Of a stretch of 64,000 bases of DNA, positions 1-64,000 are shown piece by piece. This stretch comes from Oribacterium parvum ACB1 (GTDB lineage: Bacteria; Bacillota; Clostridia; Lachnospirales; Lachnospiraceae). The stretch covers positions 10,001-74,000 of the forward strand of contig NZ_KE148312.1 in NCBI RefSeq assembly GCF_000238055.2, written 5' to 3'. The position numbers and the translations under genes are program-made. The notes under the pieces are model-generated. The model did not search any database, had not been told where the DNA came from, and worked only from the letters and a program-made list of their open reading frames with translations. Position 1 is the stretch's first letter; each line of letters begins with the position of its first letter.

Positions 1-2607
<2,607 letters not shown>

Positions 2608-2679
2608 TGCGTCTGATTGATTTGTTTTACTGCTAGAGTTATTTCTTTGATATGTTGTTTTTCTGAGGAAAGGTTTTTG

Positions 2680-2698
2680 CCGGAGAATTGCACTCCGG
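2680..2698 (+). other. stem-loop in the 23S-tRNA spacer
   Basis: A 6-bp stem, CCGGAG with CTCCGG, closes a 7-base loop. It lies in the 148-base spacer between 23S and tRNA-Asp, where a 5S gene would normally be. No T-run follows, so it is more likely a processing structure than a terminator. Nothing resembling 5S rRNA is visible in the spacer. Confidence 0.35.
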
Positions 2699-2755
2699 GG
2701 TTTACTAAGTACTCGGTAAGATATAAACTTCTATTATAAGAAGCAGGTACGAAAT

Positions 2756-2829
2756 GGCCCGGTGGCTCAGTTGGTTAGAGCGCCGCCCTGTCACGGCGGA
2801 GGTCGACGGTTCGAATCCGTTCCGGGTCG
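2756..2829 (+). tRNA. tRNA-Asp (GTC)
   Basis: Cloverleaf with a GGCCCGG/CCGGGTC acceptor stem, an anticodon loop reading CTGTCAC (anticodon GTC) and the T-arm GGTTCGAATCC. First of four tRNAs transcribed with the rRNA operon. The CCA end is not encoded. Confidence 0.95.
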
Positions 2830-2852
2830 CTAGCCTAAGGGCTTTTATATAT

Positions 2853-2934
2853 GGATGGATTCCCGAGTGGCCAAAGGGGGCAGACTGTAAATCTGTTGTC
2901 ACTGACTTCGGTGGTTCGAATCCACCTCCATCCA
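2853..2934 (+). tRNA. tRNA-Tyr (GTA)
   Basis: Acceptor stem GGATGGA/TCCATCC, anticodon loop CTGTAAA (anticodon GTA), and a long variable arm typical of class II tRNAs (82 bases in all). No CCA is encoded. Confidence 0.94.
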
Positions 2935-2957
2935 CTAAGACAGAAATGTCTTTATAT

Positions 2958-3030
2958 GGGGTCTTAGCTCAGCTGGGAGAGCATCTGCCTTACAAGCAGA
3001 GGGTCACAGGTTCGAGCCCTGTAGGCCCCA
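2958..3030 (+). tRNA. tRNA-Val (TAC)
   Basis: Acceptor stem GGGGTCT/AGGCCCC with one G-T pair, anticodon loop CTTACAA (anticodon TAC), T-arm AGGTTCGAGCCCT. No CCA is encoded. Confidence 0.95.
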
Positions 3031-3042
3031 TTTCCATATCAT

Positions 3043-3116
<74 letters not shown>

Positions 3117-3120
3117 CTCC

Positions 3121-3148
3121 GGAACCCTAAGGGGTTCCTTTTTTTTGA
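3121..3148 (+). terminator. rho-independent terminator of the rRNA-tRNA operon
   Basis: GGAACCC and GGGTTCC form a stem around a short loop, followed directly by eight T. It lies five bases after tRNA-fMet. Confidence 0.92.
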
Positions 3149-3153
3149 AATTG

Positions 3154-3207
3154 AAACTAAAATAGAATAATAAACTAAAACAGGGTAATAAACTAATATA
3201 GAACAAC
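3154..3207 (+). repeat. three tandem 18-base repeats
   Basis: Three head-to-tail copies of an 18-base unit starting AAACTAA (at 3154, 3172 and 3190), differing at a few positions. They fill the space between the operon terminator and the pfk leader. Similar degenerate tandem repeats occur in many other gaps of this window. Confidence 0.8.
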
Positions 3208-3337
3208 GATATACTTGCAATGAAATCCGCTATACTCTATTGTATAGGAGAAATCTTATACGGTGAGAATAGAAGATTGATTCGGAAAAATTTGTTCTAC
3301 AAGCAAACTGCAGTTTTTCAAGTAGGAGAGGAGAATT

Positions 3338-4420
3338 ATGCGTGTTGGTATTTTAACCAGTGGAGGGGATTGCCAGGCACTCAATGCTACTATGAGAGGT
3401 GTTGGTAAATCCTTATTTAACTTATTTGATAACGTTGAGATTTATGGTTTTCTAGATGGATATAGAGGACTGATTTACGACGAGTATCGAAGAATGGAAA
3501 AGTCGGATTTCTCCGGTATTCTTACGGAAGGCGGAACTATACTGGGGACCAGCAGAACTCCTTTTAAGCTGATTCATGAGCCGGATGTAAATGGTCTGGA
3601 TAAGGTGGAAGCAATGAAGCATACCTATAGAAAGCTTCGCTTGGATTGTCTTGTCGTTTTAGGAGGAAATGGCTCTTTAAAGACGGCAAATCTTCTTAGC
3701 GAAGAAGGATTGAATATTGTTGCCTGCCCGAAGACCATTGACAATGACCTTTATGGTACAGATATGACTTTCGGATTTTACTCTGCAGTAGAGGTAGCTA
3801 CCAATGCAATTGATTGCATTCATACAACTGCGGCAAGTCACGGAAGAGTCTTTATTGTAGAGATTATGGGACATAAGGTTGGGCTGCTTACTTTGTATGC
3901 AGGGCTTGCCGGCGGTGCAGACATCATATTACTTCCTGAAATTCCGTACAATGTAGATTCTGTTTGTAAGAAGCTTGCAGAGCGTCATGCCGGAGGCTCT
4001 CGCTTTTCCATTATTGCAATTGCTGAGGGGGCTATTTCCGAAGAAGATTCCAAGCTGACAAAGAAGGAATTAAAAAAGAAGATTGCAGAGGAAAGAAAGC
4101 TGCACCCTTCTGTTGCCTATAAACTGGCAAAGGAGATTGAAGAAAAAACAGGTGCAGAAGTAAGAGTTACCGTGCCGGGTCATACACAAAGAGGTGGACA
4201 TCCTGTTCCTTATGATAGGGTTTTTGCAACCAGAATCGGTGCAGAGGCGGCGAGACTGATTAAGAAGGAAAAATTCGGCTATATGCTTGCTTTGAAAAAT
4301 ACGGAAATCGTAGCAGTTCCTCTTGCTGACATTGCCGGAAAATTAAAGACCGTGGATCCGGAATCAGGAATTGTTAAGGAAGCAAGATTGCTGGGTATTT
4401 CCTTCGGTGATGAAAAATAA
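3338..4420 (+). CDS. pfkA: 6-phosphofructokinase (PfkA family, unusual phosphodonor motifs)
   Basis: Phosphorylates fructose 6-phosphate to fructose 1,6-bisphosphate, the committed step of glycolysis, in the cytoplasm. The 360 residues begin with the nucleotide loop TSGGD (7-11) and end with the sugar-phosphate motif RGGHPVPYDR. The two positions that separate ATP from pyrophosphate enzymes are mixed: GGNGS (109-113) keeps the ATP-type Gly, but the preceding Asp is Asn, and PKTIDND (131-137) carries the Lys typical of pyrophosphate enzymes. The donor therefore cannot be read from sequence. The ATG follows AGGAGAGGAG at a good distance; an upstream in-frame start is not needed. dnaX starts 17 bases after the stop, so they may share a transcript. 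Confidence 0.93.
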   Translation: MRVGILTSGGDCQALNATMRGVGKSLFNLFDNVEIYGFLDGYRGLIYDEYRRMEKSDFSGILTEGGTILGTSRTPFKLIHEPDVNGLDKVEAMKHTYRKLRLDCLVVLGGNGSLKTANLLSEEGLNIVACPKTIDNDLYGTDMTFGFYSAVEVATNAIDCIHTTAASHGRVFIVEIMGHKVGLLTLYAGLAGGADIILLPEIPYNVDSVCKKLAERHAGGSRFSIIAIAEGAISEEDSKLTKKELKKKIAEERKLHPSVAYKLAKEIEEKTGAEVRVTVPGHTQRGGHPVPYDRVFATRIGAEAARLIKKEKFGYMLALKNTEIVAVPLADIAGKLKTVDPESGIVKEARLLGISFGDEK

Positions 4421-4437
4421 GAAAGTAGGACAGCTTA

Positions 4438-6015
4438 TTGGGATATACAGCCTTATATAGAAAATGGAGATCCAAGGATTTTGATGACATAGTCGGACAG
4501 GATGCTATCACAAAATCCTTTAAAAATCAGGTAAGTAGCGGAAGGGTAGGTCATGCCTACCTTTTTTGCGGTACAAGGGGAACCGGGAAAACTTCTTTGG
4601 CAAAGATTCTTGCCCGAGCAGTAAACTGTGAACATCCTATTAACGGGAATCCTTGCAACGAATGCAAGAATTGTAAGTCCATTTTGTCAAATACCAGTAT
4701 CAATGTTTATGAGATGGACGCAGCAAGCAATAATGGAGTAGACGACATTCGTTTGATTCGGGAACAGGTGGAGTACCCGCCTGTCGATATGAAATATAAG
4801 GTCTATATCATTGATGAAGTTCATATGCTTTCTCCCTCAGCATTTAATGCATTTTTAAAGACCTTGGAAGAACCTCCCGAGTATGTAATTTTTATTCTTG
4901 CAACTACGGAGCCAAACGCTTTACCGATTACCATTTTGTCACGTTGCCAGCGCTATGACTTTAAGCGTATATCTGTAGAGACAATAGCAAAAAGACTCGA
5001 AATGATTACCAAAGAGGAGAATATTGCCATTTCCGAAGAAGCCTTGGACTATATAGCCCGTATGGGAGACGGATCCATGCGAGATGCCGTTAGTCTTCTG
5101 GACCAGTGCGCAAGCTATGATTTTCAACAGGAAATTTCCTATGAAGATGCCTTGAAGGTATTGGGGGCCGTTGATACTGCGGTATTTTCCGAGATGATTT
5201 CCGCTTTACGGCAAAAAAATATTCAAGCGGTTATGGAAAATATTGCGACAGTCCTCGAGCAAGGTAAGGAGCTTAGCCAATATGTTTCGGATCTTTTAAG
5301 CTATTTTAGGAATATGATGCTTGCGAAGTCCGTTAACAATCTGCAAGGCTTAGTGGATTTATCAGAGGAAAACAAAAACAGACTTTTGAAGGATGCGGAA
5401 TCCATGCCCATGGAGGAGATTCTTAGAGGAATTCGTCTCCTTTCCGAGCTTTTACAGCAATTTCGCTATGCCAATCAAAAGCGGGTGCTCCTCGAAACCT
5501 GCTTAATGAAGCTTGCCTATCCGGAAACGGAAGGAACAGCCGATGCTTTACAGCAGCGTATGCAGGAGCTTGAGGAAGGGCTACGGAAGGGCGTTCGAAT
5601 TGTGGAGGGCGCGTCTGTCTTGGGAGGGGGAAAGAATGTATCGGAAAACCCTGTAGAGACAGAACAGGAGAAGACGGTAAAACTTCCTCAAGCACAGTTT
5701 GAAGATTACCAGGAGTTAAAGAAAAACTGGGCAGTTGTGCCCAGCTATTTTCCGCAGCCCATGCGAGGGGCTCTTGTGAAGTCCCGTATTTATCCCGGGA
5801 AGGATAAGAAATCCATGCTGATTATTCCAATGGATGATGTCAGCCGGAATATTTTATCTTCCAATAATTCCTTGGAGGAAGTTCTGAAGGAAAAGTATCG
5901 TATAGAATATCATTTTCATATCGGGGCTGCAGAGCAAAGAGAACGGAGTACCCGCTATATTTCCGATGAAGAACTGGAAAAAATCGATATGCCCATAGAA
6001 ATCACGGATAATTAG
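4438..6015 (+). CDS. dnaX: DNA polymerase III subunit gamma/tau
   Basis: Clamp-loader ATPase of the replisome. The start is a TTG, which gives the family-typical N-terminus MGYTALYRKWR; no ATG fits. AAA+ features are clear: Walker A GTRGTGKT (45-52), a zinc-binding module with Cys 64, 73, 76 and 79, Walker B IIDEVH (124-129) and the SRC motif. The C-terminal tau-specific part is short (525 residues in total). No convincing A-rich slippage site for a separate gamma product was seen. It heads the usual dnaX-ybaB-recR series. Confidence 0.96.
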   Translation: MGYTALYRKWRSKDFDDIVGQDAITKSFKNQVSSGRVGHAYLFCGTRGTGKTSLAKILARAVNCEHPINGNPCNECKNCKSILSNTSINVYEMDAASNNGVDDIRLIREQVEYPPVDMKYKVYIIDEVHMLSPSAFNAFLKTLEEPPEYVIFILATTEPNALPITILSRCQRYDFKRISVETIAKRLEMITKEENIAISEEALDYIARMGDGSMRDAVSLLDQCASYDFQQEISYEDALKVLGAVDTAVFSEMISALRQKNIQAVMENIATVLEQGKELSQYVSDLLSYFRNMMLAKSVNNLQGLVDLSEENKNRLLKDAESMPMEEILRGIRLLSELLQQFRYANQKRVLLETCLMKLAYPETEGTADALQQRMQELEEGLRKGVRIVEGASVLGGGKNVSENPVETEQEKTVKLPQAQFEDYQELKKNWAVVPSYFPQPMRGALVKSRIYPGKDKKSMLIIPMDDVSRNILSSNNSLEEVLKEKYRIEYHFHIGAAEQRERSTRYISDEELEKIDMPIEITDN

Positions 6016-6173
6016 CTTTGAATCGTTTTTTATTGCATTTTTGCAGGCAAAATCTATTAAAAGCTTCTGCTGTAAGGTAAAAATAAGAAAAGTAATAGAT
6101 TTATCTATCGGATTCATGATAAAATAGCAAAGATTTTGATTATGTAAAAAGAGTTTTTTTCCAGGGAGGAATA

Positions 6174-6515
6174 ATGGCTAAGCATGGCGGTTTTGCCGGA
6201 GGAATGCCCGGCATGAATATGAACAATCTGATGAAACAATACCAGAAGATGCAGAAGAAGCTGGAGGAGACACAGGAGGAACTGGCCAAGAAGGAATATA
6301 CCGGACAGGCCGGCGGCGGTGCCGTAAAGATTGTAATCAGTGGAGAAAAAAAAGTCTTAAAGGTGAGCCTTAATAAGGATGCAGTAGATCCGGAGGATGT
6401 AGAGACCTTGGAAGAGATGATTGCGCTTGCGGTAAACCAAGCGTTAACTGAGATAGAGAAGGACTCCAGTCAAGAAATGGGCAGATTGACAGGGGGAATG
6501 GGCTTAGGATTTTAA
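6174..6515 (+). CDS. YbaB/EbfC family nucleoid-associated protein
   Basis: Small DNA-binding protein (113 residues) that coats the nucleoid as a dimer in other bacteria. The N-terminus is Gly/Met-rich (GGMPGMNMNNLMKQYQKMQKK) and is followed by a helical Gln/Glu/Lys segment and the family core. The start follows GGGAGGAATA. It sits between dnaX and recR as in most bacteria, and its stop codon overlaps the recR start by one base (TAATG), so the two are probably translationally coupled. Confidence 0.93.
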   Translation: MAKHGGFAGGMPGMNMNNLMKQYQKMQKKLEETQEELAKKEYTGQAGGGAVKIVISGEKKVLKVSLNKDAVDPEDVETLEEMIALAVNQALTEIEKDSSQEMGRLTGGMGLGF

Positions 6516-7111
6516 TGGAATATTTTTCCAAAGATATGGATAAACTGGTGCAGGAGCTTTCCAGACTTCCCGGTATCGGTGCGAAGTCTGCACAGCGCTT
6601 GGCTTATCACATCATTAATGAAGAGAAGGAAAGTGCTTATGCTCTTTCCGACAGTATAAAAAGAGCAAGAGACAGCATACGCTACTGCAAATGTTGCTGT
6701 ACCTTGACGGATGAAGAGCTTTGCCCGGTATGCAGGGATGAAGGAAGAAATCACGGGCAGATTATGGTTGTAGAGAATCCAAGAGATATGGGAGCTTATG
6801 AAAGAGTAGGAAGATACAATGGAGTTTACCATGTCCTACATGGCGCAATATCACCGCTTTTGGGTATCGGACCGGATGACATTCGCTTAAAAGAGCTTAT
6901 GCAACGTCTGCCGGCTGATGTGGAAGAGATAATCATTGCCACGAATTCTTCTTTAGAGGGGGAAACTACCGCGAGCTACATCGTAAAGCTCATTAAACCG
7001 CTGGGAATCAAACTAAGCCGTATCGCTTCAGGAGTTCCTGTGGGGGGAGATATAGAAAATATAGATGAAATAACACTCCTTAGAGCATTGGACGGAAGAG
7101 TCAGCTTATAA
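6515..7111 (+). CDS. recR: recombination mediator RecR
   Basis: Works with RecO and RecF to load RecA on gapped DNA. The 198 residues have all parts of the family: a helix-hairpin-helix LPGIGAKSAQRLA (18-30), a C4 zinc finger (Cys 58, 61, 70, 73) and a TOPRIM domain from about residue 81 with VVENPRD. Length is standard. The start codon shares a base with the ybaB stop. Confidence 0.97.
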   Translation: MEYFSKDMDKLVQELSRLPGIGAKSAQRLAYHIINEEKESAYALSDSIKRARDSIRYCKCCCTLTDEELCPVCRDEGRNHGQIMVVENPRDMGAYERVGRYNGVYHVLHGAISPLLGIGPDDIRLKELMQRLPADVEEIIIATNSSLEGETTASYIVKLIKPLGIKLSRIASGVPVGGDIENIDEITLLRALDGRVSL

Positions 7112-7127
7112 AGGAAAAAGGGGAAAT

Positions 7128-9053
7128 ATGGATAAGTACGAGTTTAGCATTAAAGCAGAGCAAATTAAAAAGTTAAGCGGGCAGGGAGACTATAAGACGG
7201 CGATGCAGATTGCCGACACCATTGACTGGAATAGAGTCCGCAATGCAAATTTGCTTTCTTCAATTGCGGAAATTTATGAAAAAAACGGAGAGTATGAGGA
7301 AGCAAAGGATATTTTATTACTTGCCTTTGAAAGAGCTCCGGTCGGAAAGCGCTTCCTATATAAGCTGTCCGAGTTATCCTTAAGCTCCGGTGCTATTGAT
7401 GATGCGGTGGAGTTTTACAGGGAGTTTATGGATGTAAGTCCGGAGGATCCTCGCAAATTCCTTTTACAGTATATGATTTTGAAAGCCAAGGGAGCAAGGG
7501 CGGAACAGCTTGTCGGTCCTTTGGAACAGTTCACGGAAACGGAACTGGAAGAGCAGTGGCTTTACGAATTGGCAAAGCTTTACGGAGAGGCGGGAAGAGA
7601 GGACGATTGTGTTCGTACCTGTGATAAGATGATTTTACTCTTCGGTATGGGAAAATATGTGGATAAGGCAATGGACTTAAAACTCCACTACCGCCCGCTG
7701 AAAGAAGAGGAAGCACCTCGTACTATTGTAAAAGAAGAATATAATGAGGAGCCAAAGACAGTGGTTCAGGAGACTTTGGTAAAAGCTGATTCAGAAGAAG
7801 GCTACCTTGATGATGACATGGAGGAGGATGCTTCCGAACTTCCGAAGATGCAGCAGATTGCTCCTGAAGAGGAAAATGCGGAGCAGCCCTCATTCGAAGA
7901 AGAGCAAGTTTCTGTAGCGGAAGAGAAGCAGGACCTACAGTCAGATGACAGAATTTCTTTGGGAGAAGCGGAACCGGAAAAGGCTAACTTAGAAGAAGCT
8001 ACAACAAAAGCAAGTTCAGAACCGGCTGTAGAGAGTGCTTCCATAGAAAATGAGCCGACAAAGGGAAGTTTTCCGAACTACCACATGATTGTTGAAGCGA
8101 AAACGATAGAGGAAGCTTTTCATATTGCAGTAGAGGAAATCAAGTATTTCCATAAAGAACATAATCTCAATTTTAAAGTGGCAAAGGTCAGTGCAGATAA
8201 GCTGAATGAAAAGGGCTTTGCCGTTTTTGCAGATAAATTGCAGGAGAGAGACTTAATCATTGAGCATGCCGGTAAATTGAAATATTCTGTTTTAGATGAA
8301 ATTGAGGAATATATTCTTCATCCGAAGGATGCTTCTTCCGTTGTTTTAATTGATGAAGTGGATCATTTCGATCGACTTGCAGAGGATAGACCGAAGTTCA
8401 TCGAGTATTTTGATATCGTATCCGATCATGAAGAGGAAGAGGATGATCTTCTGGAAGAGGTAGATCTGGAAAAGGATTCTTTCCCCGAAGAGGAAAGCGC
8501 GGAAAAAGCTCTTTATGACGAAGAGGGTGAGGAAGAATCCGAAGAGGAATATCTCGATGAGCCTGAAGACGCGGAGGAGCCGGAAGAGTATGTTCCGCAT
8601 AAGCCTTCTATCTTTGAACGCCCTGCAAGACCTTATACCGAGGTCTTAGAAGAGGCAAATAAGGAAAATGAAGAAGAGGAGGAAGAAGAAATTCTTCCGA
8701 CGGTAAGAGAGGATAGAAAAGCGATAGAGGAGGACGTTCGCCCTGCTGAAAAGGCTACTTCGAAATCCGCTTCTTCCATGGATATAGAAGAATTTGCCGA
8801 TTACGCAATCAACTATGCGAAGAGCATTGATTGCAGTATTACGGAGAAGGGCATCACCGCCCTCTATGAGCGCATCCAGCTTATGGAGGAAGACGGCATC
8901 GTCTTAAATGAAGAAAGTGCCAGAGACTTGATTGAAGATACTGCGGATCAGGCAGAGAAGCCGAGCATAGGCAAGAAGATTGGCTCTCTTTTCCGCCCGA
9001 AGTATGACAAGGATGATAAACTCATCTTGAGAGAAGAACATTTTATGGGGTAA
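7128..9053 (+). CDS. large acidic protein with TPR-like N-terminus and AAA-like domain lacking a P-loop
   Basis: No named function recognised. Residues 1-170 look like stacked helical repeats (TPR style, with motifs such as YEKNGEYEEAKDILLLAFERAP). Residues about 190-305 are a low-complexity Glu/Asp-rich linker. Residues about 315-430 resemble a degenerate AAA domain with a Walker B-like strand VVLIDEVDHF but no GxxGxGKT anywhere. A second very acidic stretch (about 435-560) leads to a helical C-terminus (about 575-641) like an AAA lid. A scaffold or regulatory role is more likely than ATP hydrolysis. The start follows a good ribosome binding site 17 bases after recR, and cvpA begins 3 bases after the stop, so it belongs to this operon. 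Confidence 0.8.
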   Translation: MDKYEFSIKAEQIKKLSGQGDYKTAMQIADTIDWNRVRNANLLSSIAEIYEKNGEYEEAKDILLLAFERAPVGKRFLYKLSELSLSSGAIDDAVEFYREFMDVSPEDPRKFLLQYMILKAKGARAEQLVGPLEQFTETELEEQWLYELAKLYGEAGREDDCVRTCDKMILLFGMGKYVDKAMDLKLHYRPLKEEEAPRTIVKEEYNEEPKTVVQETLVKADSEEGYLDDDMEEDASELPKMQQIAPEEENAEQPSFEEEQVSVAEEKQDLQSDDRISLGEAEPEKANLEEATTKASSEPAVESASIENEPTKGSFPNYHMIVEAKTIEEAFHIAVEEIKYFHKEHNLNFKVAKVSADKLNEKGFAVFADKLQERDLIIEHAGKLKYSVLDEIEEYILHPKDASSVVLIDEVDHFDRLAEDRPKFIEYFDIVSDHEEEEDDLLEEVDLEKDSFPEEESAEKALYDEEGEEESEEEYLDEPEDAEEPEEYVPHKPSIFERPARPYTEVLEEANKENEEEEEEEILPTVREDRKAIEEDVRPAEKATSKSASSMDIEEFADYAINYAKSIDCSITEKGITALYERIQLMEEDGIVLNEESARDLIEDTADQAEKPSIGKKIGSLFRPKYDKDDKLILREEHFMG

Positions 9054-9056
9054 GGG

Positions 9057-9728
9057 ATGGGAAGCAGTGAAATAGGAGTAGGAATCATCCTACTCCTTTC
9101 CTTTATTATTTTTGCAGTAATAGGGTATAAAAAAGGGGCGGTAAAGAAGATTTTTTCCGTTCTTTCTCTTTTTGCGTCCATTATATTGGCAAAGCTCCTC
9201 TATCCCTTTGCAATCAGAGCGGTAGTAGAGAGTGCCTTTTTAAAAGGGATCTTTAGCAAAATATGGTCTGCTATTCTTCCGGTAAAAAACAATATGGTAG
9301 CTATTCCGAAGGGAATCAGTGATTTTCTGCCCTCCCAGCCGGAGCCTACGGCACCGCCTCTTTTCGGTGGACTATATGAGACAATGGGAAAATGGCAGGA
9401 TTATTTTGCACAGCAGATTATCAGCTTTATTAACGGGATTTTGTTTTTTATTATCTTGTACTTTCTTTTTAGGCTGCTTTTTAAGATTGTGCAACAAATC
9501 CTCGAATATATCTTTAAACTCCCCGTCTTAAATTTCGGAAACAGGATGCTGGGACTCTGCCTTGGTGGAATAGAGTGGTTGTTCTTCATCTGGGTATTTC
9601 TGATTCTCTTCAGTTTACTTCCCGAGTCCTTTCTAAGCTTGTGGATTGTAGAGGGCTTTTCGAAGGAAGGAAGCATTGCCTATTTCATTAAGGAAAATAA
9701 TCTGATTGCCCTAATCTTTATGGGCTAA
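9057..9728 (+). CDS. CvpA family membrane protein
   Basis: 223 residues with four or five hydrophobic segments (about 8-27, 34-53, 119-142, 165-187) and the N-terminal pattern of the CvpA family, where a glycine- and lysine-rich turn (GYKKGAVKKIFSVLS) follows the first helix. CvpA-type proteins were first described as needed for colicin V secretion; their role in Firmicutes is unclear. The ATG follows the upstream stop by 3 bases, with the ribosome binding site inside the previous gene. Confidence 0.75.
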   Translation: MGSSEIGVGIILLLSFIIFAVIGYKKGAVKKIFSVLSLFASIILAKLLYPFAIRAVVESAFLKGIFSKIWSAILPVKNNMVAIPKGISDFLPSQPEPTAPPLFGGLYETMGKWQDYFAQQIISFINGILFFIILYFLFRLLFKIVQQILEYIFKLPVLNFGNRMLGLCLGGIEWLFFIWVFLILFSLLPESFLSLWIVEGFSKEGSIAYFIKENNLIALIFMG

Positions 9729-9804
9729 GCAACAGAGTTCTAAATCGGAATTCCTTTCCGCTTCATACTGCTTGAAAAAGAATGAGTATTTTACTTCTTT
9801 ATTC

Positions 9805-9833
9805 TTGACAGTACCTTCCTCCTTTATTATTCT
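9805..9833 (+). promoter_or_regulatory. predicted sigma-A promoter for the DUF3137-lemA pair
   Basis: Perfect -35 TTGACA (9805-9810), 17-base spacer, -10 TATTCT (9828-9833). It lies in the 258-base gap after cvpA, about 150 bases before the next start. Confidence 0.6.
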
Positions 9834-9986
9834 TAAAAACAGTCAGATTATATAATTTATTAATTTGATTCCAATTCAACTTTCCTCGTTATTGGCTGGA
9901 CCTTAGTTGTAAAAAAGACGAGTCTTGCAGGAAAGTTCCGGATAGCAATAGAGTAGATTTTTAGGAGTGAGTTCTTAGGAGTGAGA

Positions 9987-10955
9987 ATGGCAGAAGAAAT
10001 AAGAGAGAGTAGAGAAGAGGAGCTTGAACGCATCAGAAAGATAGAAGCCTCTTCCGAGTACCAAGAGAAGCTACAAATTCTTCGGGAAAAGATGAAACTA
10101 AACCTCCGATGGAAGATGTATAAGATTGCCATGGTGATTGGAGCGATTTTACTCTTTGCCATGTTTAAGTTCGTAGGACTTGGTATTGCAGCAGTTTTAG
10201 GATTCATTTTCGTCTATCCCGTGTTCAAAAGGAAGCGGGAACTCTTTCGTGAAAAGAAAGAGAACAACGAAGTCCTCTACGTGGAAAGGTTTTTATCTCC
10301 CATTGTAAAAGAGATCTTTCCCGCGGGAGAAATGAAGGTCACGCCGGACTTTCTTCTGGACCCTGTCAAGAAGGTTTGTCCCTCTTCCACTAATTATCAG
10401 GGAAATACGGAACTTAGCTTTCATGACAGTAGAGAACTCTCCGTAATGAATCTTTACGCTTATCATGTTGTGGAAAGCACGGACAGCAAAGGAAGGACAT
10501 CGAGAAAAGAGGTAACGGATTTCTACGGACAGGTTTTCCGAATGCATTTTCCGCGACCCTTTTCAGGACATATCCGGATTATTCCTACAGAAAAAACGGC
10601 CATTTTGAAGAGAGAGATACAGAATTATCCGGGTAAGCAGAAAAATGAGTTGAAGATTGATACGGAGGACATCAGACATAACGAACATTACAATATTTTC
10701 TGTACCGACGAGTTCATGGCGAGGCGCTTTTTAAACCCGACTGTCTTAGAGTGGTTTGACAAAAATATTGCCGAAAGCCGGACGGCAATCTATATAGAAG
10801 ACAGCAGCATGTATATCTCCCGTTATACGGGCTATCAGCTTTTCCCTGTTCCCAAAACGGTAGAGGCGATAGACAAGCTTTCCATGGTGGAAGAGTATAA
10901 GAAGCTTCGGGCGGAGATTGATTTTATCGAAGGCTTTACGGAGATCTTTACATAA
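9987..10955 (+). CDS. DUF3137-type membrane protein
   Basis: 322 residues: a charged coiled N-terminus, two transmembrane helices (about 46-62 and 65-80), then a soluble domain that ends with an extended LFPVPKTVEAIDKL-type segment. The size and the adjacent lemA gene match DUF3137 proteins, whose function is unknown. A GTG six bases earlier would overlap the AGGAG (9977-9981), so the ATG at 9987 with 5-base spacing is preferred. Just upstream, an 11-base direct repeat TTAGGAGTGAG (9961 and 9975) duplicates the ribosome binding site. Confidence 0.75.
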   Translation: MAEEIRESREEELERIRKIEASSEYQEKLQILREKMKLNLRWKMYKIAMVIGAILLFAMFKFVGLGIAAVLGFIFVYPVFKRKRELFREKKENNEVLYVERFLSPIVKEIFPAGEMKVTPDFLLDPVKKVCPSSTNYQGNTELSFHDSRELSVMNLYAYHVVESTDSKGRTSRKEVTDFYGQVFRMHFPRPFSGHIRIIPTEKTAILKREIQNYPGKQKNELKIDTEDIRHNEHYNIFCTDEFMARRFLNPTVLEWFDKNIAESRTAIYIEDSSMYISRYTGYQLFPVPKTVEAIDKLSMVEEYKKLRAEIDFIEGFTEIFT

Positions 10956-11035
10956 AGCGTTGTGTTGGAACGAGCGTATACTTTAGAAATGAAGTAAAGC
11001 GCATTTCCATAAAAAGAAGAGAAAAGGAGAAAAAA

Positions 11036-11581
11036 ATGGTTTTAATTCCGATTATTGTTTTGGCAGTGGTTTTCTTTTGGTTTATCGGACAGAGCAATAA
11101 GTTAAATCGCTATGTGGTTTCTATCGAGGAATCCAAGAAGACGGTGGACATCACACTGGTAAAGCGTTATGACACGATTTCCGAGATGCTAAAGGTAGCA
11201 AAAGCCTACGCCAAGCATGAAGAGAAGGTGTTTACGGAGCTTGTGGGCTTAAGACAGGGTGGCAGTATGAAGGACACCAACCAGGTGATTGCGAATCAAA
11301 ATGATGTTCTTTCACAGATTCGTGCTGTGGCGGAGAACTATCCTGACCTCCTTTCCTCCGAGCAGTTTTTAGCACTCCAGAAGGAGATTGCTTCGGAAAA
11401 TGAGGACCTTGCAGCGGCAAAACGCATCGTAAACAGCAATGTTCGCGTAATCAATCAGGAAATAGTGAGCTTCCCCACCTCCCTTGTGGCAGGTTTTAAG
11501 GGTATGGCTAAGTTTGATTTTCTGGAGGAAGATCTTCAGGGAAAGAGAGATCTGAAGGATTTAAATTATAATATAGATTAG
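11036..11581 (+). CDS. LemA family protein
   Basis: 181 residues: one N-terminal transmembrane helix (about 2-16), then a long helical bundle with the LemA pattern of a short N-terminal anchor followed by LVKRYDTISEMLKVAKAY and ASENEDLAAAKRIVNSNVRVIN. LemA proteins are membrane-anchored helical bundles of unclear function, commonly encoded beside DUF3137 genes, as here. AAAAGGAG precedes the ATG. Confidence 0.88.
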   Translation: MVLIPIIVLAVVFFWFIGQSNKLNRYVVSIEESKKTVDITLVKRYDTISEMLKVAKAYAKHEEKVFTELVGLRQGGSMKDTNQVIANQNDVLSQIRAVAENYPDLLSSEQFLALQKEIASENEDLAAAKRIVNSNVRVINQEIVSFPTSLVAGFKGMAKFDFLEEDLQGKRDLKDLNYNID

Positions 11582-11662
11582 GGGCGTTCTCTTTAAGGAC
11601 AAAAATTCAGTTCGCGCCATCATTTTCTGGTGTGCCCACTTGGTAACCGATATAAAGAAAAA

Positions 11663-11710
11663 AGAAAGGCTATCTTTTCCTATACGACAGATGGGAAAGG
11701 TAGCCTTTCT
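11663..11710 (+). terminator. terminator-like stem-loop after lemA
   Basis: AGAAAGGCTATCTTTTCC pairs with GGGAAAGGTAGCCTTTCT. The T-rich tail is poor on the plus strand and better on the minus strand, so direction is uncertain. Confidence 0.5.
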
Positions 11711-11791
11711 CTTGATGCTTATGCTTTAAGGATACTGTATTCCATTTAGGGTACAATTACTATTCTTTTTCGGAATGCAAGCTATTTTCTA

Positions 11792-11821
11792 TTGTAGGAA
11801 AACCGCAATTGGTGCTATAGT
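11792..11821 (+). promoter_or_regulatory. possible promoter of gdhA
   Basis: TTGTAG (11792-11797), 18-base spacer, TATAGT (11816-11821), 35 bases before the gdhA start. Only a moderate match to the consensus. Confidence 0.4.
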
Positions 11822-11835
11822 TTAGCGGTAAATGA

Positions 11836-13191
<1,356 letters not shown>

Positions 13192-13619
13192 GTAAGAAGC
13201 AGAGTTCTAAACAGCGCTGAGCGCAAGAATAAACCGGATTAAAAAACTGACTGAAAAGCTGAGTAAGCAAGAAAAAGACGAGAAGACTGTGAAAAGAGAA
13301 GCTTCGTATAGAAGAACTTTTCTTTTCGCAGTTTTTTTTAGAATATTTTTCAAATAAAATAAAAAATGTTTAACGATGTATAATTTATACAATTCAATTT
13401 TGCTCCGAAACAAATAGAGGACTATCCTTTCGTGCATAATAAATAAATGAACTTGATGAAAAGCAAAAATATTTATTAATTATCCGGATAAAATGCTTCA
13501 TGTTTCTTGTGACTTAGTATACAATAGGAAACATAGTAAGATTCATATAACTTCGGATTGGCTTTCATGCCATTTGGGAGTACTGGAGAGTGGTCTGCTT
13601 TTTGCAGAAGGGGTGAAAG
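13192..13619 (+). other. 428-base intergenic region before the glycine cleavage locus
   Basis: Contains the gdhA terminator, then AT-rich sequence with no open gene. A 7-bp inverted repeat ATGTTTC/GAAACAT (about 13500-13535) flanks a TATACA box and could be an operator. Close to the lplA start a short hairpin TCTGC/GCAGA sits just before the ribosome binding site AAGGGG. No complete riboswitch was recognised. Confidence 0.5.
13287..13339 (+). terminator. terminator of gdhA
   Basis: An imperfect long hairpin (CTGTGAAAAGAGAAGCTTC with GAAGAACTTTTCTTTTCGCAG) followed by eight T. Confidence 0.8.
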
Positions 13620-14591
13620 ATGATAGGCGTACTGAGTGATACACTGGACCCTTTTTACAATTTGGCACTGGAGGAATATTTATTCCGGAAGATAGAGGAT
13701 AAGGACGTTTTTTTACTCTGGAGAAATCGTCCTTCGGTGGTTGTGGGCTGCTATCAAAACATTTCCCAGGAAGTAAATCTATTGCAGTTAAAGCAGAGGG
13801 GGGTTCCGGTCGTACGAAGAATGAGTGGCGGCGGAACGGTTTATCATGACTTGGGCAATATCAATTACAGCTTGATGCGAGATCGGGAAAAGTGTCTGGA
13901 CTATGGACGTTTTTTATCTGTTATTCTCTCGGCCTTACAAAGCTTGGGCATTCAAGCGGAGCAGGATAAGGTTTCAGACCTCTGTATAAGAAAGAAAAAA
14001 ATCTCCGGCAGTGCACAGAAGGTAAGCGGAAACCGTGTTTTACATCACGGTACACTTCTGTATGATGCGGAGCTTTCGCTTTTATCGGAGATATGCACTG
14101 CGCATAAGAGTAAGGATATCTCCTCCAAGGCCTCTGTTTCCGCGATATCGGAAGTGACCAATATAAAAAAAGAATGGGAAAAAACGATGGAGAAGCCCCC
14201 TTCGACAGAAGAGTTCATGGAGCTTCTTTTTCGGCAACTCTTGGGAAGGGATGGAGAACACCTTGTTTTAGGGGAAGAAGAGCATAAAGAAATAGAGGAG
14301 CTTGCGGAAGAAAAGTATCGTTCCTGGGAATGGACCTTTGGAAAGTCACCCGCCTTCCACTTCCACAGAGAAACACAATATAAGGACTATCCTTTGATTA
14401 TAGACTACCATGTGCAAAAGGGGATGATAGAGAACTTTGCCATGAACTCCCCCTTACTGGACGAAAAGAAGGCGAGAGACTTATTTCAGGGCAAACGATA
14501 CAAGCTTTCTCTTTTTGAGGAAAATGTTGAGAAAGTTCTGGGGCAGCAGTCCACCAGAGAAAAAGAAGCCTTGCTCTCTCTTTTGCTATAG
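13620..14591 (+). CDS. lplA: lipoate-protein ligase A, first copy
   Basis: Activates lipoate with ATP and joins it to a lysine of lipoyl domains, here probably GcvH and the small lipoyl protein next door. 323 residues. The catalytic domain shows RRMSGGGTVYHD (66-77) and KISGSAQK (127-134), and the C-terminal accessory domain of true LplA enzymes follows from about residue 240. Opens the glycine cleavage locus. The ATG follows AAGGGG at close spacing. A second copy lies two genes downstream; the two differ clearly in sequence. Confidence 0.9.
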   Translation: MIGVLSDTLDPFYNLALEEYLFRKIEDKDVFLLWRNRPSVVVGCYQNISQEVNLLQLKQRGVPVVRRMSGGGTVYHDLGNINYSLMRDREKCLDYGRFLSVILSALQSLGIQAEQDKVSDLCIRKKKISGSAQKVSGNRVLHHGTLLYDAELSLLSEICTAHKSKDISSKASVSAISEVTNIKKEWEKTMEKPPSTEEFMELLFRQLLGRDGEHLVLGEEEHKEIEELAEEKYRSWEWTFGKSPAFHFHRETQYKDYPLIIDYHVQKGMIENFAMNSPLLDEKKARDLFQGKRYKLSLFEENVEKVLGQQSTREKEALLSLLL

Positions 14592-14645
14592 CAAAGGGAG
14601 CACATAGAGGAAAGAACGATTTTTTTGACAGAATAGGAGTAGGCA

Positions 14646-14885
14646 ATGAAAAAGGAATTGGTGTTACCGAAGCTTAGGGAAGAGATGCAGGAAGCAGTAT
14701 TGTGCTCTTGGGTAAAGTCAGTGGGCGATAAGGTAGAAAAAGGGGAGCCGGTTTTTGAAATCGAAACGGATAAGGTAGTGACTCAGGTGGAGTCCCCCTT
14801 TAGCGGAACCTTAAAGGAAGTGTATTTCGAAGAAGGGGATGAAGTAAAGATAGAAGAGGTTGTAGGCCTTATCGAGGAAGAATAG
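14646..14885 (+). CDS. free-standing lipoyl (E2-type) domain protein
   Basis: 79 residues making a single biotinyl/lipoyl attachment domain and nothing else. The attachment lysine is Lys43 in ETDKVV, the motif of 2-oxoacid dehydrogenase E2 domains, which differs from the ESVKA of GcvH. There is no catalytic or E3-binding domain. Its place between lplA and lipA suggests a lipoate carrier or an assembly platform for lipoyl synthase, but that is inference. The domain call is firm; the role is not. Confidence 0.85.
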   Translation: MKKELVLPKLREEMQEAVLCSWVKSVGDKVEKGEPVFEIETDKVVTQVESPFSGTLKEVYFEEGDEVKIEEVVGLIEEE

Positions 14886-14902
14886 TTGTAAGGGAGAAAG
14901 CA

Positions 14903-15805
14903 TTGGAAAAAAGCTTGGAAAGAACAGAAGAAAAGAAAGCCTTTTCAGAGAAAAAGCCGGACTGGCTCAAGGTTCGCTTCAATCAGGAAGCTACGGAAGA
15001 AGTGGCAAGTCTGATGAAAGATCTGCATCTGAATACGGTTTGTAAGGAAGCGAACTGTCCGAATCTTGCGGAGTGCTATAGAAAGCATACGGCTACCTTT
15101 ATGATTCTTGGGAACATTTGCACCAGAAACTGTCGTTTTTGTAATGTTTGTACGGGAAGACCGGAGCCGCCCGATGAGGAGGAGCCGAAGAATGTAGCGC
15201 TTGCCGCGAAGAAGCTGAATCTAAAGCATGTCGTGCTTACCTGCTCCACAAGAGATGATCTTCCGGACGGGGGAGCGACGCAGTTTGCAAAGACCATTCA
15301 GGCAATCCGGGAGCTTTGCCCGGGAACGACCGTGGAAGCGCTGATTTCCGATATGCAGGGAGATACGGAGGCTTTGGATATCGTGTTGGAGGCTGCACCC
15401 GATGTATTAAATCACAACGTGGAAACGGTAAAGGAACTGCAGAGAGCGGTTCGTTCCAAGGCAAGTTATGAGCGTTCTCTCTTTGTTCTACAGTATTGCA
15501 AGGAGCACGGAAAGAGTATCCGCACGAAAACAGGTTTTATGGTGGGGCTTGGAGAGACGGAAGAGCAGATTGAAGAGTTAATGCGGGATGTCTACGATAC
15601 CGGCTGTGATATCTTAACGATAGGGCAATATCTGCAACCGACAAAGTTGCACTATCCCCTCGCACGCTATGCCAGCCCGGAGGATTTCCAAAGATATAAG
15701 GAGAAGGCATTAAACATCGGTTTTCGCTTTGTTGCCTCGGCTCCGCTTGCCAGAAGCTCGTATAAGGCATGGGAAGTGATGGAGGACGTCCATGATTTAT
15801 ATTGA
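14903..15805 (+). CDS. lipA: lipoyl synthase
   Basis: Radical-SAM enzyme that inserts two sulfurs into a protein-bound octanoyl chain to make lipoyl. 300 residues with both iron-sulfur motifs: Cys 47, 52 and 58 (auxiliary cluster) and CTRNCRFC (Cys 73, 77, 80). The start is a TTG, placed by AAGGGAGAAAG just upstream; no ATG occurs before the conserved region. The last 14 bases overlap the next gene, so translation is likely coupled. No octanoyltransferase (LipB/LipM) gene is seen here, so the octanoyl substrate may come from one of the ligases. Confidence 0.96.
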   Translation: MEKSLERTEEKKAFSEKKPDWLKVRFNQEATEEVASLMKDLHLNTVCKEANCPNLAECYRKHTATFMILGNICTRNCRFCNVCTGRPEPPDEEEPKNVALAAKKLNLKHVVLTCSTRDDLPDGGATQFAKTIQAIRELCPGTTVEALISDMQGDTEALDIVLEAAPDVLNHNVETVKELQRAVRSKASYERSLFVLQYCKEHGKSIRTKTGFMVGLGETEEQIEELMRDVYDTGCDILTIGQYLQPTKLHYPLARYASPEDFQRYKEKALNIGFRFVASAPLARSSYKAWEVMEDVHDLY

Positions 15806-16775
15806 GCTGGATAGCACAAATGTCTATGAAAATTTCGGCTTGGAGTATTATCTGGCAACAGAGAAGCTCTTTGAGGAAACCGTCTTTCTCTTTTGGAGAA
15901 CCACACCGACTCTTATGCTCGGAAGGTACCAGAATCTTATGGAAGAGATCAACCTTCCCTATGTCAGGGAAAAAGGGATTCATCTGGTTCGGAGAATGAG
16001 CGGAGGCGGAACGATTTACACCGACCTTGGAGGCTGGCAGTTCAGCTTCATCGACCGGGACAGGGGAGAGGAAATTGACTTCAGAGGATATTTGAGCCCG
16101 ATTTTAAATGCCTTGGAAAAGCTGTCGGTTCATGGAGAGTTTAATGGAAGAAATGACCTCTGTATAGAGGGACGAAAGTTTTCCGGAAATGCACAGTATC
16201 GCTTGGGAAAGAGCATCGTTCACCACGGCTCCCTCTTATTCGATACGGATATAGAGCAAATGGTGGCTTCTACCAAGGTGGATGAGTGTAAGATTCGATC
16301 CAAAAGTATTCAATCGGTACGGGAGCGGGTTTGCAATATCGCCGAACACCTGCAAGAAAAGATCAGTCCGGAAGTCTTTAAAAGAAAAATGATAGAAGCC
16401 ATTATGGCGGCGGATCCGAAGAGCAGGGAATACGAGCTGGAGTCTTCCGAGCGGGAACGGGTGTCCGAACTTGCAAGGGAACATTTTGAAAATAAGGAAA
16501 AACTGTATGGGAAGAATCCCAAGTTTTCGATAGAAAAAACCGGACGCTTTCCGGGAGGAAAGATGCAATTTTCTTTTGAAGTGAAGGAGGGAAAAATTCA
16601 AGAAGCCGCAGTAAGCGGAGACTTTTTCAGTACCTTGGATGAAAAAGAAATTGCAGAAGCCTTTATCGGCTTGTATTTCGACAAGGACTCTCTCTATGAG
16701 GGCTTAAAGAGTCGAAATCTGGAAGGAAAAATCTACAGAATTTCCGCGGAAGAAATTGCGGAGTTTTTGGGATAG
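15792..16775 (+). CDS. lipoate-protein ligase A family, second copy
   Basis: 327 residues with the same two-domain plan as the first copy: RRMSGGGTIY (67-76), KFSGNAQY in the lysine loop, and an accessory domain to the C-terminus. The conserved HDLGNxNYS after the glycine loop is changed to TDLGGWQFS, so substrate or reaction may differ (lipoate, octanoate or transfer between proteins). It overlaps lipA by 14 bases and precedes gcvT by 35 bases. General family assignment is firm, exact role open. Confidence 0.85.
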   Translation: MIYIELDSTNVYENFGLEYYLATEKLFEETVFLFWRTTPTLMLGRYQNLMEEINLPYVREKGIHLVRRMSGGGTIYTDLGGWQFSFIDRDRGEEIDFRGYLSPILNALEKLSVHGEFNGRNDLCIEGRKFSGNAQYRLGKSIVHHGSLLFDTDIEQMVASTKVDECKIRSKSIQSVRERVCNIAEHLQEKISPEVFKRKMIEAIMAADPKSREYELESSERERVSELAREHFENKEKLYGKNPKFSIEKTGRFPGGKMQFSFEVKEGKIQEAAVSGDFFSTLDEKEIAEAFIGLYFDKDSLYEGLKSRNLEGKIYRISAEEIAEFLG

Positions 16776-16810
16776 ATACATTTTTTAAGACAAAATAAAG
16801 GAGGAATGCT

Positions 16811-17902
16811 ATGGAATTAAGAACAGCGCTGTATGATGCCCATGTGAAAGCAGGGGGAAAGATGGTTCCTTTCGCAGGCTATTGCCTTCCGGTACAGTAT
16901 GAGCCTACCGGTGTAATTAAGGAACACTTAGCGGTTAGAAATCAGGCGGGACTGTTTGACGTTTCCCACATGGGAGAGATTTTGTGCCAGGGTAAGGATG
17001 CCTTAGCCAATCTGGAGAAGCTCTTGACCAACCGCTTTGAAAATATGGTTGACGGACAAGCCCGTTACAGTCTTATGTGTAACGAAAAGGGTGGCGTTGT
17101 GGATGACCTCATTGTTTATAAGAGAAAAGACAACGACTACTTTATTGTTGTAAATGCGGCAAATAAGGAGAAGGACTTTGACTGGATGTTAAAGCACCAG
17201 TTCGGCGATGTGAAATTCGAAAATGTTTCCGATCAGTATTCTCAGATTGCGTTGCAGGGCCCGAAGGCTATGGACATCTTAAGAAAGCTGACCAAAGAAG
17301 AGTACATCCCGACAAAATACTATCATGCAGTATTTGACGCAGTGGTTGGCGGCATGCCCTGCATCGTTTCCAAGACCGGATATACCGGAGAAGACGGAGT
17401 GGAGCTTTACTTAAAGAATGAGTATGCAGAGAAGATGTGGGATCTATTACTGGAGAACGGTAAGGAAGAAGGACTCGTTCCCTGCGGACTTGGAGCAAGA
17501 GATACGCTTCGCATGGAAGCATCCATGCCGCTTTACGGACATGAGATGAATGATGAGATTACTCCTCTTGAAACAGGACTTAATTTTGCAGTGAAGATGG
17601 ACAAGCCGGACTTTATCGGTAAGGCTGCCATTGAAGCAAAGGGAGAGCCGAAGATTCAGAGAGTGGGACTGAAGGTTGTCGGAAGAGGAATTATCCGTGA
17701 AGAACAGGATGTTCTTTTAAACGGAGAAATAATTGGACATACTACATCCGGAACACAGGCACCATTCTTAAATATGCCGGTAGGTATGGCTTTGCTGGAT
17801 GCACGCTATACGGAAGTCGGTACAAAGCTGGAAGTAGATGTGCGCGGAAGAAAGGTAGAAGTAGAGATTATTCCGCTTCCCTTCTATAAGAGAGCTAAAT
17901 AA
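16811..17902 (+). CDS. gcvT: aminomethyltransferase (glycine cleavage T protein)
   Basis: Transfers the aminomethyl carbon from lipoyl-GcvH to tetrahydrofolate, releasing ammonia. 363 residues, normal length. Family signatures include FAGYCLPVQY near the start, GLFDVSHMGE, LQGPKAMDIL and GHTTSGTQAPFL at the C-terminal folate-binding part. Ribosome binding site AAGGAGG. Part of the continuous gcv locus. Confidence 0.97.
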   Translation: MELRTALYDAHVKAGGKMVPFAGYCLPVQYEPTGVIKEHLAVRNQAGLFDVSHMGEILCQGKDALANLEKLLTNRFENMVDGQARYSLMCNEKGGVVDDLIVYKRKDNDYFIVVNAANKEKDFDWMLKHQFGDVKFENVSDQYSQIALQGPKAMDILRKLTKEEYIPTKYYHAVFDAVVGGMPCIVSKTGYTGEDGVELYLKNEYAEKMWDLLLENGKEEGLVPCGLGARDTLRMEASMPLYGHEMNDEITPLETGLNFAVKMDKPDFIGKAAIEAKGEPKIQRVGLKVVGRGIIREEQDVLLNGEIIGHTTSGTQAPFLNMPVGMALLDARYTEVGTKLEVDVRGRKVEVEIIPLPFYKRAK

Positions 17903-17939
17903 TTGTAAAAGAGTAAAATCATTGCAAAAGAGAAAAGCT
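17902..17939 (+). repeat. two 19-base direct repeats after gcvT
   Basis: Two copies of a unit starting ATTGTAAAAGAG and ATTGCAAAAGAG follow the gcvT stop directly; further A/G-rich degenerate copies continue to about 17985. The rest of the gcvT-gcvH gap holds only the gcvH ribosome binding site. Confidence 0.5.
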
Positions 17940-18036
17940 TTGTAAGACAAAGAAGAACAAAAGAGAATAAAAGAGAACAAAGATTAGCAAGGGGATTCCC
18001 CGTGCTAGAGATAAAGAAAACAAGGAGGATAAAGAA

Positions 18037-18411
18037 ATGGCAGTATTACAGGGATTATTGTACACAAAATCTCATGAGTGGGTGAAGGAAGAAGGCGGAG
18101 AGTATTTAGTAGGGATTACTGACTATGCGCAGGCAGAGTTGGGTGATTTGGTTTTCATCAACCTTCCGGAAGTTGGCGATGCAGTGACCATGGGAGAGCC
18201 GTTCTCCGATGTAGAGTCCGTTAAGGCGGTTTCCGATGTACTTTCTCCTTTAAGCGGAACCGTTAGTGCTATCAATGAAGAAGTACTCGATGCTCCGGAG
18301 AGCATGAATGCAAAGCCGTACGAGGCTTGGCTTATCAAAGTTAAGGATGTAAGCGATAAGGAAGATTTGCTTACAGCGGATGAATATGAGGAGTTCTTAA
18401 AGACTGTATAA
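18037..18411 (+). CDS. gcvH: glycine cleavage system H protein
   Basis: Lipoyl carrier that shuttles the aminomethyl group between the P, T and L proteins. 124 residues. The lipoylated lysine is Lys63 in ESVKAVSD, and the flanking SPLSGTV and [12 protein letters not shown] segments are family-typical. ACAAGGAGG precedes the ATG. gcvPA follows after 16 bases. Confidence 0.97.
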
Positions 18412-18427
18412 GAAAGGCGGTGAGGCT

Positions 18428-19738
18428 ATGGGAAAATACATTCCCAATACGAGTACAGAGCAAAAAGAGATGTTAAAAGAAATCGGCTTTGCGTCTTTTG
18501 ACGAGCTGTTTTCTCATGTACCCAAGGAAGTGAAACTGAGTGCAGAATTAAACATCCCTTCAGGCAAGTCGGAGCTTGAGGTTCGGAAGATTATGACGGG
18601 CATGGCTAAGAAAAACCATGTTTTTCCCGTGATTTTCCGCGGTGCAGGTGCCTACAGACACTTTATTCCGGCTATTGTTAAGAGCGTTATTTCCAAGGAG
18701 AATTTCTTAACCTCCTATACCCCGTATCAGGCAGAGACCAGTCAGGGTGTATTACAGTCTATCTTTGAGTATCAGACGATGATCTGCGATATCACCGGCA
18801 TGGATGTTTCCAATGCGTCTATTTATGACGGAGCATCTGCTGCAGCTGAGGCGGTAAATATGTGTCGGGAAAGGAAGAGAAGCAAGGCTCTTGTTTCCGC
18901 TTTAATGCATCCGGACTACATTTCCGCTATAAAGACCTACTGCCATGGAAATGGGATGGAAGTGGAAATCATTCCTGAGAAGAACGGTTTGACCGATATA
19001 GACTATATCAAGGCTCATGCAGATGAAGGGACGGCAGTAGTATTCATTCAGCATCCGAACTTCCACGGCAATCTGGAGAAGGCGCAGGAAATCGGAGAAA
19101 TCGCACACGAAAAGGGTGCAAAGTTCGGAATGAGCGTGAACCCCATTTCCTTAGGTCTGGTAAAGACCCCGAGAGAGTACGGTGCGGATGTTGCCGTTGG
19201 AGACGGACAAGCCCTTGGTCTTCCTATCTCCTTTGGAGGTCCCTACATCGGCTTTATGGCTTGCACGGATGCCATGAAGAGAAGCCTTCCGGGAAGAATT
19301 GTAGGAGCGACAGAGGATCATCAGGGAAGAACCGGTTATGTTCTGACCTTACAGGCGAGAGAACAGCACATTCGTAGAGAAAAGGCTTCCAGTAACGTCT
19401 GCTCGAACCAGGCGCTTTGCGCACTGGCTGTAGGTGTATATCTTGCGGCAGTAGGAAAGGAAGGCCTGAAGCAGGCTGCCGAGCTTTGTCTTTCCAAGGC
19501 GCATTATATGGCTGCTGAGCTGGAGAAGATTGGCTTTAAGAGAACAGAGGACGGAGAGTTCTTCAACGAATTTGTTACGGAATCGGAGATTCCTTCCGAT
19601 AAGGTTTTGGCTGCTTTGGAAAAGGAAGATATCCTCGGAGGATATCCACTGGATGAGAAGAGAATCCTTTGGTGTTGCACGGAGGTAAATGACAAAGCCT
19701 CTATTGACCGGGCAGTACAGCTTATAAAGGAGGTGTAA
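18428..19738 (+). CDS. gcvPA: glycine dehydrogenase (decarboxylating) subunit 1
   Basis: The N-terminal half of the two-subunit P protein found in Gram-positives, which decarboxylates glycine using PLP bound by the partner subunit. 436 residues, with FLGAGAYRH-like [23 protein letters not shown] and the central [15 protein letters not shown]. Only two bases separate its stop from the start of gcvPB. Confidence 0.96.
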
Positions 19739-19740
19739 GT

Positions 19741-21168
19741 ATGCTGATTTTTGAAAAAAGCAGAGCAGGAAGACAATGTAGCTTATTTCCCCCTTGTGAC
19801 GTAGAGCTTAAGACTCTTCCTGAAGGAGATAGAAGAAAAACCGAGTTGCATCTTCCGGAGCTTTCCGAAACGGAACTCAGCCGACATTACACCGAGTTAT
19901 CGAAGAAATCCAGAGGTGTAAACGACGGATTCTATCCTCTGGGATCTTGTACGATGAAGTACAATCCGAAGGTAAATGATGATATGGCAGGGCTGGAAGG
20001 CTTTGCGGATATTCACCCCTTACAGCCGGAGAGTACAGTACAGGGGGCTATGGAAGTAATCCAAACTATAGAAAAGCTGCTTTGTGAAATCACCGGAATG
20101 GACAGACTTACTGTACAGCCGGCAGCAGGTGCTCACGGAGAATTTACGGGCTTAATGCTGATTAAGGCATATCATGAAAGCCGAAATGACTTTAAGAGAG
20201 ATAAAATCATCATTCCGGATGCGGCACACGGAACAAACCCTGCAAGTGCGACAATGGCAGGCTATAAGGTAGTAACCATTCCGTCAAACGAGCGCGGTTT
20301 AGTGGATATGGAGAAGTTGAAGGCGGTGCTCGGAGATGATGTGGCAGGCTTAATGCTGACAAACCCGAACACAGTCGGACTTTTCGATGACAATATTCTG
20401 GAAATCACAAAGCTCATTCATGATTGCGGCGGCTTAAACTACTATGACGGTGCTAACTTGAATGCCGTTATGGGCGTAGTTCGTCCGGGAGATATGGGAT
20501 TCGATGTTATTCACTTGAATCTCCATAAGACCTTCTCCACTCCACACGGTGGCGGCGGTCCCGGAAGCGGTGTTGTAGGATGTAAGAAGCTTCTAGCCGA
20601 TTTCCTCCCTTCTGTACTTGTGGAAGGAGAGCAGGACAAGCACTTCGTTAAGCCGGTAAAGAGCATTGGAGATATGAAGGCTTTCTACGGCAACTTCCTG
20701 GTTGTAGTAAGAGCTCTGACCTATATTCTTACCTTAGGTAAGGAAGGAATTCCCGAGGCTTGTAAGAATGCGGTTCTCAACGCGAACTATATGCGCTATA
20801 AGCTGAAGGATCTGTATACCATGGCGTATGATGAAGTATGTATGCATGAATTTGTTATGAGCCTGCAGGATCTGAAAGATAAAACCGGCGTGTCCGCAAT
20901 GGATATTGCAAAGAGTCTGTTAGACAACGGCATGCATCCGCCAACAATGTACTTCCCTCTTATCGTTCATGAAGCACTCATGATTGAGCCGACCGAAACC
21001 GAGTCGAAGGAAACATTGGATCAGGCGATTGAAGTATTCAGAAAGCTTTACAAGGAAGCTGAAAAGAATCCGGAAGCGCTCCACAATGCACCGGTTACGA
21101 CACCGGTCGGCAGACTGGATGAGGTAAAGGCTGCAAGAGAGCCGGTACTTCGGTATCAGTGGACATAA
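19741..21168 (+). CDS. gcvPB: glycine dehydrogenase (decarboxylating) subunit 2
   Basis: PLP-carrying half of the P protein. 475 residues. The Schiff-base lysine is Lys263 in [30 protein letters not shown] (66-77) and [10 protein letters not shown] are also diagnostic. AAAGGAGGTG overlaps the gcvPA end and serves this start, which fits a fixed 1:1 synthesis of both subunits. Confidence 0.97.
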
Positions 21169-21239
21169 GATTGTTTGATTTTTAGTAGAGTACTATTTCT
21201 GCTTATGCAGGAATAGTACTCTGCATATTAAGGAGAAAT

Positions 21240-22643
21240 ATGGATAAACAGTATGATGTAATCGTAATCGGCGCGGGTCCGGGAGGATATGTGACGGCTT
21301 TAAAGTCTGCTAAGCTCGGCTTTAAAACTGCGGTAGTAGAGAAGGACAAGCCGGGTGGAACCTGCTTAAACAGAGGCTGTATTCCGACAAAGGCCATGAT
21401 TCATGCTACGGAGCTGTTTCGAGAAATGCAATCGGCAGCGGAGTACGGCATTTTTGCGGAGAATGTTCGCTACGATTACGAAAAGATTCTATCCTATAGA
21501 GATGATGTGATTAATAAGCTTGTGTCCGGTGTAGGACAGCTCTTTAAGGCAAACGGAGTGGAGCTTTTGGAAGGAACGGGCACCTTGGAAAAGGATGGCT
21601 CCGTAACGGTTCACTCTGTGGAGGGAGAAATACACTGCAAGGCAAAGCATACGATTCTTGCGGTTGGCTCCAAGCCGGCTACGGTACCGATTCCGGGACT
21701 CGATAGCGAGGGAGTTCTGAACAGTGATGAAATCTTTAAACTCACAGCAGTACCGGAGAGCTTAAGCATCATCGGAGGCGGAGTTATCGGTGTGGAGTTT
21801 GCTTCTATCTTTGCAGCTTTGGGGACAAAAGTGACTATCTTAGAGGCATTGCCCAGTATCCTTGCCAACATGGATAAAGATTTTGCACAGAATCTGAAGA
21901 TGATTCTAAAGAAAAGAGGAGTAGAGGTTCACACCGGTGTACAGGTAAAGGAAATTAAAAAGGAAGCCGACGGAGTTTCCTGTATTTATCTGGATAAGGA
22001 ACAGGAGGAGAGTGTTAGTTCTCAGTATGTTCTTTGTGCGGTAGGAAGAGTTCCTGCAACAGAGGGACTTTTCGGAGAAGGGGTAAGTCTTAGCATGGAA
22101 AGAGGTAGGGTGATTGTAGATGAGCACTTTAAGACCTCTATGGACGGTGTGTATGCAATCGGAGACCTGATTCCGGGAATGCAGCTTGCACATCTTGCTT
22201 CCGCACAGGGGATTTGTCTTATGGAAGAGCTTGCAGGAGAAAAGAGAAGCATAGATCTTTCCGTAGTTCCGTCATGTGTCTACACTTCTCCGGAAATTGC
22301 TTCCGTCGGCATTACCGAAGCCATAGCAAAGGATAAAGGAATAGAGATTGAAGTTGGAAAGTTCATGATGAGTGCAAACGGAAAGTCCTTGATTTCCAAG
22401 GAAGAGCGCGGTTTTGTGAAGATTCTGGCTGACAAGGAAACCCAGAAAGTTTTGGGAGTCCAGATGATGTGTGCTCGTGCAACCGATATGATTGGCGAAT
22501 TCGGGAATGCGGTAGCAAACGGTTTTACCGTTCCACAGCTTCTGAAGGCTATGAGAGCTCACCCGACTTACAATGAAGCGGTTGGAGAAGCTCTGGAAGA
22601 TGTATTTTCCGAAGCAGTGCATGCTGCACCGAAGAGAAAATAA
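21240..22643 (+). CDS. lpdA: dihydrolipoyl dehydrogenase (L protein)
   Basis: Flavoenzyme that reoxidises dihydrolipoyl groups with NAD. 467 residues: FAD loop GAGPGG (11-16), redox disulfide GGTCLNRGCIPTK (Cys 42 and 47), NAD loop GGGVIGVEFA, and the C-terminal His-Glu pair in AHPTYNEAVGEA. Last gene of the locus, followed by a strong terminator. Here it most likely serves GcvH and possibly the small lipoyl protein. Confidence 0.96.
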   Translation: MDKQYDVIVIGAGPGGYVTALKSAKLGFKTAVVEKDKPGGTCLNRGCIPTKAMIHATELFREMQSAAEYGIFAENVRYDYEKILSYRDDVINKLVSGVGQLFKANGVELLEGTGTLEKDGSVTVHSVEGEIHCKAKHTILAVGSKPATVPIPGLDSEGVLNSDEIFKLTAVPESLSIIGGGVIGVEFASIFAALGTKVTILEALPSILANMDKDFAQNLKMILKKRGVEVHTGVQVKEIKKEADGVSCIYLDKEQEESVSSQYVLCAVGRVPATEGLFGEGVSLSMERGRVIVDEHFKTSMDGVYAIGDLIPGMQLAHLASAQGICLMEELAGEKRSIDLSVVPSCVYTSPEIASVGITEAIAKDKGIEIEVGKFMMSANGKSLISKEERGFVKILADKETQKVLGVQMMCARATDMIGEFGNAVANGFTVPQLLKAMRAHPTYNEAVGEALEDVFSEAVHAAPKRK

Positions 22644-22647
22644 GGAC

Positions 22648-22683
22648 AACGAGATACCGCAATCTTTATGAGTGATACTCGTT
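22648..22683 (+). repeat. CGAGATACCGCA stem-loop element, copy 1
   Basis: CGAGATACCGCA, two variable bases, CT, five variable bases, AG, then a pyrimidine and GATACT. AACGAG/CTCGTT and CT/AG can pair around a conserved internal loop. Copies with identical spacing lie at 31804-31840 (minus strand) and 55227-55258. The right half is duplicated here (TGATACTCGTTATGAA twice, 22673-22702). Confidence 0.7.
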
Positions 22684-22710
22684 ATGAATGATACTCGTTA
22701 TGAAGAAAGA

Positions 22711-22747
22711 GGGATTTCAGTTTATTACAGGCTGAATCCCTTTTTTT
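22711..22747 (+). terminator. terminator of the gcv-lpd locus
   Basis: GGGATTTCAG and CTGAATCCC form the stem, followed by seven T. Confidence 0.9.
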
Positions 22748-22843
22748 CTTACAATTATTGGGAAGTATCTTGCAAGGAGAGAGAATATATCGTAAGATGC
22801 AGTGTAACTATGCGATGATAGGACCAAGGATGAGGGAGAGAGA

Positions 22844-23731
22844 ATGCACAAGTTCCTACGGTCTATAGGATTTTCCGCCTTACAAAATGATCGGGAGACG
22901 GAATTTTACTTAGACAGGGCAATCCATGAAAAATATCGTACTGCCTTTGTTGCCGCGGAGTCCGGAAGAGTAGTGGAGCAGTATCAGCTTCCGGTCGCAC
23001 CGTCAATGGGAATCACGGTGGTGGGACATAGGGATCCGGACGGCGTGTTTGTTCGGGACTATTATTTTCCATATATGCATTCTTATGAAGGTGCCCGTAC
23101 GGAGGAAGCTGGGATTGAGCGACATACAGAGAGAGAAACTTATGCCGGTATCATGGAAGATTTCAGCTCCGGTATTACCCTGATTTTTTATCTTTGTAAC
23201 TCCTTGGAGGCAAGACAATTAAAGCGGATGAATGTACCGATTAAGCCCAAGCAGGTATTTTTAACCGGCATGGCTGTCGAAGGAAAAATCATTTTACCAA
23301 TCGAAAAAAGAGTAGAAGACGAAGATGTTTTCCAGCAGAGAAAGAGAGAACAAAAACGCCTGTTTGATGCTGCAAGAGCCGGAGATGAGGACGCAATCGA
23401 GACTTTGACGGAGACCGATATGCATATTATGTCGGAAATTAACCGCAGGATTGAGGAAGAAGACCTCTACAGTCTGGTAGAGAGTAGTTTTATGCCCACC
23501 GGCGTGGAATGTGACCAGTATGCCATTTTGGGAGAAATCATTTCTTTACGCATTAAGAGCAATGTCTATACGCAAGAAAATGTGCTGGATCTTAAGGTAC
23601 AATGCAATGACGCCATTTTCCATGTCTGCATGAATGAGAAAGATCTTCTCGGCGTTCCGGCTATCGGAAGACGCTTTAAGGGAACGGTATGGATGCAGGG
23701 GGAAATGGAATTTTTGGAAGAAAACAAATAG
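22844..23731 (+). CDS. DUF3881 family protein
   Basis: 295 residues, soluble, no signal peptide. It matches the Lachnospiraceae family DUF3881, of unknown function. Features seen: an N-terminal FLRSIGFSAL, a central conserved block around ISLIFYL-type strand TLIFYLCNSLEAR, a charged helical region (about 150-210, rich in Glu and Arg), and a C-terminal beta-rich part ending RFKGTVWMQGEMEFL. The gene end coincides with the first unit of a tandem repeat. No functional claim is made. Confidence 0.8.
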   Translation: MHKFLRSIGFSALQNDRETEFYLDRAIHEKYRTAFVAAESGRVVEQYQLPVAPSMGITVVGHRDPDGVFVRDYYFPYMHSYEGARTEEAGIERHTERETYAGIMEDFSSGITLIFYLCNSLEARQLKRMNVPIKPKQVFLTGMAVEGKIILPIEKRVEDEDVFQQRKREQKRLFDAARAGDEDAIETLTETDMHIMSEINRRIEEEDLYSLVESSFMPTGVECDQYAILGEIISLRIKSNVYTQENVLDLKVQCNDAIFHVCMNEKDLLGVPAIGRRFKGTVWMQGEMEFLEENK

Positions 23732-23847
23732 AGTTGTATAAGAGAATGGGAAGATAATAGACAGAGTTGCCGGAAAAGAATCGGAAGAAAATACATAGAG
23801 CGGCATGAAAGAATGGAAAGACCATAGATAGAGCCATCATGAAAGAA
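23716..23847 (+). repeat. four degenerate ~33-base tandem repeats spanning the DUF3881 stop and the ylmH start
   Basis: Units start with GGAAG-like words at 23716, 23749, 23783 and 23815, each containing a core like AATAGAG or CATAGAG about 12 bases later. The first unit includes the last codons and the TAG stop of the DUF3881 gene; the last includes the ATG of ylmH. The intergenic region therefore appears to be built from copies of the gene end. Confidence 0.75.
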
Positions 23848-24603
23848 AAAGAAGATATCCTTTCACATAGTAAAGATCTACGGCGCATGGCGGAGGAGCG
23901 AGGTTACGCGACAACAAGCGCCTTTCTGTCGGAAGAGGAACGGGCAAAGTTCCTGCAAAGTATCAAGGGGGAGCGAGGCGCCTCCTATTTTCTTTTGCCG
24001 GAAAATGGGGAAAGACAGCTCTTTGTTTTCTACCCGAGGTTTATGACGGAGGAAGAGTGTAAAAGTTCTCTTTTCGGAGAAAATGCGCCCTTTTCTATCC
24101 TGGAAATTCGGGGAAAGCAGGAAAAATTCGCAGAAAAGCTCTCTCATAGAGATATTCTCGGCGCAGTGATGAATCTGGGAATTACCAGAGAGCAGGTTGG
24201 GGATATCCTTTTTCAGGAAAGCATCTCCTACCTTTTTCTATTACGGAAAATGAAGGACTATGTTGCGGAAAATCTTACGACTATCCGACACACTACTGTA
24301 GAAGTAAGGGAAGTTATGGATACGGAAGGGATAGAGAGAAGAGAGGTTGAAGAGCGGATTTTTGTGCCTTCCGAGCGATTGGATGCCGTTGTTTCCGCCG
24401 TTTTCCATCTTTCGAGAGGAAACGCGCAGGAGTACTTCCAAAAGGAACTCGTTTACCGGGACGGGATAACGGTAAAAGGCAGCAGCAGTCTAAAGGGCGG
24501 AGAAAAAATCTCCGTCCGGGGACTGGGAAAGTTTCGTTATATCGGGGTGGAGAAGAACACGAAGAAAGGGCGGATTGTGGCGGTGATTTTGAGGTATATA
24601 TAG
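23839..24603 (+). CDS. ylmH: YlmH/RqcP2-type S4 domain RNA-binding protein
   Basis: 254 residues, typical for YlmH. The N-terminal part binds like the other family members (SEEERAKFLQ, YPRFMTEEE), and the C-terminal third (about 175-250) is an S4 RNA-binding domain with ERLDAVVSAVFHLSRGNAQEYF and GDxGxVxxxG-like ends. In Bacillus YlmH acts as RqcP2 in ribosome-associated quality control. The start lies inside a repeat unit and has only a weak ribosome binding site (GATAGAG), so expression may be low or depend on upstream translation. Confidence 0.85.
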   Translation: MKEKEDILSHSKDLRRMAEERGYATTSAFLSEEERAKFLQSIKGERGASYFLLPENGERQLFVFYPRFMTEEECKSSLFGENAPFSILEIRGKQEKFAEKLSHRDILGAVMNLGITREQVGDILFQESISYLFLLRKMKDYVAENLTTIRHTTVEVREVMDTEGIERREVEERIFVPSERLDAVVSAVFHLSRGNAQEYFQKELVYRDGITVKGSSSLKGGEKISVRGLGKFRYIGVEKNTKKGRIVAVILRYI

Positions 24604-24620
24604 ACTCTGCTTAAAACGAG

Positions 24621-24763
24621 TAGAGCTCCGGCTATCCTCTTTCGTAAAGGCGCTCTCGCTTGGGCTCCGACTCAGCGGTACTAAACTCGCACTTCGCGTC
24701 GCTCGTGTTCGTTAAGTGCCGGAGTCTCCGCACACTTTACTTAAGAGGATAGCCGGAGCTCTA
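24621..24763. repeat. long inverted-repeat element with conserved core, copy A
   Basis: A perfect 21-bp stem (24621-24641 with 24743-24763) and, after a 2x2 internal loop, a 6-bp stem GTAAAG/CTTTAC enclose about 85 bases. Inside are CGCTCTCGCT (24651-24660), TACTAA (24679-24684) and AAGTGCC (24714-24720). These words and their spacing recur in copy B at 31238-31435, although the outer arms are unrelated. It lies between the convergent genes ylmH and hflX. It has no T-run, so it is not a simple terminator. The remaining bases to 24848 show nothing else. Confidence 0.75.
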
Positions 24764-24848
24764 TGTATGTCTGTATTATGCAAAGTGGATGTGATATTCT
24801 GCTTGCAAAACTCTATCAATAACGAAAAATCGCCGCTATTACTTTGGG

Positions 24849-26131
24849 CTATTTCGTCAAGCTATATATTTCGAGCTGTGCCTCCAAGGCAGCCGGAACT
24901 TTGGCGGAAATCAGGATGCCTTCTTCTTCGTAGGAGAGGGAGAGGAGCTTCCCTTCGCTGCGGATTCTGCTTTCATAGGCGGAAGCGGTATAGGGAAGAA
25001 GGATGTCTACCTGCTTTAGACCTGCCGAGAGGACTTGCGAAATCTTTTCGACAAGCTCTTTTATGCCCAGCTTTTCTTTTACGGAAATGTATAGCTTTTC
25101 GCCTCGCAGCTTCGGAAGCTCTTCCAAGGGAAGAACTTTATCGCATTTATTCATCACATAGAGCATGGGAATATGCCCGGCTTCCAGCTTCTTTAGGGTG
25201 TCCAGCGTGGCATCCATGTGTTTCTGATAATTTTCGTCACTGTAATCCACGACCTGTAAAATCAAATCCGCTTCCACGGCTTCTTCCAAGGTGGAGTGAA
25301 AGGCATCGAGGAGCTTGTCCGGAAGTGAACGGATGAAGCCTACCGTATCGGCAAGCAGGAATTCTTCCCCCTTCTCCTGTACAATTCTTCGAATGGTGGT
25401 GTCGAGGGTGGCAAAAAGCATATCTTTTTCCTCTACGCCCTCTGCCTGATTTTCCTTACTGAGGGCAAGGAGTGCATTCATAAGACTGGACTTTCCTGCA
25501 TTGGTATAGCCGACCAGCGCCACCCTTGGAATGGCGGACCTATCCCTTTTTGCCTTTTTACCTTTCGCACTTCCTCCTGCTTTTTTAATTCTCTACGGAG
25601 GATAGCCATTTCCTCCTGAATTTTCCGCTTATCCAGCTCGATCTGCTTTTCTCCCGAACCACGGTTGGAAAGGGAGCCGGAAGCACCACCCTGACGGGAT
25701 AGATTTTCCCGTAAGCCGACAAGGCGGGGAAGCATATATTGGAGTGTGGCGTACTTTACCTGCATCTTCGCTTCCTTGGTTTTCGCTCTTTCCGAGAAGA
25801 TTTGTAAAATAAGCTGTGTGCGGTCTAAAACCTCACAGGGAAGTGCTTTTGTTAGATTGTGAAGCTGAGAGGGGGAAAGCGGATTTTGGAAAATAACGAG
25901 ATTTGCCTCATGGAACAGAATGGCTTCTCGTACCTCTTCCACCTTACCGCTTCCGATAAAGCTTGCGCTGTCTTCTCTCACAAGGCTCTGACTAAGGCTT
26001 GTTACGGGACGAATGCTTAAAGCTTCACAAAGTCCGGAAAGCTCCTCCATATCGAGAGAAAAATCCTTATTGTCCGGAAACTGAACACCGACTAAGACGG
26101 CCTTTCTTTCTTCGATTTTATATTCTTCCAT
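24849..26131 (-). pseudogene. hflX: GTPase HflX, reading frame broken by a one-base deletion
   Basis: HflX is a ribosome-splitting GTPase. Reading from 26131, the N-terminal domain (GSGKVEEV, DRTQLILQIF, KYATLQYMLPRL, SRQGGASGS) is intact to about 25550. The frame then runs out as a nonsense tail. The next frame carries IPRVALVGYTNAGKSS (Walker A) and the rest to the usual C-terminus. Adding one base to a T5 run at 25547-25551 or 25555-25559 (plus strand) restores a full-length protein of about 427 residues. The codons at the site do not form a standard slippery heptamer. It may be a real pseudogene, a recent mutation or a sequence error. No other gene of this type is in the window. Confidence 0.88.
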
Positions 26132-26140
26132 AAAACTCCT

Positions 26141-26878
26141 TTATACTTCTTTGGGATAGCCCCAGCCCTTAGCTCTTTTCACAAAGAAAAAGCTTACGAG
26201 GAAGGGGAAGGCCAAAAGGAAAAGATAATGCATAAGAATTCTTAGGGCGGTATCTGCAAAAAATTCCTCCGGCATAATGTCAATCATGCGGCTCAGGCTA
26301 GGATCAAACTCCCAGTTTCCCTGTGAGAAGAAAATATGATGAAACTCTGTAAACGCGGTATCAAAATGCATTACGGAATAGAGGGAAAGAAGCAGCAGGA
26401 GAAAAAGCAGTCCTATAGAAGTAAAGAGAAAGCCCTTTCCCAGAATATAGAAGGCTCTTCCGTGCTCCAAAATCAGAAGGAAAAAGAGAATGGCGAGGCA
26501 GGAAAGAATAAACATGGTGCGTAGTGTAAGACTTGTCGTAAACAGCACCCGAACATCCGCCATGTGGGAAGCCTCATCCTCCTGATAGAACTCGGTACTT
26601 TCTCCATTTACCGAAACGGGAATCAAGAGATTCTCCCGCTCCCCCCGAAGATAACGCAGAGTTTCCTGCATCACATTTTCCAAATCGGAAAGAGGAATTT
26701 CCTCCCCCCTATATTCCTTAAGACTTTCTTCTACTTTGAATTTTTTAAATTCTTTTCTATAATAAGAGGAGTTGTTATAACAAGCTAAGTCAAAAGCACT
26801 GACAAAAAGAATAAAGTAAAGCATCAGCGTGAAAAGCACAGCCAAAATAGGATAGCTAAAGCGCAGATATTTTTTCAT
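26141..26878 (-). CDS. DUF1461 (TIGR01906) integral membrane protein
   Basis: 245 residues with four or five hydrophobic helices (about 8-27, 119-138, 150-170 and 210-232) and the family signature FHHIFFSQGNWEFDP followed by IDIMPEEFF. Function unknown. The longer frame upstream (from 26965) is rejected, because GGAAAGG lies five bases before the ATG at 26878 and the protein then begins MKKYLRF with a membrane helix. Sits 9 bases downstream of hflX on the same strand. Confidence 0.82.
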   Translation of the reverse strand: MKKYLRFSYPILAVLFTLMLYFILFVSAFDLACYNNSSYYRKEFKKFKVEESLKEYRGEEIPLSDLENVMQETLRYLRGERENLLIPVSVNGESTEFYQEDEASHMADVRVLFTTSLTLRTMFILSCLAILFFLLILEHGRAFYILGKGFLFTSIGLLFLLLLLSLYSVMHFDTAFTEFHHIFFSQGNWEFDPSLSRMIDIMPEEFFADTALRILMHYLFLLAFPFLVSFFFVKRAKGWGYPKEV

Positions 26879-27098
26879 AAAAACCTTTCCGAAAACTTTT
26901 TTTGCATCATAAATACTTCGATATTGTAGCATAAATAGGGCGGAAAGAATATGCTGCTCTACCATCCGATTTTATCCATTTCCCATGCGGTAGAGGGAAT
27001 GAAAAATAAGAAAGCGGGAAAAAAGCCGGATGCTTAGGGGATAAAACTGAAATAATGGAAAAAGAAAGTGTAAATAGATAAAAGAAAAGGGAGAATTA

Positions 27099-28976
27099 AT
27101 GATTAAAATGCGTTTGATTCGGCTCTTAGAGGGGGCCGGAAAGTATATCGTACAGCAGATAGTATGGCAATGGATTTCGCTCCTTGCCGAGGTCGTGATT
27201 GTGTACAATATTGCCCATCTCTTAGAGAATGCTTGGCGCGAGAATCTCAGTACGGAGGGAATAGCCCTGACTATGGGGATTGTTCTGCTCGGACTGGGCT
27301 TTCGCTTTCTCTGCGACCGCCTGTATACAAAGGCGAGCTTTCATGCCAGTGCGGATGTAAAGAGAATTCTTCGGAATAAGATTTATGAGAAAATGCTCTC
27401 TCTCGGGCCGTCTTATCGAGAAAGCGTAAACAGCGCGGAAATCGTGCAAATGGCAGGAGAAGGCGTGGAACAGCTGGAAACCTATTTCGGAAGGTACTTA
27501 AGTCAGTTCTTCTACTCCCTTTTGGCTCCGATTACCCTCTTCTTTATCCTCTCGCGTATCAGCGTTCAAACGGCACTGCTCCTCCTACTTGCTGTGCCTC
27601 TTATTCCTATTGTCATTATGCTTGTTATGATTGTAGCCAAAAAATTGCTCAGCAACTATTTTGCAATCTATTATGGACTGGGCGACAGCTTTTTGGAAAA
27701 GCTGCAGGGCATGACCACCTTAAAGATTTATCAGGCGGATCAGGCTGCAGCGGAGGACATGGACAGGGAAGCGGAGCTTTTCCGGAAAATCACGATGAAG
27801 GTGCTTTCCATGCAGTTAAACAGTACTTCGGTGATGGATATTATCGCTTACGGCGGGGCGGCAGTCGGAATCATCTCGGCACTTGGCCAATTTTCCAAAG
27901 GGGCAATTTCCCTTTCCGGTGTTTTAATGATTATCCTCCTTGCGGCGGAATTCTTTCTCCCCATGCGACTGCTCGGAAGCTTCTTTCATATCGGCATGAA
28001 CGGCATGAAGGCAAGTGACCGAATATTTGCTTTTCTGGATCTTCCGGAAGCGGAAGACGGGAAAGCTGTACTGGAAGAAAAAGAAATACGGATTTCTATG
28101 GAGAAACTTTGCTTTTCCTATGAGGAGAGTCGGGAAATCCTTCGTGATGTCGAACTGGAGATTCCCGCGCGCTCCTTTGTGTCCCTCGTGGGTCTTTCCG
28201 GATCTGGAAAATCCACGATAGCCGGGATTCTTATGGGGAAAAATAAGGGCTATAAAGGCTCCGTAAAGTTAAACGGAAGAGAGCTTACGGAATTTTCGTC
28301 TCGGTCTATCCTCGATAAAATGACGATGATCGGGCATGACAGTTGGATCTTTAAGGGGACTGTGCGGGAGAATCTTCTTCTCGGAAAGCCCTCCGCGACA
28401 GAGGAGGAAATGAAGGAGGCCTTAAGGAAGGTAAATCTTCTCTCTTTCGTGGAAGCACAGGGTGGACTGGAAATGCCACTCCTCTCGAACGGCAGCAATA
28501 TTTCCGGAGGGCAGAAGCAGAGACTTTCTCTTGCAAGAGCACTCCTCCACGATTCTCCGGTCTATATCTTTGATGAAGCGACCTCGAATATCGATGCGGA
28601 AAGTGAAGAAATGATTATGGAGGTCATTCATGAGCTCGCAAAGAGCAGAACGATACTCCTGATTTCCCATAGACTCGCCAATGTTGTAGGGAGTGATTGT
28701 ATTTTTATGTTGGAAAACGGTAGAGTGGCGGAAGCCGGAAAGCATGAGGAGCTCCTTAAAAAGGGAGGCAGCTACAGCCGTTTGTTTAAGGAACAAAAGG
28801 AGCTGGAATGCTATTCGGATAAAAACAAAGAGAGTTCTGCAGGAAGACATAAAGAAAGTTTTGTAGAAACACAAAGAGATACTGGTATGGAAGAACCGGG
28901 GCATATGGAAGACTTGCAGGATAAAACAGGAGAAAGGGAAGATACGGTAGAGGAAGGAGGGGAAAAGCATGAATAA
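27099..28976 (+). CDS. ABC exporter, ATPase-permease subunit 1 (CydD-like)
   Basis: 625 residues: six transmembrane helices (to about residue 310), then an ATPase domain with Walker A GLSGSGKST, signature ISGGQKQRL and Walker B IFDEATSNID. It ends in an unusual acidic, repetitive tail (about 570-625, rich in Glu, Lys and Ser). It overlaps the next gene by 8 bases; together they form a heterodimer like CydDC, which exports cysteine and glutathione in E. coli. No cytochrome bd genes are nearby, so substrate is uncertain. Confidence 0.85.
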   Translation: MIKMRLIRLLEGAGKYIVQQIVWQWISLLAEVVIVYNIAHLLENAWRENLSTEGIALTMGIVLLGLGFRFLCDRLYTKASFHASADVKRILRNKIYEKMLSLGPSYRESVNSAEIVQMAGEGVEQLETYFGRYLSQFFYSLLAPITLFFILSRISVQTALLLLLAVPLIPIVIMLVMIVAKKLLSNYFAIYYGLGDSFLEKLQGMTTLKIYQADQAAAEDMDREAELFRKITMKVLSMQLNSTSVMDIIAYGGAAVGIISALGQFSKGAISLSGVLMIILLAAEFFLPMRLLGSFFHIGMNGMKASDRIFAFLDLPEAEDGKAVLEEKEIRISMEKLCFSYEESREILRDVELEIPARSFVSLVGLSGSGKSTIAGILMGKNKGYKGSVKLNGRELTEFSSRSILDKMTMIGHDSWIFKGTVRENLLLGKPSATEEEMKEALRKVNLLSFVEAQGGLEMPLLSNGSNISGGQKQRLSLARALLHDSPVYIFDEATSNIDAESEEMIMEVIHELAKSRTILLISHRLANVVGSDCIFMLENGRVAEAGKHEELLKKGGSYSRLFKEQKELECYSDKNKESSAGRHKESFVETQRDTGMEEPGHMEDLQDKTGEREDTVEEGGEKHE

Positions 28977-30690
28977 AAGAAGGTCGGACTTGGCGATTAT
29001 GCGGAAACTTATCGTTCTTATAAAGCCTCTTACGGGAGTGATGCTGACCGGCATTATCTTAGGCGTTTTAGGATTTTTATGTGCAATCTTCCTTACCATT
29101 CTCGGGGGATACGGAATCCTAAAGGGGATTTTGGAGCTTCCTGCCCTGCATGGCCTTTCCGGGGCTAGCTTTTCTATGCCGGGGGGCTTCTTCTCTTTTG
29201 CTACAGGCTCATGGCAGAAGCTCTTTACCGTGATTCTCCTCTTTGCCGCAGCGCGTGGAATCCTGCACTACGGTGAACAGTATTGCAACCACTACATTGC
29301 CTTTCGAATCTTAGCGATTATCCGTCACAAGGTATTTGCCATATTAAGAAAACTCTGCCCGGCAAAGCTGGAGGGAAAGGAAAAGGGGAATCTCATCTCC
29401 GTGATTACTTCGGACATCGAACTTTTAGAGGTCTTTTTTGCGCATACCGTTTCCCCGATTGCCATTGCCTTTTTGACTTCGCTGATTATGCTGATTTTTA
29501 TCGGAAAGCAACATATCCTGGCAGGGGGGATTGCTTTTTTTGCCTACCTTACTGTCGGCGTGCTACTTCCCATTTGGAACGGAAAGCGCAGTGCAGAAGC
29601 CGGCATGGCACTGAGAAGCGAGATGGGAGAGTTAAATAACTTTGTTTTGGACAGTCTCTACGGTCTGGATGAAATCCAGCAATACCATGTGGGAGAAAAG
29701 CAGGCTATGGAAATGGACGAAAGGTCGAAAAGACTCTCCGCTTTCCAGAGAAACTTAAGCTCCTTTGAGGGTTCACAGCGTGCGGTGACGAATCTTGCAA
29801 TTCAGCTGTTTTCCTGGGGAATGTTTTTTACCATGCTTTTCCTCTATCAGAGCCATGCCGCAAGCTTTTCCGCTCTGCTCCTTTCCACCCTTGCCATGAT
29901 GAGCTCCTTTGGACCGGTTGTAGCACTTTCTTCTCTTTCCAATACCTTAAACCAGACCTTGGCCTCCGGAGAGAGGGTACTTTCCCTTTTAGAGGAGGAG
30001 CCGGCGGTAGAAGAGATATCGAACGGAGAAAATATTGTATTTAACGGTGCAAACGTCGAAAAACTTACATTTTCTTATCAGGATGAAATCATTCTGAATC
30101 AGGTTTCGATGGACATTCCGAAGGGAAAGGTTCTCGGGATTCACGGTGTCAGCGGCTCCGGAAAATCCACTCTTTTAAAGCTGCTTATGCGTTTCTGGGA
30201 TACGAAACAGGGAGAGATTTTATTTTCCGGAAAAAATGTGAAGGAAATCAATACGGACTGCCTTCGCAAAATGACGAGCTATGTGACACAGGATACCATT
30301 CTCTTCCAGGACAGCATCGGGAAAAATATTGCGGTCGCAAAGCTCTCCGCTACGCAGGAAGAGATTGAAAATGCAGCGAAGAAAGCAAGCATTCATGACT
30401 TTATCATGAGCCTCCCTAAAGGATATGAAACGAAGGTGGGCGAGCTTGGAGATTCTCTTTCTGATGGAGAAAAGCAACGAATCGGTCTCGCAAGAGTCTT
30501 CCTCCACGATGCGGAGCTTCTGCTTCTCGACGAGCCTAGCAGTAATCTCGATGTCTTAAACGAGGGAATTATTTTGCAGTCCTTAGAGAGGGAAAAAGAA
30601 GGAAAGACCGTAGTGCTGGTTTCTCACAGACAATCCACCATGTCCCTTGCCGACCGGATTTATGAGATGGAGAAGGGGCGAGTTTCTTAA
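28969..30690 (+). CDS. ABC exporter, ATPase-permease subunit 2 (CydC-like)
   Basis: 573 residues, same architecture as its partner: transmembrane domain to about residue 320, Walker A GVSGSGKST, Walker B LLLLDEPSSNLD. The signature motif is LSDGEKQRI instead of LSGGQ, so one of the two ATP sites in the heterodimer is degenerate, as is common in asymmetric exporters. Starts inside the end of the upstream gene. ybaK follows 15 bases later and may be cotranscribed. Confidence 0.85.
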   Translation: MNKRRSDLAIMRKLIVLIKPLTGVMLTGIILGVLGFLCAIFLTILGGYGILKGILELPALHGLSGASFSMPGGFFSFATGSWQKLFTVILLFAAARGILHYGEQYCNHYIAFRILAIIRHKVFAILRKLCPAKLEGKEKGNLISVITSDIELLEVFFAHTVSPIAIAFLTSLIMLIFIGKQHILAGGIAFFAYLTVGVLLPIWNGKRSAEAGMALRSEMGELNNFVLDSLYGLDEIQQYHVGEKQAMEMDERSKRLSAFQRNLSSFEGSQRAVTNLAIQLFSWGMFFTMLFLYQSHAASFSALLLSTLAMMSSFGPVVALSSLSNTLNQTLASGERVLSLLEEEPAVEEISNGENIVFNGANVEKLTFSYQDEIILNQVSMDIPKGKVLGIHGVSGSGKSTLLKLLMRFWDTKQGEILFSGKNVKEINTDCLRKMTSYVTQDTILFQDSIGKNIAVAKLSATQEEIENAAKKASIHDFIMSLPKGYETKVGELGDSLSDGEKQRIGLARVFLHDAELLLLDEPSSNLDVLNEGIILQSLEREKEGKTVVLVSHRQSTMSLADRIYEMEKGRVS

Positions 30691-30705
30691 AGTTAGGAGA
30701 ATAGT

Positions 30706-31188
30706 ATGGGAAAAGAAACAAAAACCAATGCGTGCAGGATTCTCGACAAGGCGAAGATTTCCTATGAGGAAAGAGAGTACCCCGTCGATGAAAATGACCT
30801 CTCCGGCGTGCATGTTGCGGAACTGCTCGGTGTTCCGCCGGAGAGTATGTATAAGACCTTGGTTCTAAAGGGCGATAAGACGGGCTACCTTGTGATTTTA
30901 ATTCCGGTAGCCGAGGAGCTTGACCTGAAAAAATGCGCGAAGCTTTCCGGAAATAAAAAGGTGGAAATGCTCCCTATGAAGGATTTACTAGGGATTACCG
31001 GTTATATCCGGGGAGGCTGCAGTCCGGTCGGAATGAAAAAGCTTTTCCCGACCTTTGTACAGGAAGAAGCAAGGGAGCGGGAGAGCTTCATTATCTCCGC
31101 CGGAAGAAGAGGAGCACAGCTTGTCCTCTCTCCGAAAGAATTAGTCAGTTTCCTACAGGGCGAGTTTGCGGATTGTATTCAGAAGTAG
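30706..31188 (+). CDS. ybaK: YbaK-type aminoacyl-tRNA deacylase (Cys-tRNA(Pro))
   Basis: 160 residues of the YbaK/EbsC fold, which hydrolyses Cys wrongly attached to tRNA-Pro. Matches include TNACRILDKAKISYEEREYP, the catalytic lysine region YKTLVLKGDK and the loop GGCSPVGMKK near the C-terminus. ATG with an upstream AGTTAGGAG. The convergent gap that follows holds inverted-repeat element copy B. Confidence 0.92.
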   Translation: MGKETKTNACRILDKAKISYEEREYPVDENDLSGVHVAELLGVPPESMYKTLVLKGDKTGYLVILIPVAEELDLKKCAKLSGNKKVEMLPMKDLLGITGYIRGGCSPVGMKKLFPTFVQEEARERESFIISAGRRGAQLVLSPKELVSFLQGEFADCIQK

Positions 31189-31237
31189 AAAGGCTCCGGA
31201 AGCGTTTCGATTCGGAGAAGATAAGAGATAGATACAC

Positions 31238-31435
31238 AAAAAATAGGCTTGAAAACAAAGCTTTTACACTGTGCAGGTCCGTTGCAGGGCACGCTCTCGC
31301 TAACCTCGCCCAGTAGGGGATACTAAGCGAAAAACAGCATTACATTTGTTTTTCGCAAGTACCCACGGGCTCAGATTACCCTGCAACGGACCTGCACAGC
31401 AAATTACTACAGCTTTGTTTTCAAGCCTATTTTTT
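31238..31435. repeat. long inverted-repeat element with conserved core, copy B
   Basis: An outer perfect 25-bp stem (31238-31262 with 31411-31435) starts with A6 and ends with T6, so it can act as a terminator in both directions. After an internal loop comes a perfect 19-bp stem (31271-31289 with 31379-31397). The core has CGCTCTCGCT (31292-31301), TACTAA (31321-31326) and AAGTACCC (31357-31364), around a hairpin GCGAAAAACA/TGTTTTTCGC. Spacings match copy A within one base. It sits between the convergent ybaK and glutaredoxin-like genes. Confidence 0.78.
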
Positions 31436-31439
31436 CTCT

Positions 31440-31721
31440 TTATGCCTTTAATGCTGCTTCCAGCACTCTCCTTACATTTTCCTTTGCTTCGGCGTACTTT
31501 TCTCCGACATGTGCTTCGTAAATTTTTTCTTCTTTTACGAACATCGCCGGAGTTGCCCAGTAATCGTACTGATCGGCAATCTCGGGGTGCAGTCCTTCAT
31601 CGATTTCCTCAAATTCCACTTTGCCGTATTCCGGGTTCTCCGAAATGAGTTCTTCTCTTGCCTTTCTTGCCTGTGCGCAGTAGGGGCAACCGTTTACATA
31701 AAAAAATCTTACTTGAGCCAT
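31440..31721 (-). CDS. glutaredoxin-like protein with CPYC motif
   Basis: 93 residues in a thioredoxin fold: MAQVRFFYVNGCPYCAQ with redox Cys 12 and 15, a conserved cis-proline in WATPAMF, and a C-terminal helix. Likely a disulfide reductase; the partner is unknown. The frame opens upstream at 31742, but GGAGGT lies within that extension, 4-5 bases before the ATG at 31721, so that start is used. Its stop lies five bases from inverted-repeat element copy B. Confidence 0.8.
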   Translation of the reverse strand: MAQVRFFYVNGCPYCAQARKAREELISENPEYGKVEFEEIDEGLHPEIADQYDYWATPAMFVKEEKIYEAHVGEKYAEAKENVRRVLEAALKA

Positions 31722-31803
31722 ATTTACCTCCATATTCTTCAAAAACAGGACTTTATCCGGTAAAAGCCGAATATCTCATTTAAAGATAAAGCCTTTTTCT
31801 TTA

Positions 31804-31840
31804 CAGCGAGTATCGCTCGCAAAGCGTGCGGTATCTCGAG
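31804..31840 (-). repeat. CGAGATACCGCA stem-loop element, copy 2
   Basis: On the minus strand: CGAGATACCGCA, CG, CT, five bases, AG, C, GATACTCG. It has the same spacing as copies at 22648 and 55227, with changed loop bases. It lies downstream of the decayed nuclease genes and upstream of the glutaredoxin-like gene. Confidence 0.68.
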
Positions 31841-31935
31841 TACATTCTTTGTTTTACAATACGGGAAGTCGGGGCCTATTGCAACGAAAAAATGCTTTAT
31901 AGTTCTAAAATTTTTGTAATAACAGATAAGGGAAA

Positions 31936-31979
31936 GCTCTCCCTTCTCTACATTTTTATTTTCTTTTAGATCGGCGACT
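31936..31979 (-). pseudogene. remnant of a second Rpn-type nuclease gene
   Basis: 44 bases match 32230-32273 in the neighbouring nuclease gene at 41 positions. Both encode VADLKENKNxEKGE on the minus strand. The rest of the 31743-32026 gap has no open frame, so only a fragment of this copy survives. Confidence 0.65.
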
Positions 31980-32026
31980 ATTTACTACCGTTAAACTTGT
32001 TTTCGGTCGTTTTTTGTAGCATCCCC

Positions 32027-32874
32027 TTATGACAATTGAAACTCTTGGAGCAGAGCCTTTCTGTAGTCGGGGCTCTCGGAGGCTTTTTCAATGTCCGCAA
32101 TTCTTCCTTCTCTTACGAGTAAACCCATCAGCTTAGCCATCTTGCTTTCGCTTTCTTCCTTACCCTTTGCCATTCCCTCTTTCTCCCATTGTTTTTTTAA
32201 TCGATCGTAATATGTTGTCATGGCGTCACGCTCTCCCTTCTCTATATTTTTGTTTTCTTTTAGATCAGCGACTCTTTTGGCAAGAACCTTGGAATGCATC
32301 TTCTTCGGATCTTTGGTGTAGAAATCCTCTATCAGCTTTCCCAATTCATTCTCGCTGTCTTTACTTGTATTTAGGTAAATGATTTCCGCCTGATCCGGAA
32401 ACTTCTTGCCGGATTCCTGTATTATTCTGGAAATATGATAAATCTGTTTGTTCTCTTTTAAAACGTCCTTTGCACAGATAAATATAACATAGCTTTCGGG
32501 CAAATTTTCAAAAGTTTTCCTTTTTTTAAAATATGCATATCAATGAGTCCGGAATGATAGCGAGCACGCTTTGGACTCGCTCCATGCGAATCGTTTTGAA
32601 CCTCTATATTGTATACTGTGCCTTTTGTATCACTGCAAAGACAATCCAAAATAAGAGAGCGTCCCTGCAGATTTTTTAAATCACTTTGAATACTTTGCGT
32701 TTTAACCTTTAAGTCCGGTTTCTGTAAAATGGTTTGTAGAATAAATTCGGTACATTTCTTATCTTTTAAAACGATTCGCATGAAAATATCGTCCATAAGA
32801 ATCAGCTCGGACAAAAACTTCTGCTCCGGACTAAGATGCTCTTTGGATTTGGAAAACCCCTTAATACTAGGCAT
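32027..32874 (-). pseudogene. Rpn/PD-(D/E)XK nuclease family transposase, frameshifted
   Basis: Family of recombination-promoting nucleases (formerly PDDEXK transposases) that are often multicopy and decaying in Clostridia. The start at 32874 follows AAAGGAGG. The N-terminal half carries the nuclease core (LILDCLCSDTKGTVYNIEVQND, where D, E and Q stand at the usual places) and RARYHSGLIDMHILKK. The frame is then lost at an A7 run (32521-32527), and the second half NLPESYVIFICAKDV continues in the -1 frame to a Lys/Glu-rich tail. The codons TTA AAA AAA GGA allow -1 slippage (A AAA AAA), so a full-length product of about 282 residues is possible. Confidence 0.85.
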
Positions 32875-33158
32875 AGACTGCCTCCTTTCAGAAGAGAATG
32901 GAAATAGAATCAGATTGAAAAAATAGATTACAAAAATAAAAGCAGAGCATAGAAATAACATGAGTACAGAAATAGAATGAATATAGCAATAGATATGGTG
33001 TAAAAATAAAACGAAAAAATAGAAATAGATACAACGGAAATAAATAGAAAAAATAGAGGTAGAAAAAGACTTGATTATTCCGGCGCTTAAGAACCAAGCT
33101 TGCGTCTTTTTTCAGTATAGCAGGTGGCCGAAAAATTGCCTATACTCCATATTCGGAT
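32875..33158. other. AT-rich gap with degenerate repeats
   Basis: 284 bases without a gene. From about 32900 to 33070 it consists of loose copies of words such as AAATAGAAATAGA. The nuclease start signal lies at its left end. No promoter, RNA gene or attachment site was recognised. Confidence 0.5.
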
Positions 33159-34004
33159 ATGGTTTTAAGGCACGATAAGATTTGTTGTACAACAGATAAA
33201 TCACCATTCAAAAAAGAATTACTTGAAAGTATTTCCGACATTGAAAATAGCATCAAACTTTCCGATGAGAATATCACAAAGTCTCAAAATGAAATTAATG
33301 AATTAAATAGTAAAATCAAGATTTTCTATGAGAATAGAGAAAATTGGAATAAGAAAATGAATTTCATTAATGAGAAAGAAAGACTTTCAAAAATGAAGAT
33401 TGAAATTCCAGAGAAACCAGAAGAAATTTCTATTACAAGTTATTCCGCTGAGAAAGCAAATGTGATTGCAGAATTAAATAAGATTAAGAAATATAAAGAT
33501 ATGCAAAATAGATATAATGGATTCTGGAAAAACAAAAGAGAATATAATGTTCTTAACTTCATTGTAAAGTCCTTAGACATCAAAGGTCCAGTTGTTTCTG
33601 ATTTTATTAGAACCCTTGTTGAACCAATTGAGGATGTGTGTAATGAACGGGCAACCGTATTGAAAACGGGGATGAAAGTGAAATTGTTGGTAAAGGATGG
33701 ACTCACAATGTTATTCCAACTTGGAGAATTAAAACCATTTTTACCCTATACTTCTTTATCTGCTGGGGAAAAGATATTAGCCATTGTTCTTATGACGGAT
33801 CTCGTTAATCTGTTTTCTGGTTCTGGTTTCTTAATTATTGATGATACGGATCATTTAGATGAGGATAGTTTTGAGGTATTGTTGAAATTTGTTACGGATC
33901 AAGATATACAAGAACAGTATGATAACATCATCATTAGTTCCGTGAACCATTCCGACATCGTAAACAAAATAAAAAATTACGATGTAGATCATATTGAGAT
34001 GTAA
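33159..34004 (+). pseudogene. C-terminal half of an SMC/RecN-like ATPase, probably truncated
   Basis: 281 residues. The first 120 are a Lys/Glu/Asn-rich coiled coil. The C-terminal part has an ABC-type signature TSLSAGEKILAIVLM and a Walker B strand FLIIDDTDHLDED. No Walker A is present, so the N-terminal half found in SMC-like or phage-borne ATPases is missing. The sequence is much richer in A+T than the flanking genes, which suggests transfer from outside. No good ribosome binding site precedes the ATG. Probably a gene fragment; a terminator follows it. Confidence 0.65.
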
Positions 34005-34010
34005 AAAGAA

Positions 34011-34036
34011 AAGAGAGGGAATTCCTCTCTTTTTTT
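34011..34036. terminator. terminator between convergent genes
   Basis: AAGAGAGG and CCTCTCTT pair around AATT, followed by seven T on the plus strand and preceded by A-rich sequence that gives T's on the minus strand. It can serve both flanking genes. Confidence 0.8.
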
Positions 34037-34047
34037 GTGGATTATTT

Positions 34048-34971
34048 TTAATATGGATTCATGTCAGTACTAAACAAAACAACCCAATAAGACTTTCCGT
34101 TCCCATCAACATAATATCCAGAACCGAACGTTAAATAATCACCATGAAGCATTAATTTATTGTGTTGTTCACTTCCTTTCCAAGCAAGAAAAGCATCTTT
34201 TGGAGTTTTCGGTCCTTTTGTAATAATTTCGCCATTCACTCCATATTTCCCCATTAAAATTTCGCCATCTGGTCTAGCATGAGACATCCGTATACTTAAT
34301 TCTTCAGCCCTAATCTGTGCCATTTCGTTTAGATAGTCGTTTTCTTCCAAAGTGTTCAAACCTTGCCTATCTCTGTATTTGTTCACTCTTCTTAAAAGAT
34401 CTGCCCGATATTCATCTTGCTTTTCATTAAAATCTTCATTGCTTTGATTTTCTTCATAGCTTCTTGTTTCGGCAAGATTATTGTTTTGTGTTTCTGTGAA
34501 AGTATTGCTTACGGTGTTAACACTATTATTCGTATTATTCTTAGGAATCAAATCTGAGGGTTTAGTTTGAACAATGTTGCTTACTGTCCAAGCCCCATTT
34601 CCATTAACAGTATATCCGTCAGGGGTAATAGTGTTTTCATACATCCAACCATTTTCATCAAAACAGTAACATTCTGCAATGCCATCCTGATTGCCGTCAA
34701 TCCATTGCCAAGAGGACTTGAAATAATCCCCATTTCCAAAATCAAACCACCATGCATTTTTACTTTCTCCCTTTACCCAGTCTGCCTGTGCAGTACCGGA
34801 AAGAAGAAAGACGAAGCTCATGAAGGCACAGAGCAAGCTCGGTAAGAGACAGAGTGAGCCCGGAAAGGCACGGAGTGAGCCCAGTAAGACACGGAGTGAG
34901 TTTCCTAAGCTATGGATAAGACTCATCGGCGCACGGAAAAGCCTTGTTTTTTTCCTTATATTCTTTTTCAT
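34048..34971 (-). CDS. secreted CAP (SCP/PR1) domain protein
   Basis: 307 residues. A charged N-terminus and a long hydrophobic stretch end in LLSGTAQADW, a plausible signal-peptidase site. Next comes a segment rich in Trp, Gly and Asn (about 65-120) that resembles cell-wall-binding repeats. A Ser/Asn/Thr linker leads to the CAP domain (about 175-307) with RADLLRRVNKYRDRQGL, AEELSIRMSHARPDG and YWVVLFSTD. The ATG at 34971 follows AGGGAGGAATAGA; the longer frame to 35142 lacks this. Four 7-residue repeats lie within the signal region. CAP proteins in Firmicutes are often surface or spore-associated; the role here is unknown. Confidence 0.82.
   Translation of the reverse strand: MKKNIRKKTRLFRAPMSLIHSLGNSLRVLLGSLRAFPGSLCLLPSLLCAFMSFVFLLSGTAQADWVKGESKNAWWFDFGNGDYFKSSWQWIDGNQDGIAECYCFDENGWMYENTITPDGYTVNGNGAWTVSNIVQTKPSDLIPKNNTNNSVNTVSNTFTETQNNNLAETRSYEENQSNEDFNEKQDEYRADLLRRVNKYRDRQGLNTLEENDYLNEMAQIRAEELSIRMSHARPDGEILMGKYGVNGEIITKGPKTPKDAFLAWKGSEQHNKLMLHGDYLTFGSGYYVDGNGKSYWVVLFSTDMNPY
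34825..34908 (-). repeat. four tandem 21-base repeats inside the signal peptide coding region
   Basis: Units at 34825, 34846, 34867 and 34888 share GAGTGAGCCC- or GAGCAAGCTC-like cores. They encode successive 7-residue blocks of the pattern SLxxLxG in the hydrophobic N-terminal part of the CAP protein. Confidence 0.8.
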
Positions 34972-35254
34972 TCTATTCCTCCCTATTTCCGCATCGAAAA
35001 GGGAAGGGTAAGAGAAGAGCCTCCCCATGCCTTTCCTATCGGCGGGAGAGAGAAAAATATAAAGGGGGGAGGGGAATGACCTTTCTACAATATCGTTCGC
35101 TACTAAAAGTACGAAAGAAAGGGAGGAGATTTTATTCTGCAAGAGGATTTTTTAGGTATAATAAGAAGAAAGCTTTTTTGATAGAAATAAGTGGAAAAGA
35201 AAAAAGGAAAAAGCAAAGAGAGAAGAGCTAAAGCTAGAGAAGAAAAAAAGAGAC

Positions 35255-35340
35255 AGAAAAGAAAAGAGAAAGAAAAAAGAAGAAAGAAAAAAGAAGAAAG
35301 AAAAGAAGAGAGAAAAGAAGAGAGAAAAAAGAGAAAGGAG
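35255..35340 (+). repeat. 86-base pure purine tract before malY
   Basis: Only A and G occur for 86 bases on the plus strand, with internal tandem copies of AGAAAAGAAGAG. It ends in AAAGGAG, the malY ribosome binding site. The wider 34972-35346 gap is purine-rich from about 35190 and otherwise holds only the start signals of the flanking divergent genes. Confidence 0.9.
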
Positions 35341-35346
35341 CAAACG

Positions 35347-36552
35347 ATGCAATTCGACTTTACAAGTATTATAGATAGGCAGGGGAAGGACGCGACAGCA
35401 ATTGACGGAATCGGGAAGCTGCCGGCTGCACCCAAGGCACCGAAAGAGGGTTTTGATGCGATTCCGATGTGGGTTGCGGATATGAACTTTCCTACAGCAC
35501 CCTGCATTCAGAAAGCCATGGCGGACAGAATCATGCATCCCTGCTTCGGCTATTTTCAGCCGAGTAAAGCGTATTATAAGGGGATTATAGACTGGCAGAA
35601 AACGCAGAACGGGGCAGAGAGTTTACTTCCGGAAAACATTTCCTACGAAAATGGAGTTCTCGGGGGTCTTCTTTCCGCGCTAAGTATCTTCTGCTCTAAA
35701 GGGGATAAGGTCCTATTGCATTCTCCGACCTATGTCGGATTTACAAGAAGTCTTATCAATAACGGCTATACCATCGTTTCCAGTCCTTTGTATCGTGATG
35801 AAGAGGGGATTTGGAGGATAGACTTTGATGATATGGAAAGGAAGCTAAGGGAGGAAAAAATCCATGCTTCTATTTTCTGCTCTCCTCATAATCCCTCGGG
35901 GAGAGTGTGGGAAAGTTCCGAGCTTAAGAAAGCTATGGCACTTTATGAAAAGTATGATGTGCAGGTCATTTCCGATGAAATCTGGTCGGATATCATTATG
36001 CCGGGCTTTCATCATATCCCGACGCAGTCTGTGAGCGACTATGCTAAAATGCACACTATCGCTTTATATGCGCCGTCCAAGACCTTTAATCTGGCAGGTC
36101 TTGTCGGGGCATATCACATTTGCTACAACAAGACCTTGCAGGACAGAATGGAAAAGGAGACTTCCTTAAGCCACTATAATTCCATGAATGTGCTTTCCAT
36201 GCATGCTCTTATCGGCGCGTATTCCGAGGAAGGGAAGCTGTGGCTTAAGGAACTTCTTTCCGTTCTTTCCGAAAACAGGGACTTTGCCTGTGCTTTTATA
36301 GAGGAGAATCTCCCGGGGATTTCCGTAATGAAGTCGCAGGGAACCTATATGCTCTTCCTTGACTGCGGTAAATATTTGGAGAGTCATACGCTTTCCTTAG
36401 AGGAGCTGGAGAAGAGATGCTGGGAGGTTGGAGTCGCCGTGCAGGACGGAAAGATGTTCCACGGAATGACGCACCTCCGCATGAATCTCGCACTTCCGAA
36501 GAGTAGGGTGGAAGAGGCTTTCAGGAGACTAAAGGAATATGTATTTGTTTAA
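35347..36552 (+). CDS. MalY/PatB-type PLP-dependent aminotransferase or C-S lyase
   Basis: 401 residues of aminotransferase class I/II fold. The PLP lysine lies in APSKTFNLAGL, and family motifs include IPMWVADMNF near the start, HSPTYVGF, SPHNPSGRVW and SDEIWSDI. MalY/PatB members cleave cystathionine or similar thioethers to pyruvate, ammonia and a thiol. The open frame extends 52 codons upstream through the purine tract as a Lys/Arg/Glu run, but AAAGGAG seven bases before the ATG at 35347, and the start of similarity there, decide the start. Confidence 0.9.
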   Translation: MQFDFTSIIDRQGKDATAIDGIGKLPAAPKAPKEGFDAIPMWVADMNFPTAPCIQKAMADRIMHPCFGYFQPSKAYYKGIIDWQKTQNGAESLLPENISYENGVLGGLLSALSIFCSKGDKVLLHSPTYVGFTRSLINNGYTIVSSPLYRDEEGIWRIDFDDMERKLREEKIHASIFCSPHNPSGRVWESSELKKAMALYEKYDVQVISDEIWSDIIMPGFHHIPTQSVSDYAKMHTIALYAPSKTFNLAGLVGAYHICYNKTLQDRMEKETSLSHYNSMNVLSMHALIGAYSEEGKLWLKELLSVLSENRDFACAFIEENLPGISVMKSQGTYMLFLDCGKYLESHTLSLEELEKRCWEVGVAVQDGKMFHGMTHLRMNLALPKSRVEEAFRRLKEYVFV

Positions 36553-36640
36553 GGGGAGATTTTCTAAGCCGGTCATCTCTTGCAGGAAGAGCTTCCAATC
36601 TGCCTGCTCCTTTAAAAAAACGAAATAAAAGAAAAAAGAA

Positions 36641-36684
36641 TTGACATAGAATCAATATATGATAATATATTCATGTATTGATTC
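36641..36684 (+). promoter_or_regulatory. promoter with palindromic operator of the metal efflux operon
   Basis: -35 TTGACA (36641-36646), 16 bases, -10 TAATAT (36663-36668). A 9-bp inverted repeat GAATCAATA/TATTGATTC (36649-36657 and 36676-36684), with inner ATGA/TCAT, covers the -10 region. This layout is typical for ArsR/SmtB repressors, and the next gene encodes one, so autoregulation by zinc or a similar metal is likely. Confidence 0.72.
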
Positions 36685-36827
36685 TGTTTGTTGTTTATAA
36701 GCCGAGCAGAGGAAGCCTTAGATACCTTGCTCTTAGCGGATATAGCTCGTTAAGAGTGCAGGATTTCATTTTTAACAAGTGCATGTAGAACTTCGGTAGG
36801 TAAAATCCAAAAGGAAAGGAGGGATAG

Positions 36828-37127
36828 GTGGAAACAAAGCTTAAAAAAATAAAGGATACGCTCTATGACCTCTCCGAACTGTTCAAGGTATTTGGAGATT
36901 CCACCCGGATTAAGATTTTGTATGACCTCTTTTCGGGCGAGAAAAATGTCACGGAAATCTGCCAAGATCTGGAAATGAACCAATCAGCAGTCTCTCATCA
37001 ACTAAAGATACTCCGTACGACAAAGCTTGTGCAGGGAAGAAGAGAGGGGAAAAGCATTGTTTATGCTCTTGCGGATGATCATGTCAAAACAATCATCGCT
37101 ATGGGGATAGAACACATAGAGGAATAA
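36828..37127 (+). CDS. ArsR/SmtB family metal-sensing repressor
   Basis: 99-residue winged-helix repressor with DSTRIKILYDLF and the recognition helix NQSAVSHQLKILR. The C-terminal helix carries Asp, His, His and Glu spaced 2, 11 and 3 apart (DDHVKTIIAMGIEHIEE), exactly the alpha-5 metal site of SmtB/CzrA, which points to zinc or cobalt sensing and not arsenic. The start is GTG behind AAAGGAGGGATAG. It heads the operon with the HMA protein and the P-type ATPase. Confidence 0.92.
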   Translation: METKLKKIKDTLYDLSELFKVFGDSTRIKILYDLFSGEKNVTEICQDLEMNQSAVSHQLKILRTTKLVQGRREGKSIVYALADDHVKTIIAMGIEHIEE

Positions 37128-37167
37128 GTTTCGAAACTTTTGTCGAAGAAATAAGGAGGGGATAAAA

Positions 37168-37386
37168 ATGAAAAAGAAATATGATTGTGAAATCGATTGT
37201 GCAAACTGCGCTGCAGAGGTACAGGATGCAATCAGTAAGATTAACGGAGTGCAGTCTGCAAAGGTCAATTTTATGATGCAGAAGTTTACTTTGGAAGCAG
37301 AAGATGAACGCTTTGACGAAATCTTGAAAGAGGCAATCCGTATCGGAAAAACCATCGAGCCGGATTTTAAGGTAATGGGAGTATAA
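37168..37386 (+). CDS. stand-alone heavy-metal-associated (HMA) domain protein
   Basis: 72 residues with one ferredoxin-like HMA fold and the metal loop DCANCAAE (two Cys). It probably hands metal to the ATPase encoded downstream, which lacks its own N-terminal HMA domain. The ribosome binding site AAGGAGGGG is strong. Confidence 0.9.
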   Translation: MKKKYDCEIDCANCAAEVQDAISKINGVQSAKVNFMMQKFTLEAEDERFDEILKEAIRIGKTIEPDFKVMGV

Positions 37387-37444
37387 AAAAAGGACTCTCT
37401 GCTTGATAAATAAGAAGCTTTTTTAGCAGATAGAATGAGGAAAA

Positions 37445-37515
37445 GAGGCCGGACAAAAATCCGGAAAAAAATCAGACATGGAGCCGGATAAAAATGCAGA
37501 CAAAAAGCCGATGAG
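37445..37515 (+). repeat. two degenerate 36-base repeats before the P-type ATPase gene
   Basis: GAGGCCGGACAAAAAT at 37445 and GAGCCGGATAAAAAT at 37481, each followed by CAGAC-containing sequence. They fill the gap between the HMA gene and zntA. Confidence 0.5.
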
Positions 37516-37559
37516 ATAAAGGGGTTGTTTTGGAGTAGAAAGAATTAAGGGGAGAGAAG

Positions 37560-39509
37560 ATGTCGGAGAAGTTAAAAAAAGAAAGAAATCGAGTTGCGGT
37601 ATCAGTGGCGTTTTTTTTACTTTTGATACTGGTGGAAAAAGTGAAGCTGATTCCCATTTTCAATGAGCATCCGCTTTTCTTTCTGCCACTCTATCTTATT
37701 CCCTATTTTATCAGTGGATATGATGTGGTTCGAGAGTGCTTTCTTGGGATTAAAAACCGCCGCCCTTTTGACGAAGCTCTGCTTATGACCGTTGCCACCG
37801 TCGGTGCTTTTTTTGCAGGTGAGTTTGCGGAAGCTGTTGCGGTAATGGTGTTTTACCAGGTCGGAGAACTCTTCCAAAGCTATGCAGTCGGGCGGAGTCG
37901 TGCTTCCATTAAAGAGCTGATGGACATTGTTCCGGAGTATGCGAATGTAGAACGGGAAGATGGAAGCATAGAAACGGTTGACCCGGATGAGGTGAAAATC
38001 GGAGATATTCTTCTCATTAAAGCGGGAGAAAAGGTACCCGTGGACGGGATTGTGCGGAGTGGAGAAAGTATGGTGAATACGGCAGCCCTTACAGGGGAGT
38101 CCGTACCGCGATCCGTTTTTCCGGGAGATACTATTATTTCCGGTTGTATTAACGGAGAAGGTCTTCTTCGTGTAGAGGCCACAAAGTGCTTTGAGGACTC
38201 TACCGTATCGAAGATTCTTGAGCTTGTCGAAGAGGCTTCGGAAAAGAAGTCCAAGACGGAGAACTTTATTACCCGATTTGCTCGGATTTATACCCCGATT
38301 GTCGTGTTTGCCGCTCTGGCGCTTGCTATTATTCCGAATCTCGGATTGCTGTTTGGTGTGGTAATCGGTGTTTTTCCACCGGTGGTTTGGAAGATGCACC
38401 CGCCAATCACTTGGCTTTATCGAGCCTGTACCTTCCTTGTTGTATCTTGTCCCTGCGCCTTGGTTATCTCTGTTCCGCTTTCCTTCTTTGGCGGAATCGG
38501 TGCAGCATCCCGGGAGGGAATTCTTGTTAAGGGATCGAACTATTTAGAGCTTGTTTCCAAGCTGTCTATTCTGGTAACGGATAAGACGGGAACACTGACC
38601 AAGGGAAACTTTGTGGTAAAAAGCTTATGTCCGGAGGAAGGGATTTCCGAGGATGTGCTTCTGAATACGGCAGCAATCGTGGAGAACGGATCCACGCATC
38701 CGATTGCACAATCCATTTTACAGGCATACAAGGAGAGGTGGTTTGGTGATCAGGAGCTGCTTACACCGGAAGAAATTGTAAATCGAAGCGGTAAGGGGCT
38801 CATTGCAAGAGTGCAGTCCAGCAGAGTTCTTGTTGGAAATGAAAAGCTTATGGAGGAATTCGGCATTGCCTATCAGACGGGAGAGCAAAACTGTGCTACA
38901 GTATGCCATGTTGCGGTAGATTCCTCTTATCTGGGAAAAATTTATATTGCGGATGAAATAAAAGAAAACAGCCATGAAGCCATTATGAAAATGAAGGAGG
39001 AAGGCGTTAAGGAAATCGTAATGCTCACAGGAGACAGTCGCCCTGTGGCGGAAGAAGTAGGTGAAATTCTGGGAGTGGATAGGGTTTACAGTGAACTTCT
39101 TCCGGCGAATAAGGTAGAAAAGGTAGAGGAACTGCTTAGGGGATTGAAAAAGGATGGAAAACAAAGCAGTTATCTTGCTTTTGTGGGAGACGGCATCAAT
39201 GATGCGCCGGTACTTTCCCGTTCGGACGTAGGGATTGCCATGGGCGGTATGGGATCGGATGCCGCTATAGAAGCGGCGGATATTGTCATTATGGATGATG
39301 ATTTGCTTAAGATTCCAAGAGTGATTTCCATAGGAAGAAGAACGGTGAGAATTGCTACACAGAATATAGCTTTTGCTCTTGGTGTAAAAATCCTTGTTTT
39401 ACTGCTTAGTGCTTTCGGCTTTGCCAATATGTGGGCGGCTGTTTTTGCCGATGTGGGAGTGACCGTGATTTGTATTGTAAATGCAATGCGTTTACTGAAG
39501 CGCTCGTAG
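37560..39509 (+). CDS. P1B-type ATPase, zinc/cadmium/lead exporting (ZntA/CadA type)
   Basis: 649 residues. The core is complete: TGES (178-181) in the actuator domain, the ion-binding CPC (297-299), the phosphorylated Asp341 in DKTGTL, the THP motif near 380 and GDGINDAP. CPC with the ArsR-type zinc sensor upstream fits Zn/Cd/Pb export and not copper. There is no N-terminal metal-binding domain; the separate 72-residue HMA protein probably replaces it. The ATG follows AAGGGGAGAGAAG. Confidence 0.93.
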   Translation: MSEKLKKERNRVAVSVAFFLLLILVEKVKLIPIFNEHPLFFLPLYLIPYFISGYDVVRECFLGIKNRRPFDEALLMTVATVGAFFAGEFAEAVAVMVFYQVGELFQSYAVGRSRASIKELMDIVPEYANVEREDGSIETVDPDEVKIGDILLIKAGEKVPVDGIVRSGESMVNTAALTGESVPRSVFPGDTIISGCINGEGLLRVEATKCFEDSTVSKILELVEEASEKKSKTENFITRFARIYTPIVVFAALALAIIPNLGLLFGVVIGVFPPVVWKMHPPITWLYRACTFLVVSCPCALVISVPLSFFGGIGAASREGILVKGSNYLELVSKLSILVTDKTGTLTKGNFVVKSLCPEEGISEDVLLNTAAIVENGSTHPIAQSILQAYKERWFGDQELLTPEEIVNRSGKGLIARVQSSRVLVGNEKLMEEFGIAYQTGEQNCATVCHVAVDSSYLGKIYIADEIKENSHEAIMKMKEEGVKEIVMLTGDSRPVAEEVGEILGVDRVYSELLPANKVEKVEELLRGLKKDGKQSSYLAFVGDGINDAPVLSRSDVGIAMGGMGSDAAIEAADIVIMDDDLLKIPRVISIGRRTVRIATQNIAFALGVKILVLLLSAFGFANMWAAVFADVGVTVICIVNAMRLLKRS

Positions 39510-39598
39510 AAGCGGAGAGAAAAAGCGATGCGCCCTAATCCAAGGAAAAAATAGCAACACGTTTTGTTCTATAAGCCTTCTATAAGCCCAATAATAGA

Positions 39599-39638
39599 AA
39601 AAAACCCGGTTAGTGGAAAGTCCACAAGCCGGGTTTTT
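39599..39638. terminator. bidirectional terminator between zntA-like gene and lysR
   Basis: AAAACCCGG/CCGGGTTTTT with an inner GTGGA/TCCAC stem; A-run on the left and T-run on the right. Confidence 0.88.
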
Positions 39639-39649
39639 CTTTCATTCTT

Positions 39650-40534
39650 TTATAACATTGATGCATCGCTTAAGCTGATAAATTTCTTCATCTCTTCCGT
39701 CATCCACTTGTCCTTGTGATAGAAAAGTTGCCGATACATGGTAAGCTGAAAATCTTTCACTTCCAGCTTGCGCAAAGAGCCCTCTTCAATGGCTTTTTGT
39801 ACGGCATAGTAAGGAAGGAAGGAAATTGCCTTATTTTCCTTAATCAGTTCAATAATCACTTCCGTATTTCTGGTTTCAAAAAATGGACGAATGGTAAGGT
39901 GCTGTGATGCCAACTCCTGTTCAAGTGCAAAACGATAGTTGGAATCCTTCTCTGTTAAGAAGAAGGGCAGATTCAAAAGCTCCGGAAGAAGGTATTCGCT
40001 CTTCTCCGGCAAATCGGCATCTTTTGCGGCAACGAAAATAACGGACTCCGGTTCTTCCAGCGTCTTTTCCCAGTTTTGCCCGTAAACTTTCTGATCAATG
40101 TAATATGCTAGGTCAATCTGGTTGTGATCCAACATCTCATTCAATTCCTTTGGTGTGCCGGATTTAATCTCTAACGAGATGGAGGGATAATGACGATAGA
40201 AATAAGTTATAACCTCAGGTAGCTTAAAGTTTAAAAGAGACTCTAAGGTACCGATGCGCAACTTATGATCACGTACCACCGTGGTGCCTAAAATGGTATG
40301 TACATCATCTACCTTCCTTAATATTTCATTGGCATAGAGAAGGAACTTCTTTCCGGGTGGGGTTAACTCCACGTGTCTTCCTACTCGATCAAAAAAGCGA
40401 GTATTAAATTCCAGCTCCAATTGACGAATCTGGATGGTGACAGCGGCTTGGGTATAACCCAGAGCTTCTGCTGCCTTGGAGAAGCTTTGCAACTCAACGA
40501 TTTTTATAAAAGAATGCAGCTGTCTAATTTCCAT
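39650..40534 (-). CDS. LysR family transcriptional regulator
   Basis: 294 residues. N-terminal winged helix (1-60) with MEIRQLHSFIKIVELQSFSKAAEALGYTQAAVTIQIRQLE, then the effector-binding domain. The start at 40534 is chosen because GGAGGT lies 8 bases upstream; the frame open to 40630 lacks such a site. Target and effector unknown. It is divergent to the uracil/xanthine permease gene, which may be its target (inference). Confidence 0.9.
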   Translation of the reverse strand: MEIRQLHSFIKIVELQSFSKAAEALGYTQAAVTIQIRQLELEFNTRFFDRVGRHVELTPPGKKFLLYANEILRKVDDVHTILGTTVVRDHKLRIGTLESLLNFKLPEVITYFYRHYPSISLEIKSGTPKELNEMLDHNQIDLAYYIDQKVYGQNWEKTLEEPESVIFVAAKDADLPEKSEYLLPELLNLPFFLTEKDSNYRFALEQELASQHLTIRPFFETRNTEVIIELIKENKAISFLPYYAVQKAIEEGSLRKLEVKDFQLTMYRQLFYHKDKWMTEEMKKFISLSDASML

Positions 40535-40852
40535 GATGTCATACCTCCAAGCATTATCTTTAGTATTATATACCCCCATCCCGCCTTTTTGTGGAAACGG
40601 ATGTATAAAAGTTATTTTCGATTCGTGCAAATTACTTATAAAATTGAAATTTGAATTTATGATGTAGATTATTGCCTATATTTTATCACTAAATCTAAAA
40701 AGATAAAAGTGACGCTTTTATAAACTTTTTTCTTTAGAGATATATCCTTTCTCTTTGACAGAAAAAATGCAAGGGAGTATGATAGGGAACGGCAATTTTT
40801 AAGATGAACAAGCAGGCGGATTGAATTGTATTTTAAAGAGAAGGGGGAAGAC
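40535..40852. other. divergent intergenic region lysR / permease
   Basis: 318 bases holding the start signals of both genes. The permease promoter is clear at 40755-40783. The LysR-side half is AT-rich and could hold its binding sites, but no unambiguous T-N11-A box stands out. Confidence 0.5.
40755..40783 (+). promoter_or_regulatory. sigma-A promoter of the permease gene
   Basis: TTGACA (40755-40760), exactly 17 bases, TATGAT (40778-40783). Confidence 0.8.
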
Positions 40853-42274
40853 GTGAAAGAGCAAGTAAAGACGATAAAAAAGTTTGGTGAAGAGGCTATT
40901 TTTGATGCAAGATCTTTGGGGGGGTGGAGATTCTTTGTTTTAGGATTCCAGCATCTCTTTGCGATGTTCGGTGCTACGGTACTTGTGCCTTTACTTACAG
41001 GTCTGCCTATCTCCTCTACATTACTTTTTGCAGGACTTGGAACACTTCTGTTCCACTTGATTTCGAAAAAGAAGGTTCCTGCATTCCTCGGCTCTTCCTT
41101 TGCATTCCTTGCGGGCTATATGAGTATTGCACCGAATAAGGAGCCGGAATTACTTCTTTATGCTTGTTTCGGTGTCGCCCTTGCCGGGTTGATGTACCTG
41201 ATTCTGGCTTTTGCTTTTCAGGCATTCGGGGCAAAAAAAGTTATGCAGTTCTTCCCTCCGGTAGTAACGGGCCCAATTATTATTGCAATCGGTTTAAACC
41301 TATCCAAGTCTGCGGTGGAAAACTGTTCCAGCAATTGGGCATTGGCTTTAACCGCCATAGTAGTGGTTATTGTCTGCAATATTTTCGGAAGAGGCATGGT
41401 GAAAATCATTCCCATCCTTCTTGGCGTTTTGGTTTCTTATCTGCTAGCGGCAGTTTTGGGATTCATAAATTTTGAGCCTGTGAAAAATGCGGCTTGGTTC
41501 GGTTTCCCGGTACAGTACAACAGAACGGTATTTTCTCTCTTTACAAGCGGAAATCTGGATCCGGCCCTATTGCTTAGCAGTTGCTTTACGATTATTCCTA
41601 TCTCCTTTGCAACCATGATGGAGCATATCGGTGATATTTCCGCTATTTCCTCTACTGTGGGAATAAACTATATGAAGGATCCGGGTCTGCACCGAACTCT
41701 TACCGGTGACGGATTGGCAACGACTTTGGCTTCTCTTTTCGGTGCACCGGCAAATACAACTTATGGTGAAAATACCGGTGTATTAAGCCTTACTAAGGTG
41801 TACGATCCGAGAGTTATCCGATTGGCTGCGGTTTTTGCCGTATTCTTAAGCTTTTGTCCGAAGTTCTCCGCTGTGATTGAAGTTATGCCCAGCGCCGTTA
41901 TCGGCGGTATTTCTTTGGTGCTTTACGGAATGATTTCCGCAGTCGGAGTACGAAATGTAGTGGAAACCAAGGTGGATTTTTCGAAGAGTAGAAACATCAT
42001 TGTAGCGGCAATGATTTTGGTTCTTTCGATAGGAATCAACTATTCCGGTGCAGGGGCATTGATTTTCAACGTCTTTGGAGTACAGATTGCTTTCTCGGGC
42101 TTGGCAACCGGTTCTTTGGTGGGAATTATTCTAAATGCAATTCTTCCGGAAAAGGATTACAAGTTTGAGGAAGATGAGCCGAACGAGACCGGTGTGGATT
42201 TACAGATTTCACAAGGAAAAAGCTTACTTTGGGAGCTTGCTATGAAGACGAAAGAGGAAGAAGCGGAGAAGTAA
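40853..42274 (+). CDS. uracil/xanthine permease (NCS2 family)
   Basis: 473-residue integral membrane protein with about 14 hydrophobic segments and NCS2 signatures: GFQHLFAMFGATVLVP in the first helix, and NTTYGENTG-like ANTTYGENTGVL in the substrate region, which matches uracil-type permeases (UraA/PyrP). Imports a nucleobase with a proton. A TTG at 40826 opens the frame, but GGGGG lies 5 bases before the GTG at 40853, so GTG is preferred. Confidence 0.9.
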   Translation: MKEQVKTIKKFGEEAIFDARSLGGWRFFVLGFQHLFAMFGATVLVPLLTGLPISSTLLFAGLGTLLFHLISKKKVPAFLGSSFAFLAGYMSIAPNKEPELLLYACFGVALAGLMYLILAFAFQAFGAKKVMQFFPPVVTGPIIIAIGLNLSKSAVENCSSNWALALTAIVVVIVCNIFGRGMVKIIPILLGVLVSYLLAAVLGFINFEPVKNAAWFGFPVQYNRTVFSLFTSGNLDPALLLSSCFTIIPISFATMMEHIGDISAISSTVGINYMKDPGLHRTLTGDGLATTLASLFGAPANTTYGENTGVLSLTKVYDPRVIRLAAVFAVFLSFCPKFSAVIEVMPSAVIGGISLVLYGMISAVGVRNVVETKVDFSKSRNIIVAAMILVLSIGINYSGAGALIFNVFGVQIAFSGLATGSLVGIILNAILPEKDYKFEEDEPNETGVDLQISQGKSLLWELAMKTKEEEAEK

Positions 42275-42307
42275 ACTGCGATATCCGGTTTCATTTTTCC
42301 TTTTAGT

Positions 42308-42856
42308 TTATTTCTTGTTTTCACGGAGGAGAAGTTCTCCCATCTCTCTCCCGGTTTTCCCGCCAAGTTCCAATGCACCGGAAACCGGGGTCTCTTTAGG
42401 GATGATTTTCACCCTTGGATCGGAAAGACTGTTTGAATCAGCACGCAAAGCTGTAATAGCATCGTCCGAAATCGCGAGAATGATATAGTTGCAGTAGTAG
42501 AACTCTTCCGGCTCTTTCTCGGAGTTCTGTACCGAGATTGTAAAATAGGCATCTTTCATTCCGCTGTTCTTGTTCATCTCAATCGATAAGAGTGCGGTAT
42601 GCGGAGCAGTCTTCATTTCGTAGATTTCTATGAGCCTTAAAAACTGTGCTAACAGTTCTTTTCCGGAAAAGGTCTTTCCGGAAAGAACAATCGGCTCCGC
42701 ATTCGTTAAGAGTTGACCGCCGACTTCGTTGCTTTTCTCCAGGAGAATCGTATTTGTTACGCCGAGGTCCACCATAGCAGAAATGGCGGCGAGCCCGGAG
42801 GCTCCGCCACCAACAACGATGCAATTATAATATTTATCGTCTGTATATTCTTGCAT
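42308..42856 (-). CDS. half-length FAD-dependent oxidoreductase (thioredoxin reductase-like)
   Basis: 182 residues. NCIVVGGGASGLAA (11-24) is an FAD-binding loop, followed by LLEKSNEVGGQLLTN as in thioredoxin reductase-like enzymes. The NAD domain and the CxxC disulfide are absent, and the chain ends where a second GxGxxG would be expected. It could be a truncated gene or a small flavoprotein in its own right; the intact frame and the tight linkage to the next gene (17 bases) favour the second. Confidence 0.7.
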   Translation of the reverse strand: MQEYTDDKYYNCIVVGGGASGLAAISAMVDLGVTNTILLEKSNEVGGQLLTNAEPIVLSGKTFSGKELLAQFLRLIEIYEMKTAPHTALLSIEMNKNSGMKDAYFTISVQNSEKEPEEFYYCNYIILAISDDAITALRADSNSLSDPRVKIIPKETPVSGALELGGKTGREMGELLLRENKK

Positions 42857-42873
42857 TTCTTTTTCCTTAACGC

Positions 42874-43116
42874 TTAGTTATGAGCGTCACCCATCATGAA
42901 TTCTACAACTTTTTTCATATCTTCCGGCTCATGCACGATTAACTCAAGCTCCTTAATATAGGCCTTATCCAGCATCTGAGACATAATAAGCATCTGAGAA
43001 AGCTTGGACTTTAAGTTAATGCGGTCTCCTTCCTCGGAAATCAGTTCTACTTTACCTTTTAAACCGTTTAATAGATTAAATAAGCCCTCAACGTTATTTA
43101 CATTTTCAATTTTCAT
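42874..43116 (-). CDS. HPr-like small protein without the phosphorylated histidine
   Basis: 80 residues. The pattern KIENVNNVEGLFNLLNGLKGKVELISEEGDRINLKSKLSQMLIMSQMLDKAYIKELELIVHEP resembles the open-faced beta sandwich of HPr (strand, NxKSxLxxM helix, strand), but the active His15 position is not conserved. It is cotranscribed with the half flavoprotein. A regulatory or carrier role is possible, but no function can be named. Confidence 0.6.
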   Translation of the reverse strand: MKIENVNNVEGLFNLLNGLKGKVELISEEGDRINLKSKLSQMLIMSQMLDKAYIKELELIVHEPEDMKKVVEFMMGDAHN

Positions 43117-43290
43117 GGTATTTATATTCCCTTTCTCCTAAAAATATGGCAATATGAAGTGAATTTTGCCGTCCCAAACTGATCTTGCTTCTTTTAGTGA
43201 TTTGAATCAGTCGATTTGCTTTCACAATAGTACAAAGAAGAGGAAAATGCAAGGCGACATTTATGAAAAAACGTGAAAAAAGGACAAAAA

Positions 43291-43962
43291 ATGATGGATA
43301 AAAAAGAACTCGACAGTCTGGAAAAAAGGCTTAGAGAGAAGAGAGAAATAGAAATGAACAGGGGGGAGTTACAGAACACGGGAAGTGTTTCAGAAAAATT
43401 CCCTAAAATTGTGCTTGCCAGTCGCTCTCCAAGGCGGATAGAGTTGATAAAGCTTCTGGGCTTGAACCCTAGCGTTTACGCGAGTGAGGCGGATGAGAAC
43501 AGCACGGAGAAGGACCCGGCAATCCTTACACAGCGTTTGGCCTTTTTAAAGGCGGAAGAAGTGCAAAAGCATTTTGATGATAGAACGCTGATTATCGGAG
43601 CGGATACCGTGGTATTTTCCGGAGAAATACTCGGGAAGCCGAAGACGGAGGAGGAAGCCTATCGTATGCTTTCCGCCCTTTCGGGGAAGGAGCACGTAGT
43701 TTATACGGGGGTTTGTCTCCTGTATGGAGAGAAGAAAATGGGTTTTTCTGAAAAGACGGTAGTGTATATTGCGAAGATGTCCGAGCGGGAAATTCGGGAG
43801 TATATTGCGTCCGGGGATTCCATGGATAAGGCGGGAGCGTATGGCATACAGGGAGCATTTTCCCGTTTTGTGAAGGGAATAGTAGGAGACTATTACAACG
43901 TGATGGGCTTACCCGTTGCAAGACTGTATCAGTCCCTAAAGCTCTTTAGCAAGGAGATATAA
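43291..43962 (+). CDS. maf: Maf family nucleoside triphosphate pyrophosphatase
   Basis: Hydrolyses modified or non-canonical nucleotides (dTTP/UTP class likely). Core motifs: KIVLASRSPRRIELIKLLGL, ADTVVFSGEILGKPKTEEEA and GAYGIQGAF. About 40 charged residues precede the core, more than in most Maf proteins. Start choices are ATG at 43291 (AGGAC five bases upstream) or 43294; a GTG at 43273 and an ATG at 43354 are also in frame. Confidence 0.88.
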   Translation: MMDKKELDSLEKRLREKREIEMNRGELQNTGSVSEKFPKIVLASRSPRRIELIKLLGLNPSVYASEADENSTEKDPAILTQRLAFLKAEEVQKHFDDRTLIIGADTVVFSGEILGKPKTEEEAYRMLSALSGKEHVVYTGVCLLYGEKKMGFSEKTVVYIAKMSEREIREYIASGDSMDKAGAYGIQGAFSRFVKGIVGDYYNVMGLPVARLYQSLKLFSKEI

Positions 43963-43978
43963 TCCGGCTAAATCCTTT

Positions 43979-44020
43979 TATTGAAGCTGAAATAATGAAG
44001 CCGGGAATATTGAAGCTGAA
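43979..44020 (+). repeat. two 29-base spaced direct repeats after maf
   Basis: TATTGAAGCTGAA occurs at 43979 and 44008, in the gap between maf and the next transporter. Confidence 0.5.
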
Positions 44021-44097
44021 AAAATAGTTAATTAAAAAATAGTATATGGATAAATCAAAGAGCTCTTTGTTTTATTGGAAATGGAATAGGAGTATAG

Positions 44098-45471
44098 ATG
44101 GACGAGAAAAAGAAAAGAAGTAAATTTTCATCAAAATTGGGCTTTGTGCTTTCTGCGGCAGGCTCTGCTGTGGGACTTGGGAATATCTGGCGCTTCCCTT
44201 ATCTTGCTGCGCGCTACGGAGGAGGAATTTTCCTTCTGATCTATCTTGTTTTGGTACTGACCTTCGGCTATACCATGATTATTGCGGAGAGCGCCATCGG
44301 CAGAATGACAAGGAAGAGTCCGGTCGGTGCCTATGCGCATTTTGGAAAGGACTGGATGTTCCGTTTGGGCGGTTGGATCAATGCGGTCATTCCGATTCTC
44401 ATTGTACCCTACTATTCCGTAATCGGCGGCTGGGTATTAAAGTACCTCTTTGCCTATGTTCGAGGAGAGGAAACGGCGGTAGCAACAGGAGAATATTTTA
44501 CCGGCTTTATCGGAAACGGGATGCAGACTGAGTTTTGGTTTATTGTTTTTACGCTCTTAGTTATGCTCATCATCTATATGGGTGTGGAAAATGGAATTGA
44601 AAAGGTTTCTACTTTTATGATGCCTGTCCTTGTTGTATTGGCTCTTGTTTTGTCAATCTATGCCATTACAAGACCGGGGGCACTGGCAGGTGTAGCGTAT
44701 TTCCTGATTCCGAATGTAAAGAATTTCTCTTGGATGACGGTTGTGTCCGCCATGGGACAGATGTTCTACTCTCTTTCTATTGCTATGGGAATACTGGTGA
44801 CTTTCGGTTCTTACATGAAGTCGGACCATTCCATTGAAGAGTCCACAGGCAATGTCGAGATTTTTGATACAGCTATTGCGATTCTTGCCGGTCTTATGAT
44901 TATTCCTGCTGTTTTTGCTTTTTCGGGCGGCGATCCGGAGGTCTTAAAGGCAGGTCCCTCCCTTATGTTTATCACTATGCCGAAAATCTTTGTCAGTATG
45001 GGATTTGGAAGAATCGTGGGATTCCTCTTCTTCCTTTTGGTTTTCTTTGCGGCGCTTACCTCTGCGATTGCACTTGCGGAAAGTGCTGTATCCACTTTTC
45101 AGGATGAATTGAAATGGAATCGCAAGCTATCCACTTTTGTACTTACGCTTATTATGGTGTCTTTAGGAACCTTGAGTGCATTAGGCTATGGTCCGCTTTC
45201 CGGAATCAACTTGATTAAGGGTATGCCTTTCTTGGATTTTTTTGACTTCTTAACAAACTCCGTGATGATGCCGATTGCCGCTATGGCAACCTGTCTTTTG
45301 GTGGTTCGTGTCATTACGGTTAAGGGTATAGCGGATGAAGTGGAAAAAAATGGTGCACCGTTTAAGAGGAAAGCTATTTTCAACTTCATGATTAAGTATC
45401 TTTGTCCCTTCTTTGTAGCTATTATTTTATTTAGCTCCGTGGCAAGTGTACTGGGATGGATTAAGTTCTAA
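44098..45471 (+). CDS. sodium-dependent transporter, NSS (SNF) family
   Basis: 457 residues with 11-12 transmembrane helices. The first helix carries GSAVGLGNIWRFPYL (19-33), the sodium and substrate site of LeuT-type transporters, followed by GGGIFLLIYLV. Probably imports an amino acid with sodium. The substrate is not readable. The stop codon lies in the first unit of a tandem repeat. Confidence 0.92.
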   Translation: MDEKKKRSKFSSKLGFVLSAAGSAVGLGNIWRFPYLAARYGGGIFLLIYLVLVLTFGYTMIIAESAIGRMTRKSPVGAYAHFGKDWMFRLGGWINAVIPILIVPYYSVIGGWVLKYLFAYVRGEETAVATGEYFTGFIGNGMQTEFWFIVFTLLVMLIIYMGVENGIEKVSTFMMPVLVVLALVLSIYAITRPGALAGVAYFLIPNVKNFSWMTVVSAMGQMFYSLSIAMGILVTFGSYMKSDHSIEESTGNVEIFDTAIAILAGLMIIPAVFAFSGGDPEVLKAGPSLMFITMPKIFVSMGFGRIVGFLFFLLVFFAALTSAIALAESAVSTFQDELKWNRKLSTFVLTLIMVSLGTLSALGYGPLSGINLIKGMPFLDFFDFLTNSVMMPIAAMATCLLVVRVITVKGIADEVEKNGAPFKRKAIFNFMIKYLCPFFVAIILFSSVASVLGWIKF

Positions 45472-45560
45472 AGCAATCTGAAATAAAGAAATGACTTGTT
45501 CTAGAACAATCTGAAATAGGGAAATGACTTGTCCTAAAGCAATCTGAAATAGGGGAATCC
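45466..45560 (+). repeat. three 33-base tandem repeats starting at a stop codon
   Basis: Units start at 45466, 45499 and 45532 with TTCTAAAGC, TTCTAGAAC and TCCTAAAGC, each followed by AATCTGAAATA. The first contains the last codon and TAA of the transporter gene, so the repeat copies the gene end. Confidence 0.8.
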
Positions 45561-45618
45561 TGATATGCAAAGGAAATTCAACCCGCGCAGGGAAGGGGAT
45601 TGAGAGAAGGAGGATAAT

Positions 45619-46413
45619 ATGGATTTGGGATTGAAAGGGAAGGTAGCAGTCGTAACCGGAGGCAGTAAGGGAATCGGATATGCTACGGCAGAGGCCTTTT
45701 TAAAAGAGGGAGCTTCAGTTGCTATTTGCTCCAGAAAGAAGGAAGAGCTGGAAGAAGCAAAAGGAGCACTTGAGAAGTTTGGACCGGTTTATGCGGAAGT
45801 GGTGGATGTCTCTAAGGGAGAGGAGAATTATCGTTTTGCAGAGCAAGTCTTCCAGCATTTTGGGAGACTGGATATCTGGGTGAACAATGTAGGTACGACA
45901 GGATATAAAAAAGGGGAAGAATATGATGAGGAAGAGATTAACCTCATGGTGGATACCTGCTTTAAGTCTGTGGTATATGGTTGTCAAGCTGCATTTCGCT
46001 ACATGAAAAACACCGGGGGTGCCATCGTGAATGTGAGTTCTTTGGCTGCACGCTGTTCCTCTGCCGGGCGGAGTACTTTGTACGGTCCGTTAAAGTCCGC
46101 AATTAACAACCTGACCAATACCTTTGCTGGAGAATACTGTGCTCACAATGTCCGCGTCTGTTGCATTATGCCGGGCTTTACGGCAACACCACTGGCAAAG
46201 GCCGCCATTCCGGAAGAGGAGCTAAAGAAAAATGCCATGGGAACCTTGCTTAGACGGATGGCTGAACCGGAAGAAATTGCAAAGCCAATCGTGTTCTTGG
46301 CATCCGATGCCGCAAGCTATATGACGGCAACAACGATTGAAGTATCCGGTGGAAGAAGCATGACACTGAATCCAAGCTTTGCCTATGATCGCTTGAAAGA
46401 GGACGTGGAATAA
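45619..46413 (+). CDS. short-chain dehydrogenase/reductase
   Basis: 264 residues, classical SDR. Cofactor loop TGGSKGIG (13-20), NNVG (89-92), catalytic Ser 140 or 141 in NVSS, Tyr155 and Lys159 (YGPLK). An Arg at position 39 after the second strand suggests NADP(H). Substrate unknown. AGAAGGAGG precedes the ATG. Confidence 0.92.
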   Translation: MDLGLKGKVAVVTGGSKGIGYATAEAFLKEGASVAICSRKKEELEEAKGALEKFGPVYAEVVDVSKGEENYRFAEQVFQHFGRLDIWVNNVGTTGYKKGEEYDEEEINLMVDTCFKSVVYGCQAAFRYMKNTGGAIVNVSSLAARCSSAGRSTLYGPLKSAINNLTNTFAGEYCAHNVRVCCIMPGFTATPLAKAAIPEEELKKNAMGTLLRRMAEPEEIAKPIVFLASDAASYMTATTIEVSGGRSMTLNPSFAYDRLKEDVE

Positions 46414-46431
46414 GCGAAATACCTTTACATA

Positions 46432-46848
46432 TTATTCTACTTCCCCGGTGATATACATGGTCATTCTGGCCGTGCAAAGGAGCTTCTCTTCCTTGTCTCG
46501 AACAGTGACATCCTGCACAACGGTTGTTCTTCCCTTGTGCAGGGTGTTGCACTCAATATAAAGTGTGCCAACCCCTGCCGGACGGACATAGTTGATGTTT
46601 CCGGAGAGAGTGACATTGCTCACACCGTAGGCATAGGCGGTCATACCTGAAACCATGTCGCAGAGCGTGTAAAGTGCCCCGCCATGCACTGCCCCGTAGT
46701 GGTTCAGCATCTTTTCCGTGACATCGATTTTGAAAAGACTGTGACCCGGCTCGATTTCTAATAGCTCTATCCGGTCAAATCCGGAGAGGTCCTGCATGTG
46801 CGCACGAATCCCTTCCATTATTTTCTCATTCATCATTTTAGATATCAT
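46432..46848 (-). CDS. PaaI-type hotdog thioesterase
   Basis: 138 residues with the hotdog-fold signature HYGAVHGGALYTLCDMVSG, where the central HGG...D/E positions form the acyl-CoA hydrolase site. Substrate unknown. Convergent with the SDR gene 19 bases away. Two more in-frame ATGs lie within the first six codons, so the start may be slightly downstream. Confidence 0.9.
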   Translation of the reverse strand: MISKMMNEKIMEGIRAHMQDLSGFDRIELLEIEPGHSLFKIDVTEKMLNHYGAVHGGALYTLCDMVSGMTAYAYGVSNVTLSGNINYVRPAGVGTLYIECNTLHKGRTTVVQDVTVRDKEEKLLCTARMTMYITGEVE

Positions 46849-46945
46849 TTTCCCGTTTCCTTTGCCCTTCCCTTTTCCCCTTATAAATGCTATATTGTCG
46901 GAGGATAATATAGCGTATTTTTATGAGGAAATATAGAGGTAAAAC

Positions 46946-48583
46946 ATGATTGCTGCAAGTAATGTAACCTACAGAGTGGGGAAAAAGGCCCTCTTTGAGG
47001 ATGTAAACATCAAATTCACGGAAGGAAACTGCTACGGGGTAATCGGTGCGAACGGTGCCGGAAAGTCTACCCTCTTAAAGATTCTTTCCGGTGCTCTGGA
47101 GCCCACCTCCGGAGAGATTATCCTGACTCCCGGACAGCGCTTGTCCGTTCTCGAGCAGGATCAGTTTAAATATGACAATTTCTCCGTTTTGGACACGGTA
47201 ATCATGGGCAATAAGCGCCTCTATGAAGTGATGAAGGAAAAGGATGCCCTCTATGCCAAGCCGGATTTTTCCGATGAAGACGGCATTCGTGCGGCGGAGC
47301 TGGAAGGCGAGTTTGCGCAGATGGACGGGTGGAATGCGGAAGCGGATGCGGAGACCATGCTAAACGGTTTGGGAATCGAAACGGAGCTGCACCACAAGAT
47401 GATGAACGAGCTGAAGGGCTCCGAGAAGGTAAAGGTGCTTCTTGCGAAGGCTCTTTTCGGAAATCCGGATATCCTTCTTCTTGACGAGCCGACAAACCAC
47501 TTGGATCTGGTTTCCATTGAGTGGCTCGAGGATTTCCTCATTAACTTTGAAAATACGGTCATTGTAGTCAGCCATGACCGTTATTTCCTGAATAAGGTTT
47601 GCACCAATATTGCGGATATTGACTACGGAAAGATTACCCTCTTTGCCGGAAACTACGACTTCTGGTTTGAGTCTTCTCAGCTGATTGTTCGCCAACAGAA
47701 GGAAGCCAACAGAAAGAAAGAGGAGAAGATTAAGGAGTTACAGGAATTTATCCAGCGTTTCTCCGCGAATGCCTCGAAGTCAAAGCAGGCGACTTCCAGA
47801 AAGCGTGCGCTCGAGAAGATTGAGCTCGATGACATTAAGCCGTCTTCCAGACAGTACCCCTATATTCAGTTCAAGCCGAACCGGGAAATCGGAAATGATG
47901 TATTGGAAGTCAAAAACCTGACAAAGACGATTAACGGCGTAAAGGTTCTCGATAACATCAGCTTTATCTTAAACCGTACCGATAAGGTGGCTCTTGTAGG
48001 CCCGAACGAGCTTGCAAAGACGGTACTCATGCAGATTATTGCAGGAGAAATGGAGCCGGATTCCGGAGATTATAAGTGGGGACTGACAACCAGCCAGTCC
48101 TATTTTCCAAAGGACAATAGTAAGGAATTCAATTCCGAAGACACCATTGTAGAGTGGCTTACCCAGTATTCCCCGGACAAGGATACCCAGTTTGTCCGCG
48201 GTTATCTTGGCAGAATGCTCTTTAAGGGGGATGACGGCGTGAAGAAGGTCAATGTCCTTTCCGGAGGAGAGAAGGTCCGTTGTATGCTCTCGAAAATGAT
48301 GATTTCGGGTTCCAATGTCATCATTTTGGACGAGCCTACAGACCACTTGGATATGGAGGCGATTTCCGCTTTGAATGACGGCTTAAAGAACTTCCCGGGT
48401 GTGATTATCTTTGCCTCCCGTGATCATCAGGTTGTGGAAACCACCGCAAACCGTATCATGGAAATCATTGACGGAAAGCTGATTGACAAGCTTACGACCT
48501 ATGATGAGTATCTGGCATCCGATGAGGATATCAAGAAGAGATTTACCTATACGGTATCCGAGGATGATGCAGGAGATAACTAA
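46946..48583 (+). CDS. ABC-F family ATPase (YkpA/YbiT type)
   Basis: 545 residues with two ATPase domains and no membrane part; ABC-F proteins act on ribosomes. Domain 1: Walker A GANGAGKST, Walker B LLLDEPTNHLD. The linker has KSKQATSRKRALEKIELDDIKPSSR. Domain 2: the P-loop is GPNELAKTV in place of GxxGxGKS/T, and Walker B is ILDEPTDHLD. An altered second P-loop with this NELA sequence is a known trait of Bacillus YkpA, so it is not a mutation. AGAGGTAAAAC precedes the ATG. Confidence 0.93.
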   Translation: MIAASNVTYRVGKKALFEDVNIKFTEGNCYGVIGANGAGKSTLLKILSGALEPTSGEIILTPGQRLSVLEQDQFKYDNFSVLDTVIMGNKRLYEVMKEKDALYAKPDFSDEDGIRAAELEGEFAQMDGWNAEADAETMLNGLGIETELHHKMMNELKGSEKVKVLLAKALFGNPDILLLDEPTNHLDLVSIEWLEDFLINFENTVIVVSHDRYFLNKVCTNIADIDYGKITLFAGNYDFWFESSQLIVRQQKEANRKKEEKIKELQEFIQRFSANASKSKQATSRKRALEKIELDDIKPSSRQYPYIQFKPNREIGNDVLEVKNLTKTINGVKVLDNISFILNRTDKVALVGPNELAKTVLMQIIAGEMEPDSGDYKWGLTTSQSYFPKDNSKEFNSEDTIVEWLTQYSPDKDTQFVRGYLGRMLFKGDDGVKKVNVLSGGEKVRCMLSKMMISGSNVIILDEPTDHLDMEAISALNDGLKNFPGVIIFASRDHQVVETTANRIMEIIDGKLIDKLTTYDEYLASDEDIKKRFTYTVSEDDAGDN

Positions 48584-48660
48584 GAGAAGAGCGGCAAAAG
48601 AGAATTTAAAAACAGAATGCTTTTCTGTTCTGATGTAAAGGAAATAGAAGAAGAGTGATA

Positions 48661-48733
48661 AAAGGGGCTGTAAAAAATCAAAATGTATTGCAAAGAATCC
48701 CTATATTAATTTGATTTTTTTACAGCCTCTTTT
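48661..48733 (+). terminator. terminator after the ABC-F gene
   Basis: A long hairpin, AAAGGGGCTGTAAAAAATCAAA with TTTGATTTTTTTACAGCCTCTTTT, with a loop of about 27 bases. The rest of the 48584-48817 gap holds nothing recognised except a small CCTGAAATCATCAGG hairpin near 48784 with a following T-run, which would end the minus-strand tRNAs only if read in reverse. Confidence 0.7.
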
Positions 48734-48817
48734 ACTATCAAGCGGTATAATAGAGCGATATGAAATTGTAAAGTAAAAAGAAGCCTGAAATCATCAGGCT
48801 TCTTTTTAATCTCTGAG

Positions 48818-48889
48818 AGCGCGAGACGGGAATCGAACCCGCGACCTTCTCCTTGGCAAGGAGACATAGTACCACTCTACCACTCGCGC
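48818..48889 (-). tRNA. tRNA-Gly (GCC)
   Basis: Acceptor GCGCGAG/CTCGCGC, anticodon loop TTGCCAA, T-arm GGTTCGATTCC, discriminator base U as usual for Gly tRNA. No CCA encoded. Confidence 0.95.
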
Positions 48890-48893
48890 ACAG

Positions 48894-48966
<73 letters not shown>

Positions 48967-48971
48967 AAAAA

Positions 48972-49042
48972 AGCGGGTGATGGGAATCGAACCCACGTGT
49001 TCAGCTTGGAAGGCTGACATTCTACCATTGAACTACACCCGC
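48972..49042 (-). tRNA. tRNA-Gly (TCC)
   Basis: Acceptor GCGGGTG/CACCCGC, anticodon loop CTTCCAA, discriminator U. First gene of the three-tRNA unit. Two glycine tRNAs in one cluster cover GGC/GGU and GGA/GGG. Confidence 0.95.
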
Positions 49043-49078
49043 ATTTGTACTTTGTTTAATTTTCAAGGCACGAACGAT

Positions 49079-49108
49079 ATATTACTATACCCCCATTGAC
49101 CTTGTCAA
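49079..49108 (-). promoter_or_regulatory. promoter of the tRNA cluster
   Basis: On the minus strand TTGACA (49103-49108), 18 bases, TAATAT (49079-49084), about 40 bases before the first tRNA. Confidence 0.65.
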
Positions 49109-49126
49109 CGACTTTTTTGTTTTTCG

Positions 49127-49166
49127 CAAAAAAATCCCCCCTTCTCTAAGAGCAGGAGAAGGGGGG
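49127..49166 (-). terminator. terminator of the chemotaxis receptor gene
   Basis: CCCCCCTTCTC with GAGAAGGGGGG, then seven or more T on the minus strand (A-run at 49127-49134). Confidence 0.9.
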
Positions 49167-49209
49167 CAAGGAATGAAAAATGAAAAAAAGAAACATCTGA
49201 TGCACAAAA

Positions 49210-50892
49210 CTAAAGTGTGAAATGCTTAAGAATCTCTTCCATGTTCTGTACCTGGTCAAAGAGTCTTTCGCTTGTTGCGGATAATTCCTCTGCAGAGGCA
49301 GAATTGTTCTGCACAATGGAAGAAATCATTTCTACTCCCTGTTCTATTCCGCTTACAGTTTCAGACTGTCTGTTGGAATATTCTGCAATCTCCGTAATCT
49401 TTGTATTCATCTGACGGGAACTCTTTACCAGCTTTTCCAAGGACGATGCTGCTTGATCCGCCATTTTTGTACCATCCTGTATAGAACGAACTGTATTTTC
49501 AATCAGTGCTGTCGTATTTTTAGCGGCTTCTGCGGATTTTCCCGCAAGATTACGTACTTCGTCTGCAACTACGGCAAAGCCTCTTCCAAACTCTCCTGCA
49601 CGGGCAGCTTCTACTGCGGCATTCAGAGCGAGGATATTGGTTTGGAAGGCAATATCATCAATGGTTTGGATGATACTGCTTATCTGCTGAGCGGTTCCGT
49701 TGATTTCGTTCATGGAACTGCTCAGAGCATTCATTTGATCACTGCTGTCCTTCAGCATTGCTTCCGTAGCATCCGAAAGCTCGGTTGCCAAGCTTGCATT
49801 TTCCGCATTGGTTTTAATCTTATCGGAAACATCGGAAATATTGGCGGAAAGCTCTTCGATGGAACTTGCCTGCTCCGTGGAACTTTTGGCTAGGGTTTCG
49901 CTTCCTCTGGAGACTTCCTTCGCAGAGTCGTTGACATACTCGGAGGTCTTTTCCACCTCTGACAAAGTGTCCTTTAATTTGTGATGTATCTGTACTAGGG
50001 ATTCAAATATGCTTTGATAGTCTCCTACATACATTTCTCTGCAGCTGCTTTTAATGCGGAAGTTTCCGTCTGCCATGGCAAAAAGGAGAGAATGCATATC
50101 TCCGATGATTTTCTTTAGACGGTGTGTCATTTCTTTTATGGCGCCGACTGTACTTCCGACTTCGGTGTTGTCTACAGGGAGATTAATATGGGTATCGAAA
50201 AGACGGCCTTCCGAAAGGCGCAGCATACTGTCCTTAATGACCACAAGCGGCTTCATCAGTTCTCTTCTTACGAAAAGCATCATGAGGAAAACAAGGATAA
50301 TAGAAGGAATTAAAAGCGCAATACTGATGGTTGTCACTAAGGTGGAAAAACTCTCTGCCTCCCTCATGATTCGATCGGTTCTTTCCGTAATGCTGTTATA
50401 GAAAACGGCATACTGCTTTTGCACTTCCGCTTCGCCCTGCATATAATCAGCATTATAGAGGAGTTCGCTTGCGCTTTTGGAATCTTTTTTTGCTGCATAG
50501 TCAAAGGCCTGCGCTTCTAAGTCTGCAAGGTGTGCTGAAGTGATTTCCATGGTATGCATTGCCGTCTCTTCTACCGGATTCAAGCCATACTGATTCATGA
50601 CTGCTCTTGCCTTTTCACGATTCTTATAGGTATTGATTTCATTATTATATTTATCTAAAAAACGGGTATCCAGGGTTGATGCATAAGATCTGGCGTGCCT
50701 TGTTAAATCCACACTGGCAGTAGAGAATTGCCTCGCTGCTAAAACAAGAGCAAATCTTTTTTTGGAGGTATTTTTTTCTTCCCTCATTGTTACGGCGCTG
50801 AAAATGGTAGCGATTGCAGTAAGAAGCAACATAATAATGACTCCGATTGAGTAAAATCGAAGCTTTCCGGACTGCGTCCATCGTTTTTTCAT
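49210..50892 (-). CDS. methyl-accepting chemotaxis protein
   Basis: 560 residues: transmembrane helix about 14-36, an external helical ligand-binding domain of the four-helix type, second helix about 182-207, HAMP domain (about 207-260), and the signalling domain with the invariant hairpin tip [40 protein letters not shown]. It reports chemical signals to CheA in the polar array. A sigma-28-type promoter lies upstream and a strong terminator downstream. Ligand unknown. Confidence 0.95.
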
Positions 50893-51214
50893 GAATTCCC
50901 CCTCCTTGGGTAAGATTTCCTCTAAGAGATTCTGTATTGATTTCTAGCTTTATGAATACTGTATCGACATAAAAGAATTAAAACTTAAGTCTTTTATGGA
51001 TATCCTCTTACAAAGCTTTTCTTGCTAAAGCGAAAAGCGGATATTTGGAGAATCTCTTTTCATTTTTCTGTGATTTTGCTATGATTAGCCTTACTTTAGA
51101 ATGAGATTTTGTATTTTTGCAAGGCTTATTAAAAATAAGCTGTCATTGCTAAGAGGAAAATATGCTTTATGCATGAAGAACGGAGCAGTTTTCCATAAAA
51201 AGTGAGGAAATAAA
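50893..51214. other. divergent intergenic region mcp / comEB
   Basis: 322 bases. The mcp side has AAGGAGGGGGAATTC and the sigma-28-type promoter at 50961-50988. Toward comEB there is a GCTTATT/AATAAGC hairpin near 51124 and a ribosome binding site GTGAGGA. No other feature seen. Confidence 0.5.
50961..50988 (-). promoter_or_regulatory. sigma-28 (flagellar) type promoter of mcp
   Basis: On the minus strand TTAAGTTT (50981-50988), 12 bases, GTCGATAC (50961-50968), against the consensus TAAAGTTT-N11-GCCGATAA. It lies about 70 bases before the mcp start. Confidence 0.55.
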
Positions 51215-51715
51215 ATGAGTGAAAATGAAAAAAGAAGTGATTATATCTCTTGGGACGAGTATTTTATGGGGATTGCCGAGCTTTCCGCTCGTCGTTCCAA
51301 GGACCCGTCCACCCAAGTAGGTGCCTGTATTGTTTCTTCCGACAACAAAATTCTCTCCATGGGCTATAACGGCTTCCCTAAGGGCTGTTCCGATGATATC
51401 TTTCCATGGACCAGAATAGAGGTTGATCATGACCCGTATAATGCAAAATATGTTTATGTTACCCATGCGGAGTTAAATGCCATTTTGAACTATAGAGGCG
51501 GTTCTTTAGAAGGAGCAAAAATCTATGTCACCCTCTTCCCCTGTAATGAATGTGCAAAGGCTATCATTCAGGCGGGCATTAAAACATTGGTTTTCCGTGA
51601 GGATAAATATGCGGATACGCCTTCTGTACGCGCTTCAAAAAGAATGCTCGATGCTGCAGGGGTACGCTATTATCAGTATCAGGCAACAGGCAGAAATATT
51701 TCTATTGCTTTATAG
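51215..51715 (+). CDS. dCMP deaminase (ComEB type)
   Basis: Converts dCMP to dUMP, feeding thymidylate synthesis. 166 residues with the zinc site HAE (84-86) and PCNEC (Cys 110 and 113), and the substrate loop SYNG-like MGYNGFPKGC. Length is normal. GTGAGGAAATAAA precedes the ATG. Confidence 0.93.
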   Translation: MSENEKRSDYISWDEYFMGIAELSARRSKDPSTQVGACIVSSDNKILSMGYNGFPKGCSDDIFPWTRIEVDHDPYNAKYVYVTHAELNAILNYRGGSLEGAKIYVTLFPCNECAKAIIQAGIKTLVFREDKYADTPSVRASKRMLDAAGVRYYQYQATGRNISIAL

Positions 51716-51719
51716 GAAA

Positions 51720-51752
51720 AGTCCTCGATGAGGACTCCGGTCAACAGACCGG
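51720..51752 (+). other. two abutting hairpins between comEB and nth
   Basis: AGTCCTC/GAGGACT (51720-51736) is followed without a gap by CCGGTC/GACCGG (51737-51752). There is no T-run, so it is not a normal terminator. It lies 4 bases after the comEB stop and 46 bases before nth. Confidence 0.6.
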
Positions 51753-51798
51753 CGGTTTCATTATAACGCTAAGATATTTGTTTAGAGAAAGTAGAAAA

Positions 51799-52494
51799 AT
51801 GTTTATCCCAAGAGAAAGTAAGAAAAAACGAGAAGCTCGCGTACGGGAAATCATGGCTCGATTGGACGCACATTACGGAGATCATCCCATGATTTTTTTA
51901 GAGGCGGAAAATGCCTGGCAGCTGCTTTTTGCCACTATTTTATCGGCACAGTGCACCGATGCCAGAGTCAACATGGTGACGGAAAAGCTCTTTAAGAAAT
52001 ATAAAAGCTTGGAGGATTTCGCTTCCTGTGACTTACAAGAACTGGAAGAGGATATTCATTCCACCGGCTTCTACCATAACAAAGCGAAAAACATCAAGGC
52101 CTGTGCTGCAGCCTTAGTGGAAGAGCACGGGGGAGAGGTTCCAAAGGATATTGATACTCTTACCGCCCTTCCCGGTGTAGGACGAAAGACGGGGAATTTG
52201 ATTTTGGGAAATATTTTTGATATTCCCTCTATTGTCGTAGATACCCATGTAAAGCGCATTTCCAACCGTCTCGGCCTTGCCGATTCTTCCGATCCGACGA
52301 AGACGGAATTTCAGCTTATGGAAGTGCTTCCGGAGGAGTTCTGGATTCGCTGGAATACGCATATTATTGCTCTGGGGCGTACCCTTTGCACTTCTCAAAA
52401 GCCGAAGTGTGAGCTTTGCTATTTAAATGATCTTTGCCCTTCGGTAAAGGGGGATCCCGAAACATGGAGAGCACCTTCGGAGCGGAAACGCTGA
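51799..52494 (+). CDS. nth: endonuclease III
   Basis: DNA glycosylase/AP lyase that removes oxidised pyrimidines. The helix-hairpin-helix LPGVGRKTGN contains the catalytic Lys, VDTHV the catalytic Asp, and the C-terminus has the 4Fe-4S motif with Cys spaced 6, 2 and 5 apart (CTSQKPKCELCYLNDLC). 231 residues from the ATG at 51799; a TTG at 51778 is in frame but has no better signal. Confidence 0.95.
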   Translation: MFIPRESKKKREARVREIMARLDAHYGDHPMIFLEAENAWQLLFATILSAQCTDARVNMVTEKLFKKYKSLEDFASCDLQELEEDIHSTGFYHNKAKNIKACAAALVEEHGGEVPKDIDTLTALPGVGRKTGNLILGNIFDIPSIVVDTHVKRISNRLGLADSSDPTKTEFQLMEVLPEEFWIRWNTHIIALGRTLCTSQKPKCELCYLNDLCPSVKGDPETWRAPSERKR

Positions 52495-52573
52495 TACGGA
52501 AACAGCCGTTAAACGGAAGATATAGAATGAACTAAGAATGTGATGTAACGGAAAAGCATAAAGGAGCGGAGTT

Positions 52574-52849
52574 ATGGAAGATTGTGAGGACTGCAGAAAT
52601 TATTCCTATGATGAGGATGAAGATGAGGCGGGCTGCCTGGCAAGCTTAGATGAGGACGATCTGGCAAGGCTGCAGGACTCCGATTCTCGTGCACACTGCC
52701 CTTACTGGTGTAGAAGTGACTCTATAAAGGCAAAACACAGCGGCAATGAATACGATACCGTGAAATACCAAGCGATAGGGCATCTCGCCGCGGAAAGTAT
52801 TGCGAAAAAGGTACGGGAAAAGCTTGCAAAGCGGAAGAAAGTGGAATAA
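52574..52849 (+). CDS. small Cys-rich acidic protein (DUF6472-like)
   Basis: 91 residues. An N-terminal block with CEDCRNYSYDEDEDEAGC and, later, HCPYWCRSD suggests a metal-binding knuckle with five Cys and one His. It resembles the short DUF6472 proteins of Lachnospiraceae (pattern CxxCxNYxYDED...LDEDExxR...CPY), but with a longer basic, helical C-terminus (SIAKKVREKLAKRKK) that could bind nucleic acid. Function unknown. GGAGCGGAG precedes the ATG; trmL follows 18 bases later. Confidence 0.7.
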   Translation: MEDCEDCRNYSYDEDEDEAGCLASLDEDDLARLQDSDSRAHCPYWCRSDSIKAKHSGNEYDTVKYQAIGHLAAESIAKKVREKLAKRKKVE

Positions 52850-52867
52850 AGAGGTTAGATAAAGATA

Positions 52868-53461
52868 ATGAATATTGTATTGCATGAACCGGAAATCCCC
52901 TTTAACACAGGGGCTATTGGACGCACCTGCGTTGCGACAAATACGAAGCTTCATCTGATTAAGCCCTACGGCTTTATCTTAAATGACAAAAATATCAAAA
53001 AGGCCGGTATGGACTACTGGCCCCTGTTGCAGCTGAAGGAGTACCTCTCCTATGAGGATTTTTTGCGGAGTATAGAAGAAGAAAATAAGCATGGGAATTC
53101 CGATTCTTTCCACGAAGCTGTCCAAAATAAGCAGGGAAAAGATGAGCTCGGTATATGTTCCGGCCTCAAGTCTCCTTCCAATCCTAAAATCTGGTACGCT
53201 ACCACGAAAGCGAAAAGAAGCTACACGGAAGTTTCTTTTTCCGAAGAGGACTACATCATGTTCGGAAAAGAATCCGCCGGTATTCCGGAGGAGATTCTGG
53301 TGGAAAATGAAGAGCATTGTATTCGCATTCCCATGCTGGAGGAAGCTCGTTCTCTAAACCTCTCGAATTCTGTGGCCATTATTCTCTACGAAGCCTTACG
53401 GCAGCAGGATTTTAACAGCCTGAAAAAGGCAGGAGAATTGCACAGACTGCATTGGAAGTAA
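52868..53461 (+). CDS. trmL: tRNA (cytidine/uridine-34 2'-O)-methyltransferase TrmL
   Basis: SPOUT-fold enzyme that methylates the wobble base of Leu tRNAs. Motifs: NIVLHEPEIPFNTGAIGRTC at the start, FGKESAGIPEEIL and the knot RSLNLSNSVAIILYEALRQ. At 197 residues it is about 40 longer than usual; the extra residues (about 62-100, rich in charged and polar residues) are inserted before WYATTKAKRSYTEV. The insertion is in frame and the rest is intact. Confidence 0.93.
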   Translation: MNIVLHEPEIPFNTGAIGRTCVATNTKLHLIKPYGFILNDKNIKKAGMDYWPLLQLKEYLSYEDFLRSIEEENKHGNSDSFHEAVQNKQGKDELGICSGLKSPSNPKIWYATTKAKRSYTEVSFSEEDYIMFGKESAGIPEEILVENEEHCIRIPMLEEARSLNLSNSVAIILYEALRQQDFNSLKKAGELHRLHWK

Positions 53462-53600
53462 AAAGCTGAAAAGATTTATAGCCCTTATAAAGACCGTCTT
53501 TTTTATGGAAATGGAATTGCGCACGGAGTATACTAAAAACGTGAGCGTATTTTATTTCCAATTTTTTATGAAATTGGAAACCACAGAAAGGATGGAAAGT

Positions 53601-55115
53601 ATGTCTTGTACAACGATTTTAGTAGGGCGAGAGGCAAGCTTCGACGGTTCAACCATGATTGCCAGAAATGAAGACTCCGGCTCCGGCTCTTTCAGCCCTA
53701 AGAAGTTTATAGTAGTGGAAGCTAAGGCTCAGGGGGAGGAGTATGTTTCCGTCCTTTCCCATGTGAAGATTCCGCTTCCGAACAATCCTCTTCGTTATAC
53801 CTGTATGCCCAATGCAGTCTATGAGGACGAAGGAATCTGGGGTGCGGCAGGGGTAAATAGTGAAAATGTATCCATGACGGCAACGGAAACCATTGCCTGC
53901 AACGAACGTGTCCTTTCCGGAGATCCTCTTGTAGTGTATAAGAAGGCGGAGAACGGAAGGCCGGAGCAGATTGGCGGAATAGGAGAAGAAGACATGGTCA
54001 GCCTCGTTCTTCCCTATATTCATTCTGCAAGAGAAGGCGTGCTTCGGCTTGGAGAGCTATTAGAGCAGTACGGTACATATGAGATGAACGGCATTGCTTT
54101 TTCGGATGAGAAGGAAATCTGGTGGCTGGAAACCATTGGAGGACATCATTTTATTGCAAGACGAGTGCCTGACAATGCTTATGTTATGATGCCGAATCAG
54201 CTTGGAATTGATTATTTTGATTTTGAAGATGCTTTTGGTGCGCAAGATGAATATATCTGCTCCAAGGATTTAAAGGACTTTATTGCTAGGAACCATCTGG
54301 ACCTTCGTTTTTCGGATGAAATCGAAAAGACGGAGGGAGACTGGATTAATCCGAGAGAGTGTTTTGGTACACATTCTGACGGGGATCATATTTATAACAC
54401 CCCGAGAGCTTGGTATATGGCAAGGTATTTCAATAAAAATACGTTCAGCTTTGATGGAGAAAATGCAGAGTTAAAGCCGGAGGATGATGATCTTCCCTGG
54501 TGCCTTTGCCCGGAAATCAAGATTACGCCGGAGGATGTAAAGTATATTCTCTCCTCGCATTTCCAAGGAACACCCTATGACTGCTACGGAAAATACGGGG
54601 ATGAGAAGAATCGCGGAAAATATCGCCCTATTGGAATCAGTCGTAACAATTTCCTGAGTCTTGTTCAGATCCGTCCGGATGTTCCGAAGGAATATGCCGC
54701 CATTGAATGGGTATGCTTCGGTTCCAACACCTTCAATGCCTTTGTTCCTTTCTATGCAAATGTGAATAAGACGCCGGAATATTTTGCGAATACTACGAAG
54801 ACCGTCACTTCGGAAAGCTTTTACTGGGCAAATAGAATCATTGCAGCTCTTGCCGATGCACAATTTAGCGAATGTAAGATGCATATTGAGCGCTATCAGG
54901 GAAAGGTTCCGACAAAGGGCTATACCTTGATGAAGAGTTTGGAAGAAAAATTGGAAAAGAAGCTTCCGAAGAATGCCGCTGTCATAAAGCTCTTGGAAGA
55001 CTGTAATGAAGAGATTGCAAAGATGGTAAAGGAAGAGACGGAAGCCGTACTGGATAAGGTTCTTTATGAAGTGAGCTGTAAGATGAAAAACGGCTTCAGT
55101 CGATCCGATGCTTAG
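53601..55115 (+). CDS. family C69 dipeptidase (PepD-like)
   Basis: 504 residues. The family uses an N-terminal Cys nucleophile that is exposed by processing; here MSCTTILVGREASFDGSTMIARNEDSG gives that Cys at position 3. The open frame begins 96 bases earlier, but only the ATG at 53601 places the nucleophile correctly, and AAAGGATGG precedes it. Likely cleaves dipeptides in the cytoplasm. Two other signatures, NEDS and WLETIGGHHF, fit. Confidence 0.9.
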   Translation: MSCTTILVGREASFDGSTMIARNEDSGSGSFSPKKFIVVEAKAQGEEYVSVLSHVKIPLPNNPLRYTCMPNAVYEDEGIWGAAGVNSENVSMTATETIACNERVLSGDPLVVYKKAENGRPEQIGGIGEEDMVSLVLPYIHSAREGVLRLGELLEQYGTYEMNGIAFSDEKEIWWLETIGGHHFIARRVPDNAYVMMPNQLGIDYFDFEDAFGAQDEYICSKDLKDFIARNHLDLRFSDEIEKTEGDWINPRECFGTHSDGDHIYNTPRAWYMARYFNKNTFSFDGENAELKPEDDDLPWCLCPEIKITPEDVKYILSSHFQGTPYDCYGKYGDEKNRGKYRPIGISRNNFLSLVQIRPDVPKEYAAIEWVCFGSNTFNAFVPFYANVNKTPEYFANTTKTVTSESFYWANRIIAALADAQFSECKMHIERYQGKVPTKGYTLMKSLEEKLEKKLPKNAAVIKLLEDCNEEIAKMVKEETEAVLDKVLYEVSCKMKNGFSRSDA

Positions 55116-55226
55116 GACGTATCGTATTTATCTTATATTCAATATATAGGTCACTCAGGCGTTGCGCATGAATTCTTGCAAATGGGAAATGTACGCTCTG
55201 CACGCGATATTTAGTATGAATCAAAA

Positions 55227-55258
55227 ACGAGATACCGCATGCTACAGGAGCGATACTT
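55227..55258 (+). repeat. CGAGATACCGCA stem-loop element, copy 3
   Basis: CGAGATACCGCA, TG, CT, five bases, AG, C, GATACT. Same spacing as the copies at 22648 and 31804. It lies between the C69 peptidase stop and its terminator. Confidence 0.68.
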
Positions 55259-55271
55259 GATAAGTATAAAA

Positions 55272-55300
55272 GGGAGGAGCGGTCCGGCTCCTCCCTTTTT
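55272..55300 (+). terminator. terminator of the C69 peptidase gene
   Basis: GGGAGGAGC/GGCTCCTCCC with a five-base loop and five T. Confidence 0.92.
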
Positions 55301-55355
55301 CATACGTATTTTATTCATACAGAATCTGCGGTGCTGTTTTTTTGAAGATAAGTAT

Positions 55356-55655
55356 CTATTTCTTTTTCTTTTTGTCTAAGCGTTCAAATGCAAGTCGATA
55401 TCCTTCGGCGCCATAGTTTAAAGAGCGATTTACTCTGGAAATGGTGGCGGTGGAGGCACCGGTAGTTTTGGCAATATCGATATAGGTTTTTCCTTCTCGA
55501 AGCATCTTTGCGACTTCATAGCGTTGTGCCATGGCAAGAAGCTCGTTGATGGTGCAGACATCTTCAAAAAAGCAAAAATATTCCTCTGTTCCCTTTAGCT
55601 CCTGTATTCCTTCGAAGAGGTGTCTTACCTCCTTCGTATCCAGCTTTTTATTCAT
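55356..55655 (-). CDS. YerC/YecD family TrpR-related regulator
   Basis: 99 residues. Resembles the Trp repressor fold: helices around LFEGIQELKGTEEYFCFFEDVCTINELLAMAQRYEVAKML and a helix-turn-helix GKTYIDIAKTTGASTATISRVNRSL. Found in most Firmicutes as a single-domain DNA-binding protein with unknown target. Ends in a run of Lys. Confidence 0.9.
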   Translation of the reverse strand: MNKKLDTKEVRHLFEGIQELKGTEEYFCFFEDVCTINELLAMAQRYEVAKMLREGKTYIDIAKTTGASTATISRVNRSLNYGAEGYRLAFERLDKKKKK

Positions 55656-55691
55656 TAGAGCTTTTCCTCCCTTTCAATATCGTTGTTCCAT

Positions 55692-57206
55692 TTATTCCCA
55701 ATTAATGGGAGTGGGTCTTCGGGTATCGAAAACCTTCTTTACATCAAAGAGGTCGGAAAGCCGGTCGGCCTTACCGATATAAGATTCATACAAGCGATAG
55801 CCGTCTATATTTCTTCTTCCCTGGCGGAGGAATTGATCGCCGTACTGCATCCAAACCTGTGTAGAGTCTACATTACAGAAATAATGGAAGCCTGCATTTT
55901 CCAGAAGGTCAAACTTTCCGTCTTGCTGTCCGCTTTGGTAGGGATGCCAATCTCCGATGTCTGCTCCGAAGGGATAGAGAAGAATTTCACAGGGATCCGG
56001 AAGCAGAGGCTCCACATTTCTCTCCCAACGATCCGTATCCTTTTGGATTGCTTCCAAAGAACGAGTGGAAAAATTGATATGTCCCCAAGAATGTGAAGCG
56101 AATTCATATCCGTCACTCTTCAAAGCCTGTGTCAGCTTCTTTACGGTTTCTTTATCCTCTTCGATATTCGGATTTGCCTTGTTCTTCGGATCAAGGGCGG
56201 GTGAATTCGGATCAAAGGTTTCGTCCGTACGGTATCCCAGAACGCCGTTATATCCCGTGAATGCAAGAATGGCCTTATGTCCGTGATAAGCGAAGTCGGG
56301 ATGTTCTTCCACGAATGCATCTAAGATTGGCACTAAGTCATAGTCTCCGACACTTACATTTCCGTCCTTATCGGTATATTGCAGCTTCGGTTTTCCGTTT
56401 TCATCCAAAACCATTTTGTCGGCAAAGCCGCTTCCCTGCATATAAATATAATAATTTACATCATCCTCGGACATAATGAAGGGCTTCTTTCCCTCCGGCA
56501 GCATAATCTGCTTTTTTACCATTTTCTTCGTGCCGTCTGCCTGCTCCTGCATTTCCGCAATATCATGCATGTGTACCATGACATAGCCACGATCATACAT
56601 TTCCTGAATGACCTCCTTAAACTCCGGAATCGTGGTCATCACGGAATTGTACTGTCTTCCCTGATGGGTATCTTTTAAGGCGCGGTCTGTATCTACAATC
56701 AGGATATGGAAGAAAATGTGGGTGATATTGTTCATATCTACCGGAACAAGTTTGGCTTTCGCTTCTTCATATTCCGCGATTTTGGAGGAAACCTCCGTAT
56801 CTTCGGTCTCGCTTAAAGCATTGAGTGTTGTGACAGCACCGTCATAATCATATTGCTTGGCTTGCAAGTCTGCGGTCTTCATGGCTTCTTCTTTTTCGGA
56901 TAGGATAGAGCCTGCACTGCTGTTTTCCTCCCCGCCCGTTTCTCCCTCGGAAGAAAGGGGCTGAATATCCGTTTCCCATGCGGGTGCGCTTTCCTTATTC
57001 GGCGTTAATAGATTCCTTTTTTGCAGGTAGGGAATAGCGAAACGGAATCCGACAAAGGCGAGGAGAAGAAGGATTAAGGCCAAAACAAAGAGAAGGATAT
57101 GAGACTGTCTGTCTCTTCTCCTTTTTTCCATCCTTTTTTCCATTTTTTTTCGATGTTCTTCCATCTTTTTTTGATAATTTATTTCTTCAAAATCATGTTC
57201 TGTCAT
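55692..57206 (-). CDS. membrane-anchored polysaccharide deacetylase-like protein
   Basis: 504 residues: a basic cytoplasmic N-terminus (1-36), one transmembrane helix (37-59), a Ser/Glu-rich stalk, and a NodB-type domain outside the membrane. Motif 1 reads SEDD (246-249) in place of TFDD, and motif 2 SHSWGH gives His 372 and 376, so metal ligands are kept. LLYPFGADIGDW is the motif 3 region. Probably deacetylates a cell-wall glycan. Confidence 0.85.
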   Translation of the reverse strand: MTEHDFEEINYQKKMEEHRKKMEKRMEKRRRDRQSHILLFVLALILLLLAFVGFRFAIPYLQKRNLLTPNKESAPAWETDIQPLSSEGETGGEENSSAGSILSEKEEAMKTADLQAKQYDYDGAVTTLNALSETEDTEVSSKIAEYEEAKAKLVPVDMNNITHIFFHILIVDTDRALKDTHQGRQYNSVMTTIPEFKEVIQEMYDRGYVMVHMHDIAEMQEQADGTKKMVKKQIMLPEGKKPFIMSEDDVNYYIYMQGSGFADKMVLDENGKPKLQYTDKDGNVSVGDYDLVPILDAFVEEHPDFAYHGHKAILAFTGYNGVLGYRTDETFDPNSPALDPKNKANPNIEEDKETVKKLTQALKSDGYEFASHSWGHINFSTRSLEAIQKDTDRWERNVEPLLPDPCEILLYPFGADIGDWHPYQSGQQDGKFDLLENAGFHYFCNVDSTQVWMQYGDQFLRQGRRNIDGYRLYESYIGKADRLSDLFDVKKVFDTRRPTPINWE

Positions 57207-57351
57207 TTTTTTCCCTCTGCTATATTATATTAAAAGCTTGAAACACGAAATTGCTGAGAATAGTCTTTTTGTGTTCTTTTGCATGAAATACTTCCTATTC
57301 TCGTTATTTTACGGAAAATTTTCACTGGTTTCAATGGTAGATTCTCTTAAA

Positions 57352-57410
57352 GTGAAAGAAAACACCCGATTGCTTGCTCCAAAGCGGATACAGGCAGCAA
57401 TATCGGGTGT
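57352..57410 (-). terminator. terminator downstream of ribU
   Basis: ACACCCGAT/ATCGGGTGT with an inner TGCT/AGCA stem, followed on the minus strand by TTTTCTTTC. The wider 57207-57480 gap holds this and the start signals of the deacetylase gene only. Confidence 0.6.
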
Positions 57411-57480
57411 AATGAGATACGGATATTATAAATGATTTTGAAATACCTTAAGGAGAATGTATCTTTTCCCCCTATGTAGA

Positions 57481-58125
57481 TTATCGCTTAAACTTATGCA
57501 AGAGGGGAGAAACACTTTTATAAAGAAAGAGGCAGAGCAGAACATCCAACATACCTTTGATAAAAGTAAAAGGCAAGTTAAAGATAAGCAGCGCTTTTTC
57601 CATGCTTCCCACAGAGGGAAGAATCAGTTGATACATGGAAAGAACGGTCTCTTTCGGCATAAAATTATAATAGAAGGGGTATACCACAAAAAGGTTGGAA
57701 GGGTAGGAAATAAGGGCCATGGTCATGGCGCCAAGAAGGGAAGCAAGTACGGCTCCCTTTTTGTTTTTCTTTTTCTGATAAACAAGTCCTGCCACACCAA
57801 CGAAGCTCGCTCCAAGAATAAAGTTGGACAGCTCTCCTACGGCAAAGGATCCGGAGCTGAAAGAATGAAGAACATTCTTAATAAGCTCTACCAGTATTCC
57901 TGCAATCGGTCCAAGACCGAAGGCGGCAAGAAGCGCCGGAAAGTCGGAAAAATCAAACTTGATAAAGGGGGGCATAAGTGGTGCCGGAACCTCTAACCAC
58001 ATCAGAATGTAGGAGATTGCAGAGAGAATTCCAATGATGGCGATGTTTCCTATACGGTCTCTGCCACTTTCTTTTACTGCACTATCCACTGTGATGATTT
58101 TTGTTTCTGTACTTCCATTTTTCAT
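57481..58125 (-). CDS. ribU: ECF transporter S component, riboflavin (RibU)
   Basis: 214 residues, about six transmembrane helices after a polar N-terminus. The substrate-binding subunit of an energy-coupling-factor transporter; KFDFSDFPALLAAFGLGP and the Gly-rich helices match RibU. The FMN riboswitch directly upstream makes riboflavin the clear substrate. The shared EcfAAT module is not in the window. GAGGT five bases before the ATG sets the start. Confidence 0.94.
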   Translation of the reverse strand: MKNGSTETKIITVDSAVKESGRDRIGNIAIIGILSAISYILMWLEVPAPLMPPFIKFDFSDFPALLAAFGLGPIAGILVELIKNVLHSFSSGSFAVGELSNFILGASFVGVAGLVYQKKKNKKGAVLASLLGAMTMALISYPSNLFVVYPFYYNFMPKETVLSMYQLILPSVGSMEKALLIFNLPFTFIKGMLDVLLCLFLYKSVSPLLHKFKR

Positions 58126-58290
58126 TTTTTACCTCGCTTTTCTCGAAGGGAAAGCATTTGCTTTCTCTTACAATAAACAGATTCCTTCTTCTTAGTGTGT
58201 AAAGCGAGGATTATAAACGAGTTACACAGGAAGCTCTCCTGCTTTTCAAAAATAAATTAACCTGAGTACGGCTCCGGTCACTTATTTTAA

Positions 58291-58320
58291 GAAAAAAGCC
58301 CTGTACAAATTGTACAGGGC
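58291..58320 (-). terminator. intrinsic terminator of the FMN riboswitch
   Basis: GCCCTGTACAA/TTGTACAGGGC followed by six T on the minus strand. It lies between the aptamer and ribU. When FMN binds, this hairpin should stop transcription. Confidence 0.9.
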
Positions 58321-58339
58321 GGAAAAACTCGTTAAACTC

Positions 58340-58448
58340 GCTCCTCTTTCATCCAGACTATACTGTTGGTGTCGGAATTGCACCGACTCAGCTGCAAACG
58401 CAGGTCGCGGACTGTACCGCCAGTGGGGAATCGCACCCCGCCCTGAAG
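58340..58448 (-). ncRNA. FMN riboswitch (RFN element)
   Basis: The minus strand reads the conserved blocks CAGGGCGGGGTGCGATTCCCC, ACTGGCGGTA, AGTCCGCGA, then GTCGGTG/CCGACACC and AGTCTGGATGAAAGAG, in the order of the RFN aptamer. With the terminator downstream it should switch off ribU when FMN is abundant. Boundaries are approximate. Confidence 0.96.
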
Positions 58449-58757
58449 AACTACAGATATAGAATACTCCTTTCTTGAAAAAATGCAAGCGGAGAAAAAT
58501 TCACTTAAAACATACAATGTGCACAAAGAATGTCTTAAGATTTATAAATAATAAACAAATAATAAAAGAGAAAGAGAAGGACAAAAATCACTATGGATAT
58601 ATAGAGAAAGCCTATATAAAAATCAGAAAGAATTATTTGTTAAACACATAAAATATTTTTAAACATAAAAAGCAAGATTTCAAGCGGGTTTTGAATGCTT
58701 TGAGATGGAATGGAATGAGCGGGAAAAAATCAAAAAATTATATAAATTTTGTATTCC

Positions 58758-58786
58758 TTGCACTTGCTACTAAATATCACTATACT
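58758..58786 (+). promoter_or_regulatory. promoter of the molybdenum cofactor locus
   Basis: TTGCAC (58758-58763), 17 bases, TATACT (58781-58786). It leaves a leader of about 165 bases before the first gene. Confidence 0.7.
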
Positions 58787-58847
58787 AGGGGAAATAGAAG
58801 TTTTAAAGCATACTAAAAAATTGTTAGATATTAAAAAAGTATATAAG

Positions 58848-58898
58848 AAAATCAGTACATAGAGAAATCAGTGCATAGAAGAACCAATATATAGAAAG
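58848..58898 (+). repeat. three 17-base tandem repeats in the mo-locus leader
   Basis: Units at 58848, 58865 and 58882 share AATCAGTRCATAGA-like sequence, the third being more diverged (AACCAATATATAGAAAG). Confidence 0.65.
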
Positions 58899-58960
58899 AT
58901 TGTTCAAGAATAGATATCGTGCTTTTACAAGGAAAGAGAAAAGCCGGGGAAGGAGAAGCT

Positions 58961-59935
58961 ATGAGAGAAATGAAGACGATAGATGCGGTTGGCCAAGTCC
59001 TTTGTCAGGATATAACGCAGATTATTCCCGGAGTCAAAAAAGGTCCGATTTTTCGTAAGGGGCATAGAATAGAGGAAGCGGATATACCGGTTCTTCTTTC
59101 GGTAGGGAAGGACCACATTTACATCTGGGACGAAGATGCAGGTATCTTGCATGAAAATGAAGCTGCCGAAATTCTATACCGAATGGGAAAAGGCGAAAAT
59201 ATGCATCCCGGAGAGATCAAAGAGGGGAAGATTGAGTTCATTTCGGACTGTGACGGCGTATTGAAGGTCGATTCGAAAAAGCTCTTTCAGCTGAATTCCT
59301 TTGGGGAAATGATGATGGCAACGAAGAAGAACAATACTCCCGTGAAAAAGGGAGAAGTGCTTGCCGGAACCAGAATCATTCCGCTTTGCATCGAAAAAGA
59401 AAAAATGGAGAGGGCAGAGCGTATCACGAAGGACGGCGGTATTCTCCGCGTACTTCCTTATAAGAAAAAGAAGGTGGCCTTCGTGACTACGGGAAATGAG
59501 GTTTATCACGGAAGAATCGAGGACGGCTTTACCCCTGTTGTAAAGGAAAAGCTTTCGCCCTTTCCTGTGGAAATCATAGGACAGAGCCTTTGTTCGGATG
59601 ACGTGGACATGGAAATGGCGGCCATCCAAAAGTTTCTTTCGGAGGGAGCGGATCTCATTCTTTGCACCGGCGGTATGTCGGTAGACCCTGATGACAGAAC
59701 GCCTCTTGCCATCAGAAAGTCTGCGGAAAGAGTAGTAAGCTACGGTGCACCGGTTCTTCCGGGCTCGATGTTCATGCTGGCCTACGGAAAGAACAATGTA
59801 CCCATTATGGGACTTCCGGGCAGCGTTATGTTTTGCCCGATTACCGTATTTGATTTGATACTGCCCCGTATCATGGCGGATGACCCCGTGACAAAAGAAG
59901 AGATTGACGCTCTCGGAGAGGGCGGATTACTGTAG
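58961..59935 (+). CDS. MoeA-like molybdopterin-binding protein
   Basis: 324 residues. The C-terminal half is a MoCF-biosynthesis domain (VAFVTTGNEVYHGRI, DLILCTGGMSVDPDDRT, GLPGSVMFCPITVFDLILPRI). The N-terminal half binds in the style of MoeA domain 1/2 but is shorter than E. coli MoeA. Probably inserts or transfers molybdenum or activates the cofactor. The ATG at 58961 has AAGGAG five bases before it; the GTG at 58919 does not. Confidence 0.85.
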   Translation: MREMKTIDAVGQVLCQDITQIIPGVKKGPIFRKGHRIEEADIPVLLSVGKDHIYIWDEDAGILHENEAAEILYRMGKGENMHPGEIKEGKIEFISDCDGVLKVDSKKLFQLNSFGEMMMATKKNNTPVKKGEVLAGTRIIPLCIEKEKMERAERITKDGGILRVLPYKKKKVAFVTTGNEVYHGRIEDGFTPVVKEKLSPFPVEIIGQSLCSDDVDMEMAAIQKFLSEGADLILCTGGMSVDPDDRTPLAIRKSAERVVSYGAPVLPGSMFMLAYGKNNVPIMGLPGSVMFCPITVFDLILPRIMADDPVTKEEIDALGEGGLL

Positions 59936-60036
59936 GAAGCCTTGTTTGGGAAAATTTGATACGCCGCAAGGGAACGGGAAACGGTTTAAAGTAGGAATAA
60001 GAAGAAAAAGGCATTGCACAAAAGGAGTATCTATCT

Positions 60037-61041
60037 ATGAGAAAAATATGGCAGCATATCGCGGAACTGGACCCTTCTCGGGAAAATGTTCTGCTCACAT
60101 CCTTAAATGAAGAGAACCTCGGGAAAAAGGTTCTTTTTATAGACGGGGAAGTATGTGCAGGAGCTGCCGAATTTCGTAGTGAATTTCTTCCTTTTGGTAA
60201 AGGAAAAAGGGGCTTGGTTTCCTTAGGAGAAAGACAGTTTTTTTTAGATCCCATGGGCGGTGAAAAAAAGCTCATTGTGCTTGGAGCGGGACATGTTGCC
60301 CTTTCCGTAATTCGCTTAGGGAAAATGCTCGGTTTTCAGGTGCTCTGCATCGAAGATAGGCCTTCTTTTGCGAAAGCCGCGGAGAAAGCGGGTGCGGATC
60401 AGGTGCAGTGTGAAGACTTCGCAACAGCCCTTTCTACCCTTAAAGGGGATAAGGACAGCTATTTTGTGATCGTTACCCGAGGGCATACGCACGACCTCAT
60501 TTGCCTTAGAGAGATTCTAAAAAAAACCCATGCCTATATCGGAATGATGGGATCAAGAAGAAGAGTTGCATTTATTAAGAAGCAGCTTTTGGAAGAGGGA
60601 GTAAGCGAGGAAAGCCTTGAAGAGTTGCATAGTCCTATCGGTCTTGCCATAGGAGCGGAGACCCCTGTAGAAATCGGCCTCTCTATCCTTTCGGAAATCG
60701 TGATGGAAAAGAATAAATATTTCCATCAGGAGAGCTTTACGAAGGAAATGCTGGACGTGATGCTGAGCGGTGAAGACTATGTGCTGGCAACCATTGTGAA
60801 TAGACGGGGATCCGCGCCGAGAGAAACCGGGACGAAGATGCTGATCGGTTCATTGGGACAGCTGATCGGCACGATTGGTGGGGGATGTGCCGAAGCGGAA
60901 GTGATTCAGAAGAGCAGAGAGTTATTTTTGGAAAATGCGAAGCCTGCCTGCCTCTACCATGTAGACCTTAACGACAGTATCGCCGAGGAGGAGGGAATGG
61001 TCTGCGGCGGACAGCTGGATGTGCTTTTGGAAAGAGTTTAG
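60037..61041 (+). CDS. XdhC/CoxI family maturation protein, domain order reversed
   Basis: 334 residues. XdhC-type proteins load and modify the molybdenum cofactor for xanthine dehydrogenase-like hydroxylases. The Rossmann domain comes first (LIVLGAGHVALSVIRLG, GAGHVA 83-88; GMMGSRRRVAFIKKQL), and the CoxI-type domain follows (ATIVNRRGSAPRETGTKMLIG, GTIGGGCAEAEV). In many XdhC proteins the CoxI domain is N-terminal, so the order here is swapped. No hydroxylase gene lies in the window. AAAAGGAG precedes the ATG. Confidence 0.88.
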   Translation: MRKIWQHIAELDPSRENVLLTSLNEENLGKKVLFIDGEVCAGAAEFRSEFLPFGKGKRGLVSLGERQFFLDPMGGEKKLIVLGAGHVALSVIRLGKMLGFQVLCIEDRPSFAKAAEKAGADQVQCEDFATALSTLKGDKDSYFVIVTRGHTHDLICLREILKKTHAYIGMMGSRRRVAFIKKQLLEEGVSEESLEELHSPIGLAIGAETPVEIGLSILSEIVMEKNKYFHQESFTKEMLDVMLSGEDYVLATIVNRRGSAPRETGTKMLIGSLGQLIGTIGGGCAEAEVIQKSRELFLENAKPACLYHVDLNDSIAEEEGMVCGGQLDVLLERV

Positions 61042-61083
61042 CTCCACTTTCAGTCAGGAAGAAATAGAAAAGCAAGAGGAAGA

Positions 61084-62070
61084 ATGAAGGATCAATTTCA
61101 AAGACAAATTAATTATATGCGCCTTTCCGTTACGGACCGTTGCAATCTGCGCTGCCGTTACTGCATGCCTAAAGGCATGGAGAATGTGCTTCCCGTGGAG
61201 AAGCTCCTGTCCTTTTCGGAACTTCTTTTTCTTGCAGAAGAGGCTTCGAAGCTGGGAATCAGCCGATTTAAGGTGACAGGCGGAGAACCCTTGGTGCGGG
61301 ACGGGGTCTTAGATTTTATTAAGGAGCTTAAAAAGCTTGATAAGGTGGAACAGGTCACGCTGACCACGAACGGCATTTTACTGAAGGAAGCGCTTCCGGA
61401 GCTTCTTTCCGCCGAAATTGACGGGATAAATGTGAGCCTCGACAGCTTAAAGGAGGAAAGATTCGCAGAAATCACCGGGCTTCCCGTGCTTCCCAAGGTT
61501 TTGGAAGGGATTCGCAGAGCTTGCGACGCCGGGCTTCATGTTAAGCTGAACACGGTGATGCAAAAGGGCAAAAATGAGGACGAGCTCTTTTCCCTTTTAG
61601 CACTTGCAAAGGAGCGTCCTCTTGACATTCGTTTCATAGAAATGATGCCAATCGGCTACGGGAGAAACTTTGAACCCTACTATAATGAAAAAATTTTAGA
61701 GAAAATCAGAGAGATTTATCCGGGCATTACGGAGGATATTTCCGTCCACGGAAACGGTCCTGCGAAGTATTACCGAATCCCGGGCTTTCTCGGTTCTGTA
61801 GGTTTTATTTCCGCGCTTCACGGGAAGTTTTGCGGAAGCTGTAATCGAATCCGCTTAACGAGCGAAGGAGAGTTAAAGCCCTGCCTTTGCTATGGAAATG
61901 GATATGCACTTAGGGGGATATTACGCAATACGGCATTTTCCGAAGAGGAGAAAAGAGCGGAAGTGGAAAAAACACTGCGGAACTGTATTTTAGGAAAGCC
62001 GGAAAGCCATGCCTTTGAAAAGCTCTCCGAGGTTACGGAACATAGAGCGATGGGTAAAATCGGTGGATAG
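61084..62070 (+). CDS. moaA: GTP 3',8-cyclase MoaA
   Basis: Radical-SAM enzyme for the first step of molybdopterin synthesis. 328 residues with the N-terminal CNLRCRYC (Cys 20, 24, 27), and the second cluster CGSCNRIRLT...CLC near the C-terminus. The N-terminus starts normally. moaC, needed for the next step, is not in the window. AGAGGAAGA precedes the ATG. Confidence 0.96.
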   Translation: MKDQFQRQINYMRLSVTDRCNLRCRYCMPKGMENVLPVEKLLSFSELLFLAEEASKLGISRFKVTGGEPLVRDGVLDFIKELKKLDKVEQVTLTTNGILLKEALPELLSAEIDGINVSLDSLKEERFAEITGLPVLPKVLEGIRRACDAGLHVKLNTVMQKGKNEDELFSLLALAKERPLDIRFIEMMPIGYGRNFEPYYNEKILEKIREIYPGITEDISVHGNGPAKYYRIPGFLGSVGFISALHGKFCGSCNRIRLTSEGELKPCLCYGNGYALRGILRNTAFSEEEKRAEVEKTLRNCILGKPESHAFEKLSEVTEHRAMGKIGG

Positions 62071-62091
62071 CTTTGCGTTAGGGTTTCGATA

Positions 62092-62139
62092 GACAATAAA
62101 GAAGGCAATAACGAAGATAATAAAGAAGGCAAAAAAGAG
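62092..62139 (+). repeat. two tandem 24-base repeats after moaA
   Basis: GACAATAAAGAAGGCAATAA at 62092 and GATAATAAAGAAGGCAAAAA at 62116, in the gap before the MOSC-MogA gene. Confidence 0.7.
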
Positions 62140-62175
62140 AGGTAAGGCCGAACAGGGAAAAGGCTTGGAGGATAA

Positions 62176-63102
62176 ATGGGAAAGCTACTGGCGATATGCA
62201 TAAGCAAAAAAAAAGGAACAGAAAAAAAAGAAGTGAAAGAAGCAGTCCTCATCCCGCAGTTTGGGATAGAGGGAGATGCGCATGCAGGAAATTGGCATAG
62301 GCAGGTTAGCCTTCTTTCTCTTGAAAGGATAGAGGACTTTCGGAAAAAAGGGGCGGAAGTCGCGTTCGGTGCATTTGGAGAGAACCTCGTGGTGGAAGGC
62401 TTTGACCTTTCCCGATGCCCGGTAGGAAGTGAAATTCATGTCGGAGAAGCGGTTTTAGAGCTGACTCAGCTTGGGAAAGAGTGCCATACCCACTGTGCTA
62501 TTTACCACAGAATGGGAGATTGCATTATGCCAAGAGAAGGGGTATTTTCCAGGGTGATAAAGGGAGGAACAATCCGGCAGGGAGATCTTGTGGAAGTTTT
62601 TCCGCCTGATCCGGAGAGAGCTTATACGGCGGCGGTCATTACCCTTTCGGATAGAGCGTCTTCCGGAGAATATGAGGACCTTTCGGGACCGCTCATTCAG
62701 GATTTTTTGGAGAATCAGGGGATAGTAGTAGAGGAGCGATTGCTTCTTCCGGATGGAAGAGAGGCTTTAGAAAAGGCCCTCATTCGTTTAGCGGATCAAA
62801 GAGAGATATCTTTGATTTTCACAACCGGAGGCACGGGATTTTCTGAAAGAGACTGCACTCCGGAAGCCACCAAAGCCGTGTGCGATAGAGAAGTACCCGG
62901 CATTCCGGAAGCCTTAAGGCAGTATAGCTTAACGATTACCAAAAAAGCGATGCTCAGTCGCCAGACCGCAGGGATACGGAAACATTCTTTAATTATCAAT
63001 CTTCCCGGAAGCCCGAAGGCTTGCAAGGAGAATCTGGAATTTCTTTTTCCGGAGCTCTTTCACGGCATAGGAATCTTACGGGGGACAGAAAAAGAAAACT
63101 AG
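62176..63102 (+). CDS. MOSC domain fused to a MogA/MoaB-type molybdopterin adenylyltransferase
   Basis: 308 residues in two parts. Residues 1-145 are a MOSC domain (GIEGDAHAGNWHRQVSLLS, FGENLVVEGFDL, LGKECHTHCAIY with the conserved Cys). Residues about 150-305 match MogA (AVITLSDRASSGEYEDLSGPL, TTGGTGFSERDCTPEAT, INLPGSPKACKENL). MogA activates molybdopterin by adenylation; MOSC may handle sulfur. This fusion is known in clostridia. GGAGG four bases before the ATG sets the start. Confidence 0.93.
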   Translation: MGKLLAICISKKKGTEKKEVKEAVLIPQFGIEGDAHAGNWHRQVSLLSLERIEDFRKKGAEVAFGAFGENLVVEGFDLSRCPVGSEIHVGEAVLELTQLGKECHTHCAIYHRMGDCIMPREGVFSRVIKGGTIRQGDLVEVFPPDPERAYTAAVITLSDRASSGEYEDLSGPLIQDFLENQGIVVEERLLLPDGREALEKALIRLADQREISLIFTTGGTGFSERDCTPEATKAVCDREVPGIPEALRQYSLTITKKAMLSRQTAGIRKHSLIINLPGSPKACKENLEFLFPELFHGIGILRGTEKEN

Positions 63103-63112
63103 GAGGAAAAGT

Positions 63113-64000
63113 ATGAAAAAATTTGTAGTAGGAAGCCTTGCCTTAGTGCTTTCCGCTATGCTTATCTCTTGCGGTGGGGCAAAGAAAGAGGAGACAGCAG
63201 CAGAGAGCAGTGTAGTAGAGACCGAGAGCAGTAAAGCGGAGACAGAGAGCGCAAAGGAAACGGAAAAGGCCACTGAAGGGGAAAAGACGGAAGTTCAGGT
63301 CTTTATTGCGGCTTCTCTTAAAAATGTAATGGAAGAGCTCGGAGCGCAGTATGAGAAGGACAATCCTTCCGTAAAGCTTGTTTTCCAGGCAGATTCTTCC
63401 GGAAAGCTCCTGACACAGATTCAGGAAGGCTATGCTTGTGATGTATTCTTTTCGGCAGCACAGAAGCAGATGGATACTTTGCAGGAGGAAGGAAAGCTCG
63501 TTGAAGGTACAAGAAAGAATGTAGTAAACAACCAGCTTTGCGTAATCACAAGAAAAGACAGCGGTACGAAGGTTACCGGTCTGGAAACCTTAAAGGATGC
63601 GAAGTCCATTGCTCTTGCGGACGGTACGGTTCCGGTAGGAAGATATACCAGAAAAGCACTGGTGAGTCTCGGCATTTTACCTGAGGCAGAGGACCTTTCC
63701 AAAATCAGTACAAAGGAAGTTTCCGATGCTTTGGGCGGTGTAGAGATTTCCGAGCAGTCCAATGTTTCGAAGGTACTTGCCGCAGTAGTGGAAGGCTCTT
63801 CCGAAGTGGGAACAACCTACTATTCCGATACCTACGGGAAAGATACGGATGTGGAGATTCTCGAAAAGGTTTCCTATGATTTAACCGGAAATGTCATCTA
63901 CCCGATTTCTCAGGTAGTCAATGATGAAGCAAGCGAAGCGGAAATTACGGAAGCGAAGAAGTTTATAGATTTTGTTTGCAGCGATGCGGCGAAAGAGACA
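63113..64000 (+). CDS. modA: molybdate ABC transporter substrate-binding lipoprotein ModA, 3' end missing
   Basis: The open frame runs off the window (296 codons seen). A lipoprotein signal ends in LISCGG with Cys20 as the lipid anchor. A Glu/Ser/Thr-rich spacer (about 23-60) leads to the binding domain: VFIAASLKNVMEELGAQYE, FQADSSGKLLTQI, CDVFFSAAQKQMDTL and AVVEGSSEVGTTYYSD match ModA. AGGAGGAAAAGT precedes the ATG. modB and modC are expected beyond the end. Confidence 0.93.
   Translation, partial: MKKFVVGSLALVLSAMLISCGGAKKEETAAESSVVETESSKAETESAKETEKATEGEKTEVQVFIAASLKNVMEELGAQYEKDNPSVKLVFQADSSGKLLTQIQEGYACDVFFSAAQKQMDTLQEEGKLVEGTRKNVVNNQLCVITRKDSGTKVTGLETLKDAKSIALADGTVPVGRYTRKALVSLGILPEAEDLSKISTKEVSDALGGVEISEQSNVSKVLAAVVEGSSEVGTTYYSDTYGKDTDVEILEKVSYDLTGNVIYPISQVVNDEASEAEITEAKKFIDFVCSDAAKET

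Follow-up and report, generated by a model that had tools for sequence, protein, structure and literature searches.

A family of probable dispersed DNA hairpins with a covarying core and drifting, matched arms in Lachnospiraceae

ERIC/IRU, BOX and other MITE-like repeats are small imperfect intergenic palindromes that also occur as shortened and internally enlarged copies, and integron attC sites conserve their structure while their stem sequences vary. REPs are described as elements of 20-40 bp with a GTAG or CGTC tag (PMC3733652), and template switching has been proposed for compensatory pair changes without G-U intermediates in RNA genes (PMC8794818). A review of MITEs names neither Lachnospiraceae nor Clostridia nor Firmicutes (PMC10969869).

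Here we analysed a window of 64,000 nucleotides from Oribacterium parvum ACB1 (contig NZ_KE148312.1, positions 10,001 to 74,000), in which two hairpins share a core. We consider it probable that they belong to a Lachnospiraceae-wide set of non-coding, non-autonomous dispersed hairpins, whose arms are kept complementary mainly at the DNA level and which are mobilised in trans, and we read the family as REP/ERIC/MITE-like, though unusual in that its core is conserved and covaries whereas its arms drift freely and stay matched. Dispersed repeats of this kind are known, and this family appears unrecorded. No description of it was found in the open-access papers searched, and among the matches listed for the core 10-mer in that literature the contexts were unrelated by title. 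The first-pass annotation had recognised no known family, and Rfam agrees, giving no family at gathering score over either copy in the window. A relaxed E-value search of 13 loci gave matches below gathering score only, two of which touch an outer arm (L030 and L444), and a below-threshold Clostridiales-1 match (L047, 721-852) is located away from the element. With regard to a known origin, which that annotation had set out as one of the outcomes that would overturn its view, the Rfam side is clear, and an insertion-sequence origin was examined in part, through outer repeats and IS200 ends. We report an apparently unrecorded repeat family in more than a third of 299 sampled genomes of Lachnospiraceae, a family of major importance in the gut; a single genome may carry as many as ~200 copies.

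Two copies in the window and the extent of the family

The two elements, copies A and B, had been annotated as having unrelated outer arms that pair perfectly within each copy (21 bp in copy A), and both coordinates and pairing were confirmed (Table 1). The core follows the order P2, an unpaired CGCTCTCGCT, P3, a 2-nt bulge, P4 (CGGTACT/AGTACCG) and a variable P5. The shared spacing described earlier also holds in the sequence, with an identical CGCTCTCGCT, TACTAA after 18 or 19 nt and AAGTxCC after a further 29 or 30: TACTAA lies at 24679 in copy A, 18 nt past CGCTCTCGCT, with AAGTGCC at 24714, 29 nt past TACTAA, and copy B has CGCTCTCGCT at 31292-31301, TACTAA at 31321 (19 nt on) and AAGTACCC at 31357 (30 more). 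The inner stems likewise stand as annotated, GGTACT/AGTGCC with GACTC/GAGTC in copy A and GGG(A)TACT/AGTACCC with GCCC/GGGC in copy B. A covariance model built from 69 copies found A (73.5 bits) and B (57.4) as its sole strong matches over the window, the next scoring 12.8; the model includes this genome's copies, copy A being one of the 69 sequences and both loci coming from that genome.

Table 1. Features of the two copies and of a related unit, in window coordinates
Feature	Position	Strand	Pairing or basis
Copy A, P1 left arm	24621..24641	+	21 bp, perfect pairing with 24743-24763
Copy A, P1 right arm	24743..24763	+	pairs perfectly with 24621-24641
Copy A, conserved core P2-P3-P4-P5	24644..24743	+	covariance model, 73.5 bits, E 3.1e-15 (window)
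Copy A, conserved unpaired CGCTCTCGCT	24651..24660	+	sequence and alignment A2 columns 8-17
Copy A, P3, 2-nt AG bulge, P4 and variable hairpin P5	24669..24726	+	sequence; helices covary in relatives
Copy A, P3	GACTC 24669-24673 / GAGTC 24722-24726	+	sequence
Copy A, P4	CGGTACT 24676-24682 / AGTGCCG 24715-24721	+	sequence
Copy B, outer palindrome left arm, A-rich outside	31238..31262	+	25 bp, perfect with 31411-31435
Copy B, outer palindrome right arm, T run at end	31411..31435	+	perfect with 31238-31262
Copy B, P1/P2 left arm	31269..31289	+	21 bp, perfect with 31379-31399
Copy B, P1/P2 right arm	31379..31399	+	perfect with 31269-31289
Copy B, conserved core	31285..31386	+	covariance model, 57.4 bits, E 1.9e-11 (window)
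Probable deletion derivative, inner hairpin lost	48663..48730		outer inverted repeats AGGGGCTGTAAAAAATC, Oribacterium subtype

In the O. parvum genome the pattern CGCTCTCGCT-N14-40-TACTAA occurs 29 times and a reversed-pattern control 0 times, which, together with the sole strong model matches in the window, places the observation far beyond chance. A slightly wider pattern was present in 5 of 61 genomes searched, the source genome included, with 203 occurrences in G032 (genome names as taken: MAG SRR15730550_bin.21), 55 in G012 (Oribacterium sinus DSM 17245), 29 in the source genome, 8 in G027 and 2 in G024. With at most 150 candidates scored per genome, the covariance model found at least 41 copies in the source genome, at least 127 in O. 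sinus and at least 29 in a third Oribacterium (G007), whose copies had escaped the strict pattern. Across the 299 sampled Lachnospiraceae genomes, with scoring limited to 13 candidates in each, it matched 115 at E 1e-6 or better and found no copy in 184. The 77 model matches at E 0.001 or better, from 65 loci, make a clean family, 76 reaching at least 54.7 bits and one 31.4. These further copies in relatives, recovered by both pattern and model, substantiate the proposed family with a shared core. A phylum-wide sample yielded matches in 5 of 398 genomes, namely four Lachnospiraceae, the source genome among them, and G694, from another family.

That last genome, taken as Anaerovibrio sp. RM50 and of Selenomonadaceae type, holds at least nine copies outside the Lachnospiraceae, which suggests transfer between families. 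Among the matches listed, most named contigs come from Lachnospiraceae; the remainder include Selenomonadaceae/Veillonellaceae as well as a few chance matches. About seven pattern matches in Paenibacillus, Enterobacter, Saccharibacteria, Lentisphaerae and others look like chance because their arms are unpaired. No copy was found in IMG/VR viral contigs by one stricter pattern scan, or in phages or plasmids by one core query each. In a looser IMG/VR scan, 38 of the matches listed also carried AAGT; with arm scores of at most 30.5 they were judged chance and left out of the arm counts.

Crude ORF calling around 149 copies gave both neighbours for 119, of which 81 lie between same-direction genes, 26 between convergent and 12 between divergent ones; of the other copies, 12 overlap an ORF call that encloses them, 15 lie at a contig edge and 3 are distant from any ORF. 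The convergent setting annotated for A and B agrees with the ORF calls at these two sites and does not extend to the family (26 of 119). No likely partner gene recurs beside the elements among 900 ORFs at 144 loci, the recurring neighbours looking, by eye, like ordinary chromosomal genes. Near copy B, two adjoining frames at window 32027-32961 resemble a broken Rpn/PDDEXK_2 nuclease gene, named by eye, and an Rfam search placed an FMN riboswitch at window 58337-58454 on the minus strand.

Covariation of the core and concerted change of the arms

The element is ~150-210 bp long, of which the core alone takes ~100 nt. Most of alignment A2 columns 8-17, corresponding to CGCTCTCGCT, show at least 90% conservation over the 77 rows, and mismatches mark the base of P5, T.C in 44 and C.T in 46 of the 69 model sequences. 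The two-sided changes first noticed between A and B extend to strong covariation of the core: in 77 model matches (75 distinct rows) 88.8% of cells are paired versus 66.9% after shuffling, 21 of 24 pairs change on both sides versus 16.5, and the covariation score is 0.582 versus 0.181 for shuffled and 0.09-0.17 for slid partners, in an alignment that was fitted to the covariance model and is biased toward its structure.

The outer arms are free in sequence and matched within each copy, often with an additional outer P0. Paired arms (score at least 35) were found in 149 of 163 non-viral pattern copies, the other 14 including chance pattern matches and truncated copies; in a control that paired arms of different copies (n=201), 188 scored below 30, 11 at 30-39 and 2 at 60-69. 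Over 87 arm sets less than 60% alike, the paired fraction stays at ~0.9 to nt 25 and falls to 0.82 at nt 31 and 0.57 at nt 34. The roughly constant P1 of ~22 bp is a reading from local alignments, in which 46 of the 87 arm ends lie at nt 29-35. Isolated arm mismatches flanked by three Watson-Crick pairs comprise 38 G.T, 41 A.C and 50 others.

In the MAG G032, 47 copies, four of them from named contigs of the same MAG, show 38 distinct 11-mers between conserved anchors. Counting 46 copies (L414 was dropped for a changed anchor, and pairing at 8 of 11 positions was required), 360 of 506 arm pairs are unchanged, 132 compensated, 11 one-sided (A.C 5, G.T 3, other 3) and 3 doubles of another kind. 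Leaving out the copies from the four named contigs, the remaining 42 give 115 compensated, 6 one-sided and 7 other doubles. The first-pass annotation had described pairing that is kept while the sequence changes; in this one genome 28.9% of arm pairs changed versus 5.1% of core positions. The compensated changes comprise 78 transversions and 54 transitions and are unclustered (45 adjacent versus 47.5 expected), leaving multi-base template switching unsupported. Among 27 sequence-distinct copies of Oribacterium type 1 (20 from the source genome and 7 from O. sinus), 432 pairs include 8 compensated changes, versus 0.33 expected if independent, and 8 one-sided ones; five of the eight compensated changes share one position, so that they represent at least four events. 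A Robinsoniella-like cluster of six copies, five by name from one MAG or a near one and others from further Lachnospiraceae, shows 6 compensated and 5 one-sided changes.

Given that the arms show no G-U preference, either overall or in G032, a selected RNA stem was rejected for them and their pairing is probably kept at the DNA level, which would give rise to concerted variation without G-U intermediates. Correction of one arm by the other at the DNA level is the simplest reading, with template switching as a route already in print (PMC8794818), and selection on hairpin or cruciform DNA may be an alternative cause of the matching. A more specific proposal, which we regard as rather improbable, is that every round of copying remakes the arms from each other, perhaps through self-primed foldback synthesis with a single-stranded or RNA intermediate; each copy would then have a matched, freely drifting stem of its own, and the machinery would read the core only. 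The arms here covary at a ratio of about 12 to 1 and without G-U intermediates, a warning that a bacterial hairpin with compensatory changes is not necessarily a selected RNA. The many paired copies within single genomes also provide a natural test of stem matching, which is usually argued from RNA genes.

Dispersal and competing explanations

Fourteen of the 27 distinct type-1 copies carry identical P1 arms at different loci, which, taken with the concerted changes, indicates that the element carries its arms along and that these nevertheless drift, pair by matched pair. Nesting of copies in the tips of others occurs at six sites in 380 kb of O. sinus, each with half-copies flanking a complete copy that has their orientation; at two of these sites the inner and outer parts are similar, suggesting that composites are copied as a unit. 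In the Oribacterium subtype, units bounded by GGGGCTGTAAAA-like ends account for 31 rows (one locus listed twice), most with A runs on the left and T runs on the right, and span 196-312 bp when they hold a core. Several short outer-only units, window 48663-48730 among them, retain pieces of one arm and are probable deletion derivatives; the outer repeats of the window unit also bound full copies elsewhere in the Oribacterium genome. Copies with outer arms of the A-run, stem, T-run form may act also as two-way transcription terminators. At the O. sinus counterpart of the copy A interval there is a nested array of the other subtype, whereas the counterpart of the copy B interval contains a different gene and no inverted repeat of 12 nt.

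Other arrangements were also seen. Tandem arrays comprise three units of 187 bp in G150 (L381:1900-2450) and three units ~200 bp apart in O. sinus (L332:5428-5921), and the source genome also has half-copies of one subtype that adjoin or surround complete copies belonging to the other (L007:1500-1700 and L005:1060-1850). A separate 110-nt multi-hairpin repeat (L443:221-330) gave 21 BLAST matches in the source genome, 11 in O. sinus and 0 in 32 other genomes. It sits at one point of P3 in 12 loci read in context, forming a long version of ~310 bp, and once outside the element, beside L025; IS200 ends were rejected as its source, with 0 of 6 motifs in five IS200 loci.

The first-pass annotation had left a choice between structured RNAs and mobile DNA hairpins. 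The balance favours a dispersed DNA hairpin, on account of the copies of one subtype at different loci, the self-nesting and the deletion derivatives, as well as the lack of significant orientation bias and arm G.T mismatches that are no commoner than A.C. We infer that a putative trans-acting activity would recognise the folded core and copy the element into intergenic sites, mostly without target duplication, and that the arms would travel with the element and be kept complementary, mainly at the DNA level, through arm-by-arm correction or a need for cruciform or hairpin DNA.

Against this explanation we count that no mobilising enzyme was found among the families searched, that no insertion event has been seen between close strains, that the compensated changes are unclustered, that P3 and P4 in the core prefer G.T to A.C, and that the rough constancy of P1 length comes from local alignments. 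In many genomes, too, the copies might be ancient and vertically inherited, without being mobile. Reverse transcriptase (PF00078) was matched in 13 of 22 carrier genomes, 12 of them above the family cut-off, and Y1 transposase (PF01797) in 11, and five carriers (G100, G126, G136, G309 and G327) matched neither. Missing from 11 of the 22 carriers, and likewise failing to track presence in another 22-genome search, Y1 was rejected as a necessary partner, as was reverse transcriptase, missing from 9, where inactive relics of elements mobilised by it are possible. PDDEXK_2 (Rpn), matching 195 of the 299 Lachnospiraceae genomes, shows a mild association by hand tally (86 of 115 carriers versus 109 of 184 non-carriers, p 0.006) and was rejected as the partner given 29 carriers without a match.

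An explanation that we consider unlikely takes the copies for a structured RNA family in the service of the host, acting as 3'-end stabiliser, terminator or small RNA, whose multi-copy state is incidental. It would account for the strong core covariation, the few copies in ORF calls (12 of 149), the convergent over divergent settings (26 versus 12) and the core mismatches (G.T 65 versus A.C 16). The mismatch counts are likely shaped by clade effects, since a single helix end accounts for 12 of the 16 A.C and just four pairs account for 54 of the 65 G.T. P3 and P4 carry more G.T than A.C and favour the top strand. The G.T preference suggests that one strand, perhaps as RNA, is under selection, and an RNA role of the core is possible. 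The top strand is the more stable predicted RNA in just 17 of 88 cores, and P5 in G032 shows 3 G.T and 9 A.C over 36 distinct hairpins. Weighing against a host RNA, the 81 copies between same-direction genes show no significant orientation bias (34 with and 47 against the top strand, p 0.18), copy number runs from none found in 184 of 299 genomes to 203 in G032, copies nest in one another and the arms lack a G-U preference.

It is rather improbable that the core is a small insertion targeting the tips of existing hairpins such as terminators, with arms that belong to the target site. Such targeting would fit the nesting of copies in the tips of others and copy B, whose 21 bp arms sit inside a second perfect, terminator-like 25 bp palindrome. 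However, pre-existing hairpins as the arm source are set back by the 14 distinct Oribacterium copies that share exactly the same P1 arms across loci, and 87 unrelated arm sets have a P1 of much the same length; four orthologous element-free O. sinus intervals also lack an inverted repeat of at least 12 nt, a weak point at coding flanks of ~66-80% identity. A classical MITE, an insertion-sequence deletion derivative moved by a DDE transposase through outer inverted repeats, is very improbable despite the AGGGGCTGTAAAAAATC outer repeats of Oribacterium and those resembling AATTGCGAAAC in several other carriers, because outer repeats vary between lineages while the core is kept, target duplication is lacking in 29 of 31 rows, and 45 outer-repeat matches in the source genome include no pair spaced like an insertion sequence.

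Comparison with known systems

With REP/REPIN sequences, moved by RAYT (TnpA-REP), the family has in common high-copy chromosomal palindromes near gene ends. It differs in its tags, GACG and CTAC/GTAG each occurring at 3 of 46 P1 ends, in a length well outside 20-40 bp (~150-210 bp, the core alone ~100 nt) and in the 11 of 22 carriers in which RAYT (Y1, PF01797) was not found. The nine of 22 carriers without a PF00078 match set it apart from elements mobilised by reverse transcriptase (group II intron, retron or SINE-like). Of the MITE hallmarks, terminal inverted repeats are present in the Oribacterium subtype (31 rows), with different outer repeats in other genera; 29 of these rows lack a direct repeat of at least 3 nt as target-site duplication, and no parent insertion sequence with the same ends appears among 45 matches in the source genome. 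Some transposases make no target-site duplication.

Integron attC sites resemble the element in joining a conserved structure to variable stem sequences, whereas no attC core boxes were recognised by eye and no cassette array was noticed here. Template-switch correction resembles the arms in compensatory pair changes without G-U intermediates; it is a mutation mechanism rather than an element, and the clustering of changes that it may bring is absent here. The likeness to ERIC/IRU and BOX lies in small, imperfect intergenic palindromes with shortened and internally enlarged copies. Those repeats belong to other hosts, and by description the present family is set apart from them by a family-wide covarying core and by arms whose sequence is free although the two arms of any one copy match.
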